Positions 1-64,000 of a stretch of DNA of 64,000 nucleotides are shown here, one piece after another; the first letter of the stretch is position 1; each line of letters begins with the position of its first letter. Location: the NCBI RefSeq assembly GCF_000214705.1, contig NC_015573.1, positions 3,107,001-3,171,000 of the forward strand, given 5' to 3'. A program made the translations under genes and the position numbers. This DNA is from Desulfofundulus kuznetsovii DSM 6115 (GTDB lineage: Bacteria > Bacillota > Desulfotomaculia > Desulfotomaculales > Desulfovirgulaceae). The notes beneath the pieces are model-generated. The model searched no databases. It was given only the letters and a program-made list of their open reading frames with translations, and was not told the origin of the DNA.

Positions 1-623
1 AGTTTTTCAAAGGGCGTTCCCGGAGGTACACCGTTTTCCGGATCGCCTACTTCCGGATCGTAAACGTAGCCGCAGACAGAACATACGTATTTATCCATTT
101 TTACAGTCACCTCTGCTTGTTTTTGAATAAAGGTGGGAGCGGTTTTAGGAATACTCCCCCTTTTTACCTGGTGATAGTAAGCATAGGTCATGGGAGTACC
201 TTCTTTTAACACTTTTGCATCGGTGAGTTCGCCAATAAAAATGGTGTGCGTTCCGGCATCTACTTCTTGAATTACTTTAGCCTCCAGGTAGGCGAGAACA
301 TGTTCGGCGGGGTAGGGTAACCCATTTTGACTGAGTTCATACTTCAGGCCATCGAACTTATCCACTTCCCTGCCGCTTTTAAAGCCAAAGCGCCCGATTA
401 AGGAAAGAGGAGCCTCCTGGGCTAATACGGAAACCGCAAAAACCCTGCTTTCCTTGATAAACTCGTGGGTCAGGTTTTGCTTGTTGATGCTCACGGCAAT
501 TGTCGGTGGCTCATTTGAAATTTGAAACACCGTATTGGCAATCTGGCCGTTAAAACGGTCACCTTTTTTAGAGGTGATAACATAAAGACCGTAACTGATC
601 TTGTGCAGGGCTTTGGAGTCCAA
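1..623 (-). CDS. hrb: High-molecular-weight rubredoxin: flavin reductase-rubredoxin fusion (partial)
   Basis: The protein is an FMN-binding flavin reductase domain (about 170 residues, with [14 protein letters not shown] and [10 protein letters not shown]) followed by a rubredoxin domain whose first Cys pair is visible as [19 protein letters not shown]. The window edge cuts it before the second Cys pair. In acetogens such as Moorella, Hrb passes electrons from NADH to the A-type flavoprotein FprA, and fprA lies directly upstream here. I chose the TTG at 623 because the G-rich Shine-Dalgarno sits about 9 nt before it; the ATG at 632 abuts that G-run. Family and architecture are clear; the electron partner is inferred from context. 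Confidence 0.88.
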
Positions 624-788
624 AAAGACCATCCCCCTCTGGCATTTAAAAATTTACCTTATTGCCGTCTCTTCCAGGGCGTTCCATAACATAACGACCG
701 CCCGCACCCGTTGCTGGTTAAAATAGCTTTCCCCCAGGCACTCACTCTTCAAACGCAGGCCCCTTGTGGCGGGTGCCCTTTACCGGGG

Positions 789-875
789 GTTTACACTCCA
801 GCTACAGCATCCCCCCACATCAACTAACTTTTCCCGGTCCTGCGGCATGTTCAAGTTTGCACTCCAGCTACAACA
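789..875. repeat. Short direct repeat of the fprA 3' end
   Basis: A 21-nt segment at 855-875, which spans the fprA stop codon, recurs at 789-809 with two mismatches (66-bp offset). The rest of the 633-867 intergenic stretch shows nothing else I can name. It looks like a small tandem duplication downstream of fprA. Confidence 0.5.
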
Positions 876-2040
876 CCTCCCCCAGCTTACGTCCCATTTC
901 CCGCACCGCTTCCAATTCGTCCTCACCGGGGATATACTGAAGGTTGACGACATCCAGCGGCACTTCCCAGCCCATCGATTGCATAAACGCCTTTACTTCT
1001 TTCGCACCCTGACCACCCCAGCCGTAAGAACCAAAGGCAAACCCGATCCGGTTTTTCGGCCTCAGTCCTTTAAGGTAGGTGAGAAAAGCACTCACGCTGG
1101 GCAGCATGCCGTTGTTTAAGGTGGGCGTGCCAATTAAAACGGCTTTTGATACAAGCACGTCGGGCATAATCTCCGAGATGTGGCTGGTCTGCAGGAACCT
1201 GACCGTAACGGGAATACCGGCATCCTCCAGGCCGTCCTGCAGGGCCAGAGCAATTTTCTTCGTAGAACCCCACATGGTATCGTATACTATAAGCGCTTTT
1301 TTCCCGGTTTCGTGATTGGCCCACCGGCGGTAAACCTGCAAAATCCGGGGCAGGAAGGAGCGCCAGATCACCCCGTGGCTGGGGGCAATCACGTCAATGG
1401 GCAGCTGGGAAACAACCTCCAGGGCCTTGTTTACCTGGTCGCCGTAGGGCAAAACTATATTGGCGTAGTACTTTGCCGCTTCCTCGTGAACCACATCCCA
1501 TCCCAGCTCATCATCAAAACGTTCAATGCTGGCAATGTGCTGTCCAAAGGCATCGTTGGGCAAAAGCAGTTTCTCTTCAGGGATATAGGTGACCATTGAG
1601 TCGGGCCAGTGCACCATGGGAGTGTGCACAAACTTTAAAGTGCGGGAGCCGATGTTGAGTTCGTCACCGGAATTAACAACCACAAAGTCCCAATTCCTTT
1701 TGTAATGCCGCTCCAAACCCTTTTTCCCCTGGGGCGAAGTTACGATTTTGGCACCCGGGGCGAGATCCATTATTTTGGGAACGCTACCAGAATGATCCAT
1801 TTCTACATGATTGACCACCAGGTAGTCGATTTTGGCCGGATCAACAACTTTTTTGATCCTGCTCAACATTTCATCAAACAGGTAGTGTTTGACCGTATCC
1901 ACCAGCACAATTTTTTCATCCACAATCAGGTAGGCATTGTAGGTGGTTCCCCGCGGAGTGAGATAGCCATGAAAGTAACGCAGGTCCCAATCGATGCCGC
2001 CCACCCAGTATATTTTCGTTTTGATTTCCACCGGTTGCAT
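868..2040 (-). CDS. fprA: A-type flavoprotein FprA (NO/O2 reductase)
   Basis: This soluble diflavin-diiron enzyme reduces nitric oxide or oxygen to protect anaerobes. The N-terminal metallo-beta-lactamase domain carries the diiron motif HVEMDH at residues 78-83, with further ligands in VHWPDSM and APSHGVIW. A flavodoxin domain starts near residue 248 (ALIVYDTMWGSTKKIA). The length of 390 residues matches the roughly 400 expected. It sits upstream of the Hrb fusion, the same pairing as in Moorella, so rubredoxin is the likely electron donor. The start is the ATG after a GGGGGAAT-type site. The function is well supported; the preference for NO over O2 is not visible. Confidence 0.93.
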   Translation of the reverse strand: MQPVEIKTKIYWVGGIDWDLRYFHGYLTPRGTTYNAYLIVDEKIVLVDTVKHYLFDEMLSRIKKVVDPAKIDYLVVNHVEMDHSGSVPKIMDLAPGAKIVTSPQGKKGLERHYKRNWDFVVVNSGDELNIGSRTLKFVHTPMVHWPDSMVTYIPEEKLLLPNDAFGQHIASIERFDDELGWDVVHEEAAKYYANIVLPYGDQVNKALEVVSQLPIDVIAPSHGVIWRSFLPRILQVYRRWANHETGKKALIVYDTMWGSTKKIALALQDGLEDAGIPVTVRFLQTSHISEIMPDVLVSKAVLIGTPTLNNGMLPSVSAFLTYLKGLRPKNRIGFAFGSYGWGGQGAKEVKAFMQSMGWEVPLDVVNLQYIPGEDELEAVREMGRKLGEVL

Positions 2041-2212
2041 GATATTGTATTCCCCCTTTGTTGCATAGATGAGCCAGTTTGTTATATCCCACCGCTAAAC
2101 CGTACAAAGCTACAGCGAAAACGTTTTTGCTTTCTTAATATAGAATTCAAGATTGATAACTGTTTTCCTGTATGCCCGCAAAAATTTTTTGGAAGAACTG
2201 GCACGCGGTGCA

Positions 2213-2371
2213 TCAGTGGTGCGTCCCCTCGATGACCTCGTTCATGGTGATTTCCCCGACCCCTTTTTGCCTGGCCCACTCCTCCACCTTTTTCCTGGCC
2301 TTTTCCCGCACAAAAAAGGGAACGTTGTTCATGTACTGGAGGGCCTCTTTGGTCCATTTCATCTGCATCAT
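2213..2371 (-). CDS. Small PCP-reductase-domain-like protein (52 aa)
   Basis: This short reading frame begins with M-M-Q-M-K-W-T and ends -EGTHH. It has the pattern KWTKEALQYMNNVPFFVREK followed by a helix and GVGEITMNEV, typical of the PCP_red domain found at the C-terminus of light-independent protochlorophyllide reductase subunits and as free-standing small proteins in many anaerobes. An AGGA site precedes ATG 2371; ATG 2362 is an alternative start with AAGG upstream. The role of the free-standing form is unknown to me. Codon use is coding-like and the gene is isolated between fprA and the terpene synthase. Confidence 0.7.
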   Translation of the reverse strand: MMQMKWTKEALQYMNNVPFFVREKARKKVEEWARQKGVGEITMNEVIEGTHH

Positions 2372-2487
2372 CCTTTTTTCCTGGTCTGGTACTTATCAGG
2401 GCCCATTATAGGAATTTAAATTAGAACGGACAATGAAGTAAATCACAATTCATTCAGTTAACAACCGGCGGTATTTATAGGGCTTGT

Positions 2488-3585
2488 TCAGACAATCCCC
2501 ACTTTCCGTAAAAAAGCGCACAGGCGGTACAGCCGGCGGGCGGCGGGGCCGCCGCTCTCCAAAAGCAGGCAGCGGGTGGCCTGCAGACCCTGCTCGTCCA
2601 CCTTTGCGTCGGACAGGTACATGGCCAGAAGGCCCTGCACCACGGTCATGTGGAAAAAGGGATCGGGCAGTTCCGCGGCCAGGGCCAGGGAACGGTCCAC
2701 AAAATACTTCAGACGCCCGGCGGCCTGCTGCCCGTCCCGGTAATAAGAAACAAAGTTTAAGTCGCCGCCTTCCACATCTTCCTGCTGGTCGATAAAGTAA
2801 TCCAGTAAAATGTGCAACCCGCAGATCCAGGGAAAATAGGCCGCGGTGACTCTTTCCACCTCGTCCGCGGTGTAATTCCCCCTGGCTGCCAGGGCGAAGA
2901 GGGCAAAGATGCCAATGGTTGAACCGGTGGCCGCAGCCAGTTCCCACCAGTAGAGCCTTTCCGGAAGGCTTTCCAGCAAGGGTTCCAGCCAGGTGGTCAG
3001 GCTTTTCACCCGCAGAGGCCACTGGATGTGCTTGTACACCTGAAGCTGACAATAGAGCTCGGCCAGCCGGCAGGCCCTTTCCCGCAGCGGCCCGTAGGCG
3101 GGCAACCGGGCCAGGGCCTGCTGGCAGGAGCGTACCAGTTCCTGCAGGTACCCGCCGTCCTCCTGGTAGGGATAGAGGGCATAATAATCGCAACCGGACG
3201 CCCCGGGGCAAAGGGCGTCCACAAAGGCCCGGTGCAGCCTGTAGAAGGCCTCCCCGTCCTGCACCCCCGCCCGGTCGCACAAATTATCCAGGTAGTCGCT
3301 GATGGTCTGCAGGGCCACAATGGCCCGGATTAACTCCCGGCGGTAGCTGCCGGTCCAGGCGCTGAATACGCTGCCCCCCTGGCAGTGAAATGCCTTGGCG
3401 CCAATGCTGGCCAGGGCCATCCGGCGCAGGTGCGGCTCGGGGCAGCGCGACGCCATCAGCCGCCAGTTTTTCAACTCCCGGGCCACTCCCGGAAAGGCCA
3501 GAAAAAGAAAGCGTCCCATCAACCCCAGCCGGGCCGCCACTTCCCATTTGCCCGGGCAGGGCTTTGATTCCCAGCAGGTAAACAT
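2488..3585 (-). CDS. YtpB/DUF2600-family terpene cyclase (tetraprenyl-beta-curcumene synthase-like)
   Basis: This 365-residue all-alpha protein has the acidic motif SDYLDNLCDRAG near residue 95 and a second acidic patch LLDYFIDQQEDVEGGDLNF near 240. Both are characteristic of the YtpB family, which makes tetraprenyl-beta-curcumene from heptaprenyl diphosphate in Bacillus and feeds C35 terpenes to spores and membranes. The start at 3585 follows GGAGGAG with adequate spacing. It stands alone between a small ORF and ddl, so the neighbours say nothing about the product. Family membership is good; the exact prenyl substrate is not established. Confidence 0.8.
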   Translation of the reverse strand: MFTCWESKPCPGKWEVAARLGLMGRFLFLAFPGVARELKNWRLMASRCPEPHLRRMALASIGAKAFHCQGGSVFSAWTGSYRRELIRAIVALQTISDYLDNLCDRAGVQDGEAFYRLHRAFVDALCPGASGCDYYALYPYQEDGGYLQELVRSCQQALARLPAYGPLRERACRLAELYCQLQVYKHIQWPLRVKSLTTWLEPLLESLPERLYWWELAAATGSTIGIFALFALAARGNYTADEVERVTAAYFPWICGLHILLDYFIDQQEDVEGGDLNFVSYYRDGQQAAGRLKYFVDRSLALAAELPDPFFHMTVVQGLLAMYLSDAKVDEQGLQATRCLLLESGGPAARRLYRLCAFLRKVGIV

Positions 3586-3668
3586 GGTACCAGCTCCTCC
3601 AAAACGTCTTGTGCAATGGTATTTTTTTCGGTCCCGGGCAAGGATTATGCGGTTAAAACCGGCCGGTT

Positions 3669-4787
3669 TTAACCGGCGGCCCCCGGCGGCCGGAAGGTGG
3701 TCCGGGACCGGTTCTTTTCCCGGTGCCTTTCCAGGGCCAGCTCAATAAGCCGGTCCAGCAAATCCTGATAAGGGATGCCGGTAGCTTCCCACAACTTGGG
3801 ATACATGCTGGTGCGGGTGAAGCCGGGGATGGTGTTGATTTCGTTGATCAGCACGGCCCCGTTATCCCGGCGCAGGAAAAAATCCACCCGGGCCAAACCG
3901 GCACAGTCCAGGGCCTTAAAGGCGCAAATGGCCAATCTTTGCAACTCCAGCATGGTTTGTCCCGGCAACCGGGCCGGTATAACCAGCCGGGATTTTCCCT
4001 CCACGTATTTGGCCTCGTAATCGTAAAATTCATTCAATGGAATAATTTCCCCCGGCAGGGAAGCCACCGGATCATCGTTCCCCAGAACGCTTACCTCCAC
4101 TTCCCGGACATCCGCAAACTCCTCCACGATAATCTTGCGATCGTAGCTGGCGGCCAGGTCTATGGCCCGCCGTAGTTCCTCCCGGTTCCTCGCCTTGGAT
4201 ATGCCCACGCTGGAACCGAGGTTGGCCGGCTTGACAAAGACGGGATAACCCAGCTGTTCCACCCGGTCCAGCACCGCCTCCGGGTCCCGCTCCCACTCAC
4301 GGCGCAGGAAGTGGCAGAAACGCACCTGGGGCAGGCCGTGCCGGGCAAAGACGGTCTTCATCATTACTTTATCCATGCCCACTGCCGAAGCCATCACCCC
4401 CGCCCCTACATAGGGAATGTTGGCCAGTTCCAGAAGCCCCTGGACGGTACCATCCTCGCCAAAGGTGCCGTGCAGTACCGGGATAGCCACGTCGATAGGA
4501 CGCAACTGTTCCACCCTTATGCACCCGTCCCCCACAGGAGCCAGCCCCCCATAAGTGGGGTCCGCCAGCAGAGCGACCCTTTGTCCCAGTTGCTCCGGGT
4601 CCTCCCCGGCCAGCAATTGTGCCGGCTCAATGCCTGCGAACCATTTTCCTTCCGGAGTAATGGCCACGGGAATAATCTCGTACCTGTCCTTATCCAGGGC
4701 GCCAATCACCGAAGCCGCCGAGTTTAAGGAGACCTGGTGCTCTCCCGAACGCCCGCCAAAAATGACCGCCACCCGTTTTTTTGCCAT
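3669..4787 (-). CDS. ddl: D-alanine--D-alanine ligase
   Basis: This cytosolic ATP-grasp ligase forms the D-Ala-D-Ala dipeptide for peptidoglycan. The N-terminus [16 protein letters not shown] is diagnostic. [20 protein letters not shown], the ATP-grasp lysine segment [16 protein letters not shown], and the Mg-binding end with [19 protein letters not shown] are all present. The 372 residues are typical of the longer VanA/DdlA-like form. The start ATG 4787 follows GGGGAGGAC. It appears monocistronic, preceded by an AT-rich stretch at 4800-4890 that could hold its promoter. Confidence 0.96.
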
Positions 4788-4943
4788 CGGCCGTCCTCCC
4801 CACCATAGTTTTGTAATAATCTATTCGAATTTGCTCTTTTTTACCATCAATGATACCGGAATATCATAAGTATACCACAAAAAAAGGGCGGAATGGGTTC
4901 ACACCGGGATTATAACCGGCCGCCGACTTAAAGAAACGAAGAA

Positions 4944-4971
4944 ACCCCAAGGGCAGCAAATCCCCTGGGGC
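4944..4971 (-). terminator. Rho-independent terminator after the retropepsin-like gene
   Basis: Read on the minus strand, a nine-base stem (CCCCAGGGG against CCCTTGGGG, one mismatch) encloses a short loop and is followed by TTTCTTCGTTTC. It lies about 120 nt past the stop of the gene ending at 5089. I saw nothing else in 4972-5088. Confidence 0.55.
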
Positions 4972-5088
4972 ATATTTACCAGATGCAGGCATTCAAACAA
5001 ACTGATCCACTGCCTATACCAGTGGAAGTCCGAACCTCCGGAGCTTAATAACAGGTCCCTATCCCGGTAAACTGTCAGGCACCACCCG

Positions 5089-5439
5089 CTAGAGGGTCAT
5101 CCGCATGGGCTGGAGAATCCGGTTGAACGGGTTTAAAACCAAACCGAGAATCTCCAGCGTAACCACTCCCAGCAAGGCCTCATCCCCCGGTTCACCAAGG
5201 ATAACCGGCGTATGGGCTTCTCCCTGGGGAAGGATTATATAACACTCCGATACGTGTCTTTCCACCCCGGTACCGTCGGCCAGGATAAAGGTCATTTTTC
5301 TTTTGGGTACCAGTTCGATCTTCTGCCAGACATCCAGGGGAAGCAAGGAGTATTTGGCCCCGCTGTCCACCAGGAAATTGACCCTGGCTTCCTTGCCAGT
5401 GGGTCCGATTACCGTACCCTCGATATACGTGATGCCCAT
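5089..5439 (-). CDS. Retropepsin-like clan AA aspartic protease
   Basis: This 116-residue protein has the single-domain retroviral protease signature: the active-site loop VNFLVDSGAKYSLLP (Asp-Ser-Gly) near residue 28 and a C-terminal ALLGVVTLEILGLVLNP segment matching the second conserved hydrophobic-Gly block. Such proteins act as homodimers. No signal peptide or membrane segment is seen, so it is probably cytoplasmic. ATG 5439 is favoured because AGGTGAG lies 6 nt upstream; ATG 5445 is too close to it. It is isolated, with two 32-bp direct repeats immediately upstream. Substrate and role are unknown. Confidence 0.75.
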   Translation of the reverse strand: MGITYIEGTVIGPTGKEARVNFLVDSGAKYSLLPLDVWQKIELVPKRKMTFILADGTGVERHVSECYIILPQGEAHTPVILGEPGDEALLGVVTLEILGLVLNPFNRILQPMRMTL

Positions 5440-5458
5440 GTTCATCTCACCTACCAGG

Positions 5459-5556
5459 AGGTTTTGCTACCACATTTTATCTCCCGGCAGTTTAGCCTGT
5501 AGTATGGGCCGCCGAACGGATGGAAGGTTTTGCTACCACATTTTATCTCCCGGCAG
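5459..5556. repeat. Pair of exact 32-bp direct repeats upstream of the aspartic protease gene
   Basis: Identical 32-bp copies lie at 5459-5490 and 5525-5556 (66-bp period). On the minus strand each copy contains GGGAGATAAA followed by ATG TGG TAG, a Shine-Dalgarno-like site with a two-codon reading frame. The copy nearer the gene ends next to its ribosome-binding region, so the repeats lie in its 5' leader. Confidence 0.8.
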
Positions 5557-5666
5557 CCAGACCTGTCAACCGGGCCTCTGCTTTTTTACGCCCTCGTCCG
5601 TGTCAAGCTCCAGTAGGTGCCTCGTTCGTATTAAGATTCAGTTAGGTAACAACTCTGTACTCGCCT

Positions 5667-5870
5667 GCCGTTTTGCACGCGCTCGCTCCGTTCGCCTCGC
5701 AGGCCAAACTAACGCTCGACCTCGGGCTCCGGCGGGGTTCCCGGCCCATTCGGCATCCATGCCTCAGGGGCCGGCCTCGGGCATCCATGCCCTCGGCCCC
5801 GCCTCCGCCCTCGGTCTCGCTAAGTTTGGCACCTGCTCGGCTCAAGGTCGCTCGCTTCGTGCAAAACGGC
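5667..5870. repeat. GC-rich nested inverted-repeat spacer 1
   Basis: Perfect 12-bp arms GCCGTTTTGCAC (5667-5678) and GTGCAAAACGGC (5859-5870) enclose a second inverted pair, GCCAAACT (5703-5710) and AGTTTGGC (5823-5830). Between the arms are CTCGCTC/TTCGC-rich modules that read in the same direction on both sides. Frames through it are low-complexity and look non-coding. Spacers at 40394-40646 and 47913-47949 share the design. The rest of 5560-5934 contains nothing else I can name. Confidence 0.65.
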
Positions 5871-5934
5871 GGCCATTTTGTCCGCTGTTAGTAGCCTGAA
5901 TGCGTCATGGGCGCCTACTTAAATTTTACACGGC

Positions 5935-6128
5935 CTACGCCCTCACCCGGCCGGCGATACGCCGCCCCAGGGCCCCATACTGGTCCAGTTCTTTCCGGGT
6001 GGACACCCATTTGATGCAAATGTAGACGGATTCACCCGCTTTATTTTATTACCTGCTTTAGTATGCCCGGTAGAGGGAAAAATCGAACCATCCCTGTCCC
6101 GGTATTCTAAGGTCCAAAATGTATACAA
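5935..6128 (-). pseudogene. Small frameshifted ORF remnant
   Basis: From ATG 6128 the frame reads MYTFWTLEYRDRDGSI and on to GHTKAG. After a shift it continues as AGESVYICIKWVSTRKELD and ends RRIAGRVRA at the TAG of 5935. The two frames meet at two similar 12-nt segments (TAAAGCAGGTAA and TAAAGCGGGTGA) 17 nt apart; collapsing that offset restores one frame of roughly 58 codons. I do not recognise the family. It may be a decayed small gene; the coding look of both halves is the main support. Confidence 0.35.
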
Positions 6129-6176
6129 AAATGCGGCCGGGCCGGGAAAAATATTTAAAAAAATGAGGTGGGGGAA

Positions 6177-6401
6177 GTGACCTGGGAAAAACTGTGTACT
6201 GCCGCTAATGACCTGGAAGCGGACATGATTGCCGGCCTGTTAAACCATTCCGGCATCCCCACCCAGCGCAAATACTCTGGTATCAACCGCTTTTTGAAGG
6301 TTATTATGGGTCCGGTGGTCGCCCTGGAAATATGGGTGCCGGCGGCAAGAATCCGGGAGGCACGGGAGGTTCTCGCCGCTTTTACCGAAAACAAGGCATA
6401 G
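6177..6401 (+). CDS. DUF2007-like putative signal-transducing protein
   Basis: This 74-residue protein reads TWEKLCTAANDLEADMIAGL, then a mid-segment with HSGIPTQRKYSG and a C-terminal LEIWVPAARIREAREVL helix. The pattern (sequence-pair swap fold, IPxxxxxxG, V-x-x-x-D/R-x-x-x-A) fits the DUF2007 family of small proteins of unknown role. GTG 6177 is preferred since GAGGTGGGG lies upstream; GTG 6168 is possible. Its 3' end overlaps the convergent hdrB copy by 20 bp, exactly where the hdrCB duplication ends, so that junction probably formed here. Confidence 0.65.
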   Translation: MTWEKLCTAANDLEADMIAGLLNHSGIPTQRKYSGINRFLKVIMGPVVALEIWVPAARIREAREVLAAFTENKA

Positions 6402-7260
6402 CCCCCAGCAATAAAGGCCGGGGATCTACGTAATGCTGTTCCAGTCCCAGGCTTTCCCGGGGGAGTTCCAGGGCCACCCCCAGAAGCTGGGTGAAATACA
6501 GGACGGGGATCTGGCGAAAGCCGGCGTCCTGTTCCAGGATTTTTCCCTGCAGCCAGTCCAGGTTGAACTGGCACAGGGGGCAACTGGTGATGATTGCTTC
6601 CGCCCCTTTAGCAGCGGCGGAGTTGAGAATGTCCCGTACCCTTTGCCTCACCAGGTCATTTTCGTGCAGCACCTGGTAGGAGCCACAGCAGGTGGTTTTA
6701 TGGGGGTATTCCACCACTTCCGCGCCAAGGGCGGCGACCAGCTCTTCCATGACGGTGGGGTTCTCCGGATCATCAAAACCCATCTCCAGAGCGGGCCGCA
6801 CAAGCATGCAGCCGTAATAACAGGCCACTTTTAGGCCTTTCAGGTTGCGGCTCGTTTTGGCCTGTATAGCGTTAAACCCCACGTCTTCTTTGCAAATTTC
6901 CAGTGGATGGACCACCTGTATTTCCCCGGTATAATTTTCTTCCAGGTAATCATTGAGCTTTTGCCTGGCCTCCGGATTATGCTGCATTTCATAATTTACC
7001 CGTTTTAGAACGTTATAGCAGAAGGAGCAGACCGTAAGCAGCCTGTCTTCTCCTTCTCCGGCGACACCGGCCAGAATACGCGCCGCTGCGACCATGCCCA
7101 TGTAATTATCCCGGGCCAGGGGAAACACCGTTCCGCAGCAGGTCCACCGGGGCAGCTCGGCCAGCTCCACCCCCAGGGCGGCCAGGGAGGCCCGGGTGGA
7201 ATTATCCAGACCTCTTGCTTTATTGTATAGCGTACATCCCGGAAAGTATGGTATTTTCAT
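6382..7260 (-). CDS. hdrB: HdrB-like CCG-domain protein, copy 1
   Basis: This resembles the heterodisulfide reductase B subunit: two cysteine-rich CCG domains, the first with WTCCGTVFP and CSFCYNV, the second with TTCCGSYQV and CPLCQFN. These domains bind noncubane 4Fe-4S clusters that reduce disulfides, or pass electrons in fumarate-reductase complexes such as TfrB. It follows hdrC by 16 nt. It is nearly identical to 23447-24310, but its stop differs: the last residues MPCFR come from sequence outside the repeated block. Probable partners are the FrdA/B-like proteins of this operon. The redox partner is inferred. Confidence 0.85.
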   Translation of the reverse strand: MKIPYFPGCTLYNKARGLDNSTRASLAALGVELAELPRWTCCGTVFPLARDNYMGMVAAARILAGVAGEGEDRLLTVCSFCYNVLKRVNYEMQHNPEARQKLNDYLEENYTGEIQVVHPLEICKEDVGFNAIQAKTSRNLKGLKVACYYGCMLVRPALEMGFDDPENPTVMEELVAALGAEVVEYPHKTTCCGSYQVLHENDLVRQRVRDILNSAAAKGAEAIITSCPLCQFNLDWLQGKILEQDAGFRQIPVLYFTQLLGVALELPRESLGLEQHYVDPRPLLLGAMPCFR

Positions 7261-7699
7261 CCCTACGCCCCCCTTTTCAAGCGCTCAGCTTCCGAAAACC
7301 GCTGGTCAGGGCCATCTGGGGAACCCGGGTGAGCAATTCCACCGGTATTTTCTCTGCAACCAGCACTTCCCCGCCCGAACGCAGGTTGATTACCCGCAGG
7401 GCTTCCATTAACCGGGCCAGATCTATACCCCGCGGGCAGCGGGCGGTACAGAGCAAACAGGTGCTGCAGACCCAGATGGAGCGGCAGTGCAGGGCCCGGG
7501 CGTCACCCAGCTGGAGCAGGCGCATGACCTGCCGGGGCAACAGTTCCATGACCTCCCTGCCCGTACATCCCGCACTGCAGGTGCCGCACTGCATGCATAA
7601 ATACGGGTCCTGCCCGCTGATTTCCTTAATGCGCTCAATAATCTCCCGGCTCATTTTGTTTGAGAGTTCCACAGCCATTGGCATCGGGCTCCTTTAATT
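6401..7699. repeat. 1.3-kb near-identical duplication, copy 1 (hdrCB)
   Basis: Matches 23451-24749 at a constant offset of 17050 with about nine substitutions by eye, no indels noticed. The repeat begins at the hdrB stop region and ends just upstream of the hdrC Shine-Dalgarno. Flanking sequence is unrelated. Confidence 0.92.
7277..7684 (-). CDS. hdrC: HdrC-like ferredoxin subunit, copy 1
   Basis: This 135-residue protein has two 4Fe-4S motifs, CMQCGTCSAGC (near residue 30) and CSTCLLCTARCP (near residue 72), and the helical layout of the HdrC subunit that wires electrons to HdrB. A clear AAAGGAG precedes ATG 7684. The neighbours are hdrB downstream and a flavoprotein upstream, which suggests an FAD-FeS-HdrC-HdrB electron path. 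There is no membrane segment, so the complex is likely cytoplasmic or peripheral. Confidence 0.85.
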   Translation of the reverse strand: MPMAVELSNKMSREIIERIKEISGQDPYLCMQCGTCSAGCTGREVMELLPRQVMRLLQLGDARALHCRSIWVCSTCLLCTARCPRGIDLARLMEALRVINLRSGGEVLVAEKIPVELLTRVPQMALTSGFRKLSA

Positions 7700-7732
7700 C
7701 GCTTTAGTCAGTGAGGCGTTATCAGTTCCTTT

Positions 7733-9364
7733 TCACTGTTTCCTGAATTCAAGAACCAGGTCTTGACCTGACAGACGGATAAAGAAGCTGCCGCGGTAAG
7801 CCTCGCTTTCCTGAGGGAAATCACGGCGGTAATGAGTACCACGGCTCTCCTTTCGGCGCAGGGCGGCCTCCACCACTGCCCGGGCAACCAGGCACATGTT
7901 TCTGACCTGAAAATATCTTTTCGTCTCGTGCTCATTCGCAATTCGGCAGGTTTTCAGGGACCTTTCGCAGGCCATGATCGTATTCCGCGCCCTTTCTAGA
8001 GATTGCTGATCCCGTACCAGGGAGGCGTCCTGCCATAAAGTCTGCCGTAAGGTGTCGCCCAACTCCTCCGGTGAGACACTTCCCTTCTCTTGAAAGGGTA
8101 GGACAGGGGGCGCCGGCAGCGGCGGTAAAGAACTTCCCATCCCGGCGGCGAATTTCCCGGCGGCCTCACCGGCACAACAACCAGAAACCAGGGCTTCGCT
8201 TAAGGCATTGCCGGCCAGGCGGTTGGCACCGTGCACTCCGCCCGTCGCTTCCCCGGCAGCAAACAGGCCGGGAACACCGGTATAACCCTGCACATCGATT
8301 TTTACTCCGCCACAGAAAAAATGAGTGGACGGGTAGACAATGAGCCAGTCACGAGTGGGGTCGCAACCATGTTTGCGCAAAAAATTGGTTAACTCACCGT
8401 ATACACCGAGGAGTACGTCCTCACCAATGCCGGTGCAGTCCAGGTAAACGCCCCCGTCGACACCGTTCCCCCTGGCGACTTCCCAGAAAATAGCCCTGGC
8501 CATGGCATCTCTGGTAGCCATATCTCCCCGGGGATCATACCGGTCCATAAATCTCTCGCCGGAGCAGTTGCGCAAAACGGCTCCATGTCCGAACAGGGAA
8601 TTGGAAATGGTTACCTTCACCGGTTTAACTCCCATGGTCGGATAAAACTGGACGAACTCCATATCCCGGAGTTCCGCCCCCGCCCTCAGGGCCATTGCAT
8701 AAGCGTCTCCGGTTATGTCATTAGTATTATTGCTATGGGAAAATAACCTTCCCCCGCCCCCGGCAGCCAAAACAACTGCCTTTGCGTTTACGCCAATCAA
8801 AGAACCTGAGCCCCGGCTATCCAGCACATAGGCCCCGCAAGCTTGACCGTCATATACTGCCAGCTCTATGGCCAGGTAATGGTCCAGGCAAATGATCCGG
8901 CTTGTTCGGAGAGCCCGTAGTAACGGTTGGGTGATGGAAAGCCCTCTCACCTTGTATGGATAGTCCGAGTAAACTGTTGTCACCATACGGGCAAAGGTAT
9001 GGCCGGGAGGCCGCCGCCGCACGACTCTCCCCTCCCGGCGCTTCAGTTTTACACCGTGGGCGGCTTCCAGCTGGAGCAACACCGGGCCGGCCTTCTCCAC
9101 CAGATTCTGGATCAGGGCCGGATCCCCAATTTGTGCTCCCCCGCAAAAGGTATCCTGGAAAAATTGCTGTTCGCTGTCCCCGGGCATTTCCGCGCCAAGA
9201 TAAGCTGAAAACCCTGCTCCCGAGACTATGGTGTTCCCTCCGCGGCCTACCGGTGCACTGCTTACAAGAACCACTTTTTCTACATATTTCCGAGCCCCAA
9301 TTGCTGCCATCAACCCGGCCAGGCCGCCGCCCACAACCAGAACATCACACCGGAGCTTCTCCAT
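7733..9364 (-). CDS. FrdA/SdhA-family FAD flavoprotein (third paralogue)
   Basis: This 543-residue protein belongs to the succinate dehydrogenase / fumarate reductase / L-aspartate oxidase flavoprotein family. It has the FAD-binding CDVLVVGGGLAGLMAAIGA, active-site block DMEFVQFYPTMGV, and the C-terminal FAAGEATGGVHGANRLAGN with a helical capping tail. ATG 9364 follows GAGGG and overlaps the fumarase alpha gene by 20 nt; the longer upstream frame lacks a site. Its own Fe-S partner is not adjacent, so it may use the downstream HdrCB. Aspartate oxidase is an alternative, but no nadA/nadC is nearby. Confidence 0.75.
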   Translation of the reverse strand: MEKLRCDVLVVGGGLAGLMAAIGARKYVEKVVLVSSAPVGRGGNTIVSGAGFSAYLGAEMPGDSEQQFFQDTFCGGAQIGDPALIQNLVEKAGPVLLQLEAAHGVKLKRREGRVVRRRPPGHTFARMVTTVYSDYPYKVRGLSITQPLLRALRTSRIICLDHYLAIELAVYDGQACGAYVLDSRGSGSLIGVNAKAVVLAAGGGGRLFSHSNNTNDITGDAYAMALRAGAELRDMEFVQFYPTMGVKPVKVTISNSLFGHGAVLRNCSGERFMDRYDPRGDMATRDAMARAIFWEVARGNGVDGGVYLDCTGIGEDVLLGVYGELTNFLRKHGCDPTRDWLIVYPSTHFFCGGVKIDVQGYTGVPGLFAAGEATGGVHGANRLAGNALSEALVSGCCAGEAAGKFAAGMGSSLPPLPAPPVLPFQEKGSVSPEELGDTLRQTLWQDASLVRDQQSLERARNTIMACERSLKTCRIANEHETKRYFQVRNMCLVARAVVEAALRRKESRGTHYRRDFPQESEAYRGSFFIRLSGQDLVLEFRKQ

Positions 9365-10235
9365 TGCCTTCACCCTCATCTTTAAGGACAACAGTCGCCC
9401 GCCGCGGATCAAAACAACAGCCCAGGCGCAGGCTGACGATCCGGACGCCGCTGGCCCGTGCCGGACCAATTTTGACGAAGGACCCCAGCGCCGTCACCGA
9501 CCGACCTAGACCCAGCGGCCCCACGCCCGTATTGTTCACCATTTCCGTTATCTTTGCTTCCCAGGGACTTTGCCGGGTAAAGTCGCCCTCCAGAGCGGCT
9601 GCCAGCTGCAAGGCCGCGGCCTCATACTGGGTTCGCCCAATGCCGACAATGGGCACGCATGGGGTGCACCCCAAAGCGGCGGATGCTTCCGCCGCCCACC
9701 GGCCCACTTCCTCAATCACGTTTTCCCCACGGTGGCGATGGAAGACACGCATGGTCTTGCCCCGTATCTCCGGGCCTCCACCAAGCATCAGTACCGTAAT
9801 TTTCAGGATATTCCCGGAAATGGAATATACGGTCACGGGGGCCGCCTCCAGCATACCCGGGTCGTCATACATCCCCAGGACTTGTCCCAGGCGCTCCATA
9901 CCCTCCCCCCGCACGGCCATTGGACGACCCGGCAATGCCCTCAAACCCTCCCTGATCCCTTCGGCAACAGCCTGGAACACTTTTCCACTAATGCGCACCT
10001 GGTCACCGATCTCTAAAACAACGTGCGGGATGCCGGTGTCGTCACAAAGGGGGTACTTTTTCTCCCGGGCCACCTTGGCGTTTTTTAAAATTTGCTCAAG
10101 GACCCACCTGCCCCGCGGGCTGGTCTCACGTTCCAGTGCCTGTTGGTAGGCCTCCACCTGGTCGGGCCTGAAGGTGGTGCTGGCCTGGATGAGAGCATCC
10201 CTGGCAGCAATGCTAATCTCTTCGCTGGTAAGCAT
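9345..10235 (-). CDS. fumA: Fumarate hydratase, class I alpha subunit
   Basis: This is the 4Fe-4S-dependent fumarase large part of the two-subunit type common in anaerobes. CDDTGIPHVVLEIGD near residue 63, GGGPEIRGKTMRVF and GCTPCVPIVGIGRTQYEA carry the cluster cysteines and substrate loop. At 296 residues it matches the alpha/TtdA size. ATG 10235 follows AGGAGGG, and the beta subunit gene lies directly upstream. It would convert fumarate from the neighbouring FrdAB-like proteins to malate. Tartrate dehydratase is the main alternative, less likely given the setting. Confidence 0.87.
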   Translation of the reverse strand: MLTSEEISIAARDALIQASTTFRPDQVEAYQQALERETSPRGRWVLEQILKNAKVAREKKYPLCDDTGIPHVVLEIGDQVRISGKVFQAVAEGIREGLRALPGRPMAVRGEGMERLGQVLGMYDDPGMLEAAPVTVYSISGNILKITVLMLGGGPEIRGKTMRVFHRHRGENVIEEVGRWAAEASAALGCTPCVPIVGIGRTQYEAAALQLAAALEGDFTRQSPWEAKITEMVNNTGVGPLGLGRSVTALGSFVKIGPARASGVRIVSLRLGCCFDPRRATVVLKDEGEGNGEAPV

Positions 10236-10247
10236 AACCGCCCTCCT

Positions 10248-10748
10248 TTAAAATATGGACTCCCCGTGGGCTATGGCCACGATGGCCGGGAGATCCTCAA
10301 CCACCAGTTCGTGCATGGCTTCCATACCATCTTCGGGAAATGCCGCCACCCTGGACGAACGTATATTGTTCATAAACAGGGCAGTGACCGGCGGGGTGAC
10401 CAAAAAAACGGCCCCGGTTTCCTGCAGTGCCATCACCGTCTGTCTGCTTAAAGCCCCCTTGCCCAGGTGAATCCTGACACCGGCCCGCGACAGAACCGGA
10501 ATGCTCCCTTCGATTTCCACCTTGTTGCTGGTAGTGGGCCCAATGCCGGCCGGACTTACGGCAGTATGGAAAATGACGGCCCCTTCCAGCTGCAGCCTCA
10601 ATTTGGGGAGTTCACCGTTTTCAATGGCCCGGCATAATTTGGGTAGCACGGCATCCCGCCCGGTATAAATGGAGCCGGATATTTCAACCTGATCACCGAC
10701 TTTCAGCTGGCGCACAATCTCCGCAGAAACAGGCGTCCTGATCTTCAT
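10248..10748 (-). CDS. fumB: Fumarate hydratase, class I beta subunit
   Basis: This 166-residue C-terminal-type subunit has KVGDQVEISGSIYTGRDAV, the GIGPTTSNKVE loop and MALQETGAVFLVTPPVTALF, all conserved in the beta half of class I fumarases, where it completes the active site with the alpha subunit. The alpha gene follows 12 nt downstream, so the two are translationally linked. The frameshifted FrdA-like gene lies just upstream. Confidence 0.87.
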   Translation of the reverse strand: MKIRTPVSAEIVRQLKVGDQVEISGSIYTGRDAVLPKLCRAIENGELPKLRLQLEGAVIFHTAVSPAGIGPTTSNKVEIEGSIPVLSRAGVRIHLGKGALSRQTVMALQETGAVFLVTPPVTALFMNNIRSSRVAAFPEDGMEAMHELVVEDLPAIVAIAHGESIF

Positions 10749-10760
10749 TTGTCCTACCCC

Positions 10761-12391
10761 CTAAGCATACAGCCGGGCTTTATGCTCGGCACTCAGGTAA
10801 TCCGGAATCAGCAACGGGGAAGTAACCGGCTCGGTGATACCGGCCTCCAGCAATTCCCGGTGAAAGCGGCGCACATGGTCCAGGGTTAACTTCCCGGTCC
10901 GGCTGCTTTGGGCGTATATGGCTGCCGCCGCACCGGCACGCCGGCCAAAAACAAAGATATCGACTAAAGAATTGGCCCCCAGGCGGTTGCGACCGTGCAC
11001 CCCGCCCCCCACTTCACCGGCAACGAAAAGGCCGGGGATGCTGGTTTTACCCTGGGGATCGTGTTTCACACCGCCGTTCTGGTAATGCTGCGTGGGGTAG
11101 ACCAGGATGGGGTCGACGGCCACGTCAATGCCGTACCTTTCAAAACGCTTGCATATCCCGGTAAACTGGTGCACCATCTTTCCCTGGCCGCCAATAATAT
11201 CGATTAAAGGGGTATCCAGCCAGACTCCTTCGGTCCCGGTAGGCGTGCGCACCCCGCGCCCTTCCCGGCATTCGCGGATGATGGCCGAAGCAACGGCATC
11301 CCTGGTTTCCAGCTCGTTAATGAAACGTTCACCCCTGGCATTGACCAGCTGGGCGCCGTGGGCCCGCAGGGCCTCGGTAATCAAATAACCCAGCATTTGG
11401 TCCGGCCAGGCCACGCCGGTAGGGTGATACTGAACTGCATCCACATAAAGGAGCGGCGCGCGCCCGCCCGGTAGGCCACAACCAGGCCATCGGCCGTGGC
11501 CCCGTAATGGTTTGAGGTGGGGAATTTATTGATATGCAGCCTCCCCATGCCGCCGGTGGCAAGAATGACTGCCCCTGCCCGCACTACCAGGTACTCCTGG
11601 TTGTCAAAATTATAGAGTACAGCACCGGAGCAGTTCCCGTTTTCATCCAGAAGCAGTTCCACCACCGCACAAAATTCCATGACTTCAATATCTTTGTTAC
11701 GTACTTCGTCCCGCAGTACCCGCATGATCTCCAGGCCGGTTAAATCCTTGCAGGAGTGTGACCGGCGGCGGCAGTGGCCGCCGGGAGCGTGGGTAAGGAT
11801 GGACCCGTCGGGCCGGCGGTCAAAGACAACGCCGAGGTTCTCCAGCCACTCCACCACCAGCGGGGCGTCCAGCACCAGGGCCTCCACCAGTTCGGGCACG
11901 TTTTCATAGCGCCCTCCCCCCACGGTATCCAGGTAGTGGAGCATTGGTGAGTCATCGGGTTCCGTGGCTGCCGCTATCCCCCCCTCGGCCATGATGGTGT
12001 TGGAATCACCCAAACGGAGCTTGGTGGCCAGCAACACCCGGGCGCCGTGCTCGCAGGCCAGCAGAGAGGCTGTACAGCCGGCACCGCCGCCCCCGATAAC
12101 CAGCACGTCTGTCTCGTAATCAGCCACATCAAGACGGAACCGGTCGGGATCGATCCAGCTTTTCCCCTCCAGCAGGTCGGCCAGTTCCTGCGGCACCCGT
12201 TCCCCCCGGTTGGGGCCGACCCTCAGTTCCCTTTTGCTTTCCACACGATAATCGGGATGAAACGCGGCCAGCAGGGCGGTTTTTTCCTCCGGCGTCAGGC
12301 GGGGAAACTCCGTACCCAAACGCGCCTGCCTGGACGCTTTCACCCGGTCAATGGATTGCCTTAACTCCTCGGGATAGCCTTTTATGAACAT
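10761..12391 (-). pseudogene. FrdA/TfrA-like flavoprotein, frameshifted
   Basis: Two frames together make one FAD protein equivalent to the intact 26823-28448 paralogue. The N-terminal part (12391 to about 11455) has the FAD motif DVLVIGGGGAGCTASLLA and GGHCRRRSHSCKDL. The C-terminal part (from about 11455) resumes at VDAVQYHPTGVAWPDQM and contains PTQHYQNGGVKHD and the HGRNRLGANSLVDIFVFGRR end. The break is in an alternating GC run, equal to two extra bases or one missing; 1631 nt is not a multiple of three. It could be a real mutation or a sequencing error. Upstream it is coupled to its Fe-S partner. Confidence 0.85.
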
Positions 12392-12412
12392 ATTTCTTTC
12401 CCCTTCCTCCCG

Positions 12413-13093
12413 CTAGTACTTGGCCGTCACGATATCACGCCGGTCATACAGTTCCTTCAGCGATTGCCGGTCCATGTTCCTGAGCCTGCGTACTTCATCG
12501 TTATAAATGCCCTGGCGGATTTCATCGGCACGCTTCCGGGCATAACTGTATTTTTGGGCCAGCTCTTTTCCATACACCCGCCGTGCATACATGGCCACGT
12601 TGAACTGGGAAATTTCAGCCGGGCAGCGGGCGGCACAAAGGCCGCACATGAGGCAATCAAAAGATAGTTCTGTAGTTAAAGCCAAATCCTTTCTTTGTGC
12701 AGCGGCAATATAGTACATCACGTCAAGCCCCTGGGGGCATATTTTAGTGCAGGCGTTGCAGCCGAGACACCGGGCCAACTCGGGATACAACCGGTAGAAT
12801 TCCGCCACGGGGTCGGCCGGACGGTTGAGGTCATAAACGGCCTTTTGGGCGGGGAAAAAGGGAACCTGGGTAAGGCTCATGCCTTCTTCCACGGGAGTCT
12901 GGCAGGCCAGTCCCGATTTTAGCCGGTAATCGCCTGCAATCCTGTACACGACGGCACAGGCGCCGCAGGCCCCCGCCCGGCAGCCGCAACCGCGAATCAA
13001 CCGGTAGCCGGCATATTCAAATGCCCTCATGATCGTATACCCTTCCGGGATTTCATAACGCTTACCCATGATATAAACATTTACCTTGGACAT
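12413..13093 (-). CDS. FrdB/TfrB-like iron-sulfur subunit, copy 1
   Basis: This 226-residue electron-transfer subunit pairs with the flavoprotein just downstream. The N-terminal 2Fe-2S motif CGCRAGACGAC lies near residue 36 with a later Cys, followed by two 4Fe-4S motifs, CLGCNACTKICP near 112 and CLMCGLCAARCP near 150. This order matches the N-terminal half of thiol:fumarate reductase TfrB, whose C-terminal half corresponds to the separate HdrB here. No membrane-anchor subunit gene is in the operon. It is about as related to 28468-29148 as two old paralogues are. Confidence 0.85.
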   Translation of the reverse strand: MSKVNVYIMGKRYEIPEGYTIMRAFEYAGYRLIRGCGCRAGACGACAVVYRIAGDYRLKSGLACQTPVEEGMSLTQVPFFPAQKAVYDLNRPADPVAEFYRLYPELARCLGCNACTKICPQGLDVMYYIAAAQRKDLALTTELSFDCLMCGLCAARCPAEISQFNVAMYARRVYGKELAQKYSYARKRADEIRQGIYNDEVRRLRNMDRQSLKELYDRRDIVTAKY

Positions 13094-13099
13094 GTTACT

Positions 13100-14449
13100 T
13101 CACCTTTCCAGGCCAAAAATTTGCTCTGCTACCCGTGATACGTCTGGAAAACGGTCAATTTCTAAAACCAGGCCGATAACAGTTGCCGTGTTTTCTGGTT
13201 TCAGATATGGTCCGGCCAATGCCTTAAACTTGTTTTTGATTTCCGACCAGGTGAGTGGGTTTTCCGGATCTCCCCGGCGGCAGGAAACTGCGTGGCTAAA
13301 GGTACCCCGGGCCGTATCAATCACCACCCGCGCGCCCCGTTTGCCGGGAAAAGCGGCCTGAATTTTCTCATCAACAGACATTAAAGTATTCCTCATGAGC
13401 CGTCGTATTTCCGGGTCTAACAGTTTGCTTTCCGTAAAATCGGCCAGGGTTAGACCACCGTACATGACGGCAGCAGCAACGCAGTAGGGGACGCTGAATT
13501 TGGCCTCGTAAGGAGTGATCGGCGAGGGATTGCCGGCCACCTCCAGGGCGGCACGGTAAGTATCCACTTTAATTTGCCTTATTTCTTCCGGCCTCACCCG
13601 GTAAGTATCCACGATGCCCAGTGCCGCGTCTATGGCGGCATGGGTGTGGCCGCAGGAGGGGTAATACTTGTGGGTGACATCCATGATGGTGTAATTTTTC
13701 CCTAGTTCTGCAAAGATTAAGGAAGGGTTAAGGGTATCCGCCATGGCCGCCGCAAAGCCCTTCTCACCCTCAATGATCTGGTGCGGCCCGCGAAAACCTT
13801 CTTTCACCAGAAGGGCCGCCAGCACACCGTTCATGGCTGCCTTGCCGGCGTGGAAGGGCTTCCCCATCGTCCCACCGGCCTGCCACAAACCGGCTGCCTG
13901 GGTGCCCGCCAGTCCCAGGCATTCTTCAATCTGCGTAGAGCTAAGATTCAACAGAACCGCCGCCGCTACCGCCGCCCCAAAGGTACCCACCGTACCGGTC
14001 GTATGCCAGAAACGGTAATGGGAGGGGTTCACGGCAGCCCCCAGGCGGTTGGAAACTTCGTATCCCAGGGCCACCGCCCGCACCAGTTCAGTGCCGGGAG
14101 CCCCCAGGTAGTCGGCCACGGCAAAGGCCGCCGAGATCACCGGTGCACCGGGATGATAAAGGGCGTCTTTATAGATGTCATCAAATTCGATGGTGTGTGC
14201 CATCACGCCGTGGACCAGGGCGGCGTTTGGTACCGGAACCTTGACGGGTAAACCGGCCACCCGCGCCTGCTCATTGCCACCCCACCCCTGGACCAGCTTA
14301 CGGGTGATTACGGCCACCGGTTCATCCACTGCCGCCAGCAGGCAGCCAAGCCAGTCCAGGATGCACATCTTGACCTTGTCCACAACCTGATCCGGCAGGT
14401 CTTGATAGCCCGTATTGCTCACAAACCGTGCAACCTGTTCGGTAATCAT
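13100..14449 (-). CDS. MmgE/PrpD-family dehydratase
   Basis: This 449-residue protein has the family landmarks HTIEFDDIYKDALYHPGA near residue 86, YRFWHTTGTVGTFGAAVAA and YPSCGHTHAAID. Members dehydrate 2-methylcitrate (PrpD) or decarboxylate cis-aconitate; the sequence does not decide. ATG 14449 follows GGAGG by 6 nt. The position between sucD and the FrdB-like gene, together with a PrpB-like lyase in the same operon, favours a tricarboxylic acid such as methylcitrate as substrate. Treat the substrate as inference. Confidence 0.75.
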   Translation of the reverse strand: MITEQVARFVSNTGYQDLPDQVVDKVKMCILDWLGCLLAAVDEPVAVITRKLVQGWGGNEQARVAGLPVKVPVPNAALVHGVMAHTIEFDDIYKDALYHPGAPVISAAFAVADYLGAPGTELVRAVALGYEVSNRLGAAVNPSHYRFWHTTGTVGTFGAAVAAAVLLNLSSTQIEECLGLAGTQAAGLWQAGGTMGKPFHAGKAAMNGVLAALLVKEGFRGPHQIIEGEKGFAAAMADTLNPSLIFAELGKNYTIMDVTHKYYPSCGHTHAAIDAALGIVDTYRVRPEEIRQIKVDTYRAALEVAGNPSPITPYEAKFSVPYCVAAAVMYGGLTLADFTESKLLDPEIRRLMRNTLMSVDEKIQAAFPGKRGARVVIDTARGTFSHAVSCRRGDPENPLTWSEIKNKFKALAGPYLKPENTATVIGLVLEIDRFPDVSRVAEQIFGLER

Positions 14450-14460
14450 GGGCAACCTCC

Positions 14461-15360
14461 TCAGACTCTCCCCACGATCTCCGGCGTAACGGTAAAAAGT
14501 TCATTAAATGTGTCCACTACTATAGCGCCCGCTGAACGCAGGCTTTCCACCTTGCCCCGGTGAGTTCCCTTTCCTCCTTCGATGATGGCACCGGCATGGG
14601 AAAAGCGGGTGCCGCTTTTGGCCGCCGCGCCGCCAATGAAAGCCACGAGCGGTTTGGTAAACTCGCCGGCCTTGATCAGTTCGGCGGCCATTTCCTCCTG
14701 GGAGGTTCCAATCTCCCCAAACATTACCACCGCCTTGGTTTCCGGGTCCCTTTCAAACTCCTTGAGTAATTCCGGGAAAGGCAGTCCAATGATGGGATCC
14801 CCCCCTACGTGAACCACCGTACTCAGGCCCACCCCGGCTCTGGTAAGGTAGTAGGAAATGGCTGAAGTAATCCCCCCGCTGCGGGAAATAACCCCCACGG
14901 GTCCGGGGTGAAACCACTCTTTGGCCGTGTCGGCCTTACCCCCGATCATGCCTACCACGGCTTTCCCCGGACTGATCAGGCCCAGCGTATTGGGGCCGAC
15001 AAAACGCACGTTTTTCCTGCGGGCCAGGGCGTCTATTTCCAAAACATCATACAAGGGTACCCTGTCCGGAATAATGACCAGCAACTTCACCCCGGCATCA
15101 ATTGCCTCAATGGCCGCATTTTTAACAAAGGGGGCCGGTACAAAGATCACGCTCACATCCAGAGGGCCTGCTTCCTCCCATGCTTCTTCGACAGTGTCGA
15201 ACACCGGCACCCCGAAAACCTCTTCCCCTTTTTTTCCGGGGGTAACGCCAGCCACCACATTGGTCCCGTATTCCACCATCAGCTTTGTCCGGACCATGCC
15301 CTCCCGGCCGGTAATTCCCTGAACCACAACCCTGGAACGCTCATCAATTAAAATGGACAT
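14461..15360 (-). CDS. sucD: SucD-like acyl-CoA ligase alpha subunit
   Basis: This 299-residue protein has a CoA-binding Rossmann start (VVVQGITGREGMVRTKLMVE), FVGPNTLGLISPGKAVVGMI, and the phosphohistidine block RFSHAGAIIEGGKGTHRGK near residue 247. The length equals that of SucD. Its start overlaps the stop of the small ferredoxin gene (TAATG), so sucC-ferredoxin-sucD are coupled. It could be succinyl-CoA synthetase, but the divergent beta subunit and adjacent short citrate synthase allow a citrate- or methylcitrate-type CoA ligase. Confidence 0.85.
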   Translation of the reverse strand: MSILIDERSRVVVQGITGREGMVRTKLMVEYGTNVVAGVTPGKKGEEVFGVPVFDTVEEAWEEAGPLDVSVIFVPAPFVKNAAIEAIDAGVKLLVIIPDRVPLYDVLEIDALARRKNVRFVGPNTLGLISPGKAVVGMIGGKADTAKEWFHPGPVGVISRSGGITSAISYYLTRAGVGLSTVVHVGGDPIIGLPFPELLKEFERDPETKAVVMFGEIGTSQEEMAAELIKAGEFTKPLVAFIGGAAAKSGTRFSHAGAIIEGGKGTHRGKVESLRSAGAIVVDTFNELFTVTPEIVGRV

Positions 15361-15641
15361 TATTTCACCCCCATTAAGGCGTCAAGTCCGGGAATCGGGA
15401 GCTCTATTTTCAGGCCGCCCGCCCCTTGAAAATGGCACTCCAGTTCACAGGCCAGGCATTCGGTGCACTTGCCTTTTCTAACCTGCTCGGCGTCCATAGC
15501 CAGTACCGGTACATCTCCTTCCAGCTTTAAAACCCCGGCCGGGCAGGAAGCCACACACGGTTTCCCTTCGCATTGCCGGCAGCGTTCGTAATCGAAAACC
15601 ACCTGGCCGGTGATGGTTGCAAAGATGTAGTCCTGCATCAT
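15360..15641 (-). CDS. Small 4Fe-4S protein between sucC and sucD
   Basis: This 93-residue protein has two cysteine clusters, CRQCEGKPCVASCP near residue 21 and CTECLACELECH near residue 60, followed by a GGLKIELP tail somewhat like FixX-type ferredoxins. Four-base overlaps on both sides (its ATG within the end of sucC, its stop within the start of sucD) imply equimolar translation with the ligase. An iron-sulfur protein embedded between ligase subunits is unusual; I know no partner for it. It could dock the ligase to an electron-transfer complex. Confidence 0.8.
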   Translation of the reverse strand: MMQDYIFATITGQVVFDYERCRQCEGKPCVASCPAGVLKLEGDVPVLAMDAEQVRKGKCTECLACELECHFQGAGGLKIELPIPGLDALMGVK

Positions 15642-16876
15642 GACACCGCCTTTCTGGCCTTATTTTCCGCAATCAGTTCTTTAAGCCTTTTTACACAATA
15701 CTCAACCGGCACATCCCGCCCGTAAGCTTCAACTTTCCCGGGCAGGTCCCGGGTGTACTCCGTCAGAATGCGGATGGCTTCTTCTTCCGAGTTACCTCCG
15801 ATCCTGATTACCGCCGGTATACTCAAGTTAACTTCCCGGAAGGCCTTCACCATTCCCCTGGCCGTGTGGTATTGCTCCTGGCTGGCCACACCGGACCCGG
15901 AATGGAAATACCCTTCCAGTTTTGGCTGGGACAAAATAATTTTAGCCGCCCGGTACACCTTGGAAGCCGGCGGGTTGCCGCTGGTGTCACAGAAATTGGC
16001 CAGCTTGAACCCCGCCCGCATCAGTGCATCCATGGCCATCATGGAACCACCGCCACCGCCGCCGTGGAAACCGATATAACCCTCATCTTCATACTGGGTT
16101 TCCAGTTGCAGGAAGTAAAAAGTCCCCCGGTAATCCTTTTCTTCAACCTTGTAGGCTATCTTTTCCAGCGGGGTCGCCGGCCGGTCAAACTCCCGGGCGA
16201 TTTCGATGCCCAGTTCCGGATGGCGAAAGACGGCATTATCATCCACCGTCACCCGGCAGTCAGCGGCGTATATTTCCCCGGAGCGATCCAGGACCAGGGG
16301 ATTAATCTCCAGGGACCTGGCCTCCACTTTCCGGGCCAGCCGGTAAAGCTTGACCAGCACCTGGACCAGCTTGGCCTGCAACTTACCCCTGATCCCCGCT
16401 CTGCGGACCAGGTTGCGCGCTTCGTGCTCCCTCAGGCCCGTGAAAATATCCACCGGCAACCGCCAGACCTTATCCGGGTGCGCCCGGGCAATTTCCTCGA
16501 TCCCGGTACCCCCCATGGTGCTGAACATCATTACCGGGGAACGGTACTGGTCGCTTACAATTACACCAGCATAAAATTGTTCTGCTACGTCCAGCTTTTC
16601 TTCCACCAGAACCTTTTCCACGCGAAATCCTTTTAACTGAAGCCCCAGTATGGCCTCAGCGTGCATCGCGGCTTCCCCGGGCGAATCGGCAAATTTAATT
16701 CCTCCGGCCTCCGCCCTGCCGGTTACCCAGGCTTGTGCCTTGATGACTACGGGCTTACCGAGTTCGGCCGCAACCTCTCTGGCTTCTGCCGGCGTTCCAG
16801 CCAGCCGGCCCCGCGGCACGGGAATGCCGCATTCTTTTAACAGTTCTTTCCCCTGGTATTCGAAAAGTCTGGCCAT
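15638..16876 (-). CDS. sucC: SucC-like ATP-grasp acyl-CoA ligase beta subunit (divergent)
   Basis: The 412-residue ATP-grasp protein begins RLFEYQGKELLKECGIPVPR and has KPVVIKAQAWVTGRAEAGGI and EINPLVLDRSG, as SucC does. The C-terminal ligase domain departs from SucC: GGGGGGSMMAMDAL is present, but the usual glycine-rich IFGGI..CD segment near the active site is replaced by a YFHSGSGVASQEQYH stretch. At 412 residues it is longer than the roughly 388 of classical SucC. A strong AAGGAGG precedes ATG 16876. The substrate may therefore not be succinate. Confidence 0.8.
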   Translation of the reverse strand: MARLFEYQGKELLKECGIPVPRGRLAGTPAEAREVAAELGKPVVIKAQAWVTGRAEAGGIKFADSPGEAAMHAEAILGLQLKGFRVEKVLVEEKLDVAEQFYAGVIVSDQYRSPVMMFSTMGGTGIEEIARAHPDKVWRLPVDIFTGLREHEARNLVRRAGIRGKLQAKLVQVLVKLYRLARKVEARSLEINPLVLDRSGEIYAADCRVTVDDNAVFRHPELGIEIAREFDRPATPLEKIAYKVEEKDYRGTFYFLQLETQYEDEGYIGFHGGGGGGSMMAMDALMRAGFKLANFCDTSGNPPASKVYRAAKIILSQPKLEGYFHSGSGVASQEQYHTARGMVKAFREVNLSIPAVIRIGGNSEEEAIRILTEYTRDLPGKVEAYGRDVPVEYCVKRLKELIAENKARKAVS

Positions 16877-16903
16877 GGAACAACCTCCTTGTAATTGGAC
16901 AAT

Positions 16904-16914
16904 TGGGTAGACCA
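16904..16914. promoter_or_regulatory. Candidate FadR-type GntR operator upstream of sucC
   Basis: TGGGTAGACCA fits the TGG-N5-CCA half-symmetric pattern of FadR-family regulators. It lies between the citrate-synthase-like gene and sucC, 28 nt upstream of the sucC start. A similar site overlies the gntR promoter at 22538-22548. Confidence 0.4.
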
Positions 16915-16929
16915 AATAATTAACTGAAT
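16913..16929. promoter_or_regulatory. 17-bp motif shared with 21788-21804
   Basis: CAAATARTTAACTGAAT occurs here and, with one substitution, at 21788-21804 upstream of the TAXI solute-receptor gene, in the same orientation. It directly abuts the TGG-N5-CCA site. It may be part of a regulator or promoter signature for this module. Confidence 0.4.
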
Positions 16930-16943
16930 GCCTGTTAAAATGC

Positions 16944-17717
16944 TTACGGTAAATCCCTGACTGCAGGCCCATCATAACGGAAACCGGTGGGATCTATGCG
17001 CCGCATGGGACGCTGCCGGACGCGCTCCTCCACACTGTGGGCAATCAAGCCGGGCAAGCGCGCGAACATAAAAATGGCGTTGGCCAACTCGGGGGGGTAG
17101 CCCATCTCACATAACAGGGCCGCCATCATGCCGTCCACATTTAAGGGCAATTCCTTACCCCGGCGGCTTAGCGCGGTTTCCACCGCCAGGGCCATGCGGA
17201 CAAAGGGACCGGCAAAGCCCAATTTTTCGGCCTTTTCTTTTAAGACTTTCACCCGCGGGTCGGCCTTGTGCATGCGGTGGCCATAGCCGGGGATACGCTT
17301 TTTGGCCTCCAGGTATTTTTGTACGATTTTATCCGCCGCTTCTTCCGTACCGCCATGTTCTCCGGATGAAACTGCTTCCTGGAGAAAACGCATGCAGTTC
17401 TCCACGGCGCCGCCATGGTAGGAGTTAATGGAGAGAAGTCCGGCCGCCAGGGAGGCATTTAGCGCTCCTCCGGTTGAAGCCACCGTGCGGGCGGCCAGGG
17501 TAGAGGGCGGGCTCGCCCCGTGATCTACCGCAGAAACCAGGACGGCATCAAACAGTTCCCTTTCATGAGGTCCGGGTAGTTCGCCTTTAAGCAAAAGTAC
17601 CGCCGCTTCGGTAAAGGTTACCGACCTGACCAAATCCTCAAGCCGGTAACCCCGGATCACAATGCGGTTCGGGGCAACGTCGGTAATCCCCGTGTACCAT
17701 TCTTTTTCAGCAGACAT
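16944..17717 (-). CDS. Short citrate synthase-fold protein (citryl-CoA lyase or methylcitrate synthase)
   Basis: This 257-residue protein keeps only the C-terminal catalytic portion of citrate synthase. The three catalytic residues are present in SYHGGAVENCMRF (His), IPGYGHRMHKADPRVKVL (His) and LPLNVDGMMAALLCEMGYP (Asp). The size matches stand-alone citryl-CoA lyase rather than the 370-430 residues of citrate synthases. ATG 17717 follows GGGGAGGG. It sits next to SucC/SucD-like ligase genes, as expected if the ligase makes citryl-CoA (or methylcitryl-CoA) and this enzyme cleaves it. A short methylcitrate synthase remains possible. Confidence 0.75.
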   Translation of the reverse strand: MSAEKEWYTGITDVAPNRIVIRGYRLEDLVRSVTFTEAAVLLLKGELPGPHERELFDAVLVSAVDHGASPPSTLAARTVASTGGALNASLAAGLLSINSYHGGAVENCMRFLQEAVSSGEHGGTEEAADKIVQKYLEAKKRIPGYGHRMHKADPRVKVLKEKAEKLGFAGPFVRMALAVETALSRRGKELPLNVDGMMAALLCEMGYPPELANAIFMFARLPGLIAHSVEERVRQRPMRRIDPTGFRYDGPAVRDLP

Positions 17718-17730
17718 AACACCCTCCCCT

Positions 17731-18660
17731 TTAGCGGTTTTCTTTTTTTGCCTTTTGCAGTTCTTCACTGCTGCCGTATCTTAATTTAATTTCCAGATCG
17801 GTAAGCAATTCCGACTCCAGGTCGCGGTACCGTTCCAGCCGTGTTATCTCCGAAAAATGGGGAAACGTGGTGAACAAATCCCGGTCAAACCGGGTGGTCC
17901 CTTTTTCCTTTAAAATGCGCAGCGCCTTCTCCATGGCGCTGGCCGCGGCAAAGAGGGGTGTAAGGGGTGCACTGACCCGCGCCACACCCATTGCCTCCAG
18001 TTCCCTGGCACTGATCAGGGGAGTGCGTCCGTCTTCCAGCATGTTAATACTTACGGGCGCTTTGATGTTCTTCACCACATACTCAATCTCTTCCACAGTG
18101 CGGGGTGCTTCCACAAAAATCAAATCGGCACCGGCTTCAGCATAGGCATTGCCCCGCCTTACGGCTTCCTCCACCCCAAGGACGGCAATGGCATCGGTCC
18201 GGGCGTTAATAATAAAGTCCGGATCTTTACGGGCATGCACCGCCGCCCTGATCCTGGCCACCGCCTCTTCCAGGGGCACCACCTGTTTGCCGGTCATATG
18301 CCCGCAGCGCTTGGGGAACACCTGGTCCTCAATGTTTACACCTGCGGCGCCCATCTCCTCCAGCTCGCGCACCATCCGGTAGACATTCAGGGGATTGCCA
18401 AAACCCGTATCCCCGTCGGCCATTACCGGTATATCCACGGCCTTGACGATCCTGCGGGTTTGGTCAAGCATTTCCGACATGGTGAGCAAACCGTAATCAG
18501 GCACCCCCAGGCAGGCGGCCGAAAGGCCAAAACCGGTAACCTGGACGGCCTCAAATCCAACCATCTCGGCAATCCGTGCACTCAAGCAATCGTAAACGCC
18601 GGGCATGATCAATATTTCCGGTGCATTAATCAACTGGCGCAGGCGAGTAGTCTTCTTCAT
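17731..18660 (-). CDS. prpB: Isocitrate lyase-superfamily lyase (PrpB/dimethylmalate lyase-like)
   Basis: This 309-residue TIM-barrel lyase has PVMADGDTGFGNPLNVYR (Mg-binding acidic residues), IEDQVFPKRCGHMTGK with the KRCGH catalytic loop typical of methylisocitrate and related C-C lyases, and INARTDAIAVLGVEEAV. The usual reaction is 2-methylisocitrate to pyruvate and succinate; 2,3-dimethylmalate lyase is a close alternative. The start overlaps the TRAP permease stop by 4 nt. Succinate produced would feed the FrdAB-like proteins and fumarase of the operon. Confidence 0.82.
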   Translation of the reverse strand: MKKTTRLRQLINAPEILIMPGVYDCLSARIAEMVGFEAVQVTGFGLSAACLGVPDYGLLTMSEMLDQTRRIVKAVDIPVMADGDTGFGNPLNVYRMVRELEEMGAAGVNIEDQVFPKRCGHMTGKQVVPLEEAVARIRAAVHARKDPDFIINARTDAIAVLGVEEAVRRGNAYAEAGADLIFVEAPRTVEEIEYVVKNIKAPVSINMLEDGRTPLISARELEAMGVARVSAPLTPLFAAASAMEKALRILKEKGTTRFDRDLFTTFPHFSEITRLERYRDLESELLTDLEIKLRYGSSEELQKAKKENR

Positions 18661-20561
18661 TCAGTCACTTCCCTTGTTTCTGAAGCTTTAGGCGTTTTCC
18701 GCTGGCGAAGGTATATGGAAAGAAAGGCTACACCGAGCAGGGCAAGACCAAGCAAGTCGGTTTGCAAACCCGGATCAATTAGTACCAGGGCCGCACCTAA
18801 AAAGAATAACCGCTCAAACCAGAAAAGATCCTTGAGCATCCAGCCGATAACCGCCGAAGCCAGGCAAAACACACCAATGCTTGCCGTAATCAGGGCCTGG
18901 GTTATCTCTTCAATTGAACCCAGAGCCACCAGGGCCGGTCCATAGGTAAACATGTATGGAATCAAAAAGGCAACCAGGCCCAACCGGAAAGCGGTAACAC
19001 CGGTACGCATGGGATCGCTTCCCGCTATGCCGGCACCGGCATACGCCGCTAAAGCCACTGGAGGAGTAATAGGAGCAAAGACGCTGAAGTAGAAAATAAA
19101 CAGGTGGGCTATTAAGACGGGCACATTGAGTTCGATCAGAGCAGGTGCTCCCATGGCGGCCAGCACGATGTAGGCCGCCGTCGGCGGGAGGCCCATACCC
19201 AGGATGATACTGGCCACCATGGTCAGGGCCAGGGCGAGTATCAGCCGTCCACCGGCCGCCTCCACAACGATGCTGGAAAAAGTCAGGCCAATTCCGGTCT
19301 GGGCGATAACGCCGATAATAATGCCCGCCGTTGCACAGGCAGTGCTAACGGTTAAAACATCCCGGGCTCCTTTTTCAAGCGCTTTTAAAATAACATTTAA
19401 GTTACTTTTGACATCAAACCTGTGGGGGCCAATGGTACTGCTGGTGAGAAGCAGGGTTAAAATGCCCCAGAAGGCAGCCTTCATCGGCGAAACCTGAACC
19501 ACGACCAGTAAATAAAGTAAAACAAAAATAGGAATAAGGAGAAACAAGCTTTTTTTTAAGGTTTGCCCCAGGTGGGGTAGTTCCGATGCCGGAAGCCCTT
19601 TCATACCCTTGCGTTTTGCTTCAAAATGCACCGCAAGGAAAAGGGAAAGGTAATAGAGAACAGCCGGAATGGCAGCGGCAATACATATCTTGCTGTAGGG
19701 TATACCGGTCATTTCGGACATGACAAAAGCCCCCGCACCCATAAGGGGCGGCATAATGGCCCCTCCCGAAGAGGCCACGGCCTCAATTGCGCCAGCCACG
19801 TGCGGGTCATATCCCAGGCGTTTCATCAGGGGAATGGTAAATGTACCAGTGGTGGCCACGTTGGCCACCGGGCTCCCGGAAATGGTTCCCATCAACCCGC
19901 TGGAAACTACCGCCACCTTGGCCGGACCGCCGGTACTCTTGCCGGCAATGGCAAAAGCCAGATCTATGAACATTTTGCCACCGCCGGTGGCCTCCAGAAA
20001 TGCCCCAAAGAGGACGAACAGGGCCACCATCGTCGCGGCCACCCCGAGGGTAACACCCCAAATACCTTCCATGCTCAGGTAAAGCTGGGAAATAATCCGT
20101 TCAAAGGAGTAGGCCTTGTGGCTCAATATGCCGGGAAAATATGGGCCATACCGGGCGTAAACCAGGGCCAGTACGGCAATTATAACCAGCGGCCACCCGG
20201 TAGTGCGTCTGGTTACCTCCAGGACGAGCACGATCGTTGCCGCACCCATAATCATATCAAGGGTGGTGGGGTCTCCAGCCCGAAAGACCAGGGTCTGGTA
20301 AGTTAACCACATGTAGACCCCCGTGGCCACCGCACCAGTGAGAAAAATGGCGTCTAGCCACCAAAACCGTGCCTTTTTCGTTGTGCTGAACAAAAGAAAG
20401 ACCAGTACCAGCACAAAGGTAAGATGAGTTACCCGTTGGAGAACGGGAGTTAAAACACCAAACCCTGCCGTATACAATTGAAACAAAGAAAGACTGACGG
20501 CTACGATGGTGATTATTAATGTACCCGGACGGCTCGTACCTGGTGCCTTGGCAGTAGACAT
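18657..20561 (-). CDS. TRAP transporter fused permease (TAXI type)
   Basis: This 634-residue integral membrane protein fuses the small 4-TM and large 12-TM TRAP subunits. It has many hydrophobic helices, the conserved loop SSGLMGTISGSPVANVATTG near residue 220, and VEAVASSGGAIMPPLMGAGA. It works with the TAXI solute receptor encoded just upstream to import an organic anion with sodium or protons. A GAGGTG site precedes ATG 20561. The ligand is not determinable from sequence; the operon suggests a di- or tricarboxylate. Confidence 0.92.
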   Translation of the reverse strand: MSTAKAPGTSRPGTLIITIVAVSLSLFQLYTAGFGVLTPVLQRVTHLTFVLVLVFLLFSTTKKARFWWLDAIFLTGAVATGVYMWLTYQTLVFRAGDPTTLDMIMGAATIVLVLEVTRRTTGWPLVIIAVLALVYARYGPYFPGILSHKAYSFERIISQLYLSMEGIWGVTLGVAATMVALFVLFGAFLEATGGGKMFIDLAFAIAGKSTGGPAKVAVVSSGLMGTISGSPVANVATTGTFTIPLMKRLGYDPHVAGAIEAVASSGGAIMPPLMGAGAFVMSEMTGIPYSKICIAAAIPAVLYYLSLFLAVHFEAKRKGMKGLPASELPHLGQTLKKSLFLLIPIFVLLYLLVVVQVSPMKAAFWGILTLLLTSSTIGPHRFDVKSNLNVILKALEKGARDVLTVSTACATAGIIIGVIAQTGIGLTFSSIVVEAAGGRLILALALTMVASIILGMGLPPTAAYIVLAAMGAPALIELNVPVLIAHLFIFYFSVFAPITPPVALAAYAGAGIAGSDPMRTGVTAFRLGLVAFLIPYMFTYGPALVALGSIEEITQALITASIGVFCLASAVIGWMLKDLFWFERLFFLGAALVLIDPGLQTDLLGLALLGVAFLSIYLRQRKTPKASETREVTE

Positions 20562-20647
20562 TAAAACACCTCACTTTCTTACAGGGAGCAATTTTTGGGG
20601 GGGCAGGGTGCCCGCACCGGCGCGGCCGGCCACCCTGCCGGCAATGG

Positions 20648-21646
20648 CTACTTCCATGTCAAGCCTTTCTCTTTAAAATACCTCTCTGCACCCGGGTGAA
20701 GGGGAACTACGGCCGGTACCGCGGTTTCCAAGGTAATTTCTTTTGCTACCCTGTGCACAGTCTGTAGTTCAGGCAGGTGTTCAAAGATGGCTTTCACTAC
20801 CTCATAGGCAGTTTGTTCGGGGAGATCAGCCCTGGCCGCAACCACAATGGGAACCGCCACGGTTTCTACTTCCACGGGAATCTTTTCATAAACGCCCTTT
20901 TCAATTTTACTTTCAAAGAAATAGGGGTGTTTTTCCTTAACCTTGCTTATTTCCTCTGGAGTCAGAGAGATTAGCTTAACTTCACGCACTGCCGAGAGAT
21001 CCATGACTGCCGAAGCAGGAGCGCCAACAGCCATTATAGCGGCGTCAATGTTGTTATCTTTTAAAGCATCTGAAGCTTCTGCAAACGAGAGGTACTGCTC
21101 GTCAATATCATTGTAGGTGATTCCCAAAGCATTCAGTAAAGCCCTGGCTTTAACCTCAGTTCCACTGCCGGGAGATCCAACGGCAACTTTTTTACCTTTC
21201 AGATCCATAATAGAATTGATTTTTTTGTCCTGCAGGGTTACTATATGAAGCGGTTCTGAATATGTTTTAAACAGTGCAAAGAACTTTTTCTTCTCATTTT
21301 GAAAATCGCCCAGCCCGTGATAGGCCTCATAAGCAACATCGCCGGCCATGAAAGCCAGATCGGCTTCACCCCTGTCCAGCAAGCGCGCATTCTCTACCGA
21401 GCCGCCGGTGGCCTCTGCCGTTACCTGCAGGCTGGGGACATACTTGCTGATAATCTTGGCCATACCGCCACCCAGGGGATAAAAGGTTCCGCCTGTTCCG
21501 GCAGTGGCAAAGGTGAGATGGTTCGCCGTCTTGCCGTCTCCTTGCTGGCTCCCTCCCTGCTTCTCGCCACCGGACCCGCAACCGGTTAGCCCCAGAAGAG
21601 AAAATAAAAATAACATTACCGTAACCAGAACACCTATTTTTTTCAC
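20648..21646 (-). CDS. TAXI-family TRAP solute receptor (lipoprotein)
   Basis: This 332-residue binding protein has an N-terminal lipoprotein signal (hydrophobic stretch then LLGLTGCGSGG, lipobox Cys near residue 23). The TAXI signature block begins LTFATAGTGGTFYPLGGGMA and continues with TGGSVENARLLDRGEADLAF. It is anchored outside the membrane and delivers substrate to the fused permease encoded immediately downstream. Translation starts at GTG 21646 after AAAAGGAGG. Two tiny frames with their own Shine-Dalgarno sites precede it. Confidence 0.92.
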   Translation of the reverse strand: MKKIGVLVTVMLFLFSLLGLTGCGSGGEKQGGSQQGDGKTANHLTFATAGTGGTFYPLGGGMAKIISKYVPSLQVTAEATGGSVENARLLDRGEADLAFMAGDVAYEAYHGLGDFQNEKKKFFALFKTYSEPLHIVTLQDKKINSIMDLKGKKVAVGSPGSGTEVKARALLNALGITYNDIDEQYLSFAEASDALKDNNIDAAIMAVGAPASAVMDLSAVREVKLISLTPEEISKVKEKHPYFFESKIEKGVYEKIPVEVETVAVPIVVAARADLPEQTAYEVVKAIFEHLPELQTVHRVAKEITLETAVPAVVPLHPGAERYFKEKGLTWK

Positions 21647-21661
21647 AGGTAAGACCTCCTT

Positions 21662-21719
21662 TTAGATTTTCATAAAACAAACCTCCTTCTGGCACTGGGG
21701 CAATATTGATTTAACTCAT
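21662..21719 (-). other. Two minimal upstream reading frames before the TAXI gene
   Basis: Reading the minus strand, AGGAGGTGGGAG precedes ATG AGT TAA (21719-21711), and AAGGAGG precedes ATG AAA ATC TAA (21673-21662). The second stop overlaps the Shine-Dalgarno of the TAXI gene. Three ribosome sites in a row suggest translational coupling or leader control, though chance is not excluded. Confidence 0.45.
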
Positions 21720-21787
21720 CTCCCACCTCCTAAAATTGTGCCCTCCCGGGATGGCATTTGCCTCTTTTTGCCGAAAATGATTCTTTT

Positions 21788-21804
21788 CAAATAGTTAACT
21801 GAAT
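21788..21804. promoter_or_regulatory. 17-bp motif shared with 16913-16929
   Basis: CAAATAGTTAACTGAAT lies 5 nt past the gntR stop (21809) and upstream of the TAXI gene. It matches the motif upstream of sucC with a single difference. Confidence 0.4.
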
Positions 21805-21808
21805 ACTT

Positions 21809-22507
21809 TCATTCTTCCTTACCTTCAGCTTTTTTAATAGAAGTTTTGATATTTCTGAGATGGTCCATCAATGCCTTTTTTGCGCCATTTGTATCACGAC
21901 ATTTGATTGCTTCAAAGATAGCTCTGTGCTCCTCTAAAATTTGTTTAGCCCGCCCGGGCATTACGGTCGTTTTTGCGCGTATTTTAAAAAGCAAGTCCAA
22001 ATAAAGTTCACAGATAGTCACAAAAACTATATTGTGTGTTGCTTCGGCAATGGCAAGGTGAAACGCCTGATCATGATCAAGCACTTCATATCTTTCCGCT
22101 TTGCCTTCTTCAATTATCGACAATGCACGTTCTATTGCTTCAAGATCAGCTTTGGTAGCCCTTTCACAGGCAAGCTCGATAATCTTGCTTTCTAACGCCT
22201 CGCGAGCCTCCAAAAGGTCCAGCATTGCCGCTGTTTCTAAATTTGATAAAATTCTTTCCCTATCCAACCTATTTTCCGGCAATTTTCTTACATAACGGCC
22301 CCCGCCGGGCCTGGTCTCGATAATACCCTGGCGTTCAAGGATGCGAAACGCTTCACGCAGAGTCCCACGACTAACACCTATTTCTTCTGCCAGTTCACGT
22401 TCGGGTGGCAACTTGTCACCAGGTGCCAGTTGACCTGCCAGGATTATGTTTTCTATTTGCGTAATTACGTCTTCGTATAACCTGCGGTACTCGATTTTTT
22501 TGAACAT
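21809..22507 (-). CDS. FadR-family GntR transcriptional regulator
   Basis: This 232-residue protein has an N-terminal winged helix (KLPPERELAEEIGVSRGTLREAF near residue 30, then RQGIIETRPGGGRYVRK) and a C-terminal all-helical FCD ligand-binding domain with the metal-binding His/Asp pattern (DHDQAFHLAIAEATHN and a late LMDHLRN). ATG 22507 follows AGGAGGG. It stands at the head of the TAXI-prpB-sucCD operon and its own promoter carries a TGG-N5-CCA site, so it probably represses itself and the operon in response to an organic acid. Confidence 0.88.
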   Translation of the reverse strand: MFKKIEYRRLYEDVITQIENIILAGQLAPGDKLPPERELAEEIGVSRGTLREAFRILERQGIIETRPGGGRYVRKLPENRLDRERILSNLETAAMLDLLEAREALESKIIELACERATKADLEAIERALSIIEEGKAERYEVLDHDQAFHLAIAEATHNIVFVTICELYLDLLFKIRAKTTVMPGRAKQILEEHRAIFEAIKCRDTNGAKKALMDHLRNIKTSIKKAEGKEE

Positions 22508-22537
22508 TTGTACAGGCCCTCCTGGTAACTGGGTAAT

Positions 22538-22587
22538 TGGGTGATCCACTCGTTTTTTATTTTATTTCATTGGGAAACGCTTGTCAA
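22538..22587 (-). promoter_or_regulatory. gntR promoter with overlapping candidate operator
   Basis: On the minus strand TTGACA (22587-22582) and TAAAAT (22564-22559) are separated by 17 nt, a near-consensus housekeeping promoter. TGGATCACCCA (22548-22538), fitting TGG-N5-CCA, lies about 10 nt downstream of the -10 box, at the expected transcription start. This arrangement predicts autorepression by the GntR protein. Confidence 0.65.
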
Positions 22588-23403
22588 CCAGGTTGGCAAA
22601 AATTTTTGAAAATACAGCCAAAGAAGGAGCACTAATTGAGAGGCCACCACTCCTACGGGCCTGCCGTCGCTGCCCATTATGGGGCGGGCCGTAACCAGAA
22701 GATGCAGCCGGCGCCCCCTGGCCTGGACAAAACACTCCCGGGAGGTGAAGCCTCCAGGCTGGCGCAGCGCCTGGAGGAGGGGAAGGCCGGCCAAGTGTTC
22801 TTCCAGGCGTTGCTGCAGAATTTCGTTTTTGGGTACATTAAACATCCGTTCGGCGGAGAGGTTGAAGTGGGTGACCATCCCTTCGCTGTTGATGGCAATG
22901 ACCCCTTCATCCACCGCATCCATGACCGCGTTGACCTGGCTGGCCATGATCATTTTCTCGGTCATGGCCTCGGTTTCCAGGACCTTGGCTGCGATCAGGT
23001 CGGCCATGCGCCCGATAAATTCCATCAGGGATTCGGTGCGGGTAAGCAGGGTTACTTTTTGTTCGTCGCTAAAGGCAATCAGGCTGATGGTGCCGATGAC
23101 ATTCTGCCCGGCAATGATGGGGTAAACGATGGAAGCTTTGTAAAAACAGCTCCCCGTCAGGGGGCAGGACATGCAGATGGGATGGTAGCCCGCCTCCTTG
23201 ATGAAAATGGGCCGGCTGGTCTTGAGCACGTGTTTGTTCACCAGCCCCCGCAGGAGGCGGGAGCCCACGTCGTTGCGCACCTTGCCCGTGCCGGCCACCC
23301 GCACCAGGTCGAGGTCGATTACCTCGACCTCGACCCCCAGGGCGGCGGCAATGGCTTCGGCAGCCCGCTGGCAGTCTTCTTTTACCTGATCCAGTCCGGA
23401 CAC
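22567..23403 (-). pseudogene. Truncated sensor/regulator with GAF-like and PAS domains
   Basis: The 278-residue frame begins with a GAF-like region (residues about 1-130, with a Cys-rich patch YHPICMSCPLTGSCFYKAS). A PAS domain follows (VMDAVDEGVIAINSEGMVTH, near residue 160-250). It ends abruptly with an apolar tail, QLVLLLWLYFQKFLP, unlike a domain end. Proteins starting like this usually continue into a sigma-54 AAA+ domain and helix-turn-helix, both absent here. The last codons overlap the gntR promoter, so a deletion or insertion probably removed the effector half. Confidence 0.6.
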
Positions 23404-23446
23404 GGGACCTCACATCCGTTTGAAGTGCTTTTCCTTCGAGGCAAAT

Positions 23447-24310
23447 TTATGCCCCCAGCAATAAAGGCCGGGGATCTACGTAATGCTGTTCCAGTCCCAG
23501 GCTTTCCCGGGGGAGTTCCAGGGCCACCCCCAGAAGCTGGGTGAAATACAGGACGGGGATCTGGCGAAAGCCGGCGTCTTGTTCCAGGATTTTTCCCTGC
23601 AGCCAGTCCAGGTTGAACTGGCACAGGGGGCAACTGGTGATGATTGCTTCCGCCCCTTTGGCAGCGGCGGAGTTGAGAATGTCCCGTACCCTTTGCCTCA
23701 CCAGGTCATTTTCGTGCAGCACCTGGTAGGAGCCACAGCAGGTGGTTTTATGGGGGTATTCCACCACTTCCGCGCCAAGGGCGGCGACCAGCTCTTCCAT
23801 GACGGTGGGGTTCTCCGGATCATCAAAACCCATCTCCAGAGCGGGCCGCACAAGCATGCAGCCGTAATAACAGGCCACTTTTAGGCCTTTCAGGTTGCGG
23901 CTCGTTTTGGCCTGTATAGCGTTAAACCCCACGTCTTCTTTGCAAATTTCCAGTGGATGGACCACCTGTATTTCCCCGGTATAATTTTCTTCCAGGTAAT
24001 CATTGAGCTTTTGCCTGGCCTCCGGATTATGCTGCATTTCATAATTTACCCGTTTTAGAACGTTATAGCAGAAGGAGCAGACCGTAAGCAGCCTGTCTTC
24101 TCCTTCTCCGGCGACACCGGCCAGAATACGCGCCGCTGCCACCATGCCCATGTAATTATCCCGGGCCAGGGGAAACACCGTTCCGCAGCAGGTCCACCGG
24201 GACAGCTCCGCCAGCTCCACCCCCAGGGCGGCCAGGGAGGCCCGGGTGGAATTATCCAGACCTCTTGCTTTATTGTATAGCGTACATCCCGGAAAGTATG
24301 GTATTTTCAT
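23447..24310 (-). CDS. hdrB: HdrB-like CCG-domain protein, copy 2
   Basis: This 287-residue copy is almost identical to 6382-7260: the same two CCG domains (TCCGTVFP/CSFCYNV and TTCCGSYQV/CPLCQFN), one clear residue change (AELSRW instead of AELPRW), and a stop directly after LLLGA. It lies below hdrC copy 2 and aconitase in the upstream module. The natural stop here suggests that this copy is closer to the original end and copy 1 was extended at the duplication junction. Role as for copy 1: terminal electron carrier for a fumarate-reductase-like complex. Confidence 0.85.
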   Translation of the reverse strand: MKIPYFPGCTLYNKARGLDNSTRASLAALGVELAELSRWTCCGTVFPLARDNYMGMVAAARILAGVAGEGEDRLLTVCSFCYNVLKRVNYEMQHNPEARQKLNDYLEENYTGEIQVVHPLEICKEDVGFNAIQAKTSRNLKGLKVACYYGCMLVRPALEMGFDDPENPTVMEELVAALGAEVVEYPHKTTCCGSYQVLHENDLVRQRVRDILNSAAAKGAEAIITSCPLCQFNLDWLQGKILEQDAGFRQIPVLYFTQLLGVALELPRESLGLEQHYVDPRPLLLGA

Positions 24311-24749
24311 CCCTATGCCCCCCTTTTCAAGCGCTCAGCTTGCGAAAACCGCTGGTCAGGGCCATCTGGGGAACCCGGGTGAGCAATTCCACCGGTATTT
24401 TCTCTGCAACCAGCACTTCCCCGCCCGAACGCAGGTTGATTACCCGCAGGGCTTCCATTAACCGGGCCAGATCTATACCCCGCGGGCAGCGGGCGGTACA
24501 GAGCAAACAGGTGCTGCAGACCCAGATGGAGCGGCAGTGCAGGGCCCGGGCGTCACCCAGCTGGAGCAGGCGCATGACCTGCCGGGGCAACAGTTCCATG
24601 ACCTCCCTGCCCGTACATCCCGCACTGCAGGTGCCGCACTGCATGCATAAATACGGGTCCTGCCCGCTGATTTCCTTAATACGCTCAATAATCTCCCGGC
24701 TCATTTTGTTTGATAGTTCCACAGCCATTGGCATCGGGCTCCTTTAATT
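23451..24749. repeat. 1.3-kb near-identical duplication, copy 2 (hdrCB)
   Basis: Partner of 6401-7699, same orientation, about 99% identical. It includes both genes and the hdrC ribosome-binding site but none of the flanking operon. Confidence 0.92.
24327..24734 (-). CDS. hdrC: HdrC-like ferredoxin subunit, copy 2
   Basis: The 135-residue translation is identical to copy 1 at 7277-7684, with the same CMQCGTCSAGC and CSTCLLCTARCP motifs; only silent changes were noticed. It starts after AAAGGAG. Upstream is aconitase and, further up, the intact FrdA/B pair, so each FrdAB-like pair in the array has its own HdrCB. Confidence 0.85.
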   Translation of the reverse strand: MPMAVELSNKMSREIIERIKEISGQDPYLCMQCGTCSAGCTGREVMELLPRQVMRLLQLGDARALHCRSIWVCSTCLLCTARCPRGIDLARLMEALRVINLRSGGEVLVAEKIPVELLTRVPQMALTSGFRKLSA

Positions 24750-24812
24750 ATTTCCGGATACCGTACTGTCCTTATTTCATGCCAAGTATTGATGCTCCCT
24801 GTTACGCATGTT

Positions 24813-26735
24813 CTAGCCCCTGCGCGTATGATTAAGCAAACCTCCCGCCAGGATGATCTCCACCTGTCGGGGCGTTAGCTGCGCCCGGACTTTAAAGGTT
24901 ATGTTGCGGGTGACGTTTTTAACTTCCAGTTCCGCTCCTTCTTGCAGGGCCCGGTGTAGCTGATCGATCTGCAGCACGTCGTCCTGCTCCAACCTGTCGT
25001 AATCTGCAGGCTCAATGAAGGTGAGGGGCAGAATGCCAAAGTTGATCAGGTTGTCCCGGTGAATGCGGGCAAAGGATTTGGCCAGCACGGCTTTCACACC
25101 CAGGTACATGGGAACAAGCGCGGCGTGCTCCCGGCTGGAGCCCTGGCCGTAATTTTCCCCGCCCACGATAATCCCGCCTCCGGCCTCCCTGGCTCTGCGG
25201 GGGAAAGAAGGATCCACGGCGGCAAAAACATACTCGGCCATGGCCGGGATATTGGAACGCAGGGGCAATACCCTGGCCCCGGCCGGCATAATGTGGTCCG
25301 TAGTGATGTTGTCGCCTACCTTAAGGAGCACCCGGCCCTCTATGCTCCGGGGTAGAGGTTCAGCCACCGGCAGGGGCTTTATGTTTGGACCGCGCACGAT
25401 TTCCACGTTATCCGGGTTATCAGCAGGGGGTATGATCATGCGGTCATCCACATGGAATCTTTCAGGCAGCGCAATTACCGGAGGGTCGCCCAGTTCCCTC
25501 GGGTCGGTCAGCCTGCCCGTGAGGGCAGTTGCTGCCGCAGTCTCCGGGCTTGCCAGGTACACCCGGGCATCGGCCGTACCGCTGCGCCCCTTGAAGTTCC
25601 GGTTGATGGTCCGCACCGAAACCCCGCCGGAAGGGGGGGCCTGCCCCATGCCAATGCACGGCCCGCAGGCGCACTCCAGGATCCGGGCACCGGCGGCCAC
25701 CAGATCCGCCAGGGCACCGTTTTGTGCCAGCATGGTGAGAACCTGCCGGGAGCCGGGGGCGATAACGAGACTCACCCGGGGATGCACCACTTTCCCCTTG
25801 AGAATGGCCGCAACCTTCATCAGGTCCAGGTAAGAAGAGTTGGTACAGCTGCCGATGACCACCTGGTCCACGGCCAGCGGCCCCACCTCGCGCACGGGCT
25901 TTACATTGTCGGGACTGTGGGGGCAGGCCACCAGGGGCTCCAGGGTGCTTAAATCAATATCCAGCACTTCATCATACGCAGCATCCGGGTCCGGCCCCAG
26001 TTCCACCCAGACCTCTTCCCGGCCCTGGGCCCGTAAAAAGGCCCTGGTTACTTCATCACTGGGGAAGATGGAAGTGGTGGCTCCCGTCTCCGCCCCCATG
26101 TTGGTGATGGTAGCCCGCTCAGGCACGGTCAGGGATTTAACCCCTTCCCCGCCGTACTCCAGGATCTTGCCCACCCCACCCTTAACGGTAAGGCGGCGTA
26201 AAACCTCCAGAATCACGTCCTTGGCCGTGGCCCACGGCGCCAGCCGGCCGTGCAGCCGGATGTTGACCACCCCGGGCATAATCATATGGAAAGGACCTCC
26301 CCCCATGGCCACCGCCACGTCCAGGCCGCCCACCCCAATGGCCAGCATGCCCAGGCCCCCGGCCGTAGGGGTATGGCTGTCCGATCCCAGCAGGGTTTTG
26401 CCGGGTACGCCGAACCTTTCCAGGTGAACCTGGTGGCAGATGCCGTTACCCGCCCTGGAGAAATAAGCCCCGTATTTAGCTGCCGTACTTTGTAAGAACC
26501 GGTGGTCGTCGGCATTTTCAAAGCCGGTCTGCAGGGTGTTGTGATCCACGTAAGATACGGAAAGCTCCGTTTTTACCCGGGGAATGCCCATAGCTTCAAA
26601 CTGCAGGTAAGCCATGGTACCGGTAGCATCCTGGGTAAGGGTTTGATCTATCCTGATGGCGATCTCCCGACCCGGTTGCATGGTACCGGAAACCAGGTGA
26701 TTGAGCAGGATCTTCTGGGTGAGATTATAGCCCAT
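24813..26735 (-). CDS. acnA: Aconitate hydratase
   Basis: This 640-residue 4Fe-4S enzyme isomerises citrate and isocitrate through cis-aconitate; methyl homologues are possible. Cluster and substrate motifs are GSDSHTPTAGGLGMLAIGVG near residue 110, VIGSCTNSSYLDLM near 300 and CACGPCIGMGQAPPSGGVS near 365. The C-terminal swivel domain carries GENYGQGSSREHAALVP. This is the compact bacterial aconitase rather than LeuCD. ATG 26735 follows GAGGTGG. It sits between the FrdA-like flavoprotein and hdrCB and two genes from isocitrate dehydrogenase. Confidence 0.93.
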   Translation of the reverse strand: MGYNLTQKILLNHLVSGTMQPGREIAIRIDQTLTQDATGTMAYLQFEAMGIPRVKTELSVSYVDHNTLQTGFENADDHRFLQSTAAKYGAYFSRAGNGICHQVHLERFGVPGKTLLGSDSHTPTAGGLGMLAIGVGGLDVAVAMGGGPFHMIMPGVVNIRLHGRLAPWATAKDVILEVLRRLTVKGGVGKILEYGGEGVKSLTVPERATITNMGAETGATTSIFPSDEVTRAFLRAQGREEVWVELGPDPDAAYDEVLDIDLSTLEPLVACPHSPDNVKPVREVGPLAVDQVVIGSCTNSSYLDLMKVAAILKGKVVHPRVSLVIAPGSRQVLTMLAQNGALADLVAAGARILECACGPCIGMGQAPPSGGVSVRTINRNFKGRSGTADARVYLASPETAAATALTGRLTDPRELGDPPVIALPERFHVDDRMIIPPADNPDNVEIVRGPNIKPLPVAEPLPRSIEGRVLLKVGDNITTDHIMPAGARVLPLRSNIPAMAEYVFAAVDPSFPRRAREAGGGIIVGGENYGQGSSREHAALVPMYLGVKAVLAKSFARIHRDNLINFGILPLTFIEPADYDRLEQDDVLQIDQLHRALQEGAELEVKNVTRNITFKVRAQLTPRQVEIILAGGLLNHTRRG

Positions 26736-26785
26736 AAATACCACCTCTTCTATTGGAGTAACAGAACCAGGCCGCTTCCAGCGAA

Positions 26786-26804
26786 GGGTAAATGTTTATT
26801 ACCC
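26786..26804. promoter_or_regulatory. Inverted repeat upstream of aconitase
   Basis: GGGTAA and TTACCC arms surround a 7-nt centre in the 87-bp gap between the FrdA-like gene and acnA. The neighbouring AATTGGGTAAT resembles the sequence around the gntR operator. Possible regulator site; weak evidence. Confidence 0.35.
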
Positions 26805-26822
26805 AATTATATCATTAATAAC

Positions 26823-28448
26823 TTAACTATAGCGACGCTCTTTGACTTCGGGACGGGTATAATCGGGAAGCAACAGCGGTGAGACGCGCCCCTTTTCAAT
26901 GCCTTCGGCAGCCAGTTCCCGATGATAACGGCGCACGTGTTCCAGCGTAAGCTTTCCAGGTGAAGGACCCTCCCTGGCAAAAAGCGCCGCTGCCTGTCCG
27001 GCCCGCCGGCCAAAGACAAAAATGTCCACCAGGGAGTTCCCGCCCAGGCGGTTCCTGCCCTGCACCCCTCCCGCCACCTCGCCGGCCGCAAAAAGGCCGG
27101 GTATATCTGTTCTCCCTTCCGGATCGATCTCGATGCCACCATTCTGGTAATGCTGAGTTGGAAAGACAAGGATGGGCTCTTTGTGGACGTCGATACCATA
27201 TTCGCGAAACCGGTGCACTATGCCGGCAAACATCCGGTCCAGTTTTCCTTCTCCACCGCGGATATCAATTAGAGGTGTATCCAGCCACACCCCCTCCATG
27301 CCCGTAGGTGTGCGTACCCCATTTTTCCTGTCCCGCACTTCCCGGATGATCGCCGAAGAGGTTACGTCGCGGGTTTCCAGTTCGTTGATAAACCTTTCCC
27401 CGTGTACGTTCACCAGCTGGGCACCGTTGCCCCGCAGGGCCTCGGTGATCAGCTGGCCCAACATCTGCTCCGGCCAGGCGGCACCGGTAGGGTGGTACTG
27501 AATGGCGTCCATGTGCAAAAGGCGGGCTCCGGCCCGGTAAGCAATCACCAGCCCGTCGGCAGTGGCACCGTAGTGGTTCGTGGTAGGGAATTTATTGGGG
27601 TGCAGGCGGCCAATGCCGCCGGTAGCCAGGATAACCGCTTTAGCCCGGACAATGATGTGCTCGCGGGTCTCCAGGTTCATCAAAATGGCCCCCGCACAGC
27701 GGCCTCTTTCGTCCAGCAAAAGTTCCACCGCGGGACTGAATTCCAGCACCTCCACCCTTCTGTTCCACAGCTCATCGCGAATGACCCGCATAAATTCCAT
27801 ACCGCTTAAGTCCTTGCAGGAGTGCACCCGGCGGCGGCAGTGCCCCCCGGCAAAGGATACCACCAGATCCCCGTTCGGGTGGGTATCAAACATGGCCCCC
27901 AGGTCCTTCAGCCATTCCACGATCAGGGGCGCATCGTGTACCAGCGCCCAGACCAGCTCCCGCTTATTCTGGAACCTTCCTCCGCCAATGGTATCCAGAA
28001 AATGCAAATAGGGAGAGTCATTGGGCTGGGTGGCGGCGGCAATACCTCCTTCCGCCATCATGGTATTGGCATCGCCCAACCTCAGCTTGGTGGTCAGGAG
28101 CACCCGCGCTCCATTTTCGTGGGCAATGAGGGCGGCAGTTGCTCCCCCGCCACCCCCGCCCACCACCAGGACATCCACATCGTAATCTATACGGCTGAGG
28201 TCCACACGATCCGGGTCAATACGGCTGTAGGCCTCCAGGAGATCCACCAGTTCATTTTGCATGCGCTGGCCTTTATTGGGACCCACCCTTACCGGCCGCA
28301 TCCCATCCGGACGGAAGTCGGGGTGGCATTGCTCGAGCAGGCGGGTTTTCTCTTCCGGCGTCAGGCGCGGAATTTCCTGCTGGAGGCGAAAGGCACGGGT
28401 AGCTTCCAGTTTGCGAATTGATTCCTGCATTTCTATGGGATAGCCCAC
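26823..28448 (-). CDS. FrdA/TfrA-like flavoprotein, intact paralogue
   Basis: This 541-residue FAD protein is the full-length equivalent of the broken gene at 10761-12391. It has the FAD site DVDVLVVGGGGGGATAALIA near residue 80, GGHCRRRVHSCKDLSG, FPTTNHYGATADGL, DAIQYHPTGAAWPEQM, PTQHYQNGGIEID and NRLGGNSLVDIFVFGRRAG. GTG 28448 follows GGGAGGAG by 7 nt; the longer frame overlaps the upstream gene without a site. Members oxidise succinate or reduce fumarate; given PrpF, aconitase and Idh alongside, oxidation of a tricarballylate-like acid is an alternative. Confidence 0.87.
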   Translation of the reverse strand: MGYPIEMQESIRKLEATRAFRLQQEIPRLTPEEKTRLLEQCHPDFRPDGMRPVRVGPNKGQRMQNELVDLLEAYSRIDPDRVDLSRIDYDVDVLVVGGGGGGATAALIAHENGARVLLTTKLRLGDANTMMAEGGIAAATQPNDSPYLHFLDTIGGGRFQNKRELVWALVHDAPLIVEWLKDLGAMFDTHPNGDLVVSFAGGHCRRRVHSCKDLSGMEFMRVIRDELWNRRVEVLEFSPAVELLLDERGRCAGAILMNLETREHIIVRAKAVILATGGIGRLHPNKFPTTNHYGATADGLVIAYRAGARLLHMDAIQYHPTGAAWPEQMLGQLITEALRGNGAQLVNVHGERFINELETRDVTSSAIIREVRDRKNGVRTPTGMEGVWLDTPLIDIRGGEGKLDRMFAGIVHRFREYGIDVHKEPILVFPTQHYQNGGIEIDPEGRTDIPGLFAAGEVAGGVQGRNRLGGNSLVDIFVFGRRAGQAAALFAREGPSPGKLTLEHVRRYHRELAAEGIEKGRVSPLLLPDYTRPEVKERRYS

Positions 28449-28467
28449 CTGAAATCTCCTCCCCGCA

Positions 28468-29148
28468 TTATAGCTTTTCAAATTCCCGTTTTAAATAGAG
28501 CTTCTTCAACTCTTCTTCACTGGCAGCGGCAATCCCGGCCAGAGCCTGATCGTGCAGGCCCGCCCGGATTTCAGCCACACGGTCCTTCAGGTGTTGGGGT
28601 TTGGGCCTCATATGTTTGCTGTAGTAACGGCGGACAAAGATGGCAATGTTGTACGGCACCAGCTGGGCCGGACAGCGGGCGGCACAGAGGCCGCACATAA
28701 TGCAATCAAAGGACAGTTCCGCCGCCCGGGCAAAATCCCCCCGCAGCGCCGCCGCCACGTAATACATGGGCTGTAATTTCTGCGGACAAACGCTGGTGCA
28801 GGTGTTGCACCCCAGGCAGCGGGCGGCTTCGGGGTAAAGCTGCAGTAGAGTTTCTAAAGGTGAACCCACTTTATCCAGGTCATAAATGGCTTTATTGACC
28901 GGGAAGTAGGGCAATTGCATGAGGGTCATATGGGGTGTAACCGGCGTCTGGCAGGCCAAACCGACCTGTATCCGGAAGTTGCCGGGCACCCGGTATACCG
29001 TGGCACAGGCGCCGCAGAAACCGCCCCGGCAGCCACAGCCGCGGATAAGCTGGTAACCCGCCCATTCCAGGGCCTTCATAATAGTAAGCCCTTCTGGTAC
29101 CTCGTAGCGCTTCCCCATGATGTAAATTGGAATTAACGACTCTCCCAC
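28468..29148 (-). CDS. FrdB/TfrB-like iron-sulfur subunit, copy 2
   Basis: This 226-residue protein has a 2Fe-2S motif (CGCRGGFCGAC), two 4Fe-4S motifs (CLGCNTCTSVCP and CIMCGLCAARCP) and the same length as copy 1 at 12413-13093, though clearly diverged. GTG 29148 follows AAGGAGG. It precedes its flavoprotein partner by 20 nt. No cytochrome b or other anchor gene accompanies it, which again points to HdrCB as the exit for electrons. Confidence 0.86.
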   Translation of the reverse strand: MGESLIPIYIMGKRYEVPEGLTIMKALEWAGYQLIRGCGCRGGFCGACATVYRVPGNFRIQVGLACQTPVTPHMTLMQLPYFPVNKAIYDLDKVGSPLETLLQLYPEAARCLGCNTCTSVCPQKLQPMYYVAAALRGDFARAAELSFDCIMCGLCAARCPAQLVPYNIAIFVRRYYSKHMRPKPQHLKDRVAEIRAGLHDQALAGIAAASEEELKKLYLKREFEKL

Positions 29149-29162
29149 AGGGGACTACCTCC

Positions 29163-30164
29163 TTACCCGCTCATTTTGTCTACAATGGCCCCGGCCATTT
29201 CGGAGGTGCTGGCGCTGCCTCCCAGGTCGTAGGTCACCACACGTCCTTCGCTGATGACTTCGGCCAGCGCCTGCTCCACCCTGGCCGCCGCTTCCTTTTC
29301 ACCCAGGTACTTCAGCATCATAACGGCGGAAAGAATCATGGCCGAGGGGTTTACCCTGTTCTGCCCGGCGTATTTGGGGGCACTGCCGTGAACGGGTTCA
29401 AAGATGGCTATATCGGTGCCGATATTAGCCCCCGGGGCCATCCCCAGACCGCCCACCAGACCGGCGCAGAGATCCGATATGATGTCCCCGTAGAGGTTGG
29501 GCATCACCAGCACATCGTACAGCTCCGGTTTTTGCACCAGCTGCATGCACATGTTGTCCACAATGCGGTCCTCAAACTCAATTTGGGGGTAATTTTCGGC
29601 CACTTTCCGGGCCACGGCCAGAAACAGGCCGTCGGTGCACTTCATGATGTTGGCTTTATGGACCACAGTCACTTTTTTGCGTCCTTCCCGCACGGCATAT
29701 TCAAAGGCAAAGCGGACGATCCGTTCCGCCCCCCGGCGGGTGATAATCTTGATGCTTTCGGCCGCATCTTCGCCCACCATGTGTTCGATACCGGCATACA
29801 GGTCCTCGGTATTTTCCCGGACGACCACCAGATCCACATTATCGTAGCGCGACTTGACGCCCTGGTATGTACGGGCAGGACGGAGATTGGCGAACAAATC
29901 AAACTCCTTGCGCAGGGCCACATTAACACTGCGGAAACCGGTGCCTACGGGAGTGGTCAGGGGGCCCTTCAGGGCCACCTTGTTTTTTCTGATGGAGGCC
30001 AGGGTATCCTCCGGTAAAAGCTCCCCGTACTCCCTCAGGGCAGTTTCTCCGGCCAGTTTTTCCTCCCACTGAATATCCACCCCGGTAGCGGCCAGGACCG
30101 TCTTGGTAGCCGCCGTGATATCGGGACCAATGCCGTCTCCGGGAATCAGGGTGATGCGGTACAT
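29163..30164 (-). CDS. icd: Isocitrate dehydrogenase (isocitrate/isopropylmalate family)
   Basis: This 333-residue beta-decarboxylating dehydrogenase has [16 protein letters not shown] at the start, the substrate loop [20 protein letters not shown] with the S-x-N-x3-R pattern of isocitrate enzymes, and [17 protein letters not shown] for the metal. The [17 protein letters not shown] segment has the Lys-Tyr pair that recognises NADP in the E. coli enzyme, so NADP use is plausible despite the NAD-IDH-like size. It follows prpF by 30 nt and makes 2-oxoglutarate for the KorDABC system upstream. Confidence 0.85.
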
Positions 30165-30195
30165 GCCAGCCCCTCCTTTTGTGTGCTGTTATCAG

Positions 30196-31362
30196 TTAAA
30201 CTTCCGGCCAGAAAATCCGGCGCGGCACATAAACAAAACCATCCATGATGCGGCGGGCCGTCCGGGCCACCGCAGCTTTTTCCAACCGCGGATTGCCGCC
30301 GGCATCGCGGGTAATTTCGATTTCAAATTCCAAAGTGCCCGAAGGATGTCCCAACCTGACCACTTTGCCCCGCCGGGCAGATGGACCCAGGACCTCGCTG
30401 ACCACCGTCCCCTCCAGCTTGGCTGCCGTCGACGTGCAGATCCCACCCGTTACGGCGAAGGCCTTGTGCATCTTCTGCATGGACATGGTCCGTGCCACCA
30501 GGTCAATCTGGCCGGCTTCGATGACCCGGCCGTCGCTGGTTCTGTATGCACAGGGCGGGGAGACAAAAACGATCTTGGGTACCGCCGGGCTTTTCGCCGT
30601 GGCCTCCAGCCGGTGCGCCAGCCCCATCATTTCGGCGGCAATGCTCCGGATCTCTTCAATGCGGGCCAGTAACTGCGGGTTGCTGTTGATCGCATCCGGC
30701 AGTTCCACGCCGGTCAGCCCCAGGTCCGCGGCCTTAAAAAAGACCGCCGGGTTGGCGGCATCCACCAGGGACACCGTCAGCCTGGTCCCGTCGGAGAGGG
30801 TTATTTCATCCTTTAAATTGCCGGTCGGGAGTAATTTACCGGTAACCGCCCCTCCGGAATCCAGGAAGTTCAAAGTGATGCGGGCGCCGGTACCCGGCAC
30901 GCCGTCGATGGCCAGGTCACCCTCGGTGACCGCCCTTCCATCCTTAACGGGAACTTCCGCCGCAATGATTTTCCCGGTATTGGTGTTAAAGATGCGCACC
31001 GTGGTTACGGGCTCCACTGCTTTGACCAGGCCCTCGTCGATGGCAAAAGGACCTACGGCGGAAGAAATATTGCCGCAGTTGCCCTTATAATCCACCAGGG
31101 GGGCTGTAATGCTGACCTGCCCGAAGGTGTAATCCACATCGGCGTCGGGCCTGCTGGAACGCCCGATAATGGCCACCTTGCTGGTTAAAGAGTCCGCCCC
31201 GCCCAGGCCGTTAATTTGCCTGGGATCGGGACTGCCGAAGATGGCCAGGATCACCCGGTCCCGTGTTTCAGGATCCCGGGGCAGGTCGTTTTCCAGCAGG
31301 AAAACCCCTTTGCTGGTTCCTCCCCGGATGATGGCGCAGCGTATTTTTTCATACTCCCGCAC
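30196..31362 (-). CDS. prpF: PrpF-family isomerase (aconitate/methylaconitate isomerase-like)
   Basis: This 388-residue protein of the diaminopimelate-epimerase fold begins IRCAIIRGGTSKGVFLLEND and contains DYKGNCGNISSAVGPFAIDE with the catalytic Cys near residue 115. PrpF isomerises trans- or cis-2-methylaconitate and relatives; GalD and aconitate isomerase belong to the same family. GTG 31362 follows AAGGAGG. It is the first gene after leader RNA B and is followed by icd, frdBA-like genes and acn, which suggests that trans-aconitate or methylaconitate enters the pathway here. Confidence 0.85.
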   Translation of the reverse strand: MREYEKIRCAIIRGGTSKGVFLLENDLPRDPETRDRVILAIFGSPDPRQINGLGGADSLTSKVAIIGRSSRPDADVDYTFGQVSITAPLVDYKGNCGNISSAVGPFAIDEGLVKAVEPVTTVRIFNTNTGKIIAAEVPVKDGRAVTEGDLAIDGVPGTGARITLNFLDSGGAVTGKLLPTGNLKDEITLSDGTRLTVSLVDAANPAVFFKAADLGLTGVELPDAINSNPQLLARIEEIRSIAAEMMGLAHRLEATAKSPAVPKIVFVSPPCAYRTSDGRVIEAGQIDLVARTMSMQKMHKAFAVTGGICTSTAAKLEGTVVSEVLGPSARRGKVVRLGHPSGTLEFEIEITRDAGGNPRLEKAAVARTARRIMDGFVYVPRRIFWPEV

Positions 31363-31405
31363 GTCTAATCAACCTCCTTTTCTCATCCCGTCGGATAAAA
31401 TGGGG

Positions 31406-31552
31406 GTAAAAAACATAAAGGCAACCAGCATGTAACCGCAAGTTACAACTGGTTGCCTTATCCACTCTTACCGCCCGGTCTAACCCGCACGGTGGTGAAT
31501 AACCGCAGTTGCACCGAAGTTCCCGGCTATAAAGCTCATCAAAGGGAACTCC
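31406..31552 (-). ncRNA. Leader RNA B with terminator, upstream of prpF
   Basis: Reading the minus strand: a first hairpin (GAGTTCCC with GGGAACT), then P1 CAACTG (31511-31506) with CAGTTG (31451-31446), P2 TTATTCAC (31502-31495) with GTGGATAA (31465-31458), and an inner GC-rich P3. The 3' halves of P1 and P2 also form the left arm of a terminator stem AAGGCAACCAG / CTGGTTGCCTT ending in TTTATGTTTTTT. The folds are mutually exclusive, as in riboswitches and attenuators. It matches leader A in design, with changed but still paired stems. The ligand is unknown. Confidence 0.7.
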
Positions 31553-31606
31553 TCGGAAGATCGCTTTTGGAATTGTACACAAAATACATGGATTCCATCT
31601 TTAATT

Positions 31607-32884
31607 TTAGCGCATTAGCGAGGGCAGGTAAAGGGAAATTTTCGGGAATAAAACCAGGCATATAAGGGTAAGGATCATAACGGCTATAAATGGCAATACA
31701 CCCTTGACGACTTCTTCCAGACGCTCCCGGGCAATACCGCCTACCACGAACAGGTTCAACCCTACCGGAGGCGTGATCATGGCCAGTTCCATACTTACCA
31801 CCATAGCTACGGCAAAATGGATCATACTGATATCCAGGTGTTTAATTATCGGTATCAAAATGGGGAGGGTAATAAGTACGATAGAAACTGCTTCCAGGAA
31901 AGTACCCATAACAAAAAACATTACCAGAACAGCCACCCAGAACATACCCACCCCCAAATTGCTATTGGCGATCCATTGAGCAATTTTAGCGGGAATCTGT
32001 TCACTGGTTAAATACATGGCAAACGTCATGGCTGCAGGAATAATCAAGAAGATCATCGAAGTAATGCCAATGGCTTCCCTGAGGATGGAGCGAAATTTGT
32101 TCCAGGTCATTTCACGATAAATAAAGATGGTCACAAAAAGGGCGTAAAAGACGGATACAATTGAAGCTTCTGTCGGTGTACAGACCCCGCCGTAAATGCT
32201 GCCCAGAATGATCACAGGTAGCAAAAACCCGGGAACGGCTTTCCAGGTACATTGCCACCTGGTTTTCCAGTCGGCCTTGGGCTCACCGCCGTAATTTTTC
32301 AGGCGTGCATAAATGATAGATGTTATCAGGAGTACGCCGCCCAGTAAAATGCCTGGTAACACACCAGCCATAAACAGTTTACCGATGGACTCATTAGCCG
32401 TTACCCCGATGAGCACAAAGGTAATGCTGGGCGGGATCAAAATACCCAGGGTGCCGGAAGCAGCCACCAGCCCCATGGCGTAACGCTTCTCATACCCGGC
32501 CTCTACCATGGCCGGTATAAGAATGCCTCCGATGGCGGCAGCGGTGGCTGGGCTGGAACCCGAAATGGCGGCAAAGATCATGCAGGCCAGGATGGTTACT
32601 ACCGAAAGCCCTCCCCGCAGGTGACCGACCCAGGCCCGCAAGGCGGCAATCAGGTACCGGGAAATCCCCCCGTGGGCCATAACGGCACCGGCCAGGACAA
32701 AACCGGGAATAGCCATAAGCGGGGGAGACTCCAGGGCGGAAAACATCTTCTGGGCCACCATGTACAGGTTGAAGTCCGTAGTTAAGGCTAAAACCAGGAC
32801 ACTGGAAATGGCCAGGCTCAGGGCAATGGGTACATGCAAAAGGAACAAAATGATGAAAATACTAAAGAGTAGGGCTGCCTCCAT
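31607..32884 (-). CDS. dctM: TRAP transporter large permease DctM
   Basis: This 425-residue membrane protein has about 12 hydrophobic helices. The family loop AAISGSSPATAAAIGGILIP is near residue 110, with LVAASGTLGILIPPSITFVL and ELAMITPPVGLNLFVVGGIA near the C-terminus. It forms the translocation channel with DctQ. Its start overlaps dctQ by 23 nt, so the two are coupled. Leader RNA B lies between its stop and prpF. Confidence 0.94.
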   Translation of the reverse strand: MEAALLFSIFIILFLLHVPIALSLAISSVLVLALTTDFNLYMVAQKMFSALESPPLMAIPGFVLAGAVMAHGGISRYLIAALRAWVGHLRGGLSVVTILACMIFAAISGSSPATAAAIGGILIPAMVEAGYEKRYAMGLVAASGTLGILIPPSITFVLIGVTANESIGKLFMAGVLPGILLGGVLLITSIIYARLKNYGGEPKADWKTRWQCTWKAVPGFLLPVIILGSIYGGVCTPTEASIVSVFYALFVTIFIYREMTWNKFRSILREAIGITSMIFLIIPAAMTFAMYLTSEQIPAKIAQWIANSNLGVGMFWVAVLVMFFVMGTFLEAVSIVLITLPILIPIIKHLDISMIHFAVAMVVSMELAMITPPVGLNLFVVGGIARERLEEVVKGVLPFIAVMILTLICLVLFPKISLYLPSLMR

Positions 32885-33419
32885 GATGCGACATTACTCC
32901 TTTCTGTCCATCCTCGGTTTTCCCGCACCCCGCCACCAGCCTGTCCTTTCCCCCATTTTTTAAAAGGTGGTACAACTCTTCAATATACCGGATGCAAAGC
33001 ATAAAAGACGCAATGGGAACAAAAAAGTACACCGCCCACAAGGGAAACTGCGTATTTAAGGACCGCTGTCCTGTATGCAGATACTTGGTTTCCAAAACGT
33101 ATCCCACGTAAGTCAGGAACAGGCAGAACAAAATGCTGGCAATACTGGCAAAGATACTCACATAGTGTTGTACTTTTCGCGGCATATAATTGTATAAAAG
33201 ACTAACCCGGATGTGACGCCCGTCCCGCTGGGCGATGCTCCAGCCCAGAATACACCCCCAGACGAGTATATAAGTAGAGATCTCGTCCACCCAAAACAGG
33301 GGGTTTTTAAACACATAGCGGCTGATTACCCCGTAAAAGATCAGGGTTACTCCCGCAAAGAAAAAGATACCGGCAATGGCCTCCTCGAAGACGGAATAAA
33401 TACGCTGGAGACGGCTCAT
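32862..33419 (-). CDS. dctQ: TRAP transporter small permease DctQ
   Basis: The 185-residue protein has four predicted helices and the DctQ pattern YGVISRYVFKNPLFWVDEIS and WSIAQRDGRHIRV. It is the small integral subunit pairing with DctM. It follows the solute receptor gene by 99 nt. The C-terminal 30 residues after GGKDRLVAG are polar and extend past the usual end. Confidence 0.93.
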   Translation of the reverse strand: MSRLQRIYSVFEEAIAGIFFFAGVTLIFYGVISRYVFKNPLFWVDEISTYILVWGCILGWSIAQRDGRHIRVSLLYNYMPRKVQHYVSIFASIASILFCLFLTYVGYVLETKYLHTGQRSLNTQFPLWAVYFFVPIASFMLCIRYIEELYHLLKNGGKDRLVAGCGKTEDGQKGVMSHHGGSPTL

Positions 33420-33518
33420 ATTTTCCCCCCTTCACCCGTCAAAACCGGGGGAACCCGGGTGCACCGTTTATGGTACACCCGAAACCTCCCGCACTAAACC
33501 CTTCTCAGGGCTGAAAAT

Positions 33519-34541
33519 TTATTGATTCAACTTTTTCGCTTCCTCAAAGAGCTCCTTACCAATGACAGGTTCGTACTTGGCCCATACCGGCTGCATGGCC
33601 TCCACGAAAGCCTGGCGTTCTTCCGGAGTTAACTCGTGCACCTTGATTTTCTGCTTCAATTTAGCCAGGCTTTCCTGGTCCAGCTGATCGGCCAATTGCC
33701 GCTCATATTCAGTCGCTTCCTTCAGGCACTGTTCAACAGTTTCCCGAATATCCGGTGGGAGGCTATCCCAAAATTGTTTGTTTACAATCACGATATAGGA
33801 AAGATTGTTGACATTAGCTACAGTAAGATAATTCAGGACTTCGGCATATTTTTCGTTTTCGATGTTGTCAAAGGTAGCAATAGTTCCATCGACAACTTTT
33901 TGTTGAAGGGCGGTATAAACTTCACTAAACGGAATGTTGGCGGTTCCCGCACCCAGTGCCTGGAAAATATCGACCAATACACCGCCGGCGGGAATCCGGA
34001 ACTTCAGACCTTTAAAATCTTCAGGTGTTTTTAATTCCTTTTTGCTGTTCATGAACTGCCGCATGCCGTTGGGCCAGGCGGTAAGGCCGATCATGCCCTG
34101 GCTTTCCAGACTTCGCAACAACTTCTTACCTGCTTCACTATCCCAAAATCTGGCCGCCCCCTGGTTATCTTTAAACAGGAAAGGCATGTCCCCAATCTGG
34201 AATCGCTGGTCGAAACTGATTAACTTACCGGCGGATGGGGCGATAAACTGGACGTTATTGGCTTGAAGGGCTTCAAACTCATCTTTATCGCCATACAACT
34301 GGGAGGACGGAAATACCTGAATTTCTACCCGCCCGTTGGTACGCTCCTTTACCAGGTCCGCAAACTTTTGCGCAGCAAGACCCTTAGGTGTGCCCGGAGC
34401 AGTAACGTGACTGAACTTAGCCACTATTTTTTCAGTAGACTGGTTTTGAGCCGCTTCTTTTTTGCCGCCACAACCTGCCAGTAAAAGTGTGAACAAGGTC
34501 AACAAAGCTAACAGGGAAAGCAAGTAGTTCCGCTTTCTCAT
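33519..34541 (-). CDS. dctP: TRAP solute receptor DctP (lipoprotein)
   Basis: This 340-residue extracytoplasmic binding protein has a lipobox (LLLAGCGGKK, Cys near 24) and the DctP features: AKFSHVTAPGTPKGLAAQKF, NGRVEIQVFPSSQLYGDKDE, and GLKFRIPAGGVLVDIFQALG with the carboxylate-binding Arg. AGGAGGAGG precedes ATG 34541. It is the first gene of the TRAP operon, behind leader RNA A. The ligand is a carboxylate; the operon suggests a tricarboxylate or unsaturated acid. Confidence 0.93.
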   Translation of the reverse strand: MRKRNYLLSLLALLTLFTLLLAGCGGKKEAAQNQSTEKIVAKFSHVTAPGTPKGLAAQKFADLVKERTNGRVEIQVFPSSQLYGDKDEFEALQANNVQFIAPSAGKLISFDQRFQIGDMPFLFKDNQGAARFWDSEAGKKLLRSLESQGMIGLTAWPNGMRQFMNSKKELKTPEDFKGLKFRIPAGGVLVDIFQALGAGTANIPFSEVYTALQQKVVDGTIATFDNIENEKYAEVLNYLTVANVNNLSYIVIVNKQFWDSLPPDIRETVEQCLKEATEYERQLADQLDQESLAKLKQKIKVHELTPEERQAFVEAMQPVWAKYEPVIGKELFEEAKKLNQ

Positions 34542-34649
34542 TTGCGATACCTCCTCCTAAATTATCAAACTTTTTTCTTTATATTTCTTTTTCCCAAAAA
34601 TCACCTCCTGTGCGAACATAAGTATAAGTCAAAACCTAAACAAAAATCC

Positions 34650-34750
34650 GAAAATAAAAAATAGGTAACCATTGACGCCCGGCGTACAACTGGCTACCTA
34701 TCTACTCGCACCGCCCGATCGCTCGGGCGATTGTAGATATTACAGTTGAC
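34650..34750 (-). ncRNA. Leader RNA A with terminator, upstream of dctP
   Basis: Reading the minus strand: P1 CAACTG (34748-34743) with CAGTTG (34692-34687), P2 TATCTAC (34739-34733) with GTAGATA (34705-34699), and P3 CGCCCGA-GCGA-TCGGGCG. The 3' halves of P1/P2 also make a terminator stem ATAGGTAGCCA / TGGTTACCTAT followed by TTTTTTATTTT. The architecture and the loop sequence CGGGCGGT..GAGT are shared with leader B, while P2 and terminator stems covary. I do not recognise the class. About 100 nt separate it from dctP; a GGAGGTGA with a 10-codon TTG frame lies between. Confidence 0.72.
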
Positions 34751-34800
34751 GGACCTTATTAAAGACACTTTTTTCGCTTTAAAGCGTATTTATTTTTTCG

Positions 34801-35133
34801 CTACCTGGCCTTTTGACTTGCTTGCCCGGAACCGCTCAGGTAAGTCCGGTACAAGTCCTTAAGAGCGGCGATCAGCGCATTCTGCGCCGCCCCGTGATAA
34901 TATTCTTTAATTTCCTGAATTGGCCCTTCTATGCCATCTAAAAGGCTGTGGCCCACCAAAATTGATCTAATATACTCCTGAGCCAGCGGAGTAACCAGTG
35001 TGCAGGATGCCTGGACAATAACGCCGTACTTGCGATCAATTTCCGCAACAATGGCCAGGGTACCATATATACCCTTGGCCGCCATGCCCTGGGGAAGACT
35101 GGCATGGCCGGCCACAAACACCGTCTTTTTCAC
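34801..35133 (-). CDS. DUF3870-like protein
   Basis: This 110-residue protein starts KKTVFVAGHASLPQGMAAKG and contains GVIVQASCTLVTPLAQEYI and a C-terminal helical part with GAAQNALIAALKDLYR. It fits the small DUF3870 family often linked to organic-acid catabolism genes in Firmicutes; its function is unknown. GTG 35133 follows GGAGG by 7 nt. It lies just upstream of leader A and downstream of the MFS gene. A 12-bp palindrome CGCTTTAAAGCG (34775-34786) lies just past its stop. Confidence 0.65.
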   Translation of the reverse strand: MKKTVFVAGHASLPQGMAAKGIYGTLAIVAEIDRKYGVIVQASCTLVTPLAQEYIRSILVGHSLLDGIEGPIQEIKEYYHGAAQNALIAALKDLYRTYLSGSGQASQKAR

Positions 35134-35225
35134 CTTCAAGCCTCCATACCATCCCCGCTGCAAGCATTGAAGTCCCTGTTGCAAATTTTTTGAAAACCTG
35201 TTGATAGTGTATTCGACATAAATAT

Positions 35226-36440
35226 TTAATTTTCCTGCTGCCCGGGGTTAAAAATTTTTCTGGGTTCCACCAGGGATTTAACCACCCACACCGCATTGAT
35301 CAGTAACAGTGCACCGGTAACCGGGAAAACGGCATGTACACTAAACCGGGCGGCAATCAATCCTCCGGCCAGCGGCCCGGCAAAATTGCCCAAAAAAGTG
35401 GCGCTGGAAATTATGCCATAGGCCTTCCCCCGCTTTTCCTTCGGGAAAAGGTGCCCCACTATGGCATTGGCGGACGGGAAAATACCGGCCATGCAAAAGC
35501 CCAGGAAAAATCTTAAAATGCCCAGTTGCCAGGGGGAACCGGCCAGAGTTTGGGCCAGATACAGGAGACCAGCACCGGTAAGGGACAGCACCAGGGTTAG
35601 CTTATAGCCGGATCTGTCACTGCGACGCCCCAGTACAGGGGCGCCCAGCACATTGGCCACACCCGTGGAAGCAATGATTATCCCGGCGATTAAGGACAGA
35701 AAGCGCTCATCCCGGTACAAGGATTTCACAAAGATAGGTACCATGGGTTCCACAATGCGTACGGACAGCTGGGCAATGAAAATAACGACAAAAACAACCC
35801 AGAGAGGGGTTTGTCCGGGGGAAGATCCACTTTCCCCCGCCGGATCGTGAATATCCCGCACGGTGCAGCCAGGGCCAAAACTTTCCCTGATCAAACTATA
35901 TACCATTACCGCTGCCAGGGCGTTAATCAGGGTAATCAGATGGAAAACCTGATGGTACCCGTAAAGGCTGGCTATTATTCCACCGAACAGGGGGCCTGTT
36001 ATGGTTCCCGCCACCTGGGCCGTTTGCAAAAGCCCCAGGGCATAACCCAGGTGCTGTTCGGGCGTGTTCACCGCCACCAGGGCAATGGCTGCCGCATTAA
36101 AGCCACTGAAGGCCCCCATCAAAGCTCTGATGGCCGTAAACTGGTAAACATTCTGCGCCAGACTTAAAAAGACGGCAAATGTCGCCAGGGCAACCAGTGA
36201 ACGCAGAACCATGATTTTACAACCAAGGCGATCCGTCATGTTTCCCCACACCGGGGACATAATGGCCGAAGCCAGAAAATTGGCCGAGGCAATGATACCC
36301 GTCCAGACGGTTACGGCTCCTGGTTCTGTAACGCCCAGTTTCTCAATATAGAAGGGAAGAAAGGGCATGATCAACTGCATTGAAGACATGGCCAGAAACT
36401 GCGCCAGGCACAGGACATACAAATTTTTCTTCCATAGCAA
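35226..36440 (-). CDS. MFS efflux/uptake transporter (DHA1-like)
   Basis: This is a roughly 400-residue 12-helix major facilitator. The motif-A-like loop MSPVWGNMTDRLGCKIMVL follows helix 2, and a second half-repeat GAPVLGRRSDRSGYKL is near residue 265. The family PF07690 shape is clear; the substrate is not. TTG 36440 is preferred because GGGGGGAAAAAGA precedes it; the ATG at 36473 has no site. It lies between the kor operon and the DUF3870 gene, with an inverted repeat at 36488-36542 upstream. Confidence 0.85.
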   Translation of the reverse strand: MLWKKNLYVLCLAQFLAMSSMQLIMPFLPFYIEKLGVTEPGAVTVWTGIIASANFLASAIMSPVWGNMTDRLGCKIMVLRSLVALATFAVFLSLAQNVYQFTAIRALMGAFSGFNAAAIALVAVNTPEQHLGYALGLLQTAQVAGTITGPLFGGIIASLYGYHQVFHLITLINALAAVMVYSLIRESFGPGCTVRDIHDPAGESGSSPGQTPLWVVFVVIFIAQLSVRIVEPMVPIFVKSLYRDERFLSLIAGIIIASTGVANVLGAPVLGRRSDRSGYKLTLVLSLTGAGLLYLAQTLAGSPWQLGILRFFLGFCMAGIFPSANAIVGHLFPKEKRGKAYGIISSATFLGNFAGPLAGGLIAARFSVHAVFPVTGALLLINAVWVVKSLVEPRKIFNPGQQEN

Positions 36441-36487
36441 TCTTTTTCCCCCCGATGGTCCCCGTGGCCCCATTCAGACCGTAATAA

Positions 36488-36542
36488 GATACTGTCGCAA
36501 AAGCAGCCGGAGGGAAATCTTCCCCGGACTGGCGACAGTATC
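36488..36542. repeat. 55-bp inverted repeat between korC and the MFS gene
   Basis: Perfect 11-bp arms GATACTGTCGC / GCGACAGTATC enclose a second stem (CAG-CCGG-GGAA with TTCC-CCGG-CTG). The outer arm resembles IS6-type terminal repeats (GGTACTGTCGCAAA-like), and a similar half is seen at 47890-47904. It could be a minimal transposon remnant or a cruciform/terminator. The rest of 36543-36654 shows no gene. Confidence 0.6.
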
Positions 36543-36654
36543 AATTACAGCCCTATCCATTTCTTCTGCACCGGGAGTGTTTTTCCTCCGGCAGTTTCTG
36601 ACAGCCAAACAATCCCCCTGGAAATGTGCTCCCAGCCCAAAACAACCCTTCTTT

Positions 36655-37221
36655 TTAAGCCGGAACCTTTACCGAAGAGGCCTTCGCCATTTCAAACCCT
36701 GCTTCCAGGGCCTGCATATTCAAGGTTTCGGTACCTTTGGGGATGCGGGAAAGCAACGCCTGCTCCAGGGCCTGACGGGAGACAGCACCGGTCAGTCCGG
36801 CCAGTATCCCCAGCGCCACTATATTGGCCACCAGTTCCTTGCCCACCTTTTCCCGGGCCAGGCGGCTGATGGGAAAAACGTACACCCGCCCCGGGGTGGC
36901 CGGTATATTTTTTACGTAGGTGCTGTCAACAATTAAAAGGCCTCCCTTTTTTACACGAGCGGCATATTTATTGGCTGCTTCCTGGCTCATGGCCAGCACC
37001 ACATCCGGGCAGGTAACCTTCGGGTAATCAATTTCCCCGTCGCTTACCACCACCTCAGCCTTGCTGGCGCCACCCCGGGCTTCCGGCCCGTAGGACTGGG
37101 CCTGCACGGCGTTTTTGCCCTCCCGGATGGCCGCATCGGCTAAAATAACGCCCGCCAGGATCAGGCCCTGGCCACCCGAACCGCTCAACCTGAATTCTAT
37201 CGTTCCGGACATTTTACTCAT
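36655..37221 (-). CDS. korC: 2-oxoglutarate:ferredoxin oxidoreductase gamma subunit
   Basis: This 188-residue subunit reads IEFRLSGSGGQGLILAGVIL, QSYGPEARGGASKAEVVVSD and ALGILAGLTGAVSRQALE, the standard gamma (KorC/PorG) pattern. It follows korB by 9 nt. With KorA, KorB and KorD it makes the four-subunit enzyme that interconverts 2-oxoglutarate and succinyl-CoA with ferredoxin. Confidence 0.92.
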   Translation of the reverse strand: MSKMSGTIEFRLSGSGGQGLILAGVILADAAIREGKNAVQAQSYGPEARGGASKAEVVVSDGEIDYPKVTCPDVVLAMSQEAANKYAARVKKGGLLIVDSTYVKNIPATPGRVYVFPISRLAREKVGKELVANIVALGILAGLTGAVSRQALEQALLSRIPKGTETLNMQALEAGFEMAKASSVKVPA

Positions 37222-37230
37222 CTCCTTTGC

Positions 37231-38052
37231 TCACTGGTTTTTGCCCTTTGCCCTGGCCATGATTTCTTCGTACATGGCGGTGTATTCGGGAGCTTCCCCC
37301 CTGTACAACTCACCAATCACTATTTTATCCTGCAACTCCTCCGGGCTCATTTTTTCCGCCTGTTTCACCGTTACAGCATGTTCCTTCTGCCAGAGAAGCA
37401 TTTGCAGGCCGTTGCCCATTTTGTTGCGCCGCCCGTACCCCACCGGGCAGGCGGTAATGGCCTCAATGACGCTGAAGCCCTTGTTTTTGGCTCCGGCTAT
37501 AATCAATTTTTCCAGCATGGTGGCATGATAGGTGGTAGCCCGGGCCACATAGGTGGCGCCGGCACCTTTAGCCAGTTCGGCAATATCAAAGTTTCGCTCT
37601 ACATTCCCGTAGGGGGCGGTAGTCGCCCTTTTGCCGGGAGGAGTGAGGGGCGAATATTGCCCCCCGGTCATACCATAGATGCTGTTGTTGAAAATGATGG
37701 CCGTGAGGTCTATATTGCGCCTGGCAGCGTGTATAAAGTGATTGCCGCCGATGGCCGTGGCGTCGCCGTCTCCCATCAGGACAAAGACATCCAGTTCAGG
37801 CCTGGCCAGTTTGATACCGGTGGCAAAGGCCAGCGCCCGCCCGTGGGTGGTGTGCAGGGTGTTGAAATCCAGGTAACCCGCCGCCCGGGAAGAACAGCCG
37901 ATGCCGGAAACCACCACGGTTTTGTCCGGGTCGTACCCCAGTTTCTCAATGGCCCTGACCAACGCCGATAAAACTATGCCGTTGCCGCAACCGGGACACC
38001 AGATATGGGGAAACCGGTCAGACCGCAGGTGGGATTCAACCTGACTGAGCAT
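37231..38052 (-). CDS. korB: 2-oxoglutarate:ferredoxin oxidoreductase beta subunit
   Basis: This 273-residue TPP-binding subunit has HIWCPGCGNGIVLSALVRAI near residue 16, GIGCSSRAAGYLDFNTLHTTHG (Cys ligand of a 4Fe-4S cluster) and the TPP motif GDGDATAIGGNHFIHAARRN. The substrate-side SIYGMTGGQYSPLTPPGKR is typical of 2-oxoacid oxidoreductases of the 2-oxoglutarate clade. The start overlaps korA by 17 nt and has AAGGAGG upstream. Confidence 0.93.
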   Translation of the reverse strand: MLSQVESHLRSDRFPHIWCPGCGNGIVLSALVRAIEKLGYDPDKTVVVSGIGCSSRAAGYLDFNTLHTTHGRALAFATGIKLARPELDVFVLMGDGDATAIGGNHFIHAARRNIDLTAIIFNNSIYGMTGGQYSPLTPPGKRATTAPYGNVERNFDIAELAKGAGATYVARATTYHATMLEKLIIAGAKNKGFSVIEAITACPVGYGRRNKMGNGLQMLLWQKEHAVTVKQAEKMSPEELQDKIVIGELYRGEAPEYTAMYEEIMARAKGKNQ

Positions 38053-39196
38053 CCGTTGTCACCTCCTTGATGGCGGACAGGATTTCGTCAAAGGTGATCA
38101 GTTCCCCGTTCAACCGGTTAACCCCCGTCACCCTTACCCGGCCCTGCACTGCCCGCTCCACTTCTCCCTTGAGCTGGCCCAGGTTCATCTCGGCCACGAT
38201 GATGTGCCGCACCCGGCCGGCCAGTTCCGCCACCTCTTTTTCCGGGAAGGGCCAGATGGTTACCGGCCGGAACAGCCCCGCTTTGATACCCGTTTCCCGG
38301 GCATCCTTGACCGCCCGTTTAGCCGATCTGGCCACCGCACCATAGGCGACCACAACTACTTCCGCATCCTCCAGCTGATAGCCCTCTGCGGTAACTACAT
38401 CATCCAGATGGTCGTAAATTTTCTGGTGCAGCCTCAGAATTAAGCTTTCAGCAATCTGAGGGTCGGTGGTGGGATTGCCTTTTTCATCGTGCACCAGCCC
38501 CGTTACGTGGTAACGGTAACCATCTCCGAAGTTGGCCATGGGCGGTACACCGTCATCGCCGGGGCGGTAGGGGTAATAATCTTTTGGCTCCACCGCCGGC
38601 TTTTTACGCTCAATTACCTCCACTTCCCCGGCCCGGGGCAGAATCACCCGTTCCCGCATGTGACCGATCACTTCGTCCATGAGCAGGATCACCGGCACCC
38701 GGTACTTTTCCGATAGGTTGACCGCCCGGATGGCCAGCATGTATGCCTCCCGCACCGAGGCAGGACAGAGGACGATGACCGGGTGATCGCCGTGGGTTCC
38801 CCACCTGGCCTGCATCACATCCCCCTGGGCCGGAGCGGTGGGAATACCCGTACTGGGTCCCCAGCGCTGCACATTGACAATCACGCAGGGAATTTCAGCC
38901 ATAGCCGCATAGCCGATGTTCTCCTGCTTCAGCGAAAAGCCCGGCCCGCTGGTGGCCGTAAGGGCCTTCACCCCGGCCAGGGAAGCACCGATTACCGCGG
39001 CCATACTGGCAATCTCGTCTTCCATCTGGATGAACTTACCGCCCAACCCGGGCAGGCGTTCGGCCATCAATTCGGCAATCTCCGTGGAGGGGGTGATGGG
39101 GTAACCGGCAAAAAAGCGTACTCCGGCCGCCAGGGCTCCTTCCACCACCGCCTCGTTGCCCTGCATCAGACGGGCCATTTCCACCACATCGCTCAT
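38036..39196 (-). CDS. korA: 2-oxoglutarate:ferredoxin oxidoreductase alpha subunit
   Basis: This 386-residue subunit carries the pyrimidine/transketolase-like domains: GNEAVVEGALAAGVRFFAGYPITPSTEIAEL, TATSGPGFSLKQENIGYAAM and PTAPAQGDVMQARWGTHGDH. The length and the PITPSTE and PTAPAQGD motifs match KorA rather than pyruvate enzymes. It overlaps korD by 4 nt (ATGA). It uses 2-oxoglutarate from isocitrate dehydrogenase, or runs in reverse if the pathway is reductive. Confidence 0.93.
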   Translation of the reverse strand: MSDVVEMARLMQGNEAVVEGALAAGVRFFAGYPITPSTEIAELMAERLPGLGGKFIQMEDEIASMAAVIGASLAGVKALTATSGPGFSLKQENIGYAAMAEIPCVIVNVQRWGPSTGIPTAPAQGDVMQARWGTHGDHPVIVLCPASVREAYMLAIRAVNLSEKYRVPVILLMDEVIGHMRERVILPRAGEVEVIERKKPAVEPKDYYPYRPGDDGVPPMANFGDGYRYHVTGLVHDEKGNPTTDPQIAESLILRLHQKIYDHLDDVVTAEGYQLEDAEVVVVAYGAVARSAKRAVKDARETGIKAGLFRPVTIWPFPEKEVAELAGRVRHIIVAEMNLGQLKGEVERAVQGRVRVTGVNRLNGELITFDEILSAIKEVTTDAQSG

Positions 39197-39414
39197 TGTT
39201 CCTTCACCTCTATGCCGATGGCAAAGTCCGGACAGTGGATTTCACACCGGCCGCAACCAACGCAGCGGTCGGAATTCACCACCGCAACCTTGCCCGAACC
39301 ATTCAGGGAGAGCACTTCCTTGGGGCAAAGAGCGACACAAATCCCGCACCCCTTGCACCATCTTTCCCGCACCTCTATATGCACAGCTTTTGGAGCGGCT
39401 AAAGCATTAGCCAT
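39193..39414 (-). CDS. korD: Ferredoxin-type delta subunit of 2-oxoglutarate oxidoreductase
   Basis: This small protein has two 4Fe-4S motifs, CKGCGICVALCP and CVGCGRCEIHCP, and is the electron-transfer subunit of the KorDABC complex. ATG 39414 follows GAGGTG by about 6 nt; upstream ATG/GTG alternatives exist within 9 nt. It is the first gene of the kor operon; the terminator at 39536-39570 separates it from the Nuo-like genes. Confidence 0.9.
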   Translation of the reverse strand: MANALAAPKAVHIEVRERWCKGCGICVALCPKEVLSLNGSGKVAVVNSDRCVGCGRCEIHCPDFAIGIEVKEQ

Positions 39415-39535
39415 TGCCATCACCTCGCGCGGTTTGGAACCTTTACCTGATTATACACGCAAGAGTTGTGCCAGACCCTATGTAATTGCTGGCGGTTGGG
39501 GGAATAGGCGGCAAAGCCTTGAACCACCCCGGCTG

Positions 39536-39570
39536 CAGAAAAAATAAAGCAGGAAGAAAGTACTTCCTGC
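39536..39570 (-). terminator. Terminator after the HoxU-like gene
   Basis: Stem GCAGGAAG / CTTCCTGC (39549-39570) with a short loop, followed on the minus strand by TTTATTTTTTC. It ends the nuoE-nuoF-hoxU-like operon before the kor operon. Confidence 0.75.
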
Positions 39571-39698
39571 GACGGCATTTTTCCGTATTCCATCTCAAAG
39601 CGAAACGGGAAGCTATCTCATTCTGCGACGCCGGGGTAAACTTTGGCAGCGTTACCGCTAAATCAGGAACTTCCGGCATTTATCTCAAATTGAGAAGA

Positions 39699-40340
39699 TC
39701 AGGCCTCTTTCCCCGTCAGGGCACCCACGGGACAGACTCTGGTACATTCGCCGCAACCGTTACAACCCGACTGGCCAAGGGGAACATCCCCAAAGGTGGT
39801 TACTTTGCGCTCAAACCCCCTTCCGGCAAAACCCAGCACTCCGGTGCCTTTTTCCCGGCAGACCCACACACACCGCCCGCAGAGGACACACTTGCCGGGG
39901 TCGTAGCGCACTACCGGGCTGGAGTCGTCCACCTGCAGATTCCGTTCCAGCTTTCTCAGCCGCTTCACCCGTAAGGGGAAGCGGCGTTCCCGGGCAATCC
40001 GCTGCAATTCGCAGGAGCGGTTGCGGGGGCAGTTGGCGCAGTCCAGGTGGTGATTGGACAAAAGGAGCTCAAAGGCCGTGTGTACCAGGCGGTCCACCCG
40101 CGGGCTGCGGGTGGACACCACCATGCCTTCCACCACGGGCTCGGTGCAGGCGGTCACCGGACGCGGGTAGCCCTCGATCTCCACAAAGCACAACCGGCAG
40201 GCGGCAGCCGGGTGTTTTACCCCGGGAATGGCGCAGAGGTTGGGAATGTAGATGCCGTTTTCCAGGGCCGCCCAGAGCAGTTTTTCCCCTTCCCGCGCCT
40301 TTATGGTCCGGCCATCTATGGTTAAGGTGACTGTTTTCAT
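39699..40340 (-). CDS. HoxU/NuoG-N-terminal-like iron-sulfur protein
   Basis: This 213-residue protein matches the N-terminal Fe-S part of NuoG, HoxU and Fe-hydrogenase. It has a 2Fe-2S domain (PNLCAIPGVKHPAAACRLCFVEIEG split by ligand spacing), the His-Cys cluster motif HHLDCANCPRNRSCELQ near residue 98, and two 4Fe-4S sites, CVLCGRCVWVC and CNGCGECTRVCP. It lacks any hydrogenase or molybdopterin domain. With NuoE and NuoF upstream it forms a diaphorase-type trimer. The catalytic partner must lie elsewhere. Confidence 0.82.
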   Translation of the reverse strand: MKTVTLTIDGRTIKAREGEKLLWAALENGIYIPNLCAIPGVKHPAAACRLCFVEIEGYPRPVTACTEPVVEGMVVSTRSPRVDRLVHTAFELLLSNHHLDCANCPRNRSCELQRIARERRFPLRVKRLRKLERNLQVDDSSPVVRYDPGKCVLCGRCVWVCREKGTGVLGFAGRGFERKVTTFGDVPLGQSGCNGCGECTRVCPVGALTGKEA

Positions 40341-40393
40341 ATTTAATCCTCCGGCTATATTTTTACAGTGTCATGTAGTCAGTAAACCCGGTT

Positions 40394-40646
40394 GGATGCG
40401 GTGCTGTCCTCGCTCACTCCAGTGCTTCGCGCCGACAGCACCACGGCTCGCTTCGGGCCGGCTCTGGCTCTCTGCGGATTGCCCGCCACTAATCATTCTT
40501 CGTTGTTACCTCTTGAAGTAATATGTCTTAAGGTCTTCTTCCGAGTAGTTCATCATGCGTCCTCGAAAGCCGAGCCGGCAACCTCGCTTCGCCGGGTGCT
40601 GTTACCGGCGCTTCGCAAGTCGTTCGCTCCGGACAGCGCCGCATCC
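40394..40646. repeat. GC-rich nested inverted-repeat spacer 2
   Basis: The outer arms GGATGCGGTGCTGTCC (40394-40409) and GGACAGCGCCGCATCC (40631-40646) are complementary with one G/T-type difference. Inside, GGTGCTGTC (40400-40408) and GACAGCACC (40434-40442) form a separate hairpin around a CTCGCTCAC..GTGCTTCG module. The segment sits between nuoF and the HoxU-like gene and contains no credible ORF. Related spacers are at 5667-5870 and 47913-47949. Confidence 0.65.
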
Positions 40647-40660
40647 TTGTTATAACGGTT

Positions 40661-42580
40661 TTACGGAATATTTACCTTACGCCCCCTTTCGGCCACCAGT
40701 TCCGGCGGGGAGAGCTTGATGACCGCTTTATACTGGGGCGGGCATGCCTCCAGGCAGCTGGCGCACTTAACACATTTCTGCTGATCAATAACTTTAATGC
40801 GGTCCTCGTTGGGATAAATGGCCTCCACCGGGCAGCTGCCCACGCAGGCATCACAGGAGCGCTCGCATTTTTCCGGCAGGATGTAATAGGCAATCAGCTC
40901 CCGGCACATCAGCGCCGGGCAACGGCGTTCCTTGATGTGGGCCTCGTATTCGTCCCGGAAATAGCGGATGGTGCTTAAAACGGGATTGGGCGCCGTTTTG
41001 CCCAGCCCGCACAGCGATCCGGCCTTCACGTCTTCAGCCAGTTCCAAAAGAAGCTCTATATCCCCGGGTCTGCCCTGCCCCTTTGTAATTGCCTCCAGGA
41101 TGTCCAGCATCTGCCTGGTTCCCAGGCGGCACATGGTGCACTTGCCGCAGGATTCCTTCTGGGTGAAATCCAGGAAAAACCGGGCTATTTCCACCATGCA
41201 ATCGTCCTCATCCAGGATGACCATCCCGCCGGAACCCATCATGGCCCCGGCCTGGCTTAAAGAGTCGAAATCTATGGGCATATCCAGGGCTGCTTCAGGC
41301 AGGCACCCTCCCGACGGCCCGCCAATCTGCACGGCCTTAAAGGACTTACCTTTGGGAATACCGCTGCCCACGTCATAAACCAGTTGTCTTAGGGTGGTGC
41401 CCATGGGCACCTCGGCCAGGCCGGTATTGATCACTTTCCCGGCCAGGGCAAAGACGGCCGTACCGGGGCTGCCGGCAGTACCGGTCTCCCTGAACCACTG
41501 GGCACCCCGCTCAATAATATGGGGCACGTAGGCCAATGTCTTTACATTATTAATTACCGTGGGCTTGCCCCAAAGCCCGGCGGTGGCCGGAAATGGCGGC
41601 CGGTGGCGGGGCAGGCCCGGTTCCCCTTCCATGGAGGCAATCAGGGCCGTTTCCTCGCCGCAAACAAAGGCCCCCGAACCCTGAAAAACATCCACGTTAA
41701 AGCTAAAACCGCTGCCGAGGATATTGGTCCCTAAAAGGCCGGCCTGGCGCGCCTCTTCGATGGCCTTTTTCACCCTCTCCACAGCCAGGGGATACTCGGC
41801 GCGGATATAGAAATAGCCCTGGCGGGCTCCCACCGCGTAGGCGGCAATGGCCAGCCCCTCCAGCACCTCGTGGGGGTTTGACTCCAGGATGGCCCGGTCC
41901 ATAAAGGCCCCCGGGTCCCCTTCGTCAGCGTTGCAAATGACATACTTCTTTTCCCCCGGCGCCAACCGGCAGGTTTCCCACTTGCGCCCGGTGGGGAAAC
42001 CGGCTCCTCCCCGCCCCCGCAGACCGGAAGCCTTTATTTCTTCAACCACCCATTCAGGCTCCCGGGTCAGGGCTCTGGCCAGGGCGGCATACCCGCCCAG
42101 GGCGATGTAGTGCTCGATTTTTTCCGGGTCAATGAGGCCACACTTATCCAAAATAATGGGCTTTTCAATCATTCCCCGGGGAAAGTCGGTGAGGGCCGGA
42201 ACCATATCGTTGGTCTCCAGCGCGGCCAGGGCAAATTCCAGGCAGGGGTCGTCACCGCCTAAAAAATCCTGCACCAGCCGGGCGGCAATGCCCCCGGTAA
42301 CGTAGCCGTAACTGATGGGTGGGAAACCGGGCTTGTAAACGGTTACCAGGGGCTCCGCATAGCAATGGCCCATGCAGCCCACTTCCAGGACCCGGGCGTC
42401 AATGCCGTGTTTTTCAAGCTCTTCTTTAATTACCTTTAAAATCTCCAGGGCCCCGGCTGCGCGGCCGCAGGTGGCCGTGCCCACCAGAATCAAGGGCCGG
42501 TCCCGCAAGCTCTGCCAGGCAGTCCTGGATTTTTGCCGCAATTTTGCAAAAGTTTCTGCCACTATACTACTGCTGCTCAA
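40661..42580 (-). CDS. nuoF: NuoF/HymB-like NADH-oxidising subunit
   Basis: The 639-residue flavoprotein has an N-terminal thioredoxin-like 2Fe-2S domain (about residues 25-115), then the NADH/FMN-binding core GLRGRGGAGFPTGRKWE and ICNADEGDPGAFMDR. The 4Fe-4S motif ESCGKCTMCRLGTRQM follows, and the C-terminal ferredoxin has CERSCDACVGSCP and CVKCASCLEACP. This extended form is typical of bifurcating hydrogenase and formate dehydrogenase diaphorases. The TTG start overlaps nuoE by 14 nt. It oxidises NADH or reduces NAD together with NuoE and the HoxU-like protein. Confidence 0.93.
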   Translation of the reverse strand: MSSSSIVAETFAKLRQKSRTAWQSLRDRPLILVGTATCGRAAGALEILKVIKEELEKHGIDARVLEVGCMGHCYAEPLVTVYKPGFPPISYGYVTGGIAARLVQDFLGGDDPCLEFALAALETNDMVPALTDFPRGMIEKPIILDKCGLIDPEKIEHYIALGGYAALARALTREPEWVVEEIKASGLRGRGGAGFPTGRKWETCRLAPGEKKYVICNADEGDPGAFMDRAILESNPHEVLEGLAIAAYAVGARQGYFYIRAEYPLAVERVKKAIEEARQAGLLGTNILGSGFSFNVDVFQGSGAFVCGEETALIASMEGEPGLPRHRPPFPATAGLWGKPTVINNVKTLAYVPHIIERGAQWFRETGTAGSPGTAVFALAGKVINTGLAEVPMGTTLRQLVYDVGSGIPKGKSFKAVQIGGPSGGCLPEAALDMPIDFDSLSQAGAMMGSGGMVILDEDDCMVEIARFFLDFTQKESCGKCTMCRLGTRQMLDILEAITKGQGRPGDIELLLELAEDVKAGSLCGLGKTAPNPVLSTIRYFRDEYEAHIKERRCPALMCRELIAYYILPEKCERSCDACVGSCPVEAIYPNEDRIKVIDQQKCVKCASCLEACPPQYKAVIKLSPPELVAERGRKVNIP

Positions 42581-43097
42581 CTGCTTCCCCTTCTTTCTGC
42601 TGGCCTTTCGGGATTTTTACGCCAAAGGAAAAGAGCAACCCGTCCACCCGGGTGGGGGTTACCTTGCCGTACACCTCTTCATCGATCACCGTTACCGGTG
42701 CCATGGTGCAGCATCCCACGCAGGCCACCCTTTCCAGGCTGAATTCCCGGTCCGGCGTAACCTGGTTAACGTCAATACCCAGCCGTCTCTTCCAGCAGTC
42801 CAGGATGATATTGCCCCCCTTCATGTGGCAGGCCGTGCCCATGCATACCTTGATCTGGTGTTTCCCCGGGGGAATGAGGCGAAACTGGTTGTAAAAGGTG
42901 GCCACGCTGTAAACATCCACGGCCGGGATGCCCAGGTGCCGCGCCACTTCCTCCATGGCCACCAGGGGGACATAGCCCAGCTTTTCCTGTACCTGCTGCA
43001 AAATAGGAATGAGATTACCCCGTTCACGGGAATAATTCTCCAGGATGTTCCCGGTTTGTTCTAAGGCAACCCTTTTTTCTTCTTCCGTTAAATGCAT
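42567..43097 (-). CDS. nuoE: NuoE-like 2Fe-2S subunit
   Basis: This roughly 176-residue protein has an N-terminal helical part and a thioredoxin-like 2Fe-2S domain with ligands in VCMGTACHMKGG and ACVGCCTMAPV, the NuoE pattern. ATG 43097 follows GGGAGAG by 6 nt; ATG 43103 abuts it. It is the first gene of the operon and is coupled to nuoF. The 150 nt upstream (43104-43245) holds no recognisable gene. Confidence 0.92.
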   Translation of the reverse strand: MHLTEEEKRVALEQTGNILENYSRERGNLIPILQQVQEKLGYVPLVAMEEVARHLGIPAVDVYSVATFYNQFRLIPPGKHQIKVCMGTACHMKGGNIILDCWKRRLGIDVNQVTPDREFSLERVACVGCCTMAPVTVIDEEVYGKVTPTRVDGLLFSFGVKIPKGQQKEGEAVEQQ

Positions 43098-43245
43098 GGA
43101 CATCTCTCCCGACTGACTTGTTGAAAACTCAATTACCCGGTTATCTTGAAAACCTCTCCATAATCATAACGCTAAACATATTAATGGTCAACAGCCTTAA
43201 ATTATTTTAAGAAATTTTTCCGCATTTACTTTAAATAGCCAAAAA

Positions 43246-43584
43246 CTACCGGTACCTGCCCCGGTAGAGATCTGCAGGATATTTCCTGGCATTGGCCGCC
43301 ATTTTTTGCTTTACCGCCCGGGCCAGGTCAATGCCTGCGGTGTTGGCCATGGCCAGGCAGTAAATCAATACATCGGCCAGTTCCTCCTCCACCCGTTCTA
43401 AAAGCCCGGGTTCCAGCTCCCGCCCGTCGGACCACTGGAAAAGCTCCATTAGTTCGGCGGCCTCAATGGCCACAGACATGGCCAGATTCTTGGGCGTATG
43501 AAACTGCGCCCAGTCCCTCTCCTCCACAAAGGCGGCCACCATATTTTTTAAATCCTGCAGCGTGATTCGGGCATCTTCAGGCAT
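43246..43584 (-). CDS. MazG-like nucleotide pyrophosphohydrolase
   Basis: This 112-residue all-alpha protein has PKNLAMSVAIEAAELMELFQW and RVEEELADVLIYCLAMANTAG, the E-x2-E ... E-x2-D metal-binding helices of the MazG/dCTPase (RS21-C6) family. It cleaves non-canonical or excess NTPs to NMP and pyrophosphate. ATG 43584 is chosen because the upstream frame adds a short non-homologous leader. It stands alone near sigH. Confidence 0.85.
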   Translation of the reverse strand: MPEDARITLQDLKNMVAAFVEERDWAQFHTPKNLAMSVAIEAAELMELFQWSDGRELEPGLLERVEEELADVLIYCLAMANTAGIDLARAVKQKMAANARKYPADLYRGRYR

Positions 43585-43744
43585 CTCGAAGCAACCCCCC
43601 GTCAACAAACTGCTCTTTCGGTCTCAGGCACCATCAGGAAAGAACCCCGGCGCTAAAAACATGCCGTGTCCATCCTCGATACCTTTTCAGGGGCTACATC
43701 AAAAAATCGTCCAAAAAAGCAGGAATGTATCCTTCCAGGTCGAA

Positions 43745-43782
43745 TTAAAAAATAAAAGGGCTACTTTTTAAGTAACCCTTTT
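43745..43782 (-). terminator. Terminator after sigH
   Basis: On the minus strand AAAAGGGTTACTT-AAAA-AGTAGCCCTTTT is followed by ATTTTTTAATT, a strong intrinsic terminator directly past the sigH stop at 43790. Confidence 0.88.
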
Positions 43783-43789
43783 CAGCTAA

Positions 43790-44434
43790 TTAGTTGTTCC
43801 GCTTTTCCAGATATCTTTCCAGCTTGCGCTTAACTCGCTGCAGGGCATTGTCGATGGACTTGACGTGGCGCTTCAAGTCCTCGGCAATTTCCTGGTAGGA
43901 CTTACCCTCCAGGTAGGACATCAGCACCTTCCACTCCAGGGAACTCAGGATCTCGCCCATTTTTTCTTCAATATCATAAAATTCCTCCCGGCTGATGATC
44001 AACTCCTCCGGGTCGGCAATCTTGGTGCCGGAGATGACATCCAGAAGGGTGCGGTCGGAATCTTCGTCGTAAATGGGCTTGTTCAAGGAAACATAAGAGT
44101 TCAAGGGGATGTGTTTTTGCCGGGTGGCCGTTTTGATGGCCGTAATGATCTGCCTGGTAATACAAAGTTCTGCGAAGGCCCGGAAAGATGATAGCTTGTC
44201 TAACCGGAAATCGCGGATGGCCTTGTAAAGGCCGATCATCCCTTCCTGAATGATGTCCTCCCGATCAGCCCCAATGAGGAAGTAGGAACGTGCTTTCGCC
44301 CGGACAAAGTTTTTGTATTTATTAATCAAATACTCCAGGGCCGCGTCATCACCTTCGCGGGCGTATTCCACCACTTCCTCATCGTCCATCATGTGATAAC
44401 AGCTCGCACATTCCCTCTGGACGCTCAGACTCAC
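43790..44434 (-). CDS. sigH: RNA polymerase sporulation sigma factor SigH
   Basis: This 214-residue sigma-70-family factor has region 2 (ALEYLINKYKNFVRAKARSYFLIGADREDIIQEGMIGLYKAIRDF by position, near residues 34-80) and region 4 (SYLEGKSYQEIAEDLKRHVKSIDNALQRVKRKL by position, near 175-205). The close match to Bacillus Spo0H and the yacP-rlmB-mrnC-cysS order upstream support SigH, which controls entry into sporulation. GTG 44434 follows GGGGGG. The start was kept at GTG since no ATG fits. Confidence 0.93.
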   Translation of the reverse strand: MSLSVQRECASCYHMMDDEEVVEYAREGDDAALEYLINKYKNFVRAKARSYFLIGADREDIIQEGMIGLYKAIRDFRLDKLSSFRAFAELCITRQIITAIKTATRQKHIPLNSYVSLNKPIYDEDSDRTLLDVISGTKIADPEELIISREEFYDIEEKMGEILSSLEWKVLMSYLEGKSYQEIAEDLKRHVKSIDNALQRVKRKLERYLEKRNN

Positions 44435-44493
44435 AATATCCCCCCCGCTTTGTGTGTCCGGCTTTCCCGCTCAAAACACTTAAACCAGAAGAA

Positions 44494-44559
44494 AAAGAAA
44501 AGCCTTTCCGCCGTTAGTCAGAAGTCCGGGCTGATATAGATCCCGACTCTCTTTTCTTT
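44494..44559 (-). terminator. Probable terminator between yacP and sigH
   Basis: AAAGAAAAG and CTTTTCTTT arms (9 bp) bracket a GTCGGG / CCCGGAC inner stem; a T-rich run follows on the minus strand. It lies in the 244-bp gap upstream of sigH. Confidence 0.5.
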
Positions 44560-44678
44560 GAACGGATCAAGGCATTTTCCCGTACCTCTTTCTTTAATTT
44601 TGCCTAACTAATTATATCTCAGCCCCGATAACCCGTCAAGAAAAATTAGGACTTGCTTTCGTTCCACAATCATCCTGG

Positions 44679-45191
44679 CTAGTCTTTTTTTCTTCGCCAG
44701 CGTTCAAAAATTAGGCGAATATCGTCCACCAGGCGGTTTTCTAAATAAGCATCCGCCGGCCGCCCGCTGTTAAAATGCTTTTTTCCTTCCTCCTGCGTAT
44801 GCTGGACTTTTTTCCACAGCTCCCTGGGCGTGATCCGGTAGGCACCCCGCCCCAGAATCATCCTCTGTTCGGCCCAGTCGTAGGTGGCCACATAAACCGT
44901 TCCCCGCCGGGACAGCTCCCCAACCAGTTTCTCAATGACTGCATCGGCAGTTTCTCCCTCGGGGGTATAAATCACCTGCACCCCGTCGACGGTCTCCGAC
45001 CGGTCCCCGCCGTGCTTCACCTGGTGGGCATCAAAGACCACCACCACGTGCTCTCCGGTGAAAGCGGCATAATTAACTAAAATATCCACCAGCCGGGTGC
45101 GTGCATGCTCCAAACTTGATTCGGAAAGCTGTTCCAGTTCCGGCCAGGCATGAATGATGTTATAGCCGTCAACGATCAGGTACTCGTCCAT
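44679..45191 (-). CDS. yacP: NYN-domain ribonuclease-like protein YacP (Rae1)
   Basis: This 170-residue PIN-like NYN domain starts DEYLIVDGYNIIHAWPEL and continues with VVVFDAHQVKHGGDRSE and ATYDWAEQRMILGRGAYRI. In Bacillus the orthologue Rae1 cleaves mRNA in the ribosomal A site. ATG 45191 follows AGAGGAG and overlaps the end of rlmB. The position in the conserved cysS-mrnC-rlmB-yacP block supports the name. Confidence 0.88.
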   Translation of the reverse strand: MDEYLIVDGYNIIHAWPELEQLSESSLEHARTRLVDILVNYAAFTGEHVVVVFDAHQVKHGGDRSETVDGVQVIYTPEGETADAVIEKLVGELSRRGTVYVATYDWAEQRMILGRGAYRITPRELWKKVQHTQEEGKKHFNSGRPADAYLENRLVDDIRLIFERWRRKKD

Positions 45192-45939
45192 GGACCAGTC
45201 TCCTCTGCCTGACCACCTCGTAGGCCAGCAGGGCTGCCGCCACCGAGGCATTTAGGGAGCCAACCCGCCCGGCCATGGGCAGTCTGACCAGCTGATCGCA
45301 TTTTTCCCGCACCAATCTCCCCAGGCCTTTGTCTTCGCCGCCAATGACCAGGGCAATGGGGCCGTCCAAACGCACATCCCAGTACATGTCCCGGGCCGTC
45401 CCGCAGGCCCCGACCACCCAGAGTCCCCGCTCCTGGAGGTAGGTAATGGTCCGGGCCAGATTGGGCACCCGGGCTACCCGGACATATTCCACCGCCCCGC
45501 AGGAAGCCTTGGCCACCGCCGGGGTAAGGGCTGCCGAACGGTGCCGGGTAACAACCACACCGTGTACCCCGGCGGCATCGGCCGTACGCAAAATGGCTCC
45601 CAGGTTGTGGGGATCGGTTATTTCGTTAAGCAGGATTATAAAGGGATCCTCAGGAAACGCGGCAGCCAGGATGTCATCCACGGAAACGTATTCTTTGGCC
45701 GCCGCCATGGCTACAACTCCCTGGTGCGGAGCATCCTTAACCAGCCCGTTCAGATGGGACCTATCCACGTACTGGACGGGTATCCCCCGTTCCCGGGCCA
45801 GGTTAAGGATTTCCTGCAGGGTGCCGCCGCCGGCTCCTTTAGCCACCAGGAGCTTGTTAATGGACCGGTTGGCGACAAGGGCCTCTTTTACCGGGTGGCG
45901 GCCGGTAATGATATTTTCACAAGCCGCCTTTTCAGTCAT
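45169..45939 (-). CDS. rlmB: 23S rRNA (guanosine-2'-O-)-methyltransferase RlmB
   Basis: This 256-residue SpoU-class methyltransferase has an N-terminal substrate-binding domain (IITGRHPVKEALVANRSINK) and the trefoil-knot catalytic domain with NEITDPHNLGAILRTADA, VIGGEDKGLGRLV and GSLNASVAAALLAYE. It methylates G2251 of 23S rRNA in E. coli. ATG 45939 is the last start before the domain; it overlaps mrnC by 8 nt. Confidence 0.92.
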   Translation of the reverse strand: MTEKAACENIITGRHPVKEALVANRSINKLLVAKGAGGGTLQEILNLARERGIPVQYVDRSHLNGLVKDAPHQGVVAMAAAKEYVSVDDILAAAFPEDPFIILLNEITDPHNLGAILRTADAAGVHGVVVTRHRSAALTPAVAKASCGAVEYVRVARVPNLARTITYLQERGLWVVGACGTARDMYWDVRLDGPIALVIGGEDKGLGRLVREKCDQLVRLPMAGRVGSLNASVAAALLAYEVVRQRRLVHGRVPDR

Positions 45940-46363
45940 CCTTTTCCACCACCTGGCGGGCCAGGGCAAGGATCTCTCCCAGGCGCTCGCTTTGCCCCGA
46001 TAGGTACAGGTAACCGATAAGACTTTCCAGCCCCGTACTGTAGCGGTAGCTGATCACATCGGAGCCCCGGGGTGGGTGGCCGCTCCGGGCATTGCGGCCC
46101 CGCCGGGCAACGGCCGCCTCGCCTTCCGTAAGCTGTTCTTTCAGGGCATGCATCACCCGGGCCTGGGTATCGGCCCGTACATATTTTATGGTCTCCTGGT
46201 GCAGTTGATTCACAGAAGTAACTCCCCGGGCCACCAGATATTGACGGATGGCCAGCTCATACACGGCGTCGCCAATATAGGCCAGCACCAGGGACGGCAG
46301 TTGTTCCGCGTTGGGGATGATCTCCCCGGGTAAGGACATGGTCACGGCAAACGGTCCCCTCAT
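45932..46363 (-). CDS. mrnC: Mini-ribonuclease 3
   Basis: This 143-residue stand-alone RNase III catalytic domain without the dsRNA-binding domain has [20 protein letters not shown] near residue 27 and [16 protein letters not shown] near 108, the two acidic helices of the active site. MrnC matures 23S rRNA in Bacillus. Its ATG overlaps the cysS stop (ATGA). Confidence 0.92.
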
Positions 46364-47811
46364 CCCTGTCTCTTCCAGCGCACGCCGCCGGGCGTGTCTT
46401 CCAGAATAATACCCAGTTCCTTCAGGCGATCCCGGATGCGGTCGGCGGTGGCCCAGTCCTTTTTCGCCCTGGCCTGCTGCCGCACTTCCAGCAGCAACTC
46501 GATCAGGGCTTCCTCAAGACCATCGCTTTTTGCATGCCGCCCCTCGATGAGTATGCGCCCGGTCCTTTCGTCAACCCGGAAAAGACCCAGCACTTCGTTA
46601 AAGGAGCGGAAAAGGTCCATGGCCTTTTCCAGGGCTGCCCGGCAGGGAGAGCCGGCGGTACCATGCAGGTAAGCATTGACTTCCCGGGCCAGTTCAAACC
46701 AAATGCCCACCGCCAGGGCGGTATTAAAATCGTCATCCATGGCGGCCACAAAATCCCGGTGGTGCTTTTCCAGGGCGGCTATAAATTCTTCATCTTCGGG
46801 TTCTATTTGTTCCCGGGACGGCCGGTCCAGGGCCTCGGTCAACAGGCGGATGCTGTTTTTAAAGCGTTCCAGTCCCCGCCCGGCGGCAGCCATCTTTTCG
46901 TCATCGAAATCCAGCGGGCTGCGGTAATGGGTGGAAAGGAGGAAGAAACGCACTACCTCCGGGGGAAACCTGTCCAAAATTTCCCGCACCAGAAAGAAGT
47001 TGCCCAGGGATTTGGACATTTTTTCCTGGTTGACGGTAATGAAGCCGTTATGCATCCAGTAGCGCACAAACGGCCGGCCCGTGGCCGCCTCGGCCTGGGC
47101 AATTTCATTTTCGTGGTGGGGGAAGACAAGGTCAAAGCCTCCCCCGTGAATGTCGAAGTTATTACCCAGGTATTTTAAGGCCATGGCCGAGCATTCAATG
47201 TGCCAGCCGGGACGCCCTTTGCCCCAGGGGCTGTCCCAGGCCGGTTCGCCGGGTTTGGCCGCCTTCCACAGGGCGAAATCCATGGGGTGTTTTTTGCGGG
47301 GGTCCACCTCCACCCGGGCTCCCGCCTGCATTTCCTCCAGGGTGCGCCCGGATAGCTTGCCGTACTCGGGAAAGGCGCTGATGTCAAAATATACGTCCCC
47401 ATCTACCACATAGGCGGCCTTCTTTTCGATAAGGGTACTGATGAGATCGATGATTTCCGGGAGGTGCTCGGAAACCCTGGGATGCACATCGGCCGGCCGC
47501 ACATTTAAGGCCTCAGCGTCCCGGTAGTATTCGTCAATATATTTGCGGGCCAGGGCCAGGGCATCGACACCTTCTTCCCGGGCCCGGTTGATGATCTTGT
47601 CGTCGATGTCTGTAAAATTCTGAACATACTTCACCCGGTAACCGCGGTACTGGAAATACCGCCGCACGGTGTCAAAAAAGACCAGGGGGCGGGCGTTGCC
47701 CAGGTGGATGAAGTTGTAGGTGGTCGGCCCGCAGACGTACATATCCACCCGCCCCGGATGCCGGGGAATAAACTTTTCCTTACGCCTGGTCAAAGTATTG
47801 TATATTTCCAT
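46360..47811 (-). CDS. cysS: Cysteinyl-tRNA synthetase
   Basis: This 483-residue class I synthetase has the HIGH-like site [17 protein letters not shown] near residue 27, zinc ligands including [10 protein letters not shown] and the HHENEIAQ block, and KMSKSLGN near residue 266. It charges tRNA-Cys and sits between cysE and mrnC, as in other Firmicutes. I saw no T-box leader upstream; instead spacer 3 lies between cysE and cysS. Confidence 0.96.
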
Positions 47812-47889
47812 GGAACAATCGCTCCTCTAAATCCACGTTGTGAGATAAGTCGCTCCTTAAGGGACGACCGCCGCCCGTTTCGTTTCTGG

Positions 47890-47949
47890 TTTTGCGACAG
47901 TACCTATGTAGCCCGGTCCCGCGCTCACAGCGCTTCGTTTCAGGACCGG
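47890..47949. repeat. Spacer 3: IS6-terminal-repeat-like segment plus GC-rich hairpin
   Basis: 47890-47904 on the minus strand reads GGTACTGTCGCAAAA, like IS6-family ends and the arms at 36488-36542. Next to it, CCGGTCC (47913-47919) and GGACCGG (47943-47949) bracket a CGCGCTCACAGCGCTTCG module like those of spacers 1 and 2. It separates cysE from cysS. Confidence 0.5.
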
Positions 47950-47961
47950 CGTACCGCCCCC

Positions 47962-48699
47962 TCACGACTCGTTTGGCCGGGAAAAGGCGCCCTGCACCAA
48001 GGCGTCACAGGACTTTAATGGTTCGGCCGGCTTGCTGTCCGCCAGCTTTTTCTCCAGTTCCAGGACCCGTTTTTCCAGGCGCTCAATGTTGTGCATCAGG
48101 CAGTTAATTACTTCCGCCACCGGGTCGGGCAACAAGTCGTGACGCAGGTCAATATCCGGCACGCTCGCCGAATCCACCCGCTTGCCGTCCTGGATGACCA
48201 CCTTGCCGGGCACCCCCACCACGGTGCTGTTGGGAGGTACGGGCTTGAGCACCACCGAGCCGGCACCGATCTTGGAGTTGTCCCCGACAGTAAAGGAGCC
48301 GAGAATTTTGGCGCCGGCACTGATCACCACGTTGTTGCCGATGGTGGGGTGGCGCTTGCCCTTTTCCTTCCCCGTTCCCCCCAGGGTTACTCCCTGGTAG
48401 ATGGTCACGTTGTCGCCAATTTCCGCCGTTTCCCCGATGACCACCCCGGCCCCGTGGTCAATGAAAAGTCCCTGGCCGATCTTGGCCCCGGGGTGAATTT
48501 CAATCTGGGTGAGGAAGCGGGAGATGTGGGAAATCAACCGGGCGATGGTGAAGAGCCGCTTCCGGTAAAAGAAATGGGCTATCCGATGCATGATAATGGC
48601 ATGCAGGCCGGGATAGCAGAGCAGCACTTCCAGAAGGCTTTTGGCCGCCGGATCCCGTTCAAATACCGCCTGTATGTCACGCTTCAGCTGCTTGAACAT
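47962..48699 (-). CDS. cysE: Serine O-acetyltransferase
   Basis: This 245-residue protein has an N-terminal helical domain ([20 protein letters not shown]) and a left-handed beta-helix with hexapeptide repeats through [20 protein letters not shown], catalytic His, [19 protein letters not shown] and [12 protein letters not shown]. It makes O-acetylserine for cysteine synthesis. ATG 48699 follows TTGGAGG by 7 nt. The last nine codons (about GAFSRPNES) run into the GC-rich spacer and may be a recent extension. Confidence 0.94.
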
Positions 48700-48738
48700 A
48701 ACCCAACCTCCAAGTGGCAAACCGGAGCATAGATACAA

Positions 48739-50187
48739 TTAACCTGCCCGGGCCAGGCGGGCCAGCACCTTTTCCTTGCCCAGGAGGGGGATAACCTGGA
48801 AAAGTTCCGGGCCATGGGTCCGGCCGGTGAGGGCCACCCGGATGGGCAGGTAAACTTTGCGGGCGCCCAAACCCAGTTCCTTGGGCAGCTTTTTCAACAT
48901 GCTCCGGGCAGTTTCTTCATTCAATCCGTCTGCCGATCTGATTTTCTCCGCCAGGGCGGCCAGGACGCGGGGAACCTGCTCCCCGGCCAGCACAGCGCGG
49001 GCCTCTTCATCTTCCGGCTCCACTTCCGGCGCAAAGAAAATGTCCACGTGCCGGGTAATCCCGGACAGGTTGGTCAGGTAATCCCGTACGGCCGCCACCA
49101 GTTGTTTCAACCATTGGTACTGCTCCGGAGTTACCTCGCCTGAAATATAACCGGCCTTTTGCAAAAAGGGTATGGCCAGATCGGTAATCCGCTCCAGGGG
49201 GCTTTGACGAATGTAGTGGCCGTTCAACCAGTTAAGCTTGTCCAGGTCAAAAACGGCCGGATTTTTGGCCACCCGCTCGAGGGAAAACTGCCGTTTTAAC
49301 TCTTCCAGAGTAAAGATTTCCTCTTCGCCGCCGGGGGACCAGCCTAAAAGGGCCAGGAAGTTGACCAGGGCCTCGGGAAGGTAGCCCATCTCCCGGTACT
49401 GCTCGATGGAAGTGGCTCCGTGCCGCTTGCTCATCTTGGTGCGATCCTGGCCCAGGATCAGCGAAACGTGGGCAAACTGCGGCACCGGCCAGCCGAAGGC
49501 CCGGTAAAGGAGAATCTGCCGCGGCGTATTGGACAGGTGTTCCTCCGCCCGGATGACATGGGTAATGCCCATGGTGTGATCATCCACCACCACGGCAAAG
49601 TTGTAGGTGGGAATGCCGTCGGACTTAACGATAATAAAGTCGCCGATGCCGTCAACATCAAAGGATACTTCCCCGCGGACCAGGTCCTGCACGGTTATGG
49701 TTTCCCCGGAGGGGACCGCGAAACGCAGTACCGGCCGGCGCCCCTCGGCTTCCAAACGGCGCCTGTCCTCCTCGCACAGGTGACGACATCGGCCGCTATA
49801 GCGGGGCATCTCGCCCCGGGCCAAAAGGGCTTCCCGCTCGGCGGCCAGCTCCTCTTCGGTACAGTAACAGCGGTAGGCCCACCCGCTTTCTAAAAGCTGC
49901 CGGGCATAACGTTGATAAATGGGAAGCCGCTCCGTCTGCCGGTAAGGGCCGTGGGGACCGCCCACTTCAATCCCCTCGTCCCAATCGAGGCCCAGCCAGC
50001 GCAAAGCGGCCAGGATGTTTTCCTCGGATTCCCGGGAAGAACGCTCCAGATCCGTGTCCTCGATGCGCACAATAAAAGTGCCGCCTTGATTGCGGGCAAA
50101 CAGCCAGTTAAACAAAGCCGAACGAGCCCCTCCGATATGCAGCGGGCCGGTGGGGCTGGGGGCAAATCTTACTCTGACGCCGGACAA
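48739..50187 (-). CDS. gltX: Glutamyl-tRNA synthetase
   Basis: This 482-residue class Ib synthetase starts with [20 protein letters not shown] and has [20 protein letters not shown] near residue 250, with zinc-region cysteines ([12 protein letters not shown] and [10 protein letters not shown]) near residues 100-130. It is a non-discriminating or Glu-specific enzyme; this cannot be told from sequence. The start is TTG 50187 with AGAGGAGG; the ORF upstream of it has no site. It heads the operon gltX-cysE-cysS-mrnC-rlmB-yacP. Confidence 0.96.
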
Positions 50188-50349
50188 AAAAGGTCCTCCT
50201 CTGCAATTTAAAATTATTAGGACTTTAAAGCGCATTATTCGACCCATATTATATCACCGGGCCGGTAGAGAGGCAACTTTTGAATGTAATCGGGGCCTTG
50301 CCGGGCCGTTCGCGCGGGGTTAGAATAATGACGTAGAAAAAGCGCCTTT

Positions 50350-50372
50350 CCCCGGTGTTCGAACACCCGGGG
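50350..50372. promoter_or_regulatory. GGTGTTCGAACACC palindrome in the gltX/coaE divergent region
   Basis: A 14-bp perfect palindrome (50354-50367), extended by CCCC/GGGG with one bulge, lies between the divergent gltX and coaE genes. It could be a regulator site or a hairpin in the coaE leader. The rest of 50188-50437 has no gene. Confidence 0.4.
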
Positions 50373-50437
50373 GCGGGATTTTTGCCCGGCACGGCCGCCT
50401 TCATGGCCGTGACTGGGAAAAAGGACGGTAATGGGAA

Positions 50438-51040
50438 ATGATCGCAGGTCTTACCGGCGGCATTGCCACGGGCAAAAGTACGGTAGCCAGGTTGTTTCAG
50501 GAACTGGGAGCCCACGTCATCGATTTTGACGTCCTGGCCCACAAGGTAACGCGCCCGGGGTTGAAGGCCTGGGAGGAAATCGTCAGGTTTTTCGGGGTGG
50601 AAATTTTGAACCCCGATCAAACCATCAACCGTAAAAAGCTGGGCCGCCTGGTTTTTGACGACCCGGAAAAGCTGGCGCGGTTGAACCGGATCGTTCACCC
50701 GGCAGTTTTTGAAGAGGATCAAAAAATTACGGCAGAAATTTTAGCCGGGGATCCCCGGGCAGTGATTATTAAAGAAATTCCCCTGTTGATCGAAACAGGA
50801 GCCGGGCACCTGGTGGACAAAATCATTGTGGTCTACGCTTCCCCCGAAGTGCAGCTGCAAAGGCTTTTAGCCCGGGGTCTCAACCGGGATGAGGCCTTGA
50901 AAAGAATTAACGCCCAGGCTCCCCTGGGCGAAAAAATGAAATGGGCCGATTTTGTCATTTATAACGACGGCGACCTGGAAGAAACCAGAAGGCAGGTGGC
51001 AGAAGTCTACCGGCAACTGGTACAGGCAGGAACTGTTTGA
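50438..51040 (+). CDS. coaE: Dephospho-CoA kinase
   Basis: This 200-residue P-loop kinase has GLTGGIATGKSTVARLFQEL at the N-terminus, VIDFDVLAHKVTRPGLKAW and the lid-region RLLARGLNRDEALKRI. It catalyses the last step of CoA synthesis. It is one of the few plus-strand genes and is divergent from gltX. ATG 50438 with AAGGACGG upstream is the start; the family length is about 200. Confidence 0.93.
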   Translation: MIAGLTGGIATGKSTVARLFQELGAHVIDFDVLAHKVTRPGLKAWEEIVRFFGVEILNPDQTINRKKLGRLVFDDPEKLARLNRIVHPAVFEEDQKITAEILAGDPRAVIIKEIPLLIETGAGHLVDKIIVVYASPEVQLQRLLARGLNRDEALKRINAQAPLGEKMKWADFVIYNDGDLEETRRQVAEVYRQLVQAGTV

Positions 51041-51135
51041 GGAACCAGCACTTACATCGTAACACCCGGTTTGGGTGGTAAAGTTTGTCAAGGAGATGTT
51101 TGAATTACGAACTATACCAGCTTTCCGCTGTTCCA

Positions 51136-51750
51136 TCAGGGAGAAACGACGGTGGCCACAGCGTAAGCCGCTATTCCTTCACCCGTACCGGTAAATCCCA
51201 ACCCTTCGGTGGTCGTAGCTTTTACGTTCACGCACTTCGCATCGATATTGAGGGCATGGGCGATATGCTGCACCATGTCCGGAATGTAACCGGCCAGCCT
51301 GGGTGCCTGAGCCACCACCACGGCATCGACGTTGTTCACCCTGTAGCCCTGTTCCGCCAGCAACCGGCCCACCCGTTCCAGCAGCAGAAGGCTGGAAATG
51401 CCGGCATACTGGGGATCGCGGTCGGGGAAATGGCGCCCGATGTCCCCCTGCCCAGCCGCACCCAGCAGGGCATCCATAACGGCATGGACCAGCACATCGG
51501 CATCGGAGTGGCCCTCCAGTCCCCGGTCAAAGGGCACGTTTACCCCCCCCAGGATCAGGGGGCGACCGGCAACCAGCCGGTGCACGTCATAGCCCAAACC
51601 TACCCGCAAAGGAGCAAGAGGCGTGAATATCGCCGCAGCCTTCGATTGCTTATGAAATTCTCTAAATAATATTCTGACGATAAAATAAACTGCAGCGAAG
51701 GCAACGGCCACTAAAATTATGAAATTTACAATTTGGGCAATTAGCGTCAT
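51136..51750 (-). CDS. ispF: 2-C-methyl-D-erythritol 2,4-cyclodiphosphate synthase with N-terminal membrane helix
   Basis: The C-terminal 160 residues are standard Isp[38 protein letters not shown] (metal His/Asp) and [16 protein letters not shown]. The frame extends upstream by about 47 codons encoding [20 protein letters not shown] and then FREFHKQSK, a membrane helix with a basic end. ATG 51750 is preceded by AGG; a TTG at the usual IspF start has no site. The membrane anchor is unusual for IspF, which is normally soluble. It follows ispD, as in many Firmicutes. Confidence 0.88.
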
Positions 51751-51810
51751 GTTACCTGCTACGCACCTCCACATGACAGGCTTTAGAGACAATGCCGGTA
51801 ACACTGCGGA

Positions 51811-51838
51811 GCCGGGCACGTTTATTGTGCGCCCGGCT
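51811..51838 (-). terminator. Hairpin between ispD and ispF
   Basis: GCCGGGC-GCAC and GTGCCCGGC form a stem of about 11 bp with one bulge around AATAAA, abutting the ispD stop. There is no U-run, so it may mark RNA processing or weak termination rather than a full terminator. Confidence 0.45.
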
Positions 51839-52552
51839 TCACCTATTCTGGCCTGTCGTCGCAGGTTCAATTCCGAGCAGCGCCTCCGCCACGGCCAGGT
51901 CCTCGGGGGTGGTGATCTTGATGTTCCGGTAGGAGCCGGGCACCAGCTTTACCCGGTGGCCCAGGGCCTCCACCAGGGAAGCGTCGTCGGTGGCCGAAAT
52001 TTTTTCCGCCTCCGCCCTCCGGTGGGCTTCCCGGAGCAGGGAACACCTGAAGCCCTGGGGGGTTTGGGTCAGCCACAGTACCTCCCGGGGGAGGGTGCGG
52101 ACTACAAAGCCGTCGGTGCCCGCCTCCTTCACCGTGTCCTTCACCGGCACGGCCAGGGTGGCCGCCCCCCAGCGGGCGGCCTCGTAGGCCACCGCCACCA
52201 CCTCTTCCACCCCCACCAGCGGTCTGGCACCGTCGTGAACGAGCACTATCTCCGCTTCCGAAGGCAGGACCTCCAGCCCCTTGCGCACGGAATCCTGCCG
52301 CCGCTCGCCGCCGGGCACCACCGCCAGCAGCTTCCGGCAGCCCCATTCCTGACAGGCCAGCCGGGACGCGCGGTCTACCTCACCCTCTGCCATTACCAGA
52401 ACATAACCCTTGACCGGCACGGCCTCTTCAAAAACCCGCAGGCTCCGGGCCAGTACCGGCAAACCGGAAAGGGGCAGGAACTGTTTGTTTACTCCCTGCC
52501 CCATCCGTACCGATCGTCCCGCGGCCACCACCACGCCAAAAACACTATCCAA
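51839..52552 (-). CDS. ispD: 2-C-methyl-D-erythritol 4-phosphate cytidylyltransferase
   Basis: This 237-residue nucleotidyltransferase has [20 protein letters not shown] near the start, [17 protein letters not shown] and [19 protein letters not shown]. It makes CDP-methylerythritol in the MEP isoprenoid pathway. TTG 52552 is placed 7 nt after GGGGTG; ATG 52558 is too close to that site. The start overlaps the PIN/TRAM gene. ispF follows, though IspE is not in this window. Confidence 0.94.
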
Positions 52553-53684
52553 GGGCATTCACCCCGTTGTACCGCACATTTTGTGCCTCCTGGCGCTGTT
52601 CCTGCCGGGGGCGGGCAAAGATCATCCGTCCGGCTGCGGTTTGCAAAACGCTGGTTACCAGCACGCTAATGGTTTGACCTATATATTTTTTGCCCCCGTC
52701 CACCACGATCATGGTGCCGTCATCCAGGTAGCCCACGCCCTGGCCGGCCTCCTTGCCGTCCCGCACCACCTGCACGGTCATCTCTTCTCCCGGCAGGACC
52801 ACCGGCTTGATGGCGTTGGCCAGTTCATTTATATTGAGCACTTTCACGCCGTGAAGCTCGGCCACCTTGTTCAGATTAAAATCGTTGGTCATTATTTTGG
52901 CCCCCAACCGCTGGGCCAGCTTAACCAGCTTGGAGTCTACCTCGGCCACATCATCCAGGCCCCGTACGTTGTCGATAATCTGCACCTTGACCGGGGAATT
53001 CTTGCGCATCTGGTTTAAAATATCCAGGCCCCGACGGCCGCGGTTGCGCTTCAACACGTCCGGGGAATCGGCAATATGCCGCAGTTCCTCCAGCACAAAG
53101 GCGGGGACCAGAAGGGTGCCTTCGATGAAGCCGCTCTCAACCAGATCCGCAATGCGGCCGTCTATGATCACACTGGTGTCCAGCAGCTTGTAATTGGACT
53201 GGCGGTTTTCCGCCCGGGAAACCTTTTCCTTGCCGAAACGGGGAAAATTGCTGAAAAGGCCCAGCAATTCCTCCCGCTTTTTCACGGCTACACTCATGCC
53301 CAGGTAACCTAAAAGCAGCGTACCCAGGATCCAGATTAACCTGCCCAAAGGCCCCAGAACGAAAAGAATTGAACCTAATAAATTAGCAATTATGAGTCCA
53401 ATAATCAAGCCCACGGAACCCATGACCAGGTCCTGGGTCGGTGTCCTGGAAAGGCGCTGTTCCAGGAAAGAAGTCAAGCGCAGCGCCCCGCGGATAATCG
53501 GAGAAGTCAGCACTAATCCCAGAACCAGCCCGACCAGGGTGCTCAGGGCCAGGATACCAAACTTCAGCTGGGGTAAACCAGCCGGAAGGGAAAAGAGACC
53601 CTTATCCAGGATGAGCAAACCCGTATAAAATCCGGATGCCGAAAAGAGGGCGATCAGCAGAAAAAAAATAATGCGCCTGAGCAA
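52545..53684 (-). CDS. yacL: PIN/TRAM-domain membrane protein (YacL family)
   Basis: This roughly 379-residue protein has four membrane helices in the first 150 residues (IFFLLIALFSASGFYTGLLI and others), then a PIN domain with the catalytic acidic residues in KLLDTSVIIDGRIADLVESG and MTNDFNLNKVAEL. A C-terminal TRAM domain with EAGQGVGYLDDGTMIVVDGG follows. TTG 53684 follows AGGGAGG by 8 nt; GTG 53693 is an alternative. It lies between carD and ispD, the usual YacL position. RNA cleavage is presumed. Confidence 0.9.
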   Translation of the reverse strand: MLRRIIFFLLIALFSASGFYTGLLILDKGLFSLPAGLPQLKFGILALSTLVGLVLGLVLTSPIIRGALRLTSFLEQRLSRTPTQDLVMGSVGLIIGLIIANLLGSILFVLGPLGRLIWILGTLLLGYLGMSVAVKKREELLGLFSNFPRFGKEKVSRAENRQSNYKLLDTSVIIDGRIADLVESGFIEGTLLVPAFVLEELRHIADSPDVLKRNRGRRGLDILNQMRKNSPVKVQIIDNVRGLDDVAEVDSKLVKLAQRLGAKIMTNDFNLNKVAELHGVKVLNINELANAIKPVVLPGEEMTVQVVRDGKEAGQGVGYLDDGTMIVVDGGKKYIGQTISVLVTSVLQTAAGRMIFARPRQEQRQEAQNVRYNGVNALG

Positions 53685-53792
53685 TATCTTCACCTCCCTT
53701 TCTCTTTTGCTGTTTATTATTAGCAGTGCTGACACTTATATTATAGTCCCATGGGACAGCCACTTCAACTAAAAAATGGAGAATCTTACCTG

Positions 53793-53824
53793 TAAAAAAA
53801 ACACGCCAGTAATCACTGACGTGT
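53793..53824 (-). terminator. Terminator after carD
   Basis: ACACG(T)CAGT and ACTG(G)CGTGT stem with loop GATT, followed on the minus strand by TTTTTTTT. It abuts the carD stop at 53826. Confidence 0.9.
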
Positions 53825-53825
53825 A

Positions 53826-54302
53826 TCAGGCGAAAGCGCTGTCCACCAGGGACTGGGCCTTTTCTTCCTCCAGTTCGGTAGCCAGAGCCAGCTCACTGAT
53901 TAGTATTTGACGCGCATTTTCAAGCATTTTTCTTTCCCCGGAAGAAAGGCCTTTTTCCTTTTCCCGTTTGGCCAGGTTGCGCACCACTTCGGCTACCTCA
54001 TATATATCACCGCTGCGCATTTTTTCCAGGTTAGCCCGGTAGCGCCGGTTCCAGTTGGAGGACATGGCGGTACTTTTTCCCTTGAGAATATTGATTACCT
54101 TGGGAACGCTTGCCCGGTCTATAACCTCCCGCAGGCCAACCTCCCGGCAGTTGGCGATGGGAATCATTACTTTCATATCACCCACGGGTAGGCGCAAAAT
54201 ATAATACTGCTTCTTCTCTCCCAGGACTTCCTTTTCCTCAATGGCTTCGATGATCCCTGCCCCGTGCATGGGGTACACGACTTTATCACCAACTTTAAAC
54301 AA
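53826..54302 (-). CDS. carD: CarD-family transcriptional regulator
   Basis: This 158-residue protein has the N-terminal RNA-polymerase-interacting domain (FKVGDKVVYPMHGAGIIEAI, KMTVxI-like MKVMIPIANCREVGLR) and the C-terminal helical DNA-contacting domain (NWNRRYRANLEKMRSGDIY). CarD binds the polymerase beta subunit and alters open-complex stability. The gap 54303-54508 upstream is AT-rich and may hold its promoter. The gene is followed by the terminator and then yacL-ispD-ispF. Confidence 0.93.
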   Translation of the reverse strand: MFKVGDKVVYPMHGAGIIEAIEEKEVLGEKKQYYILRLPVGDMKVMIPIANCREVGLREVIDRASVPKVINILKGKSTAMSSNWNRRYRANLEKMRSGDIYEVAEVVRNLAKREKEKGLSSGERKMLENARQILISELALATELEEEKAQSLVDSAFA

Positions 54303-54508
54303 CGCCGGACCCCCTTAAACTAAAACTTTGCCCGAGTATTATTATAACACGGGGCCTGGCTTTTGTCAAGAAACTATAATTTTAGCATAGCTGCCATACG
54401 GTGTCAACAGCAATTTTGGCATCGTGAATGTCAGATTACGGATTTACACGGCCACCTGGCAACCGGTGGCCAGAGCCTGCCAACTCATTAATAGACAAAG
54501 CAACTCCC

Positions 54509-55759
54509 TCATAAATCAAGGACAAGAAATCCATCCTGAAAATCTAAGGGGCGTACCGGGTCGACAAGTTCCACCTGTCCTCCTTGAATAAGCTCTTCGG
54601 CCAAATTTTCGGTAACCCAGAGGTATTCCAGCTCAAGGGTGTTTTTAATTATTGCCCCTCTTAAACCGGTAGGATCTCCTGCTGCCAGGCTCTTGATGGC
54701 CGCTTCAATTGCCTTTTGATCATCGGGCATAATTATGGGAAGCATAGCCCTTTGAACGTTCCCGCTGGTCAAGCAATTAAGGTAGGTTACCTCCCGGTTT
54801 ATTTTTTTCACCAAATGTTCGGTGGTTATATCCGCAAGGCCAATTCCGGTCGCGTTACCGTGGGACTCTTCCGTTAAATCAAGAACCACAATCCTGGCAA
54901 CAAGAGGTTTTGCTGGTTCAGGCACCCCTGCTATTCTCATCCTCCCAATTACGTTGACATCCATACCCGTGCCGCTTATGTTTTTCCCCATTTCCTTGAC
55001 CACCAGAAAATCGAGTTTTTCCACTGGCAGGCGAGGCATTAACCGGTAGGCCTCTTTTAAAAGGCACATTTCCGTCTGGATGAGATCTTCCGGCAACGTT
55101 GCTTGAATTAGGGCAGTTTCGTCGTAGCTGTTTTCAACAATCCCCACGCCGGCAACAACCTTTTTCGAATACAAGAAAATTTCCCCAATTTCCAGGAGCG
55201 CAGAAGCAATCTTATCCGGACCCACCCGGTGAATAAAAGATGCCCCTTCTTTTTTCCCTAATCCAACAGCCATCATTTTTACAAGACCACTTTCCACTGG
55301 CCCGTGAAAAGTAGTATGGGGTTTGATGCGGTTGCAAACTATAATGCCATCGGCCTGCCAGGCATTAATGTCACAAAAAACCTTAACTCCTCGGGATGTC
55401 CTTCCAATTTCCACTACCTCTGCCGTGGTCAGTACTGGACATCCCACATTTTTTTCGGTAATGCCCAGGCTGGCTAAAATTTTCTCCTGTCCTTCTGCGC
55501 TTCCCCCACCATGGCTTCCCATGGCACCCACAATAAAGGGATCCGCGCCGGCTGCTTTTACCGCTTCTACTAAAGTCCTCAAAATGACTACAATATTTCT
55601 TATACCCCTGCTTCCCGCCGTTATAGCAATTCTCTGTCCCGGCTTTATCCTTAACCCTAAGTTAATTTTTTCCAGCTCGTTTATTATTTTTGAGGGAATA
55701 TCGCTGACAACCGGGCGGGGAAGCTCCTGCTTTATCTTGGCAAAACGAGGCAAATTCAT
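54509..55759 (-). CDS. larA: LarA-domain protein (nickel lactate racemase family)
   Basis: This 416-residue protein of the LarA/DUF2088 family has GQRIAITAGSRGIRNIVVIL near residue 43, GAMGSHGGGSAEGQ and NRIKPHTTFHGPVESGLVKM, which align with the N-terminal catalytic domain of lactate racemase. It contains His residues in SHGG and KPHT positions as expected for the pincer cofactor site. It is last in a glcD-glcF-larA operon, so interconversion of D- and L-lactate or a related 2-hydroxy acid is the likely role. No larB/C/E is in the window to make the cofactor. Confidence 0.8.
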   Translation of the reverse strand: MNLPRFAKIKQELPRPVVSDIPSKIINELEKINLGLRIKPGQRIAITAGSRGIRNIVVILRTLVEAVKAAGADPFIVGAMGSHGGGSAEGQEKILASLGITEKNVGCPVLTTAEVVEIGRTSRGVKVFCDINAWQADGIIVCNRIKPHTTFHGPVESGLVKMMAVGLGKKEGASFIHRVGPDKIASALLEIGEIFLYSKKVVAGVGIVENSYDETALIQATLPEDLIQTEMCLLKEAYRLMPRLPVEKLDFLVVKEMGKNISGTGMDVNVIGRMRIAGVPEPAKPLVARIVVLDLTEESHGNATGIGLADITTEHLVKKINREVTYLNCLTSGNVQRAMLPIIMPDDQKAIEAAIKSLAAGDPTGLRGAIIKNTLELEYLWVTENLAEELIQGGQVELVDPVRPLDFQDGFLVLDL

Positions 55760-55763
55760 CTCC

Positions 55764-57020
55764 TCAAACCCCTTTTAATGAGGATTTATCTCCTTTGATC
55801 AAACCTGCCTCTCCTTCCATCCCCAAGCCGTAAGCCCGGCTCAGCAGTTCCACCGTGTGCACCACGGGCACGGAAATATCCGCTTTCTTTAGGCCATATT
55901 CAATTTGCAAGCGGCAGGAAGGGCAGCCGGTTGCCACTGCTTGGGCTCCAGTGGCTCTAATATTTTCAACTTTCCGCTGCAGTATTTTCATGGAAAGGTC
56001 ATAGTGAGTAAAGCCAAAGGAACCCGCCGAACCACAACAGCGATCACTTTCAGCCATCTCAACAAGAGTAAGGCCGGGAATGCCGGCCAGAATTTTTCTC
56101 GGTTCGGCCCAGGTTCCCTGCCCCCTCTTTAAGTGGCAGGGATCGTGATAGGTGACGACCAGGGGCACTTTTTTATCCGGGTGCCGGAAACCAATTGTAT
56201 GCACAAGAAAGAAAGAAACATCCTTAACTATGCCGCTAAATTTGCGCGCCATATCATTACCCAGCAACTGGCCATAACCTTTTAGCATTTCCCCGCAACT
56301 GGCACAATCGGTAATGATGTAGTCAACCCCGGCCTTCGTTAAGCTTTCCACGTTGCGCTCAGCCAGCGCACGGGCGGTTTGCAAATCGCCTGCTGCTAGA
56401 GCAGGCATACCGCAGCACCATTGCTCAGGAAGAACCACCTGAACGTTGTTTTCCTCCAATACGTGCAATACGGCCCGGCCGGTTTGATGGTACACGTATT
56501 GGGTCATACAACCGGTAAAATAGGCTACCACTAGAGATGGTTGTTTTAGCTCCCTGGGATGCCACAACCGTCGAAAAGGAACCGTGCGAAAATGAGGCAA
56601 AAGGTTATCCTTAGGAGTTAAGCGTACGCCTGTTGCCTGGTAAGCTGCCAGTATCTTGGCCATGAGGTCTAGCCGGTAATTATAACGTAAAACATTGTGC
56701 AAAAGTACCTTTTTGATAAAAGCCAGGCCTTGCCTTTTTACTGCTTCCTGCCTGGCCCAAAGCACAAGCTTATCTACCCGTACACCGTTTGGACAATGGG
56801 CAACACATGCCTTACACAAAAGGCAGCTTTCCATAATTTCCTTGTAACGATGGGAAAAGTCAACTTGGTGTTCAAGAGCAGCACTGGCAAGCTGCACCCT
56901 CGCCCTGGCCACCCACGGTTCGCTATTCATTTCAATAAAAACGGGACATACTTCACGGCACGACCCGCACTTGCTGCAGCGGTTTACCTGATCCTTGACG
57001 GCTTTTGCTTCATTACTCAA
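55764..57020 (-). CDS. glcF: GlcF-like iron-sulfur subunit of lactate/glycolate oxidase
   Basis: This 418-residue protein has two 4Fe-4S motifs near the N-terminus (CSKCGSCREVCPVF and CLLCKACVAHCP) and two CCG domains (WCCGMPALA with CASCGEML, DRCCGSAGSF with CPSCRLQ), the GlcF/LutA/GlpC architecture. It takes electrons from the FAD subunit encoded upstream, overlapping by 4 nt. It acts at the membrane face or with HdrB-like partners. Confidence 0.9.
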   Translation of the reverse strand: MSNEAKAVKDQVNRCSKCGSCREVCPVFIEMNSEPWVARARVQLASAALEHQVDFSHRYKEIMESCLLCKACVAHCPNGVRVDKLVLWARQEAVKRQGLAFIKKVLLHNVLRYNYRLDLMAKILAAYQATGVRLTPKDNLLPHFRTVPFRRLWHPRELKQPSLVVAYFTGCMTQYVYHQTGRAVLHVLEENNVQVVLPEQWCCGMPALAAGDLQTARALAERNVESLTKAGVDYIITDCASCGEMLKGYGQLLGNDMARKFSGIVKDVSFFLVHTIGFRHPDKKVPLVVTYHDPCHLKRGQGTWAEPRKILAGIPGLTLVEMAESDRCCGSAGSFGFTHYDLSMKILQRKVENIRATGAQAVATGCPSCRLQIEYGLKKADISVPVVHTVELLSRAYGLGMEGEAGLIKGDKSSLKGV

Positions 57021-58408
57021 TTTCTTGACCCCCCAAAAATTTTACCGGGGTTTAAAATACCCTGCGGATCCAGAGCTTCCTTAATCCGGCGCATTAATGC
57101 CACACCTGACTGGCCGTATTCCATCTCTAGAAACGGAGCTTTGAGAAGTCCAATGCCGTGCTCTCCGGAAAGAGTCCCTCCCAGGGAAAGGGCTGCTTGA
57201 AATATTTCTGCAATAGCTCTTTCAGCACGTTCCATTTCTTCCGGGTTACTTTTATCCACCAAAATATTGGGGTGCAAGTTACCGTCACCGGCATGGCCAA
57301 AAATAACTATGTCCAAATTGTACCTCCGGGCAATTTCCTTGATGGCCTTAATTAAAGCTGGAACATTTTTACGGGGAACAGTAGCGTCTTCCGAGATCTT
57401 GGTAGGTTTAACCTGTACCACCGCCGGGGATACGGACTTTCTTGCCCTCCACAGCTCTGTTTCTTCCTCTTTTGTTTCCGCCACCCTTACCCTTGCAGCC
57501 CCATATTGCTGGCACAGGGCGGCAATGGTTTTTACCTGTTCCGGAAGGGAAAGAGCTGGCCCATCTACCTCTATAAGAAGAATAGCCTCCACATCAAGCG
57601 GCAAGCCAACTCGCAGGTAATTTTCCACACAACGTATGGTCACGTCGTCCATGATTTCTAAGGCCGCAGGGATAACACCCGCAGAGAGTATGGCCGTTAT
57701 GGTTTCGGCAGCTTCCTCAATAGTTTTAAAGTCCGCCCTTATAGTACGCCTGGCTTCGGGCTTTGGGATCAGGCGAAGCAAAGCCCGGGTAACAATACCC
57801 AGTGTACCTTCGGAACCTACAAAGAGCCTGCACAAGTCATACCCGCTGACATTTTTTATGGTTTCGCCCCCGCAATTAATTACTTCACCGCTAGCCAAAA
57901 CCACTTCCAATCCCAGGACATAGTCCCGGGTAACGCCATACTTTAACCCCCGCGGTCCACCCGCGCATTCAGCGATGTTACCGCCAATGGTAGAAACATT
58001 GGCACTGGAAGGATCGGGCGGGTAAAAGAGTCCCATTTCTTCTACCGTTTTGTGCAGGTGCGCGGTAACCACACCAGGCTCCACCACTGCCAACATGTTC
58101 GCCGGGTCCACTTTTAGAATCCTGTTCATCGAGGTCAAATCAATCACGACACTTCCCTCTACCGGCACTGCACCGCCACTCAAACCAGTCCCGGCCCCCC
58201 GGGGCACCACGGGAATGTTCTCCTGAGAAGCCAACTTCATTACCGAGGCCACTTCTTGGGTAGAGGAAGGGCGCACAACTACCGAAGGAACGCCTGTTCT
58301 AAAGGTGCCGTCGTAGGAATAACACAGGCAATCTTCCAGAGAAGAATAGACCTTTTCTTGACCCAGCAACTTAATTAGTTGCTTGATAATTTTTTCATTT
58401 TTTTTCAT
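57017..58408 (-). CDS. glcD: FAD-linked oxidase GlcD-like (D-lactate/glycolate dehydrogenase)
   Basis: This 463-residue FAD protein of the VAO/PCMH family has PVVPRGAGTGLSGGAVPVEG near residue 76, STIGGNIAECAGGPRGLKYG near 128 and HAGDGNLHPNILVDKS near 370, followed by GEHGIGLLKAPFL. It oxidises D-lactate or glycolate to the keto acid. ATG 58408 follows GAGGTAACAAG. It is the first gene of the unit, 65 nt below a TTGTC-N-GACAA palindrome. Confidence 0.93.
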   Translation of the reverse strand: MKKNEKIIKQLIKLLGQEKVYSSLEDCLCYSYDGTFRTGVPSVVVRPSSTQEVASVMKLASQENIPVVPRGAGTGLSGGAVPVEGSVVIDLTSMNRILKVDPANMLAVVEPGVVTAHLHKTVEEMGLFYPPDPSSANVSTIGGNIAECAGGPRGLKYGVTRDYVLGLEVVLASGEVINCGGETIKNVSGYDLCRLFVGSEGTLGIVTRALLRLIPKPEARRTIRADFKTIEEAAETITAILSAGVIPAALEIMDDVTIRCVENYLRVGLPLDVEAILLIEVDGPALSLPEQVKTIAALCQQYGAARVRVAETKEEETELWRARKSVSPAVVQVKPTKISEDATVPRKNVPALIKAIKEIARRYNLDIVIFGHAGDGNLHPNILVDKSNPEEMERAERAIAEIFQAALSLGGTLSGEHGIGLLKAPFLEMEYGQSGVALMRRIKEALDPQGILNPGKIFGGSRN

Positions 58409-58472
58409 AACTTGTTACCTCAAGATTGCCTTTATGATAGCCGAAAGCATCTTTGTGCTAACGCCACTGAAG

Positions 58473-58483
58473 TTGTCTGACAA
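58473..58483. promoter_or_regulatory. TTGTC-T-GACAA palindrome upstream of glcD
   Basis: A perfect 11-bp palindrome with central T, 65 nt from the glcD start. Its form matches operators of GntR-type regulators of lactate or glycolate genes; the regulator is not in the window. Confidence 0.45.
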
Positions 58484-58484
58484 G

Positions 58485-58619
58485 TTAATAATCCACGGCC
58501 TCCAAAATCACGGATTCCAGAAGGGAAGCCCGCTCATGGCACGCACGTAACTTCTGGTTTCCTTGAAAGGCCCGGCCTTCCTGGAGGTAACGTTCTAACC
58601 TGTTACCGTAACGGTCCGC
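58485..58619 (-). pseudogene. Coding-like 44-codon fragment
   Basis: Between a stop at 58622-58620 and TAA at 58487, this frame reads RLERYLQEGRAFQGNQKLRA and ends with ASLLESVILEAVDY, a helical and amphipathic pattern with good codon balance. There is no ATG/GTG start at the front. It faintly recalls Spo0E-like phosphatases but lacks a clear S-x3-D motif. It may be the tail of a decayed gene. Confidence 0.3.
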
Positions 58620-58635
58620 CTACCTTTTTGCTGGT

Positions 58636-58665
58636 TTGACAGGACAAGTCCCCGGTGGGTATAAT
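58636..58665 (+). promoter_or_regulatory. Consensus promoter for the 58705 gene
   Basis: TTGACA (58636-58641) and TATAAT (58660-58665) are both perfect, with an 18-nt spacer. The start codon lies 40 nt further downstream. Confidence 0.85.
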
Positions 58666-58704
58666 TATCAAAAAGGGCCATTTTTACAAAGGAGTGGTAC
58701 CGTT

Positions 58705-59103
58705 TTGATCAAAAATGTGGTCTATGATGACTTTCAGCGCACGGTTTCGGAAGTGCTGGTCTGCAACCGCAGTGTACTGGATGTCCTGGCCAAAACCCAG
58801 GAAGCAAACGCCCGCCTGAACCGGGCAGTGATTAAAACGGTTACCAGTTGTGGATGTCTGAGAATAAACGCCCGTAAAAAAGAAATTCCCCCGGAAGCCA
58901 CGCTGGCCGACCTGCGCCATCTGCTGGAATCACATCTGGCGGGGGAAATGTGCGAGGAATGCCGGGAAGCGGTAGAAAACGCCATCGGGCGCTGTCTGTT
59001 CTACCTGGCGGCCCTTTGCCACCTGCTTGATTTAAATCTGGACGATATTGTGACCAAGGAACAAAAACAGCTGCGCATTCTAGGTATATACAATCTGGCC
59101 TAA
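58705..59103 (+). CDS. Conserved small Firmicutes protein (MazG-like/DUF1573-annotated family)
   Basis: This 132-residue helical protein has VYDDFQRTVSEVLVCNRSVL, VTSCGCLRINARKK with a Cys pair, and CEECREAVENAIGRCLFYLA with further cysteines, ending LRILGIYNLA. I recognise it as a family regularly found near disA/radA in clostridia, from memory often labelled DUF1573; its function is unknown. The CGC and CEEC groups could bind zinc. TTG 58705 follows AAAGGAGTGG by 7 nt. A consensus promoter and a terminator frame the gene. Confidence 0.65.
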   Translation: MIKNVVYDDFQRTVSEVLVCNRSVLDVLAKTQEANARLNRAVIKTVTSCGCLRINARKKEIPPEATLADLRHLLESHLAGEMCEECREAVENAIGRCLFYLAALCHLLDLNLDDIVTKEQKQLRILGIYNLA

Positions 59104-59126
59104 AAAAGGCGTTGGGCGCCTTTTTT
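59102..59126. terminator. Bidirectional terminator between the 58705 gene and disA
   Basis: AAAAAAGGCG-TTGGG-CGCCTTTTTT overlaps the stop of the plus-strand gene and abuts the disA stop; T-runs occur in both directions. Confidence 0.9.
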
Positions 59127-60180
59127 AGTTATGGCGCTCCTGGAGCTGTTCCCGGTAACGGGCCAACCCTTCCTTAATGGAGCGGGCCCGCGCCTCCCCG
59201 ATGCCTTCCACCGCATCGAGTTCTTCAATGCTGGCATTGAGAATATTTTTTAAAGAGCCAAACTCCTTAACCATGTTCTCAATTACCGGAAGCGGCAGGC
59301 GGGGAATTTTATCCAGAATGCGGTACCCTCTGGGCGAAACGCTCTGATCGAGGATGCTGGCACTCCCGGGATAACCCAGAGCGCGGGCAATCAGGGAAAG
59401 GTCTAAAAGATCCTCCGCCGGCCAGCTGTTGATCATGGCCAGAATGGTACCCGGAGGCTTATCCGTAGCCGTCGCATAATCACGAATAATCAAAAGACCC
59501 TCATGTTCCACGCCGGTCACCAGCTCCTCCAGCTGCATGGTGATCAGCCTGCCCTCTACACCCAGTTCACTGATATACTTTTCAATTTCCTTGACCACCC
59601 GCAGCACCATCTCTACACGCTGAATGGCCCGGCTCACATCAAAGAGAGTCACCGCCTCTTCAAACTCCAGGATGCTTAATTCCGTCACCACCCGGTCCAG
59701 CACCGACCGGTATTTTTCCAGGGTCTGAATGGCCTGGTTTGCCTTGGCCAGGATTACCCCTACATCCCGCAATACATATTTCAAATTCCCCTTGTAGATG
59801 GTAATCACTCCACGACGCTGGGAAATGGAAATAACCAAGGCACCGGTTTGTTTGGCCACCCGCTCGGCCGTACGGTGCCTGATTCCGGTCTCGGTGGAGG
59901 GAATGCTCAGGTTGGGAATGAGCTGGGTGTTCGCCGCCAGAATCCGCTTTAAATCCGAACTTAAAATGATGGCCCCGTCCATCTTGGCCAGCTCATAAAG
60001 GTTGGCCGGCGTAAATTCCGCGTTGACGGCAAACCCCCCTTCGGCAATCTCCATCACTTCCGGCGAGTCGCCAATAACGATGAGCGCCCCCGTTTTCGCC
60101 CGCAGTATATTCTCCAGGCCTTCCCGCAAAGGGGTACCGGGAGCCACGGTACGCAGTAACTGTAACAGCCTGTCTTCCAC
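59125..60180 (-). CDS. disA: DNA integrity scanning diadenylate cyclase DisA
   Basis: This roughly 351-residue protein makes c-di-AMP and scans DNA for damage before sporulation. The DAC domain has [19 protein letters not shown] (DGA motif) near residue 65 and [20 protein letters not shown] (RHR motif) near residue 97; the C-terminal helix-hairpin-helix reads [20 protein letters not shown]. The GTG at 60180 has AAGGAGG at 5 nt; the ATG at 60210 overlaps the radA stop but has no site. It follows radA, the usual arrangement. Confidence 0.94.
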
Positions 60181-60206
60181 GCGTTCCTCCTTCAAGGTTT
60201 CACCCC

Positions 60207-61571
60207 TCATTGTTCCAGGGCTATTTCAAGGGCTTCGGACAGCGTTTGAGCCCCCCAAACGTTCATGGTTCCCACCCGGGACGGATCCACCTGGCCCAAA
60301 TTCGCCCGGGGCAGCAGGCAGTGGGTAAAACCAAGCTGCGCTGCCTCTTGAACCCTTTTCTCTATCCCGGTGACGGGGCGGAGTTCCCCCGTCAGGCCTA
60401 CTTCCCCCACCACCGCCAGGCGGCAGTTCACGGGAAGATCCCGGAAACTGGAAGCCAGGGCCACTGCTATGCCCAGATCCACCGCCGGCTCTACCAGGCG
60501 CACCCCTCCCACCGCGTTGACATAGGCGTCATAACTGCCCAGGTGCAGGCCGACCCGCTTTTCCAGCACAGCCATGATCAGGATTACGCGGTTGTAATCC
60601 ACCCCCGCCGTCATGCGCCGGGGATTGCCAAAGCCTGTGGGCGACACCAGAGCCTGTATCTCCACCAAAAGCGGCCTTGTTCCTTCCAGGGTGGGGACCA
60701 CCACTGCCCCGGCCACCGGCCCGGCGGGATGCTGGATCATAAACAAGGAAGAAGGATTGGCAACCTCCACCAGACCGTCATCTTTCATTTCAAAAACGCC
60801 AATCTCGTTGGTGGAACCAAACCTATTTTTCACACCCCGCAAAATGCGGAAGGATTGGTGTCTTTCCCCCTCAAAATAAAGTACCGCATCCACCATATGC
60901 TCCAGAACGCGGGGGCCGGCCAGGAGCCCTTCTTTTGTTACGTGCCCGACCAGAAAAATGGCTACTCCCGTTTCCTTGGCCAAGCGCATTAACTGGGTGG
61001 CGCACTCCCGCACCTGTCCCACACTGCCCGGAGCCGAACCAAAATCGACTTTATGCATGGTCTGGATGGAATCCACGATTACCAGGGCGGGTTTCAAGGA
61101 CCTGATGCTGTTTTCTACCGCATCTATATCTGTTTCCGCCAGAAGGTACAGCCGGCTGGATTCTACACCCAGGCGGAAGGCCCTTAAGCGCACCTGCTGG
61201 ACCGACTCTTCGCCGGTAACATAAAGCACCACCCGGCCAGCACCGGCTACACTGGTGGCTACCTGTAAAAGGAGAGTGGATTTGCCGATTCCCGGATCTC
61301 CCCCCAACAAAATTAGGGAGGCAGGCACAACACCGCCACCCAGAACCCGGTCCAGTTCCCCGATACCGGTGGAAAAGCGTTCTTCCTCATCCAGCGAAAT
61401 CTGAGTAATGGGAAGGGGGGTGGGAGCAACTACGCGCCCGGGGCGCTGCTTTGTCCCGGCAACCGCCTCCTCCACCAGGGTATTCCAGGCCCCGCATTCA
61501 GGACAGCGACCCAGCCAGCGGGGGGTGCAGTGTCCGCATTCCTGGCAGCAAAAGCGGGTTTTACTGGCCAT
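60207..61571 (-). CDS. radA: DNA repair protein RadA (Sms)
   Basis: The 454-residue protein has an N-terminal zinc finger ([20 protein letters not shown]), a RecA-like ATPase with [20 protein letters not shown] near residue 95, the RadA-specific [13 protein letters not shown] and a Lon-protease-like C-terminal domain ([19 protein letters not shown]). It processes branched recombination intermediates. ATG 61571 follows AAGGAAGAG. Downstream, disA overlaps or abuts it. Confidence 0.95.
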
Positions 61572-61661
61572 GGTCACTCTTCCTTAACATGAAGTCAGAA
61601 TTTTTCCTTAAGGTATCATTTCGTCACTCCTGCTTATGTTTTTACAGAGGATAACATTTCT

Positions 61662-61691
61662 AGTATAACATTTATTAGTTTGTTTCCACAA
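61662..61691 (-). promoter_or_regulatory. Probable promoter for radA-disA
   Basis: On the minus strand TTGTGG (61691-61686) and TATACT (61667-61662) are spaced by 18 nt, about 90 nt before the radA start. A GGAG followed by ATG ATA CCT TAA lies in the leader. Confidence 0.5.
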
Positions 61692-61782
61692 GTTAAAAGC
61701 GATGCCAGAACAGGATTTAATCAAATCCGTCCTCTGGGTCCGGAAGCCCTACTGGCGGCCGGTTGAAACCGGTAGTGAACCT

Positions 61783-61939
61783 CCCCCGGGACAAGCCCGG
61801 GGGCTTCGTCCCGGAGGTTTCTCATGTCATCGGAATGCTGCCCGCTAAAGCGCAGGTCTTACGCTTTCCTCGTGAGCTACATCCCGGCATTTGCCGGGAA
61901 GGCCCGGTCCATGGGCGTCTACTACTCATCGTAGATACG
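61783..61939 (-). ncRNA. Candidate reRNA/omega-RNA region at the tnpB 3' end
   Basis: In this family the 3' end of tnpB and the right end encode the guide RNA scaffold. Here the stretch contains several stems, including CCCGGC/GCCGGG and the terminal CCCCCGGG/CCCGGGGG hairpin. The guide would begin beyond GGTTCAC, at about 61775 going down, and is itself palindromic (CCGGTT..AACCGG). Inference from family; the sequence only shows the folds. Confidence 0.5.
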
Positions 61940-63190
61940 TCAGGCCGCTCTTTTCGGCGCCAGTACCTGCGGCCGCAGGTATTCCACTTTCCCGGGCAGC
62001 CTGCGGCCCCTGGTGAAACCCCCGTACAGAGCTTTGTCAAGGATGCCGCTGGCTCCCAGCACGTCCCGGTGAATCCCGGTAAACCCGCAGGTAGCATTGC
62101 CGCACCGGTATACGCGCCCGGTCTGTCTGGTGTACTCCCCGCATACCGGACAGGTGCCGGAGGTGCCACGCTCATCCACCGGAATCAGCTCTATGCCGTG
62201 ACGCTTGAGCTTGTATGCCAGCAAATCGCGCAACTTGCCTAAAGCCCACTGGCCCATGCGCTGGTTGTGTTTTCTGCCGCAGTCCCTTTCGCGCACTCCT
62301 TCCGGGTTGCCGATGTAAACCGTTTTAACGCTCCTTCCCAGGCACCAGCGGACGGCGTTGGCGGATATGGCGTGCAGGGTATGTTCTATCCGCCGCTCGA
62401 TCCAGTTGAGGAACCGGTACTTTTTAGCCAGGAGTTTCCTGCGCTTCCTGGAACCTTCCTTTGTTTTGGAGATGGCCCGTTGCAACTGCCGCAACACCTT
62501 GTTTCTCAAGCGGTTGAGCGACCGGAGCAGCCTGCCGCTGATCACTAAAGCATCATTGCCGTCGGTGATGGTCAGGGCATGCACTTCGCCCGGGTCGATG
62601 GCCGCACAAACGTCGCCCTGAACTTTCAACAGGGCCGGTTTCTCCACCGTTACGTGCAGCCAGTACTGGTTCCGGTGCCAGACCAGTTGCGCCTGCAGGA
62701 TTGCGGCGTTGGTAAGCCTTTTCGGGAGCTTTACCATCAGCGGTTCTCTGCCCCAACCGTTGGAAAGTTTCAATATACGCCCTTTATGGGTAATGGCGGC
62801 TTTTTTCCAGGTAACGGTGAAAAACCTTTTCCGGCGGTAAGGGTACTTCCATTCAGTGTAACCCTGCAGGTGCAATTCCCTGGTGCGCTCGCAGCACTCG
62901 AAGTAGGTTTCCACCACGGCCTGCACCGATTGGGAGTGGAGGCCGTATTTGCCTTTGAGCAGCGCTTTAATTGCACCTTCGCTCAGCCAGTAACCATACC
63001 TGCCGTATATGGTGCGGTGGATGTTGCAGGCGGCGTTCCAGACTCTGGCCGCTTCCATTTGCAGGTTGCGGGCTAAAAGAGTTTGCTCCGGGTTAAGGTG
63101 CAGGGGAAACTTTTCCACCAGGATGTCTGCGGCTTGCTCCAGGGAATGAGCTTTCGGTTCCTTGACCGCATTGTTTTTGCACCGGCTCAC
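61940..63190 (-). CDS. tnpB: TnpB RNA-guided nuclease (IS605 accessory protein)
   Basis: The 416-residue protein has an N-terminal helical region, RuvC-I (VCAAIDPGEVHALTI), a region with VYIGNPEGV holding the probable RuvC-II Glu, a zinc ribbon (CPVCGEYTRQTGRVYRCG and a following Cys), and RuvC-III (GIHRDVLGASGILDKA). All three acidic positions are kept, so it should be active. GTG 63190 follows AAGGAGG. The C-terminus ends LRPQVLAPKRAA. TnpB cuts DNA matching the element-encoded guide and favours retention of the element. Confidence 0.88.
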   Translation of the reverse strand: MSRCKNNAVKEPKAHSLEQAADILVEKFPLHLNPEQTLLARNLQMEAARVWNAACNIHRTIYGRYGYWLSEGAIKALLKGKYGLHSQSVQAVVETYFECCERTRELHLQGYTEWKYPYRRKRFFTVTWKKAAITHKGRILKLSNGWGREPLMVKLPKRLTNAAILQAQLVWHRNQYWLHVTVEKPALLKVQGDVCAAIDPGEVHALTITDGNDALVISGRLLRSLNRLRNKVLRQLQRAISKTKEGSRKRRKLLAKKYRFLNWIERRIEHTLHAISANAVRWCLGRSVKTVYIGNPEGVRERDCGRKHNQRMGQWALGKLRDLLAYKLKRHGIELIPVDERGTSGTCPVCGEYTRQTGRVYRCGNATCGFTGIHRDVLGASGILDKALYGGFTRGRRLPGKVEYLRPQVLAPKRAA

Positions 63191-63504
63191 CCGGTTTCAC
63201 CTCCTTCCGGAATGTTTTTTGAGCTTCGATGTATTTGCGGATAGTTTTGCGAATAGTTTCGGCGCTTACATTACCGGCCGTACTAATGTAGTAGCCTCTA
63301 CTCCACATGCCGCTGCCCCAGAAGTATTTTTTCCTAAGGCCTTTCCATCTGGATGAGTGTGTATCCGTAAGTGTTGCAGATTTCTTGGATTATCAGTTTT
63401 ACGGTGTCTTCCACCCTGCCGGTAATTACCTTATGCCAGTATTTTGGGCAAAACACGATATGGTAATTGATGTTATAGACGCAGTGGTTCGTTTTTCCAT
63501 TCAT
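63093..63504 (-). pseudogene. tnpA: IS200-type Y1 transposase tnpA, decayed
   Basis: ATG 63504 starts NHCVYNINYHIVFCPKYWHK, then EICNTYGYTLIQMERP followed by a stop at 63334. The frame resumes as LRKKYFWGSGMWSRGYYIST, then SAETIRKTIRKYIEAQ. The middle that should hold the catalytic HUH motif and the next helices (about 40 residues) is deleted, and a TIRK repeat suggests a slip. The catalytic Tyr-bearing part is also uncertain. The gene cannot make a working transposase. Confidence 0.8.
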
Positions 63505-63662
63505 AGCATGATTATAGCACCAGAACAGGTGTTTGTGAATACATTTGTCGCCCTAACGGGCGACGCCCCGCTCGATCCACGGAACAAGCCCGTGGGTTTT
63601 CAGGGGCGGATTCCTATAAAACTATGAAGGCGGGTTTGTCCGCCCACCGGAAAACCAGTAGC

Positions 63663-64000
63663 TTAACGGCCCCTACTTTTCCGGGGTAACCAGTGGATCG
63701 GAACCAGATCTCCGACCTTCTCAAACTCAGGATCACCGGTTACCACGGTTCCCCGGACGTGGCGTGCCAGAGCCAGGGCAAAACAATCTCCGAATGAAAT
63801 GGCACGTTCGGCTTTAATGTCCGCCGCGCCAAGGGCGAATTCCCTGTCAACTCCGGTTATCTCAATGGGAAGTGCGTTCATTATCGAGAGGAACAGGTAT
63901 TTTTTCTCCTTGCCGGCTTTCCGCTGGATTATGCAGGCCACTTCACCATAATTGATCACCGACATGAACAGGGCAGCCTTCCCGACCGCCGCTTCCACCA
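63663..64000 (-). CDS. PIN-domain toxin (VapC-like), partial
   Basis: This C-terminal 110 residues of a PIN ribonuclease, with FMSVINYGEVACIIQRKAGK, RAISFGDCFALALARHVRG and TVVTGDPEFEKVG, keeps the central and C-terminal acidic residues of VapC-type toxins. The window edge cuts the N-terminus, including the first Asp. An antitoxin gene, if present, lies beyond 64000. It ends close to the left end of the IS605 element. Confidence 0.75.
   Translation of the reverse strand, partial: VEAAVGKAALFMSVINYGEVACIIQRKAGKEKKYLFLSIMNALPIEITGVDREFALGAADIKAERAISFGDCFALALARHVRGTVVTGDPEFEKVGDLVPIHWLPRKSRGR

What the first reader, a model, noticed from the sequence alone, without database searches (positions are those of the whole stretch)
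31406..34750. Two leader RNAs of the same unrecognised class, upstream of dctP and prpF
At 34650-34750 and 31406-31552 (minus strand) the same fold can be drawn: P1 CAACTG/CAGTTG, P2 (TATCTAC/GTAGATA in one, TTATTCAC/GTGGATAA in the other) and a GC-rich P3. The 3' halves of P1/P2 also form the 5' arm of a U-tailed terminator. Stems P2 and the terminator differ between copies yet remain paired, while the segment CGGGCGGT..GAGT..ATA stays similar. Mutually exclusive folds with a terminator are typical of riboswitches and attenuators. Both copies precede genes of one likely catabolic unit (TRAP uptake; PrpF-Idh-Acn), so they may sense the imported acid or a pathway intermediate. I do not recognise the class.
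Basis: partly seen in the sequence, partly recalled or inferred. Interest (0 to 1): 0.88.

Follow-up and report, generated by a model that had tools for sequence, protein, structure and literature searches.

The report
RNA switches paired with DUF3870 proteins
The two RNA switches are real and belong to a large, undescribed family of transcription on/off elements that sit beside genes for one uncharacterised protein (DUF3870), which may be the protein that reads them.

Summary
Two leaders (minus strand, 34748-34685 before dctP; 31511-31444 before prpF) share one fold, P1-P2-P3, whose 3' strand is also the 5' arm of a U-tailed terminator. Covariance models found 17 copies (15 distinct) in ten genomes; 96% of pair cells hold and 9 of 22 pairs change on both sides. 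No Rfam family matches.

The riboswitch reading is probably wrong. DUF3870 (34801-35184) lies just upstream. Around 70 DUF3870 genes of 57 genomes, terminators within 330 nt carry the same architecture in 42 of 108 cases, against 39 of 1271 distant ones. A feature not used for selection, a C just before P1', occurs in 37 of 41 near leaders and 27 of 105 control hits. Downstream genes vary, mostly organic-acid metabolism and transport.

Best explanation: DUF3870 is an acid-responsive RNA-binding antiterminator; the hairpin is its target and works like the LicT RAT, but the protein is unrelated. RNA binding, ligand and switching are inferred, not shown.

The parts
34685..34748 (-). Leader A core (antiterminator hairpin P1-P2-P3) upstream of dctP
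34651..34703 (-). Leader A intrinsic terminator and U-tract; its 5' arm contains the end of P2' and P1' of the antiterminator
31444..31511 (-). Leader B core (antiterminator hairpin P1-P2-P3) upstream of prpF
31408..31459 (-). Leader B intrinsic terminator and U-tract; its 5' arm contains P1'
31514..31556 (-). Hairpin P0 directly upstream of leader B (GTTCCC/GGGAAC type), also folded at prpF copies of other species; weak or absent at dctP copies
   Evidence: folds; sequences, by eye
34801..35184 (-). DUF3870 (PF12986) protein, proposed trans-acting antiterminator; real start probably TTG 35139 or GTG 35133 (by eye)
   Evidence: (101.7 bits)
33519..34541 (-). dctP, TRAP solute-binding protein, first gene after leader A
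32862..33419 (-). dctQ
31607..32884 (-). dctM
30196..31362 (-). prpF-family isomerase, first gene after leader B
23447..30164 (-). idh, FeS protein, FAD flavoprotein, aconitase, hdrC-like and hdrB-like genes of the same cluster
   Evidence: same order in L078 and L079

Best explanation
Each leader is a ribonucleic antiterminator: a hairpin of three stacked helices interrupted by two asymmetric internal loops, overlapping an intrinsic terminator. By default the terminator wins and the operon stays off. When the acid (or its CoA ester) is available, a DUF3870 protein binds the hairpin around the two loops and stabilises P1-P2, the terminator cannot form, and dctPQM and prpF-idh-...-hdrB are transcribed. 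One DUF3870 gene serves both leaders here. The same protein-RNA pairing recurs across the phylum with other organic-acid operons. Shown: fold, covariation, overlap with the terminator, association with DUF3870. Inferred: RNA binding by DUF3870, direction (on when bound), ligand.
For: Structure and covariation. The window genome has one DUF3870 gene, directly upstream of leader A, and two leaders. In the 398-genome phylum sample the four genomes with convincing R2 hits (G000, G062, G186, G191) all have DUF3870, which occurs in 55 of 398. G061 of the same genus shows neither. A sequence-free descriptor over 65 loci with 70 DUF3870 genes: score >=35 for 42 of 108 terminators within 330 nt of DUF3870 and 39 of 1271 unique terminators over 1 kb away; >=40 for 33 of 108 and 13 of 1271 (odds ratios 20 and 43, relatedness ignored). 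The far set contains true second copies, e.g. leader B. Near hits come from 36 of 65 loci. Unselected feature: last base of the 3' bulge before P1' is C in 37 of 41 near leaders (score >=35), 27 of 105 far hits (score >=28). Of 41 near leaders 34 lie after DUF3870 and 10 before it, 3 of them both. Model R3, from six leaders of another group, gave 13 further same-strand sites at E <= 2 in 654 kb of DUF3870 loci; 12 lie within 330 nt of a DUF3870 gene on its strand (positions checked by me; such places are 3.7% of the strand space). Further R3 sites precede sdhA-like genes 14-19 kb from DUF3870 in two genomes and on another contig in a third: several leaders per protein. In L078 DUF3870 is on the opposite strand at the far end of the cluster, which needs action in trans. 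Leader similarity follows DUF3870 similarity (38 pairs of leader and gene, Mantel r 0.62, 0 of 2000 permutations). LicT's RAT has the same plan of two asymmetric loops (PMC3369936, PMC7430163, passages).
Against: No direct evidence of RNA binding. DUF3870 is not notably basic by eye; its predicted fold (mean pLDDT 71, 5-sequence alignment) is nearest to IscU but with weak scores, and parts of unrelated oxidoreductases score almost as well (3hrd Z 8.4 against 2l4x Z 8.6); none is a known RNA-binding domain. hhalign to IscU is not significant. 29 of 65 DUF3870 loci have no long-descriptor hit. Near leaders include close relatives, and shared ancestry inflates both the enrichment and the Mantel result; among protein pairs under 0.45 similarity r falls to 0.22. 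R2 and R3 do not reach most other groups. L009 (G063) keeps a leader without DUF3870 beside it, though the operon there is deleted; the rest of that genome was not searched for DUF3870.
Confidence: 0.6

Rival explanations
1. Metabolite riboswitch: the hairpin itself binds a carboxylic acid or CoA ester; DUF3870 is only a co-regulated or accessory gene.
For: Terminator/antiterminator architecture and organic-acid operons; two copies in one cluster.
Against: Few conserved unpaired bases and a plain stacked hairpin with variable P3 tips; many sequence versions; DUF3870 usually lies upstream of the terminator, outside the controlled unit (34 of 41); no Rfam hit.
Confidence: 0.2
2. Attenuator read by some other trans factor (another RNA-binding protein, a small RNA, NusA/NusG pausing), with DUF3870 a linked metabolic or scaffold protein.
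For: DUF3870 resembles IscU-like folds and has diverse neighbours; no RNA-binding domain is recognised.
Against: DUF3870 is the neighbour these differing operons were seen to share, and leader sequence tracks DUF3870 subfamily: in G301 a distant relative of the window's DUF3870 (L100) has a leader whose nearest RNA neighbours are L079 and the window, while the other DUF3870 of that genome (L089) has a different, short form.
Confidence: 0.15
3. Leader-peptide (ribosome) attenuation.
For: In the window's copy B a GGAG-preceded ATG opens a 19-codon frame (31539-31480) through P0 to the P3 loop (by eye).
Against: The frame has no start or is stopped in L010, L018 and L019 (by eye). The dctP copies were not checked systematically.
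Confidence: 0.03
4. Ordinary terminators with chance upstream pairing.
For: 3% of distant terminators also reach the descriptor threshold.
Against: Covariation, odds ratio about 20 at DUF3870 and the unselected C.
Confidence: 0.02

Closest known systems
BglG/SacY/LicT antiterminators with RAT hairpins
   Same: Antiterminator hairpin interrupted by two asymmetric internal loops, overlapping a terminator; catabolic operons (PMC3369936 and PMC7430163, passages read). Regulator gene next to its target (recalled for LicT/SacT; for DUF3870).
   Different: Protein is DUF3870, not CAT-PRD; hairpin is longer (about 56-68 nt against about 30, the latter recalled); organic acids, not sugars.
HutP / GlpP / ANTAR antitermination proteins
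   Same: Ligand-responsive proteins controlling terminators of catabolic operons (PMC7430163 and PMC3369936, passages).
   Different: HutP binds NAG repeats and ANTAR proteins a leader with two loops P1 and P2; here one stacked hairpin and another protein family.
Rfam riboswitches and T-boxes
   Same: Terminator-coupled 5' leaders.
   Different: No Rfam family matches.
IscU/SufU scaffold proteins
   Same: Among the nearest solved folds to the DUF3870 model (Foldseek E 0.049 for 1q48; VIA Z 8.6, rmsd 3.2, 97 residues for 2l4x).
   Different: No conserved cysteine ligands in DUF3870; profile match not significant.

Membership tests
Rfam families (riboswitches, T-box, leaders) | Covariance-model score at or above the family's gathering score | tested here: not met
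   0 matches in the window and in 18 DUF3870 loci (18 of 65 loci were scanned); permissive search gave only hits off the leaders, E >= 0.24
BglG/SacY/LicT-RAT systems | Antiterminator hairpin with two asymmetric internal loops overlapping a terminator | tested here: met
BglG/SacY/LicT-RAT systems | Linked regulator with CAT and PRD domains | tested here: not met
   linked protein matches only PF12986; among 30 relatives no CAT or PRD family is listed
BglG/SacY/LicT-RAT systems | Antiterminator protein binds the hairpin | not testable with these tools
   needs gel shift or footprinting
Metabolite riboswitch | RNA alone binds a metabolite | not testable with these tools
   needs in-line probing
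ANTAR leaders | Two hairpins with matching loops (details recalled) | not tested
   one stacked hairpin is seen; no formal scan made
HutP leaders | Clusters of NAG repeats | not tested
   no scan made
DUF3870 (PF12986) | Pfam gathering score | tested here: met
   101.7 bits, cut-off 22
IscU/NifU_N | Fold | tested here: inconclusive
   top structural neighbours but weak scores; hhalign probability 1.8%
IscU/NifU_N | Three conserved cysteine ligands | tested here: not met
   30-member alignment: no cysteine among invariant or nearly invariant columns

The most novel reading that the evidence does not exclude
DUF3870 proteins are a new, widespread family of metabolite-responsive RNA-binding antiterminators with an IscU-like fold, each co-evolving with its own RAT-like hairpins, and they form a major control layer for organic-acid and propionate/methylmalonyl-CoA metabolism in anaerobic Firmicutes-type bacteria.
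Probability: 0.5. Interest if true: 0.88.

Novelty: new variant of a known kind. Interest (0 to 1): 0.8.

Why it matters
Few antitermination protein families are known (recalled). If DUF3870 is one, a domain of unknown function gains a role, dozens of carboxylic-acid operons gain a regulator and a predicted inducer, and propionate/methylmalonyl-CoA metabolism gains a testable RNA switch. The leaders are short and self-contained, so the claim can be tested with one protein, one RNA and one reporter.

Tried and rejected
Riboswitch as first choice: kept as a rival; few conserved unpaired bases, and the leader is usually downstream of DUF3870. Leader peptide: the 19-codon frame in copy B is not kept in L010, L018, L019 (by eye). 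Known RNA-binding family for DUF3870: no Pfam/NCBIfam support, no PDB sequence relative below E 0.5. IscU kinship: weak. Promoters: chance level.

Rows dropped: G025/L013 (22.7 bits, no P2); G392/L021, which lies before groES and looks like a CIRCE element (recalled motif); L063:2560 (14.5 bits); G315 and G393 (E about 0.02, not examined); 4 opposite-strand mirror rows and 7. Of 9 stretches, L023, L025 and L031 are in distant phyla, were not examined and are taken as chance. The DUF3870 gene of G062 (L043), one of the 68 matches, was left out of the descriptor scan; three genes of the window's own group (G017, G066, G068) were added, giving 70. A short-hairpin descriptor without P3 was only weakly enriched (>=22: 13 of 108 near, 47 of 1290 far), so only the long descriptor is used; clear short forms by eye are in L083, L084, L087, L089. 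The P0 hairpin is clear only at prpF copies. R2 run over 61 DUF3870 loci hit only L062 and L063, so the models do not give the family's full range. PMC4387736 (abstract and passages) assigns PF12986 to a Bacteroides protein of known structure (3kog); my profile found no such PDB relative, and I did not resolve this.

Papers: 'DUF3870' and 'PF12986' each occur in one held paper, that one. The listings showed no description of this RNA (titles and abstract starts only; some searches had hundreds of papers or more, of which 5-20 were listed); for PMC2965389 I saw passages only. The held library lacks most subscription papers, so absence in print is not proven.
Full report
WHAT IS IN THE WINDOW. 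On the minus strand, two leaders of the same fold precede dctP and prpF. Each is P1 CAACTG/CAGTTG, a P2 of 7-8 bp and a P3 of about 9 bp (one mismatch in copy B), separated by two asymmetric internal loops; the 3' strand is also the 5' arm of a terminator with a U-tract. Fold energies are well below shuffles. In growing transcripts the P1-P2-P3 hairpin forms first, and the more stable terminator then takes the P1' strand: copy A goes from -27.7 kcal/mol at 64-70 nt to about -40 with the terminator, copy B from -27.3 to about -45. Neither leader matches Rfam. No promoter is shown by the simple scan.

THE CLUSTER. Downstream genes are TRAP transporter dctPQM, a PrpF-family isomerase, an isocitrate-dehydrogenase-like enzyme, an FeS protein, a FAD flavoprotein, an aconitase and HdrC/HdrB-like proteins (hdrC by reading). 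A set resembling 2-oxoacid:ferredoxin oxidoreductase lies upstream (36655-39196; by reading). My reading, from general pathway knowledge, is uptake and oxidation of a tricarboxylate such as trans-aconitate or tricarballylate. Directly upstream of leader A is a DUF3870 gene (34801-35184).

HOMOLOGUES. Model R1, from the two copies, searched 113 genomes of the order: 9 had a match at E <= 0.1, 8 of them convincing, with 14 sites, in six of the eight genomes as a pair about 3.2-3.4 kb apart, in two families. Model R2 added G186 and G191 in a 398-genome phylum sample (5 genomes at E <= 0.01, 4 convincing). G191 has two copies between DUF3870 and prpF. On 17 copies (15 distinct) from ten genomes, 96.0% of cells pair and 9 of 22 pairs have changes on both sides; four of five measures exceed every one of 500 shuffles, the number of pair types is reached by 10.

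THE LINK TO DUF3870. DUF3870 occurs in 55 of the 398 genomes, mostly beside other kinds of genes. I took the DNA around these genes and found, beside many of them, leaders of the same architecture but other sequence, for example GCCA-TTTTGTTTGC-P3-GCAAGCAAGA-cc-TGGC overlapping AGACCTGGC...GCCAGGTTTTT. A descriptor with no sequence requirement (P1 4-6 bp, longer 3' bulge, P2 5-10 bp, longer 3' inner loop, P3, P1' inside the terminator arm) was run on every predicted terminator of 65 loci with 70 DUF3870 genes from 57 genomes. Within 330 nt of DUF3870, 42 of 108 terminators score >=35; of unique terminators over 1 kb away 39 of 1271 do, and some of these are genuine second copies such as leader B. 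Hits lie in 36 of 65 loci, under 20 family labels (my tally). The base just before P1' was not part of the descriptor; it is C in 37 of 41 near leaders (score >=35) and in 27 of 105 far hits (score >=28), and the inner loop is A-rich (48% against 30%). Of 41 near leaders, 34 follow a DUF3870 gene and 10 precede one, 3 of them both. Eighteen DUF3870 loci gave no Rfam match.

REGULON SHAPE. First genes after the leaders, by my reading, include CoA-transferase, methylmalonyl-CoA mutase, carboxyltransferase, malic enzyme, TRAP and tricarboxylate transporters, symporters, MmgE/PrpD and dehydrogenases; no profile search was made on these outside the window. Model R3 (six leaders) found its six training sites and, in DUF3870 loci, 13 further same-strand sites at E <= 2, 12 of them within 330 nt of a DUF3870 gene (checked by me; L066 is the exception). 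In the phylum sample R3 matched 5 of 398 genomes: seven sites beside DUF3870 in G270, G294 and G488 (six are training sites), three before sdhA-like genes, 14-19 kb from DUF3870 in G294 and G488 and on another contig in G270, and one each in G315 and G393, not examined. Thus one DUF3870 can face several leaders, as in the window. In L078 DUF3870 is on the opposite strand.

HOW IT PROBABLY WORKS. The terminator is the more stable fold, so the default is off. Something must hold P1-P2 together long enough. The RNA lacks an evident conserved ligand core, but has two asymmetric loops around a short stem, which is how LicT's target is built (PMC3369936, PMC7430163; passages). The common partner is DUF3870. 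I therefore propose that DUF3870 binds the loops when it senses its acid or CoA ester. Leader sequence follows DUF3870 subfamily (38 gene-leader pairs, Mantel r 0.62, 0 of 2000 permutations; r 0.22 among dissimilar proteins), as expected for a matched pair, but shared ancestry also contributes. AlphaFold gives a fold nearest to IscU with moderate confidence; this says nothing about RNA binding.

LIMITS. No experiment supports binding. P-values ignore relatedness, and near-identical leaders (L069, L099, L102, L105) count separately. 29 of 65 loci lack a long-descriptor hit; some have shorter or divergent forms by eye, others none that I found. The literature check covers an open-access library only (and others).

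Noticed in passing
L008, L009: In two relatives of the same genus leader A survives while the operon behind it is largely deleted (by reading); in L009 the DUF3870 gene is gone too (no hit), so the leader is a scar.
   Followed up: partly
L138, L139, L140 (positions about 1501-1566): Third leaders of the R3 type precede sdhA/fumarate-reductase-like flavoprotein genes in genomes whose DUF3870 operon begins with a CoA-transferase-like gene, suggesting one regulon for propionate or methylmalonyl-CoA metabolism.
   Followed up: partly
window 31480-31539: A GGAG-preceded 19-codon frame runs through P0 to the P3 loop of leader B; not kept in L010, L018, L019 (by eye).
   Followed up: partly
L021 1500-1562: R2 false positive before groES: an inverted repeat that looks like the CIRCE element (recalled motif).
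   Followed up: no
L114, L104, L103, L066: Tandem DUF3870 genes; in L114, L104 and L103 leaders lie between or beside them, in L114 two near-identical ones.
   Followed up: partly
L083, L084, L087, L089: DUF3870 genes of another subfamily are followed by a shorter leader without P3 (GCTG-c-TTTGTCAAC...GTTGATGAA-atc-CAGC type).
   Followed up: partly
window 34801-35184 and PMC4387736: A 2015 paper assigns PF12986 to a Bacteroides protein domain of known structure; the DUF3870 profile used here finds no such PDB chain, so the accession may cover unrelated proteins or have changed.
   Followed up: partly
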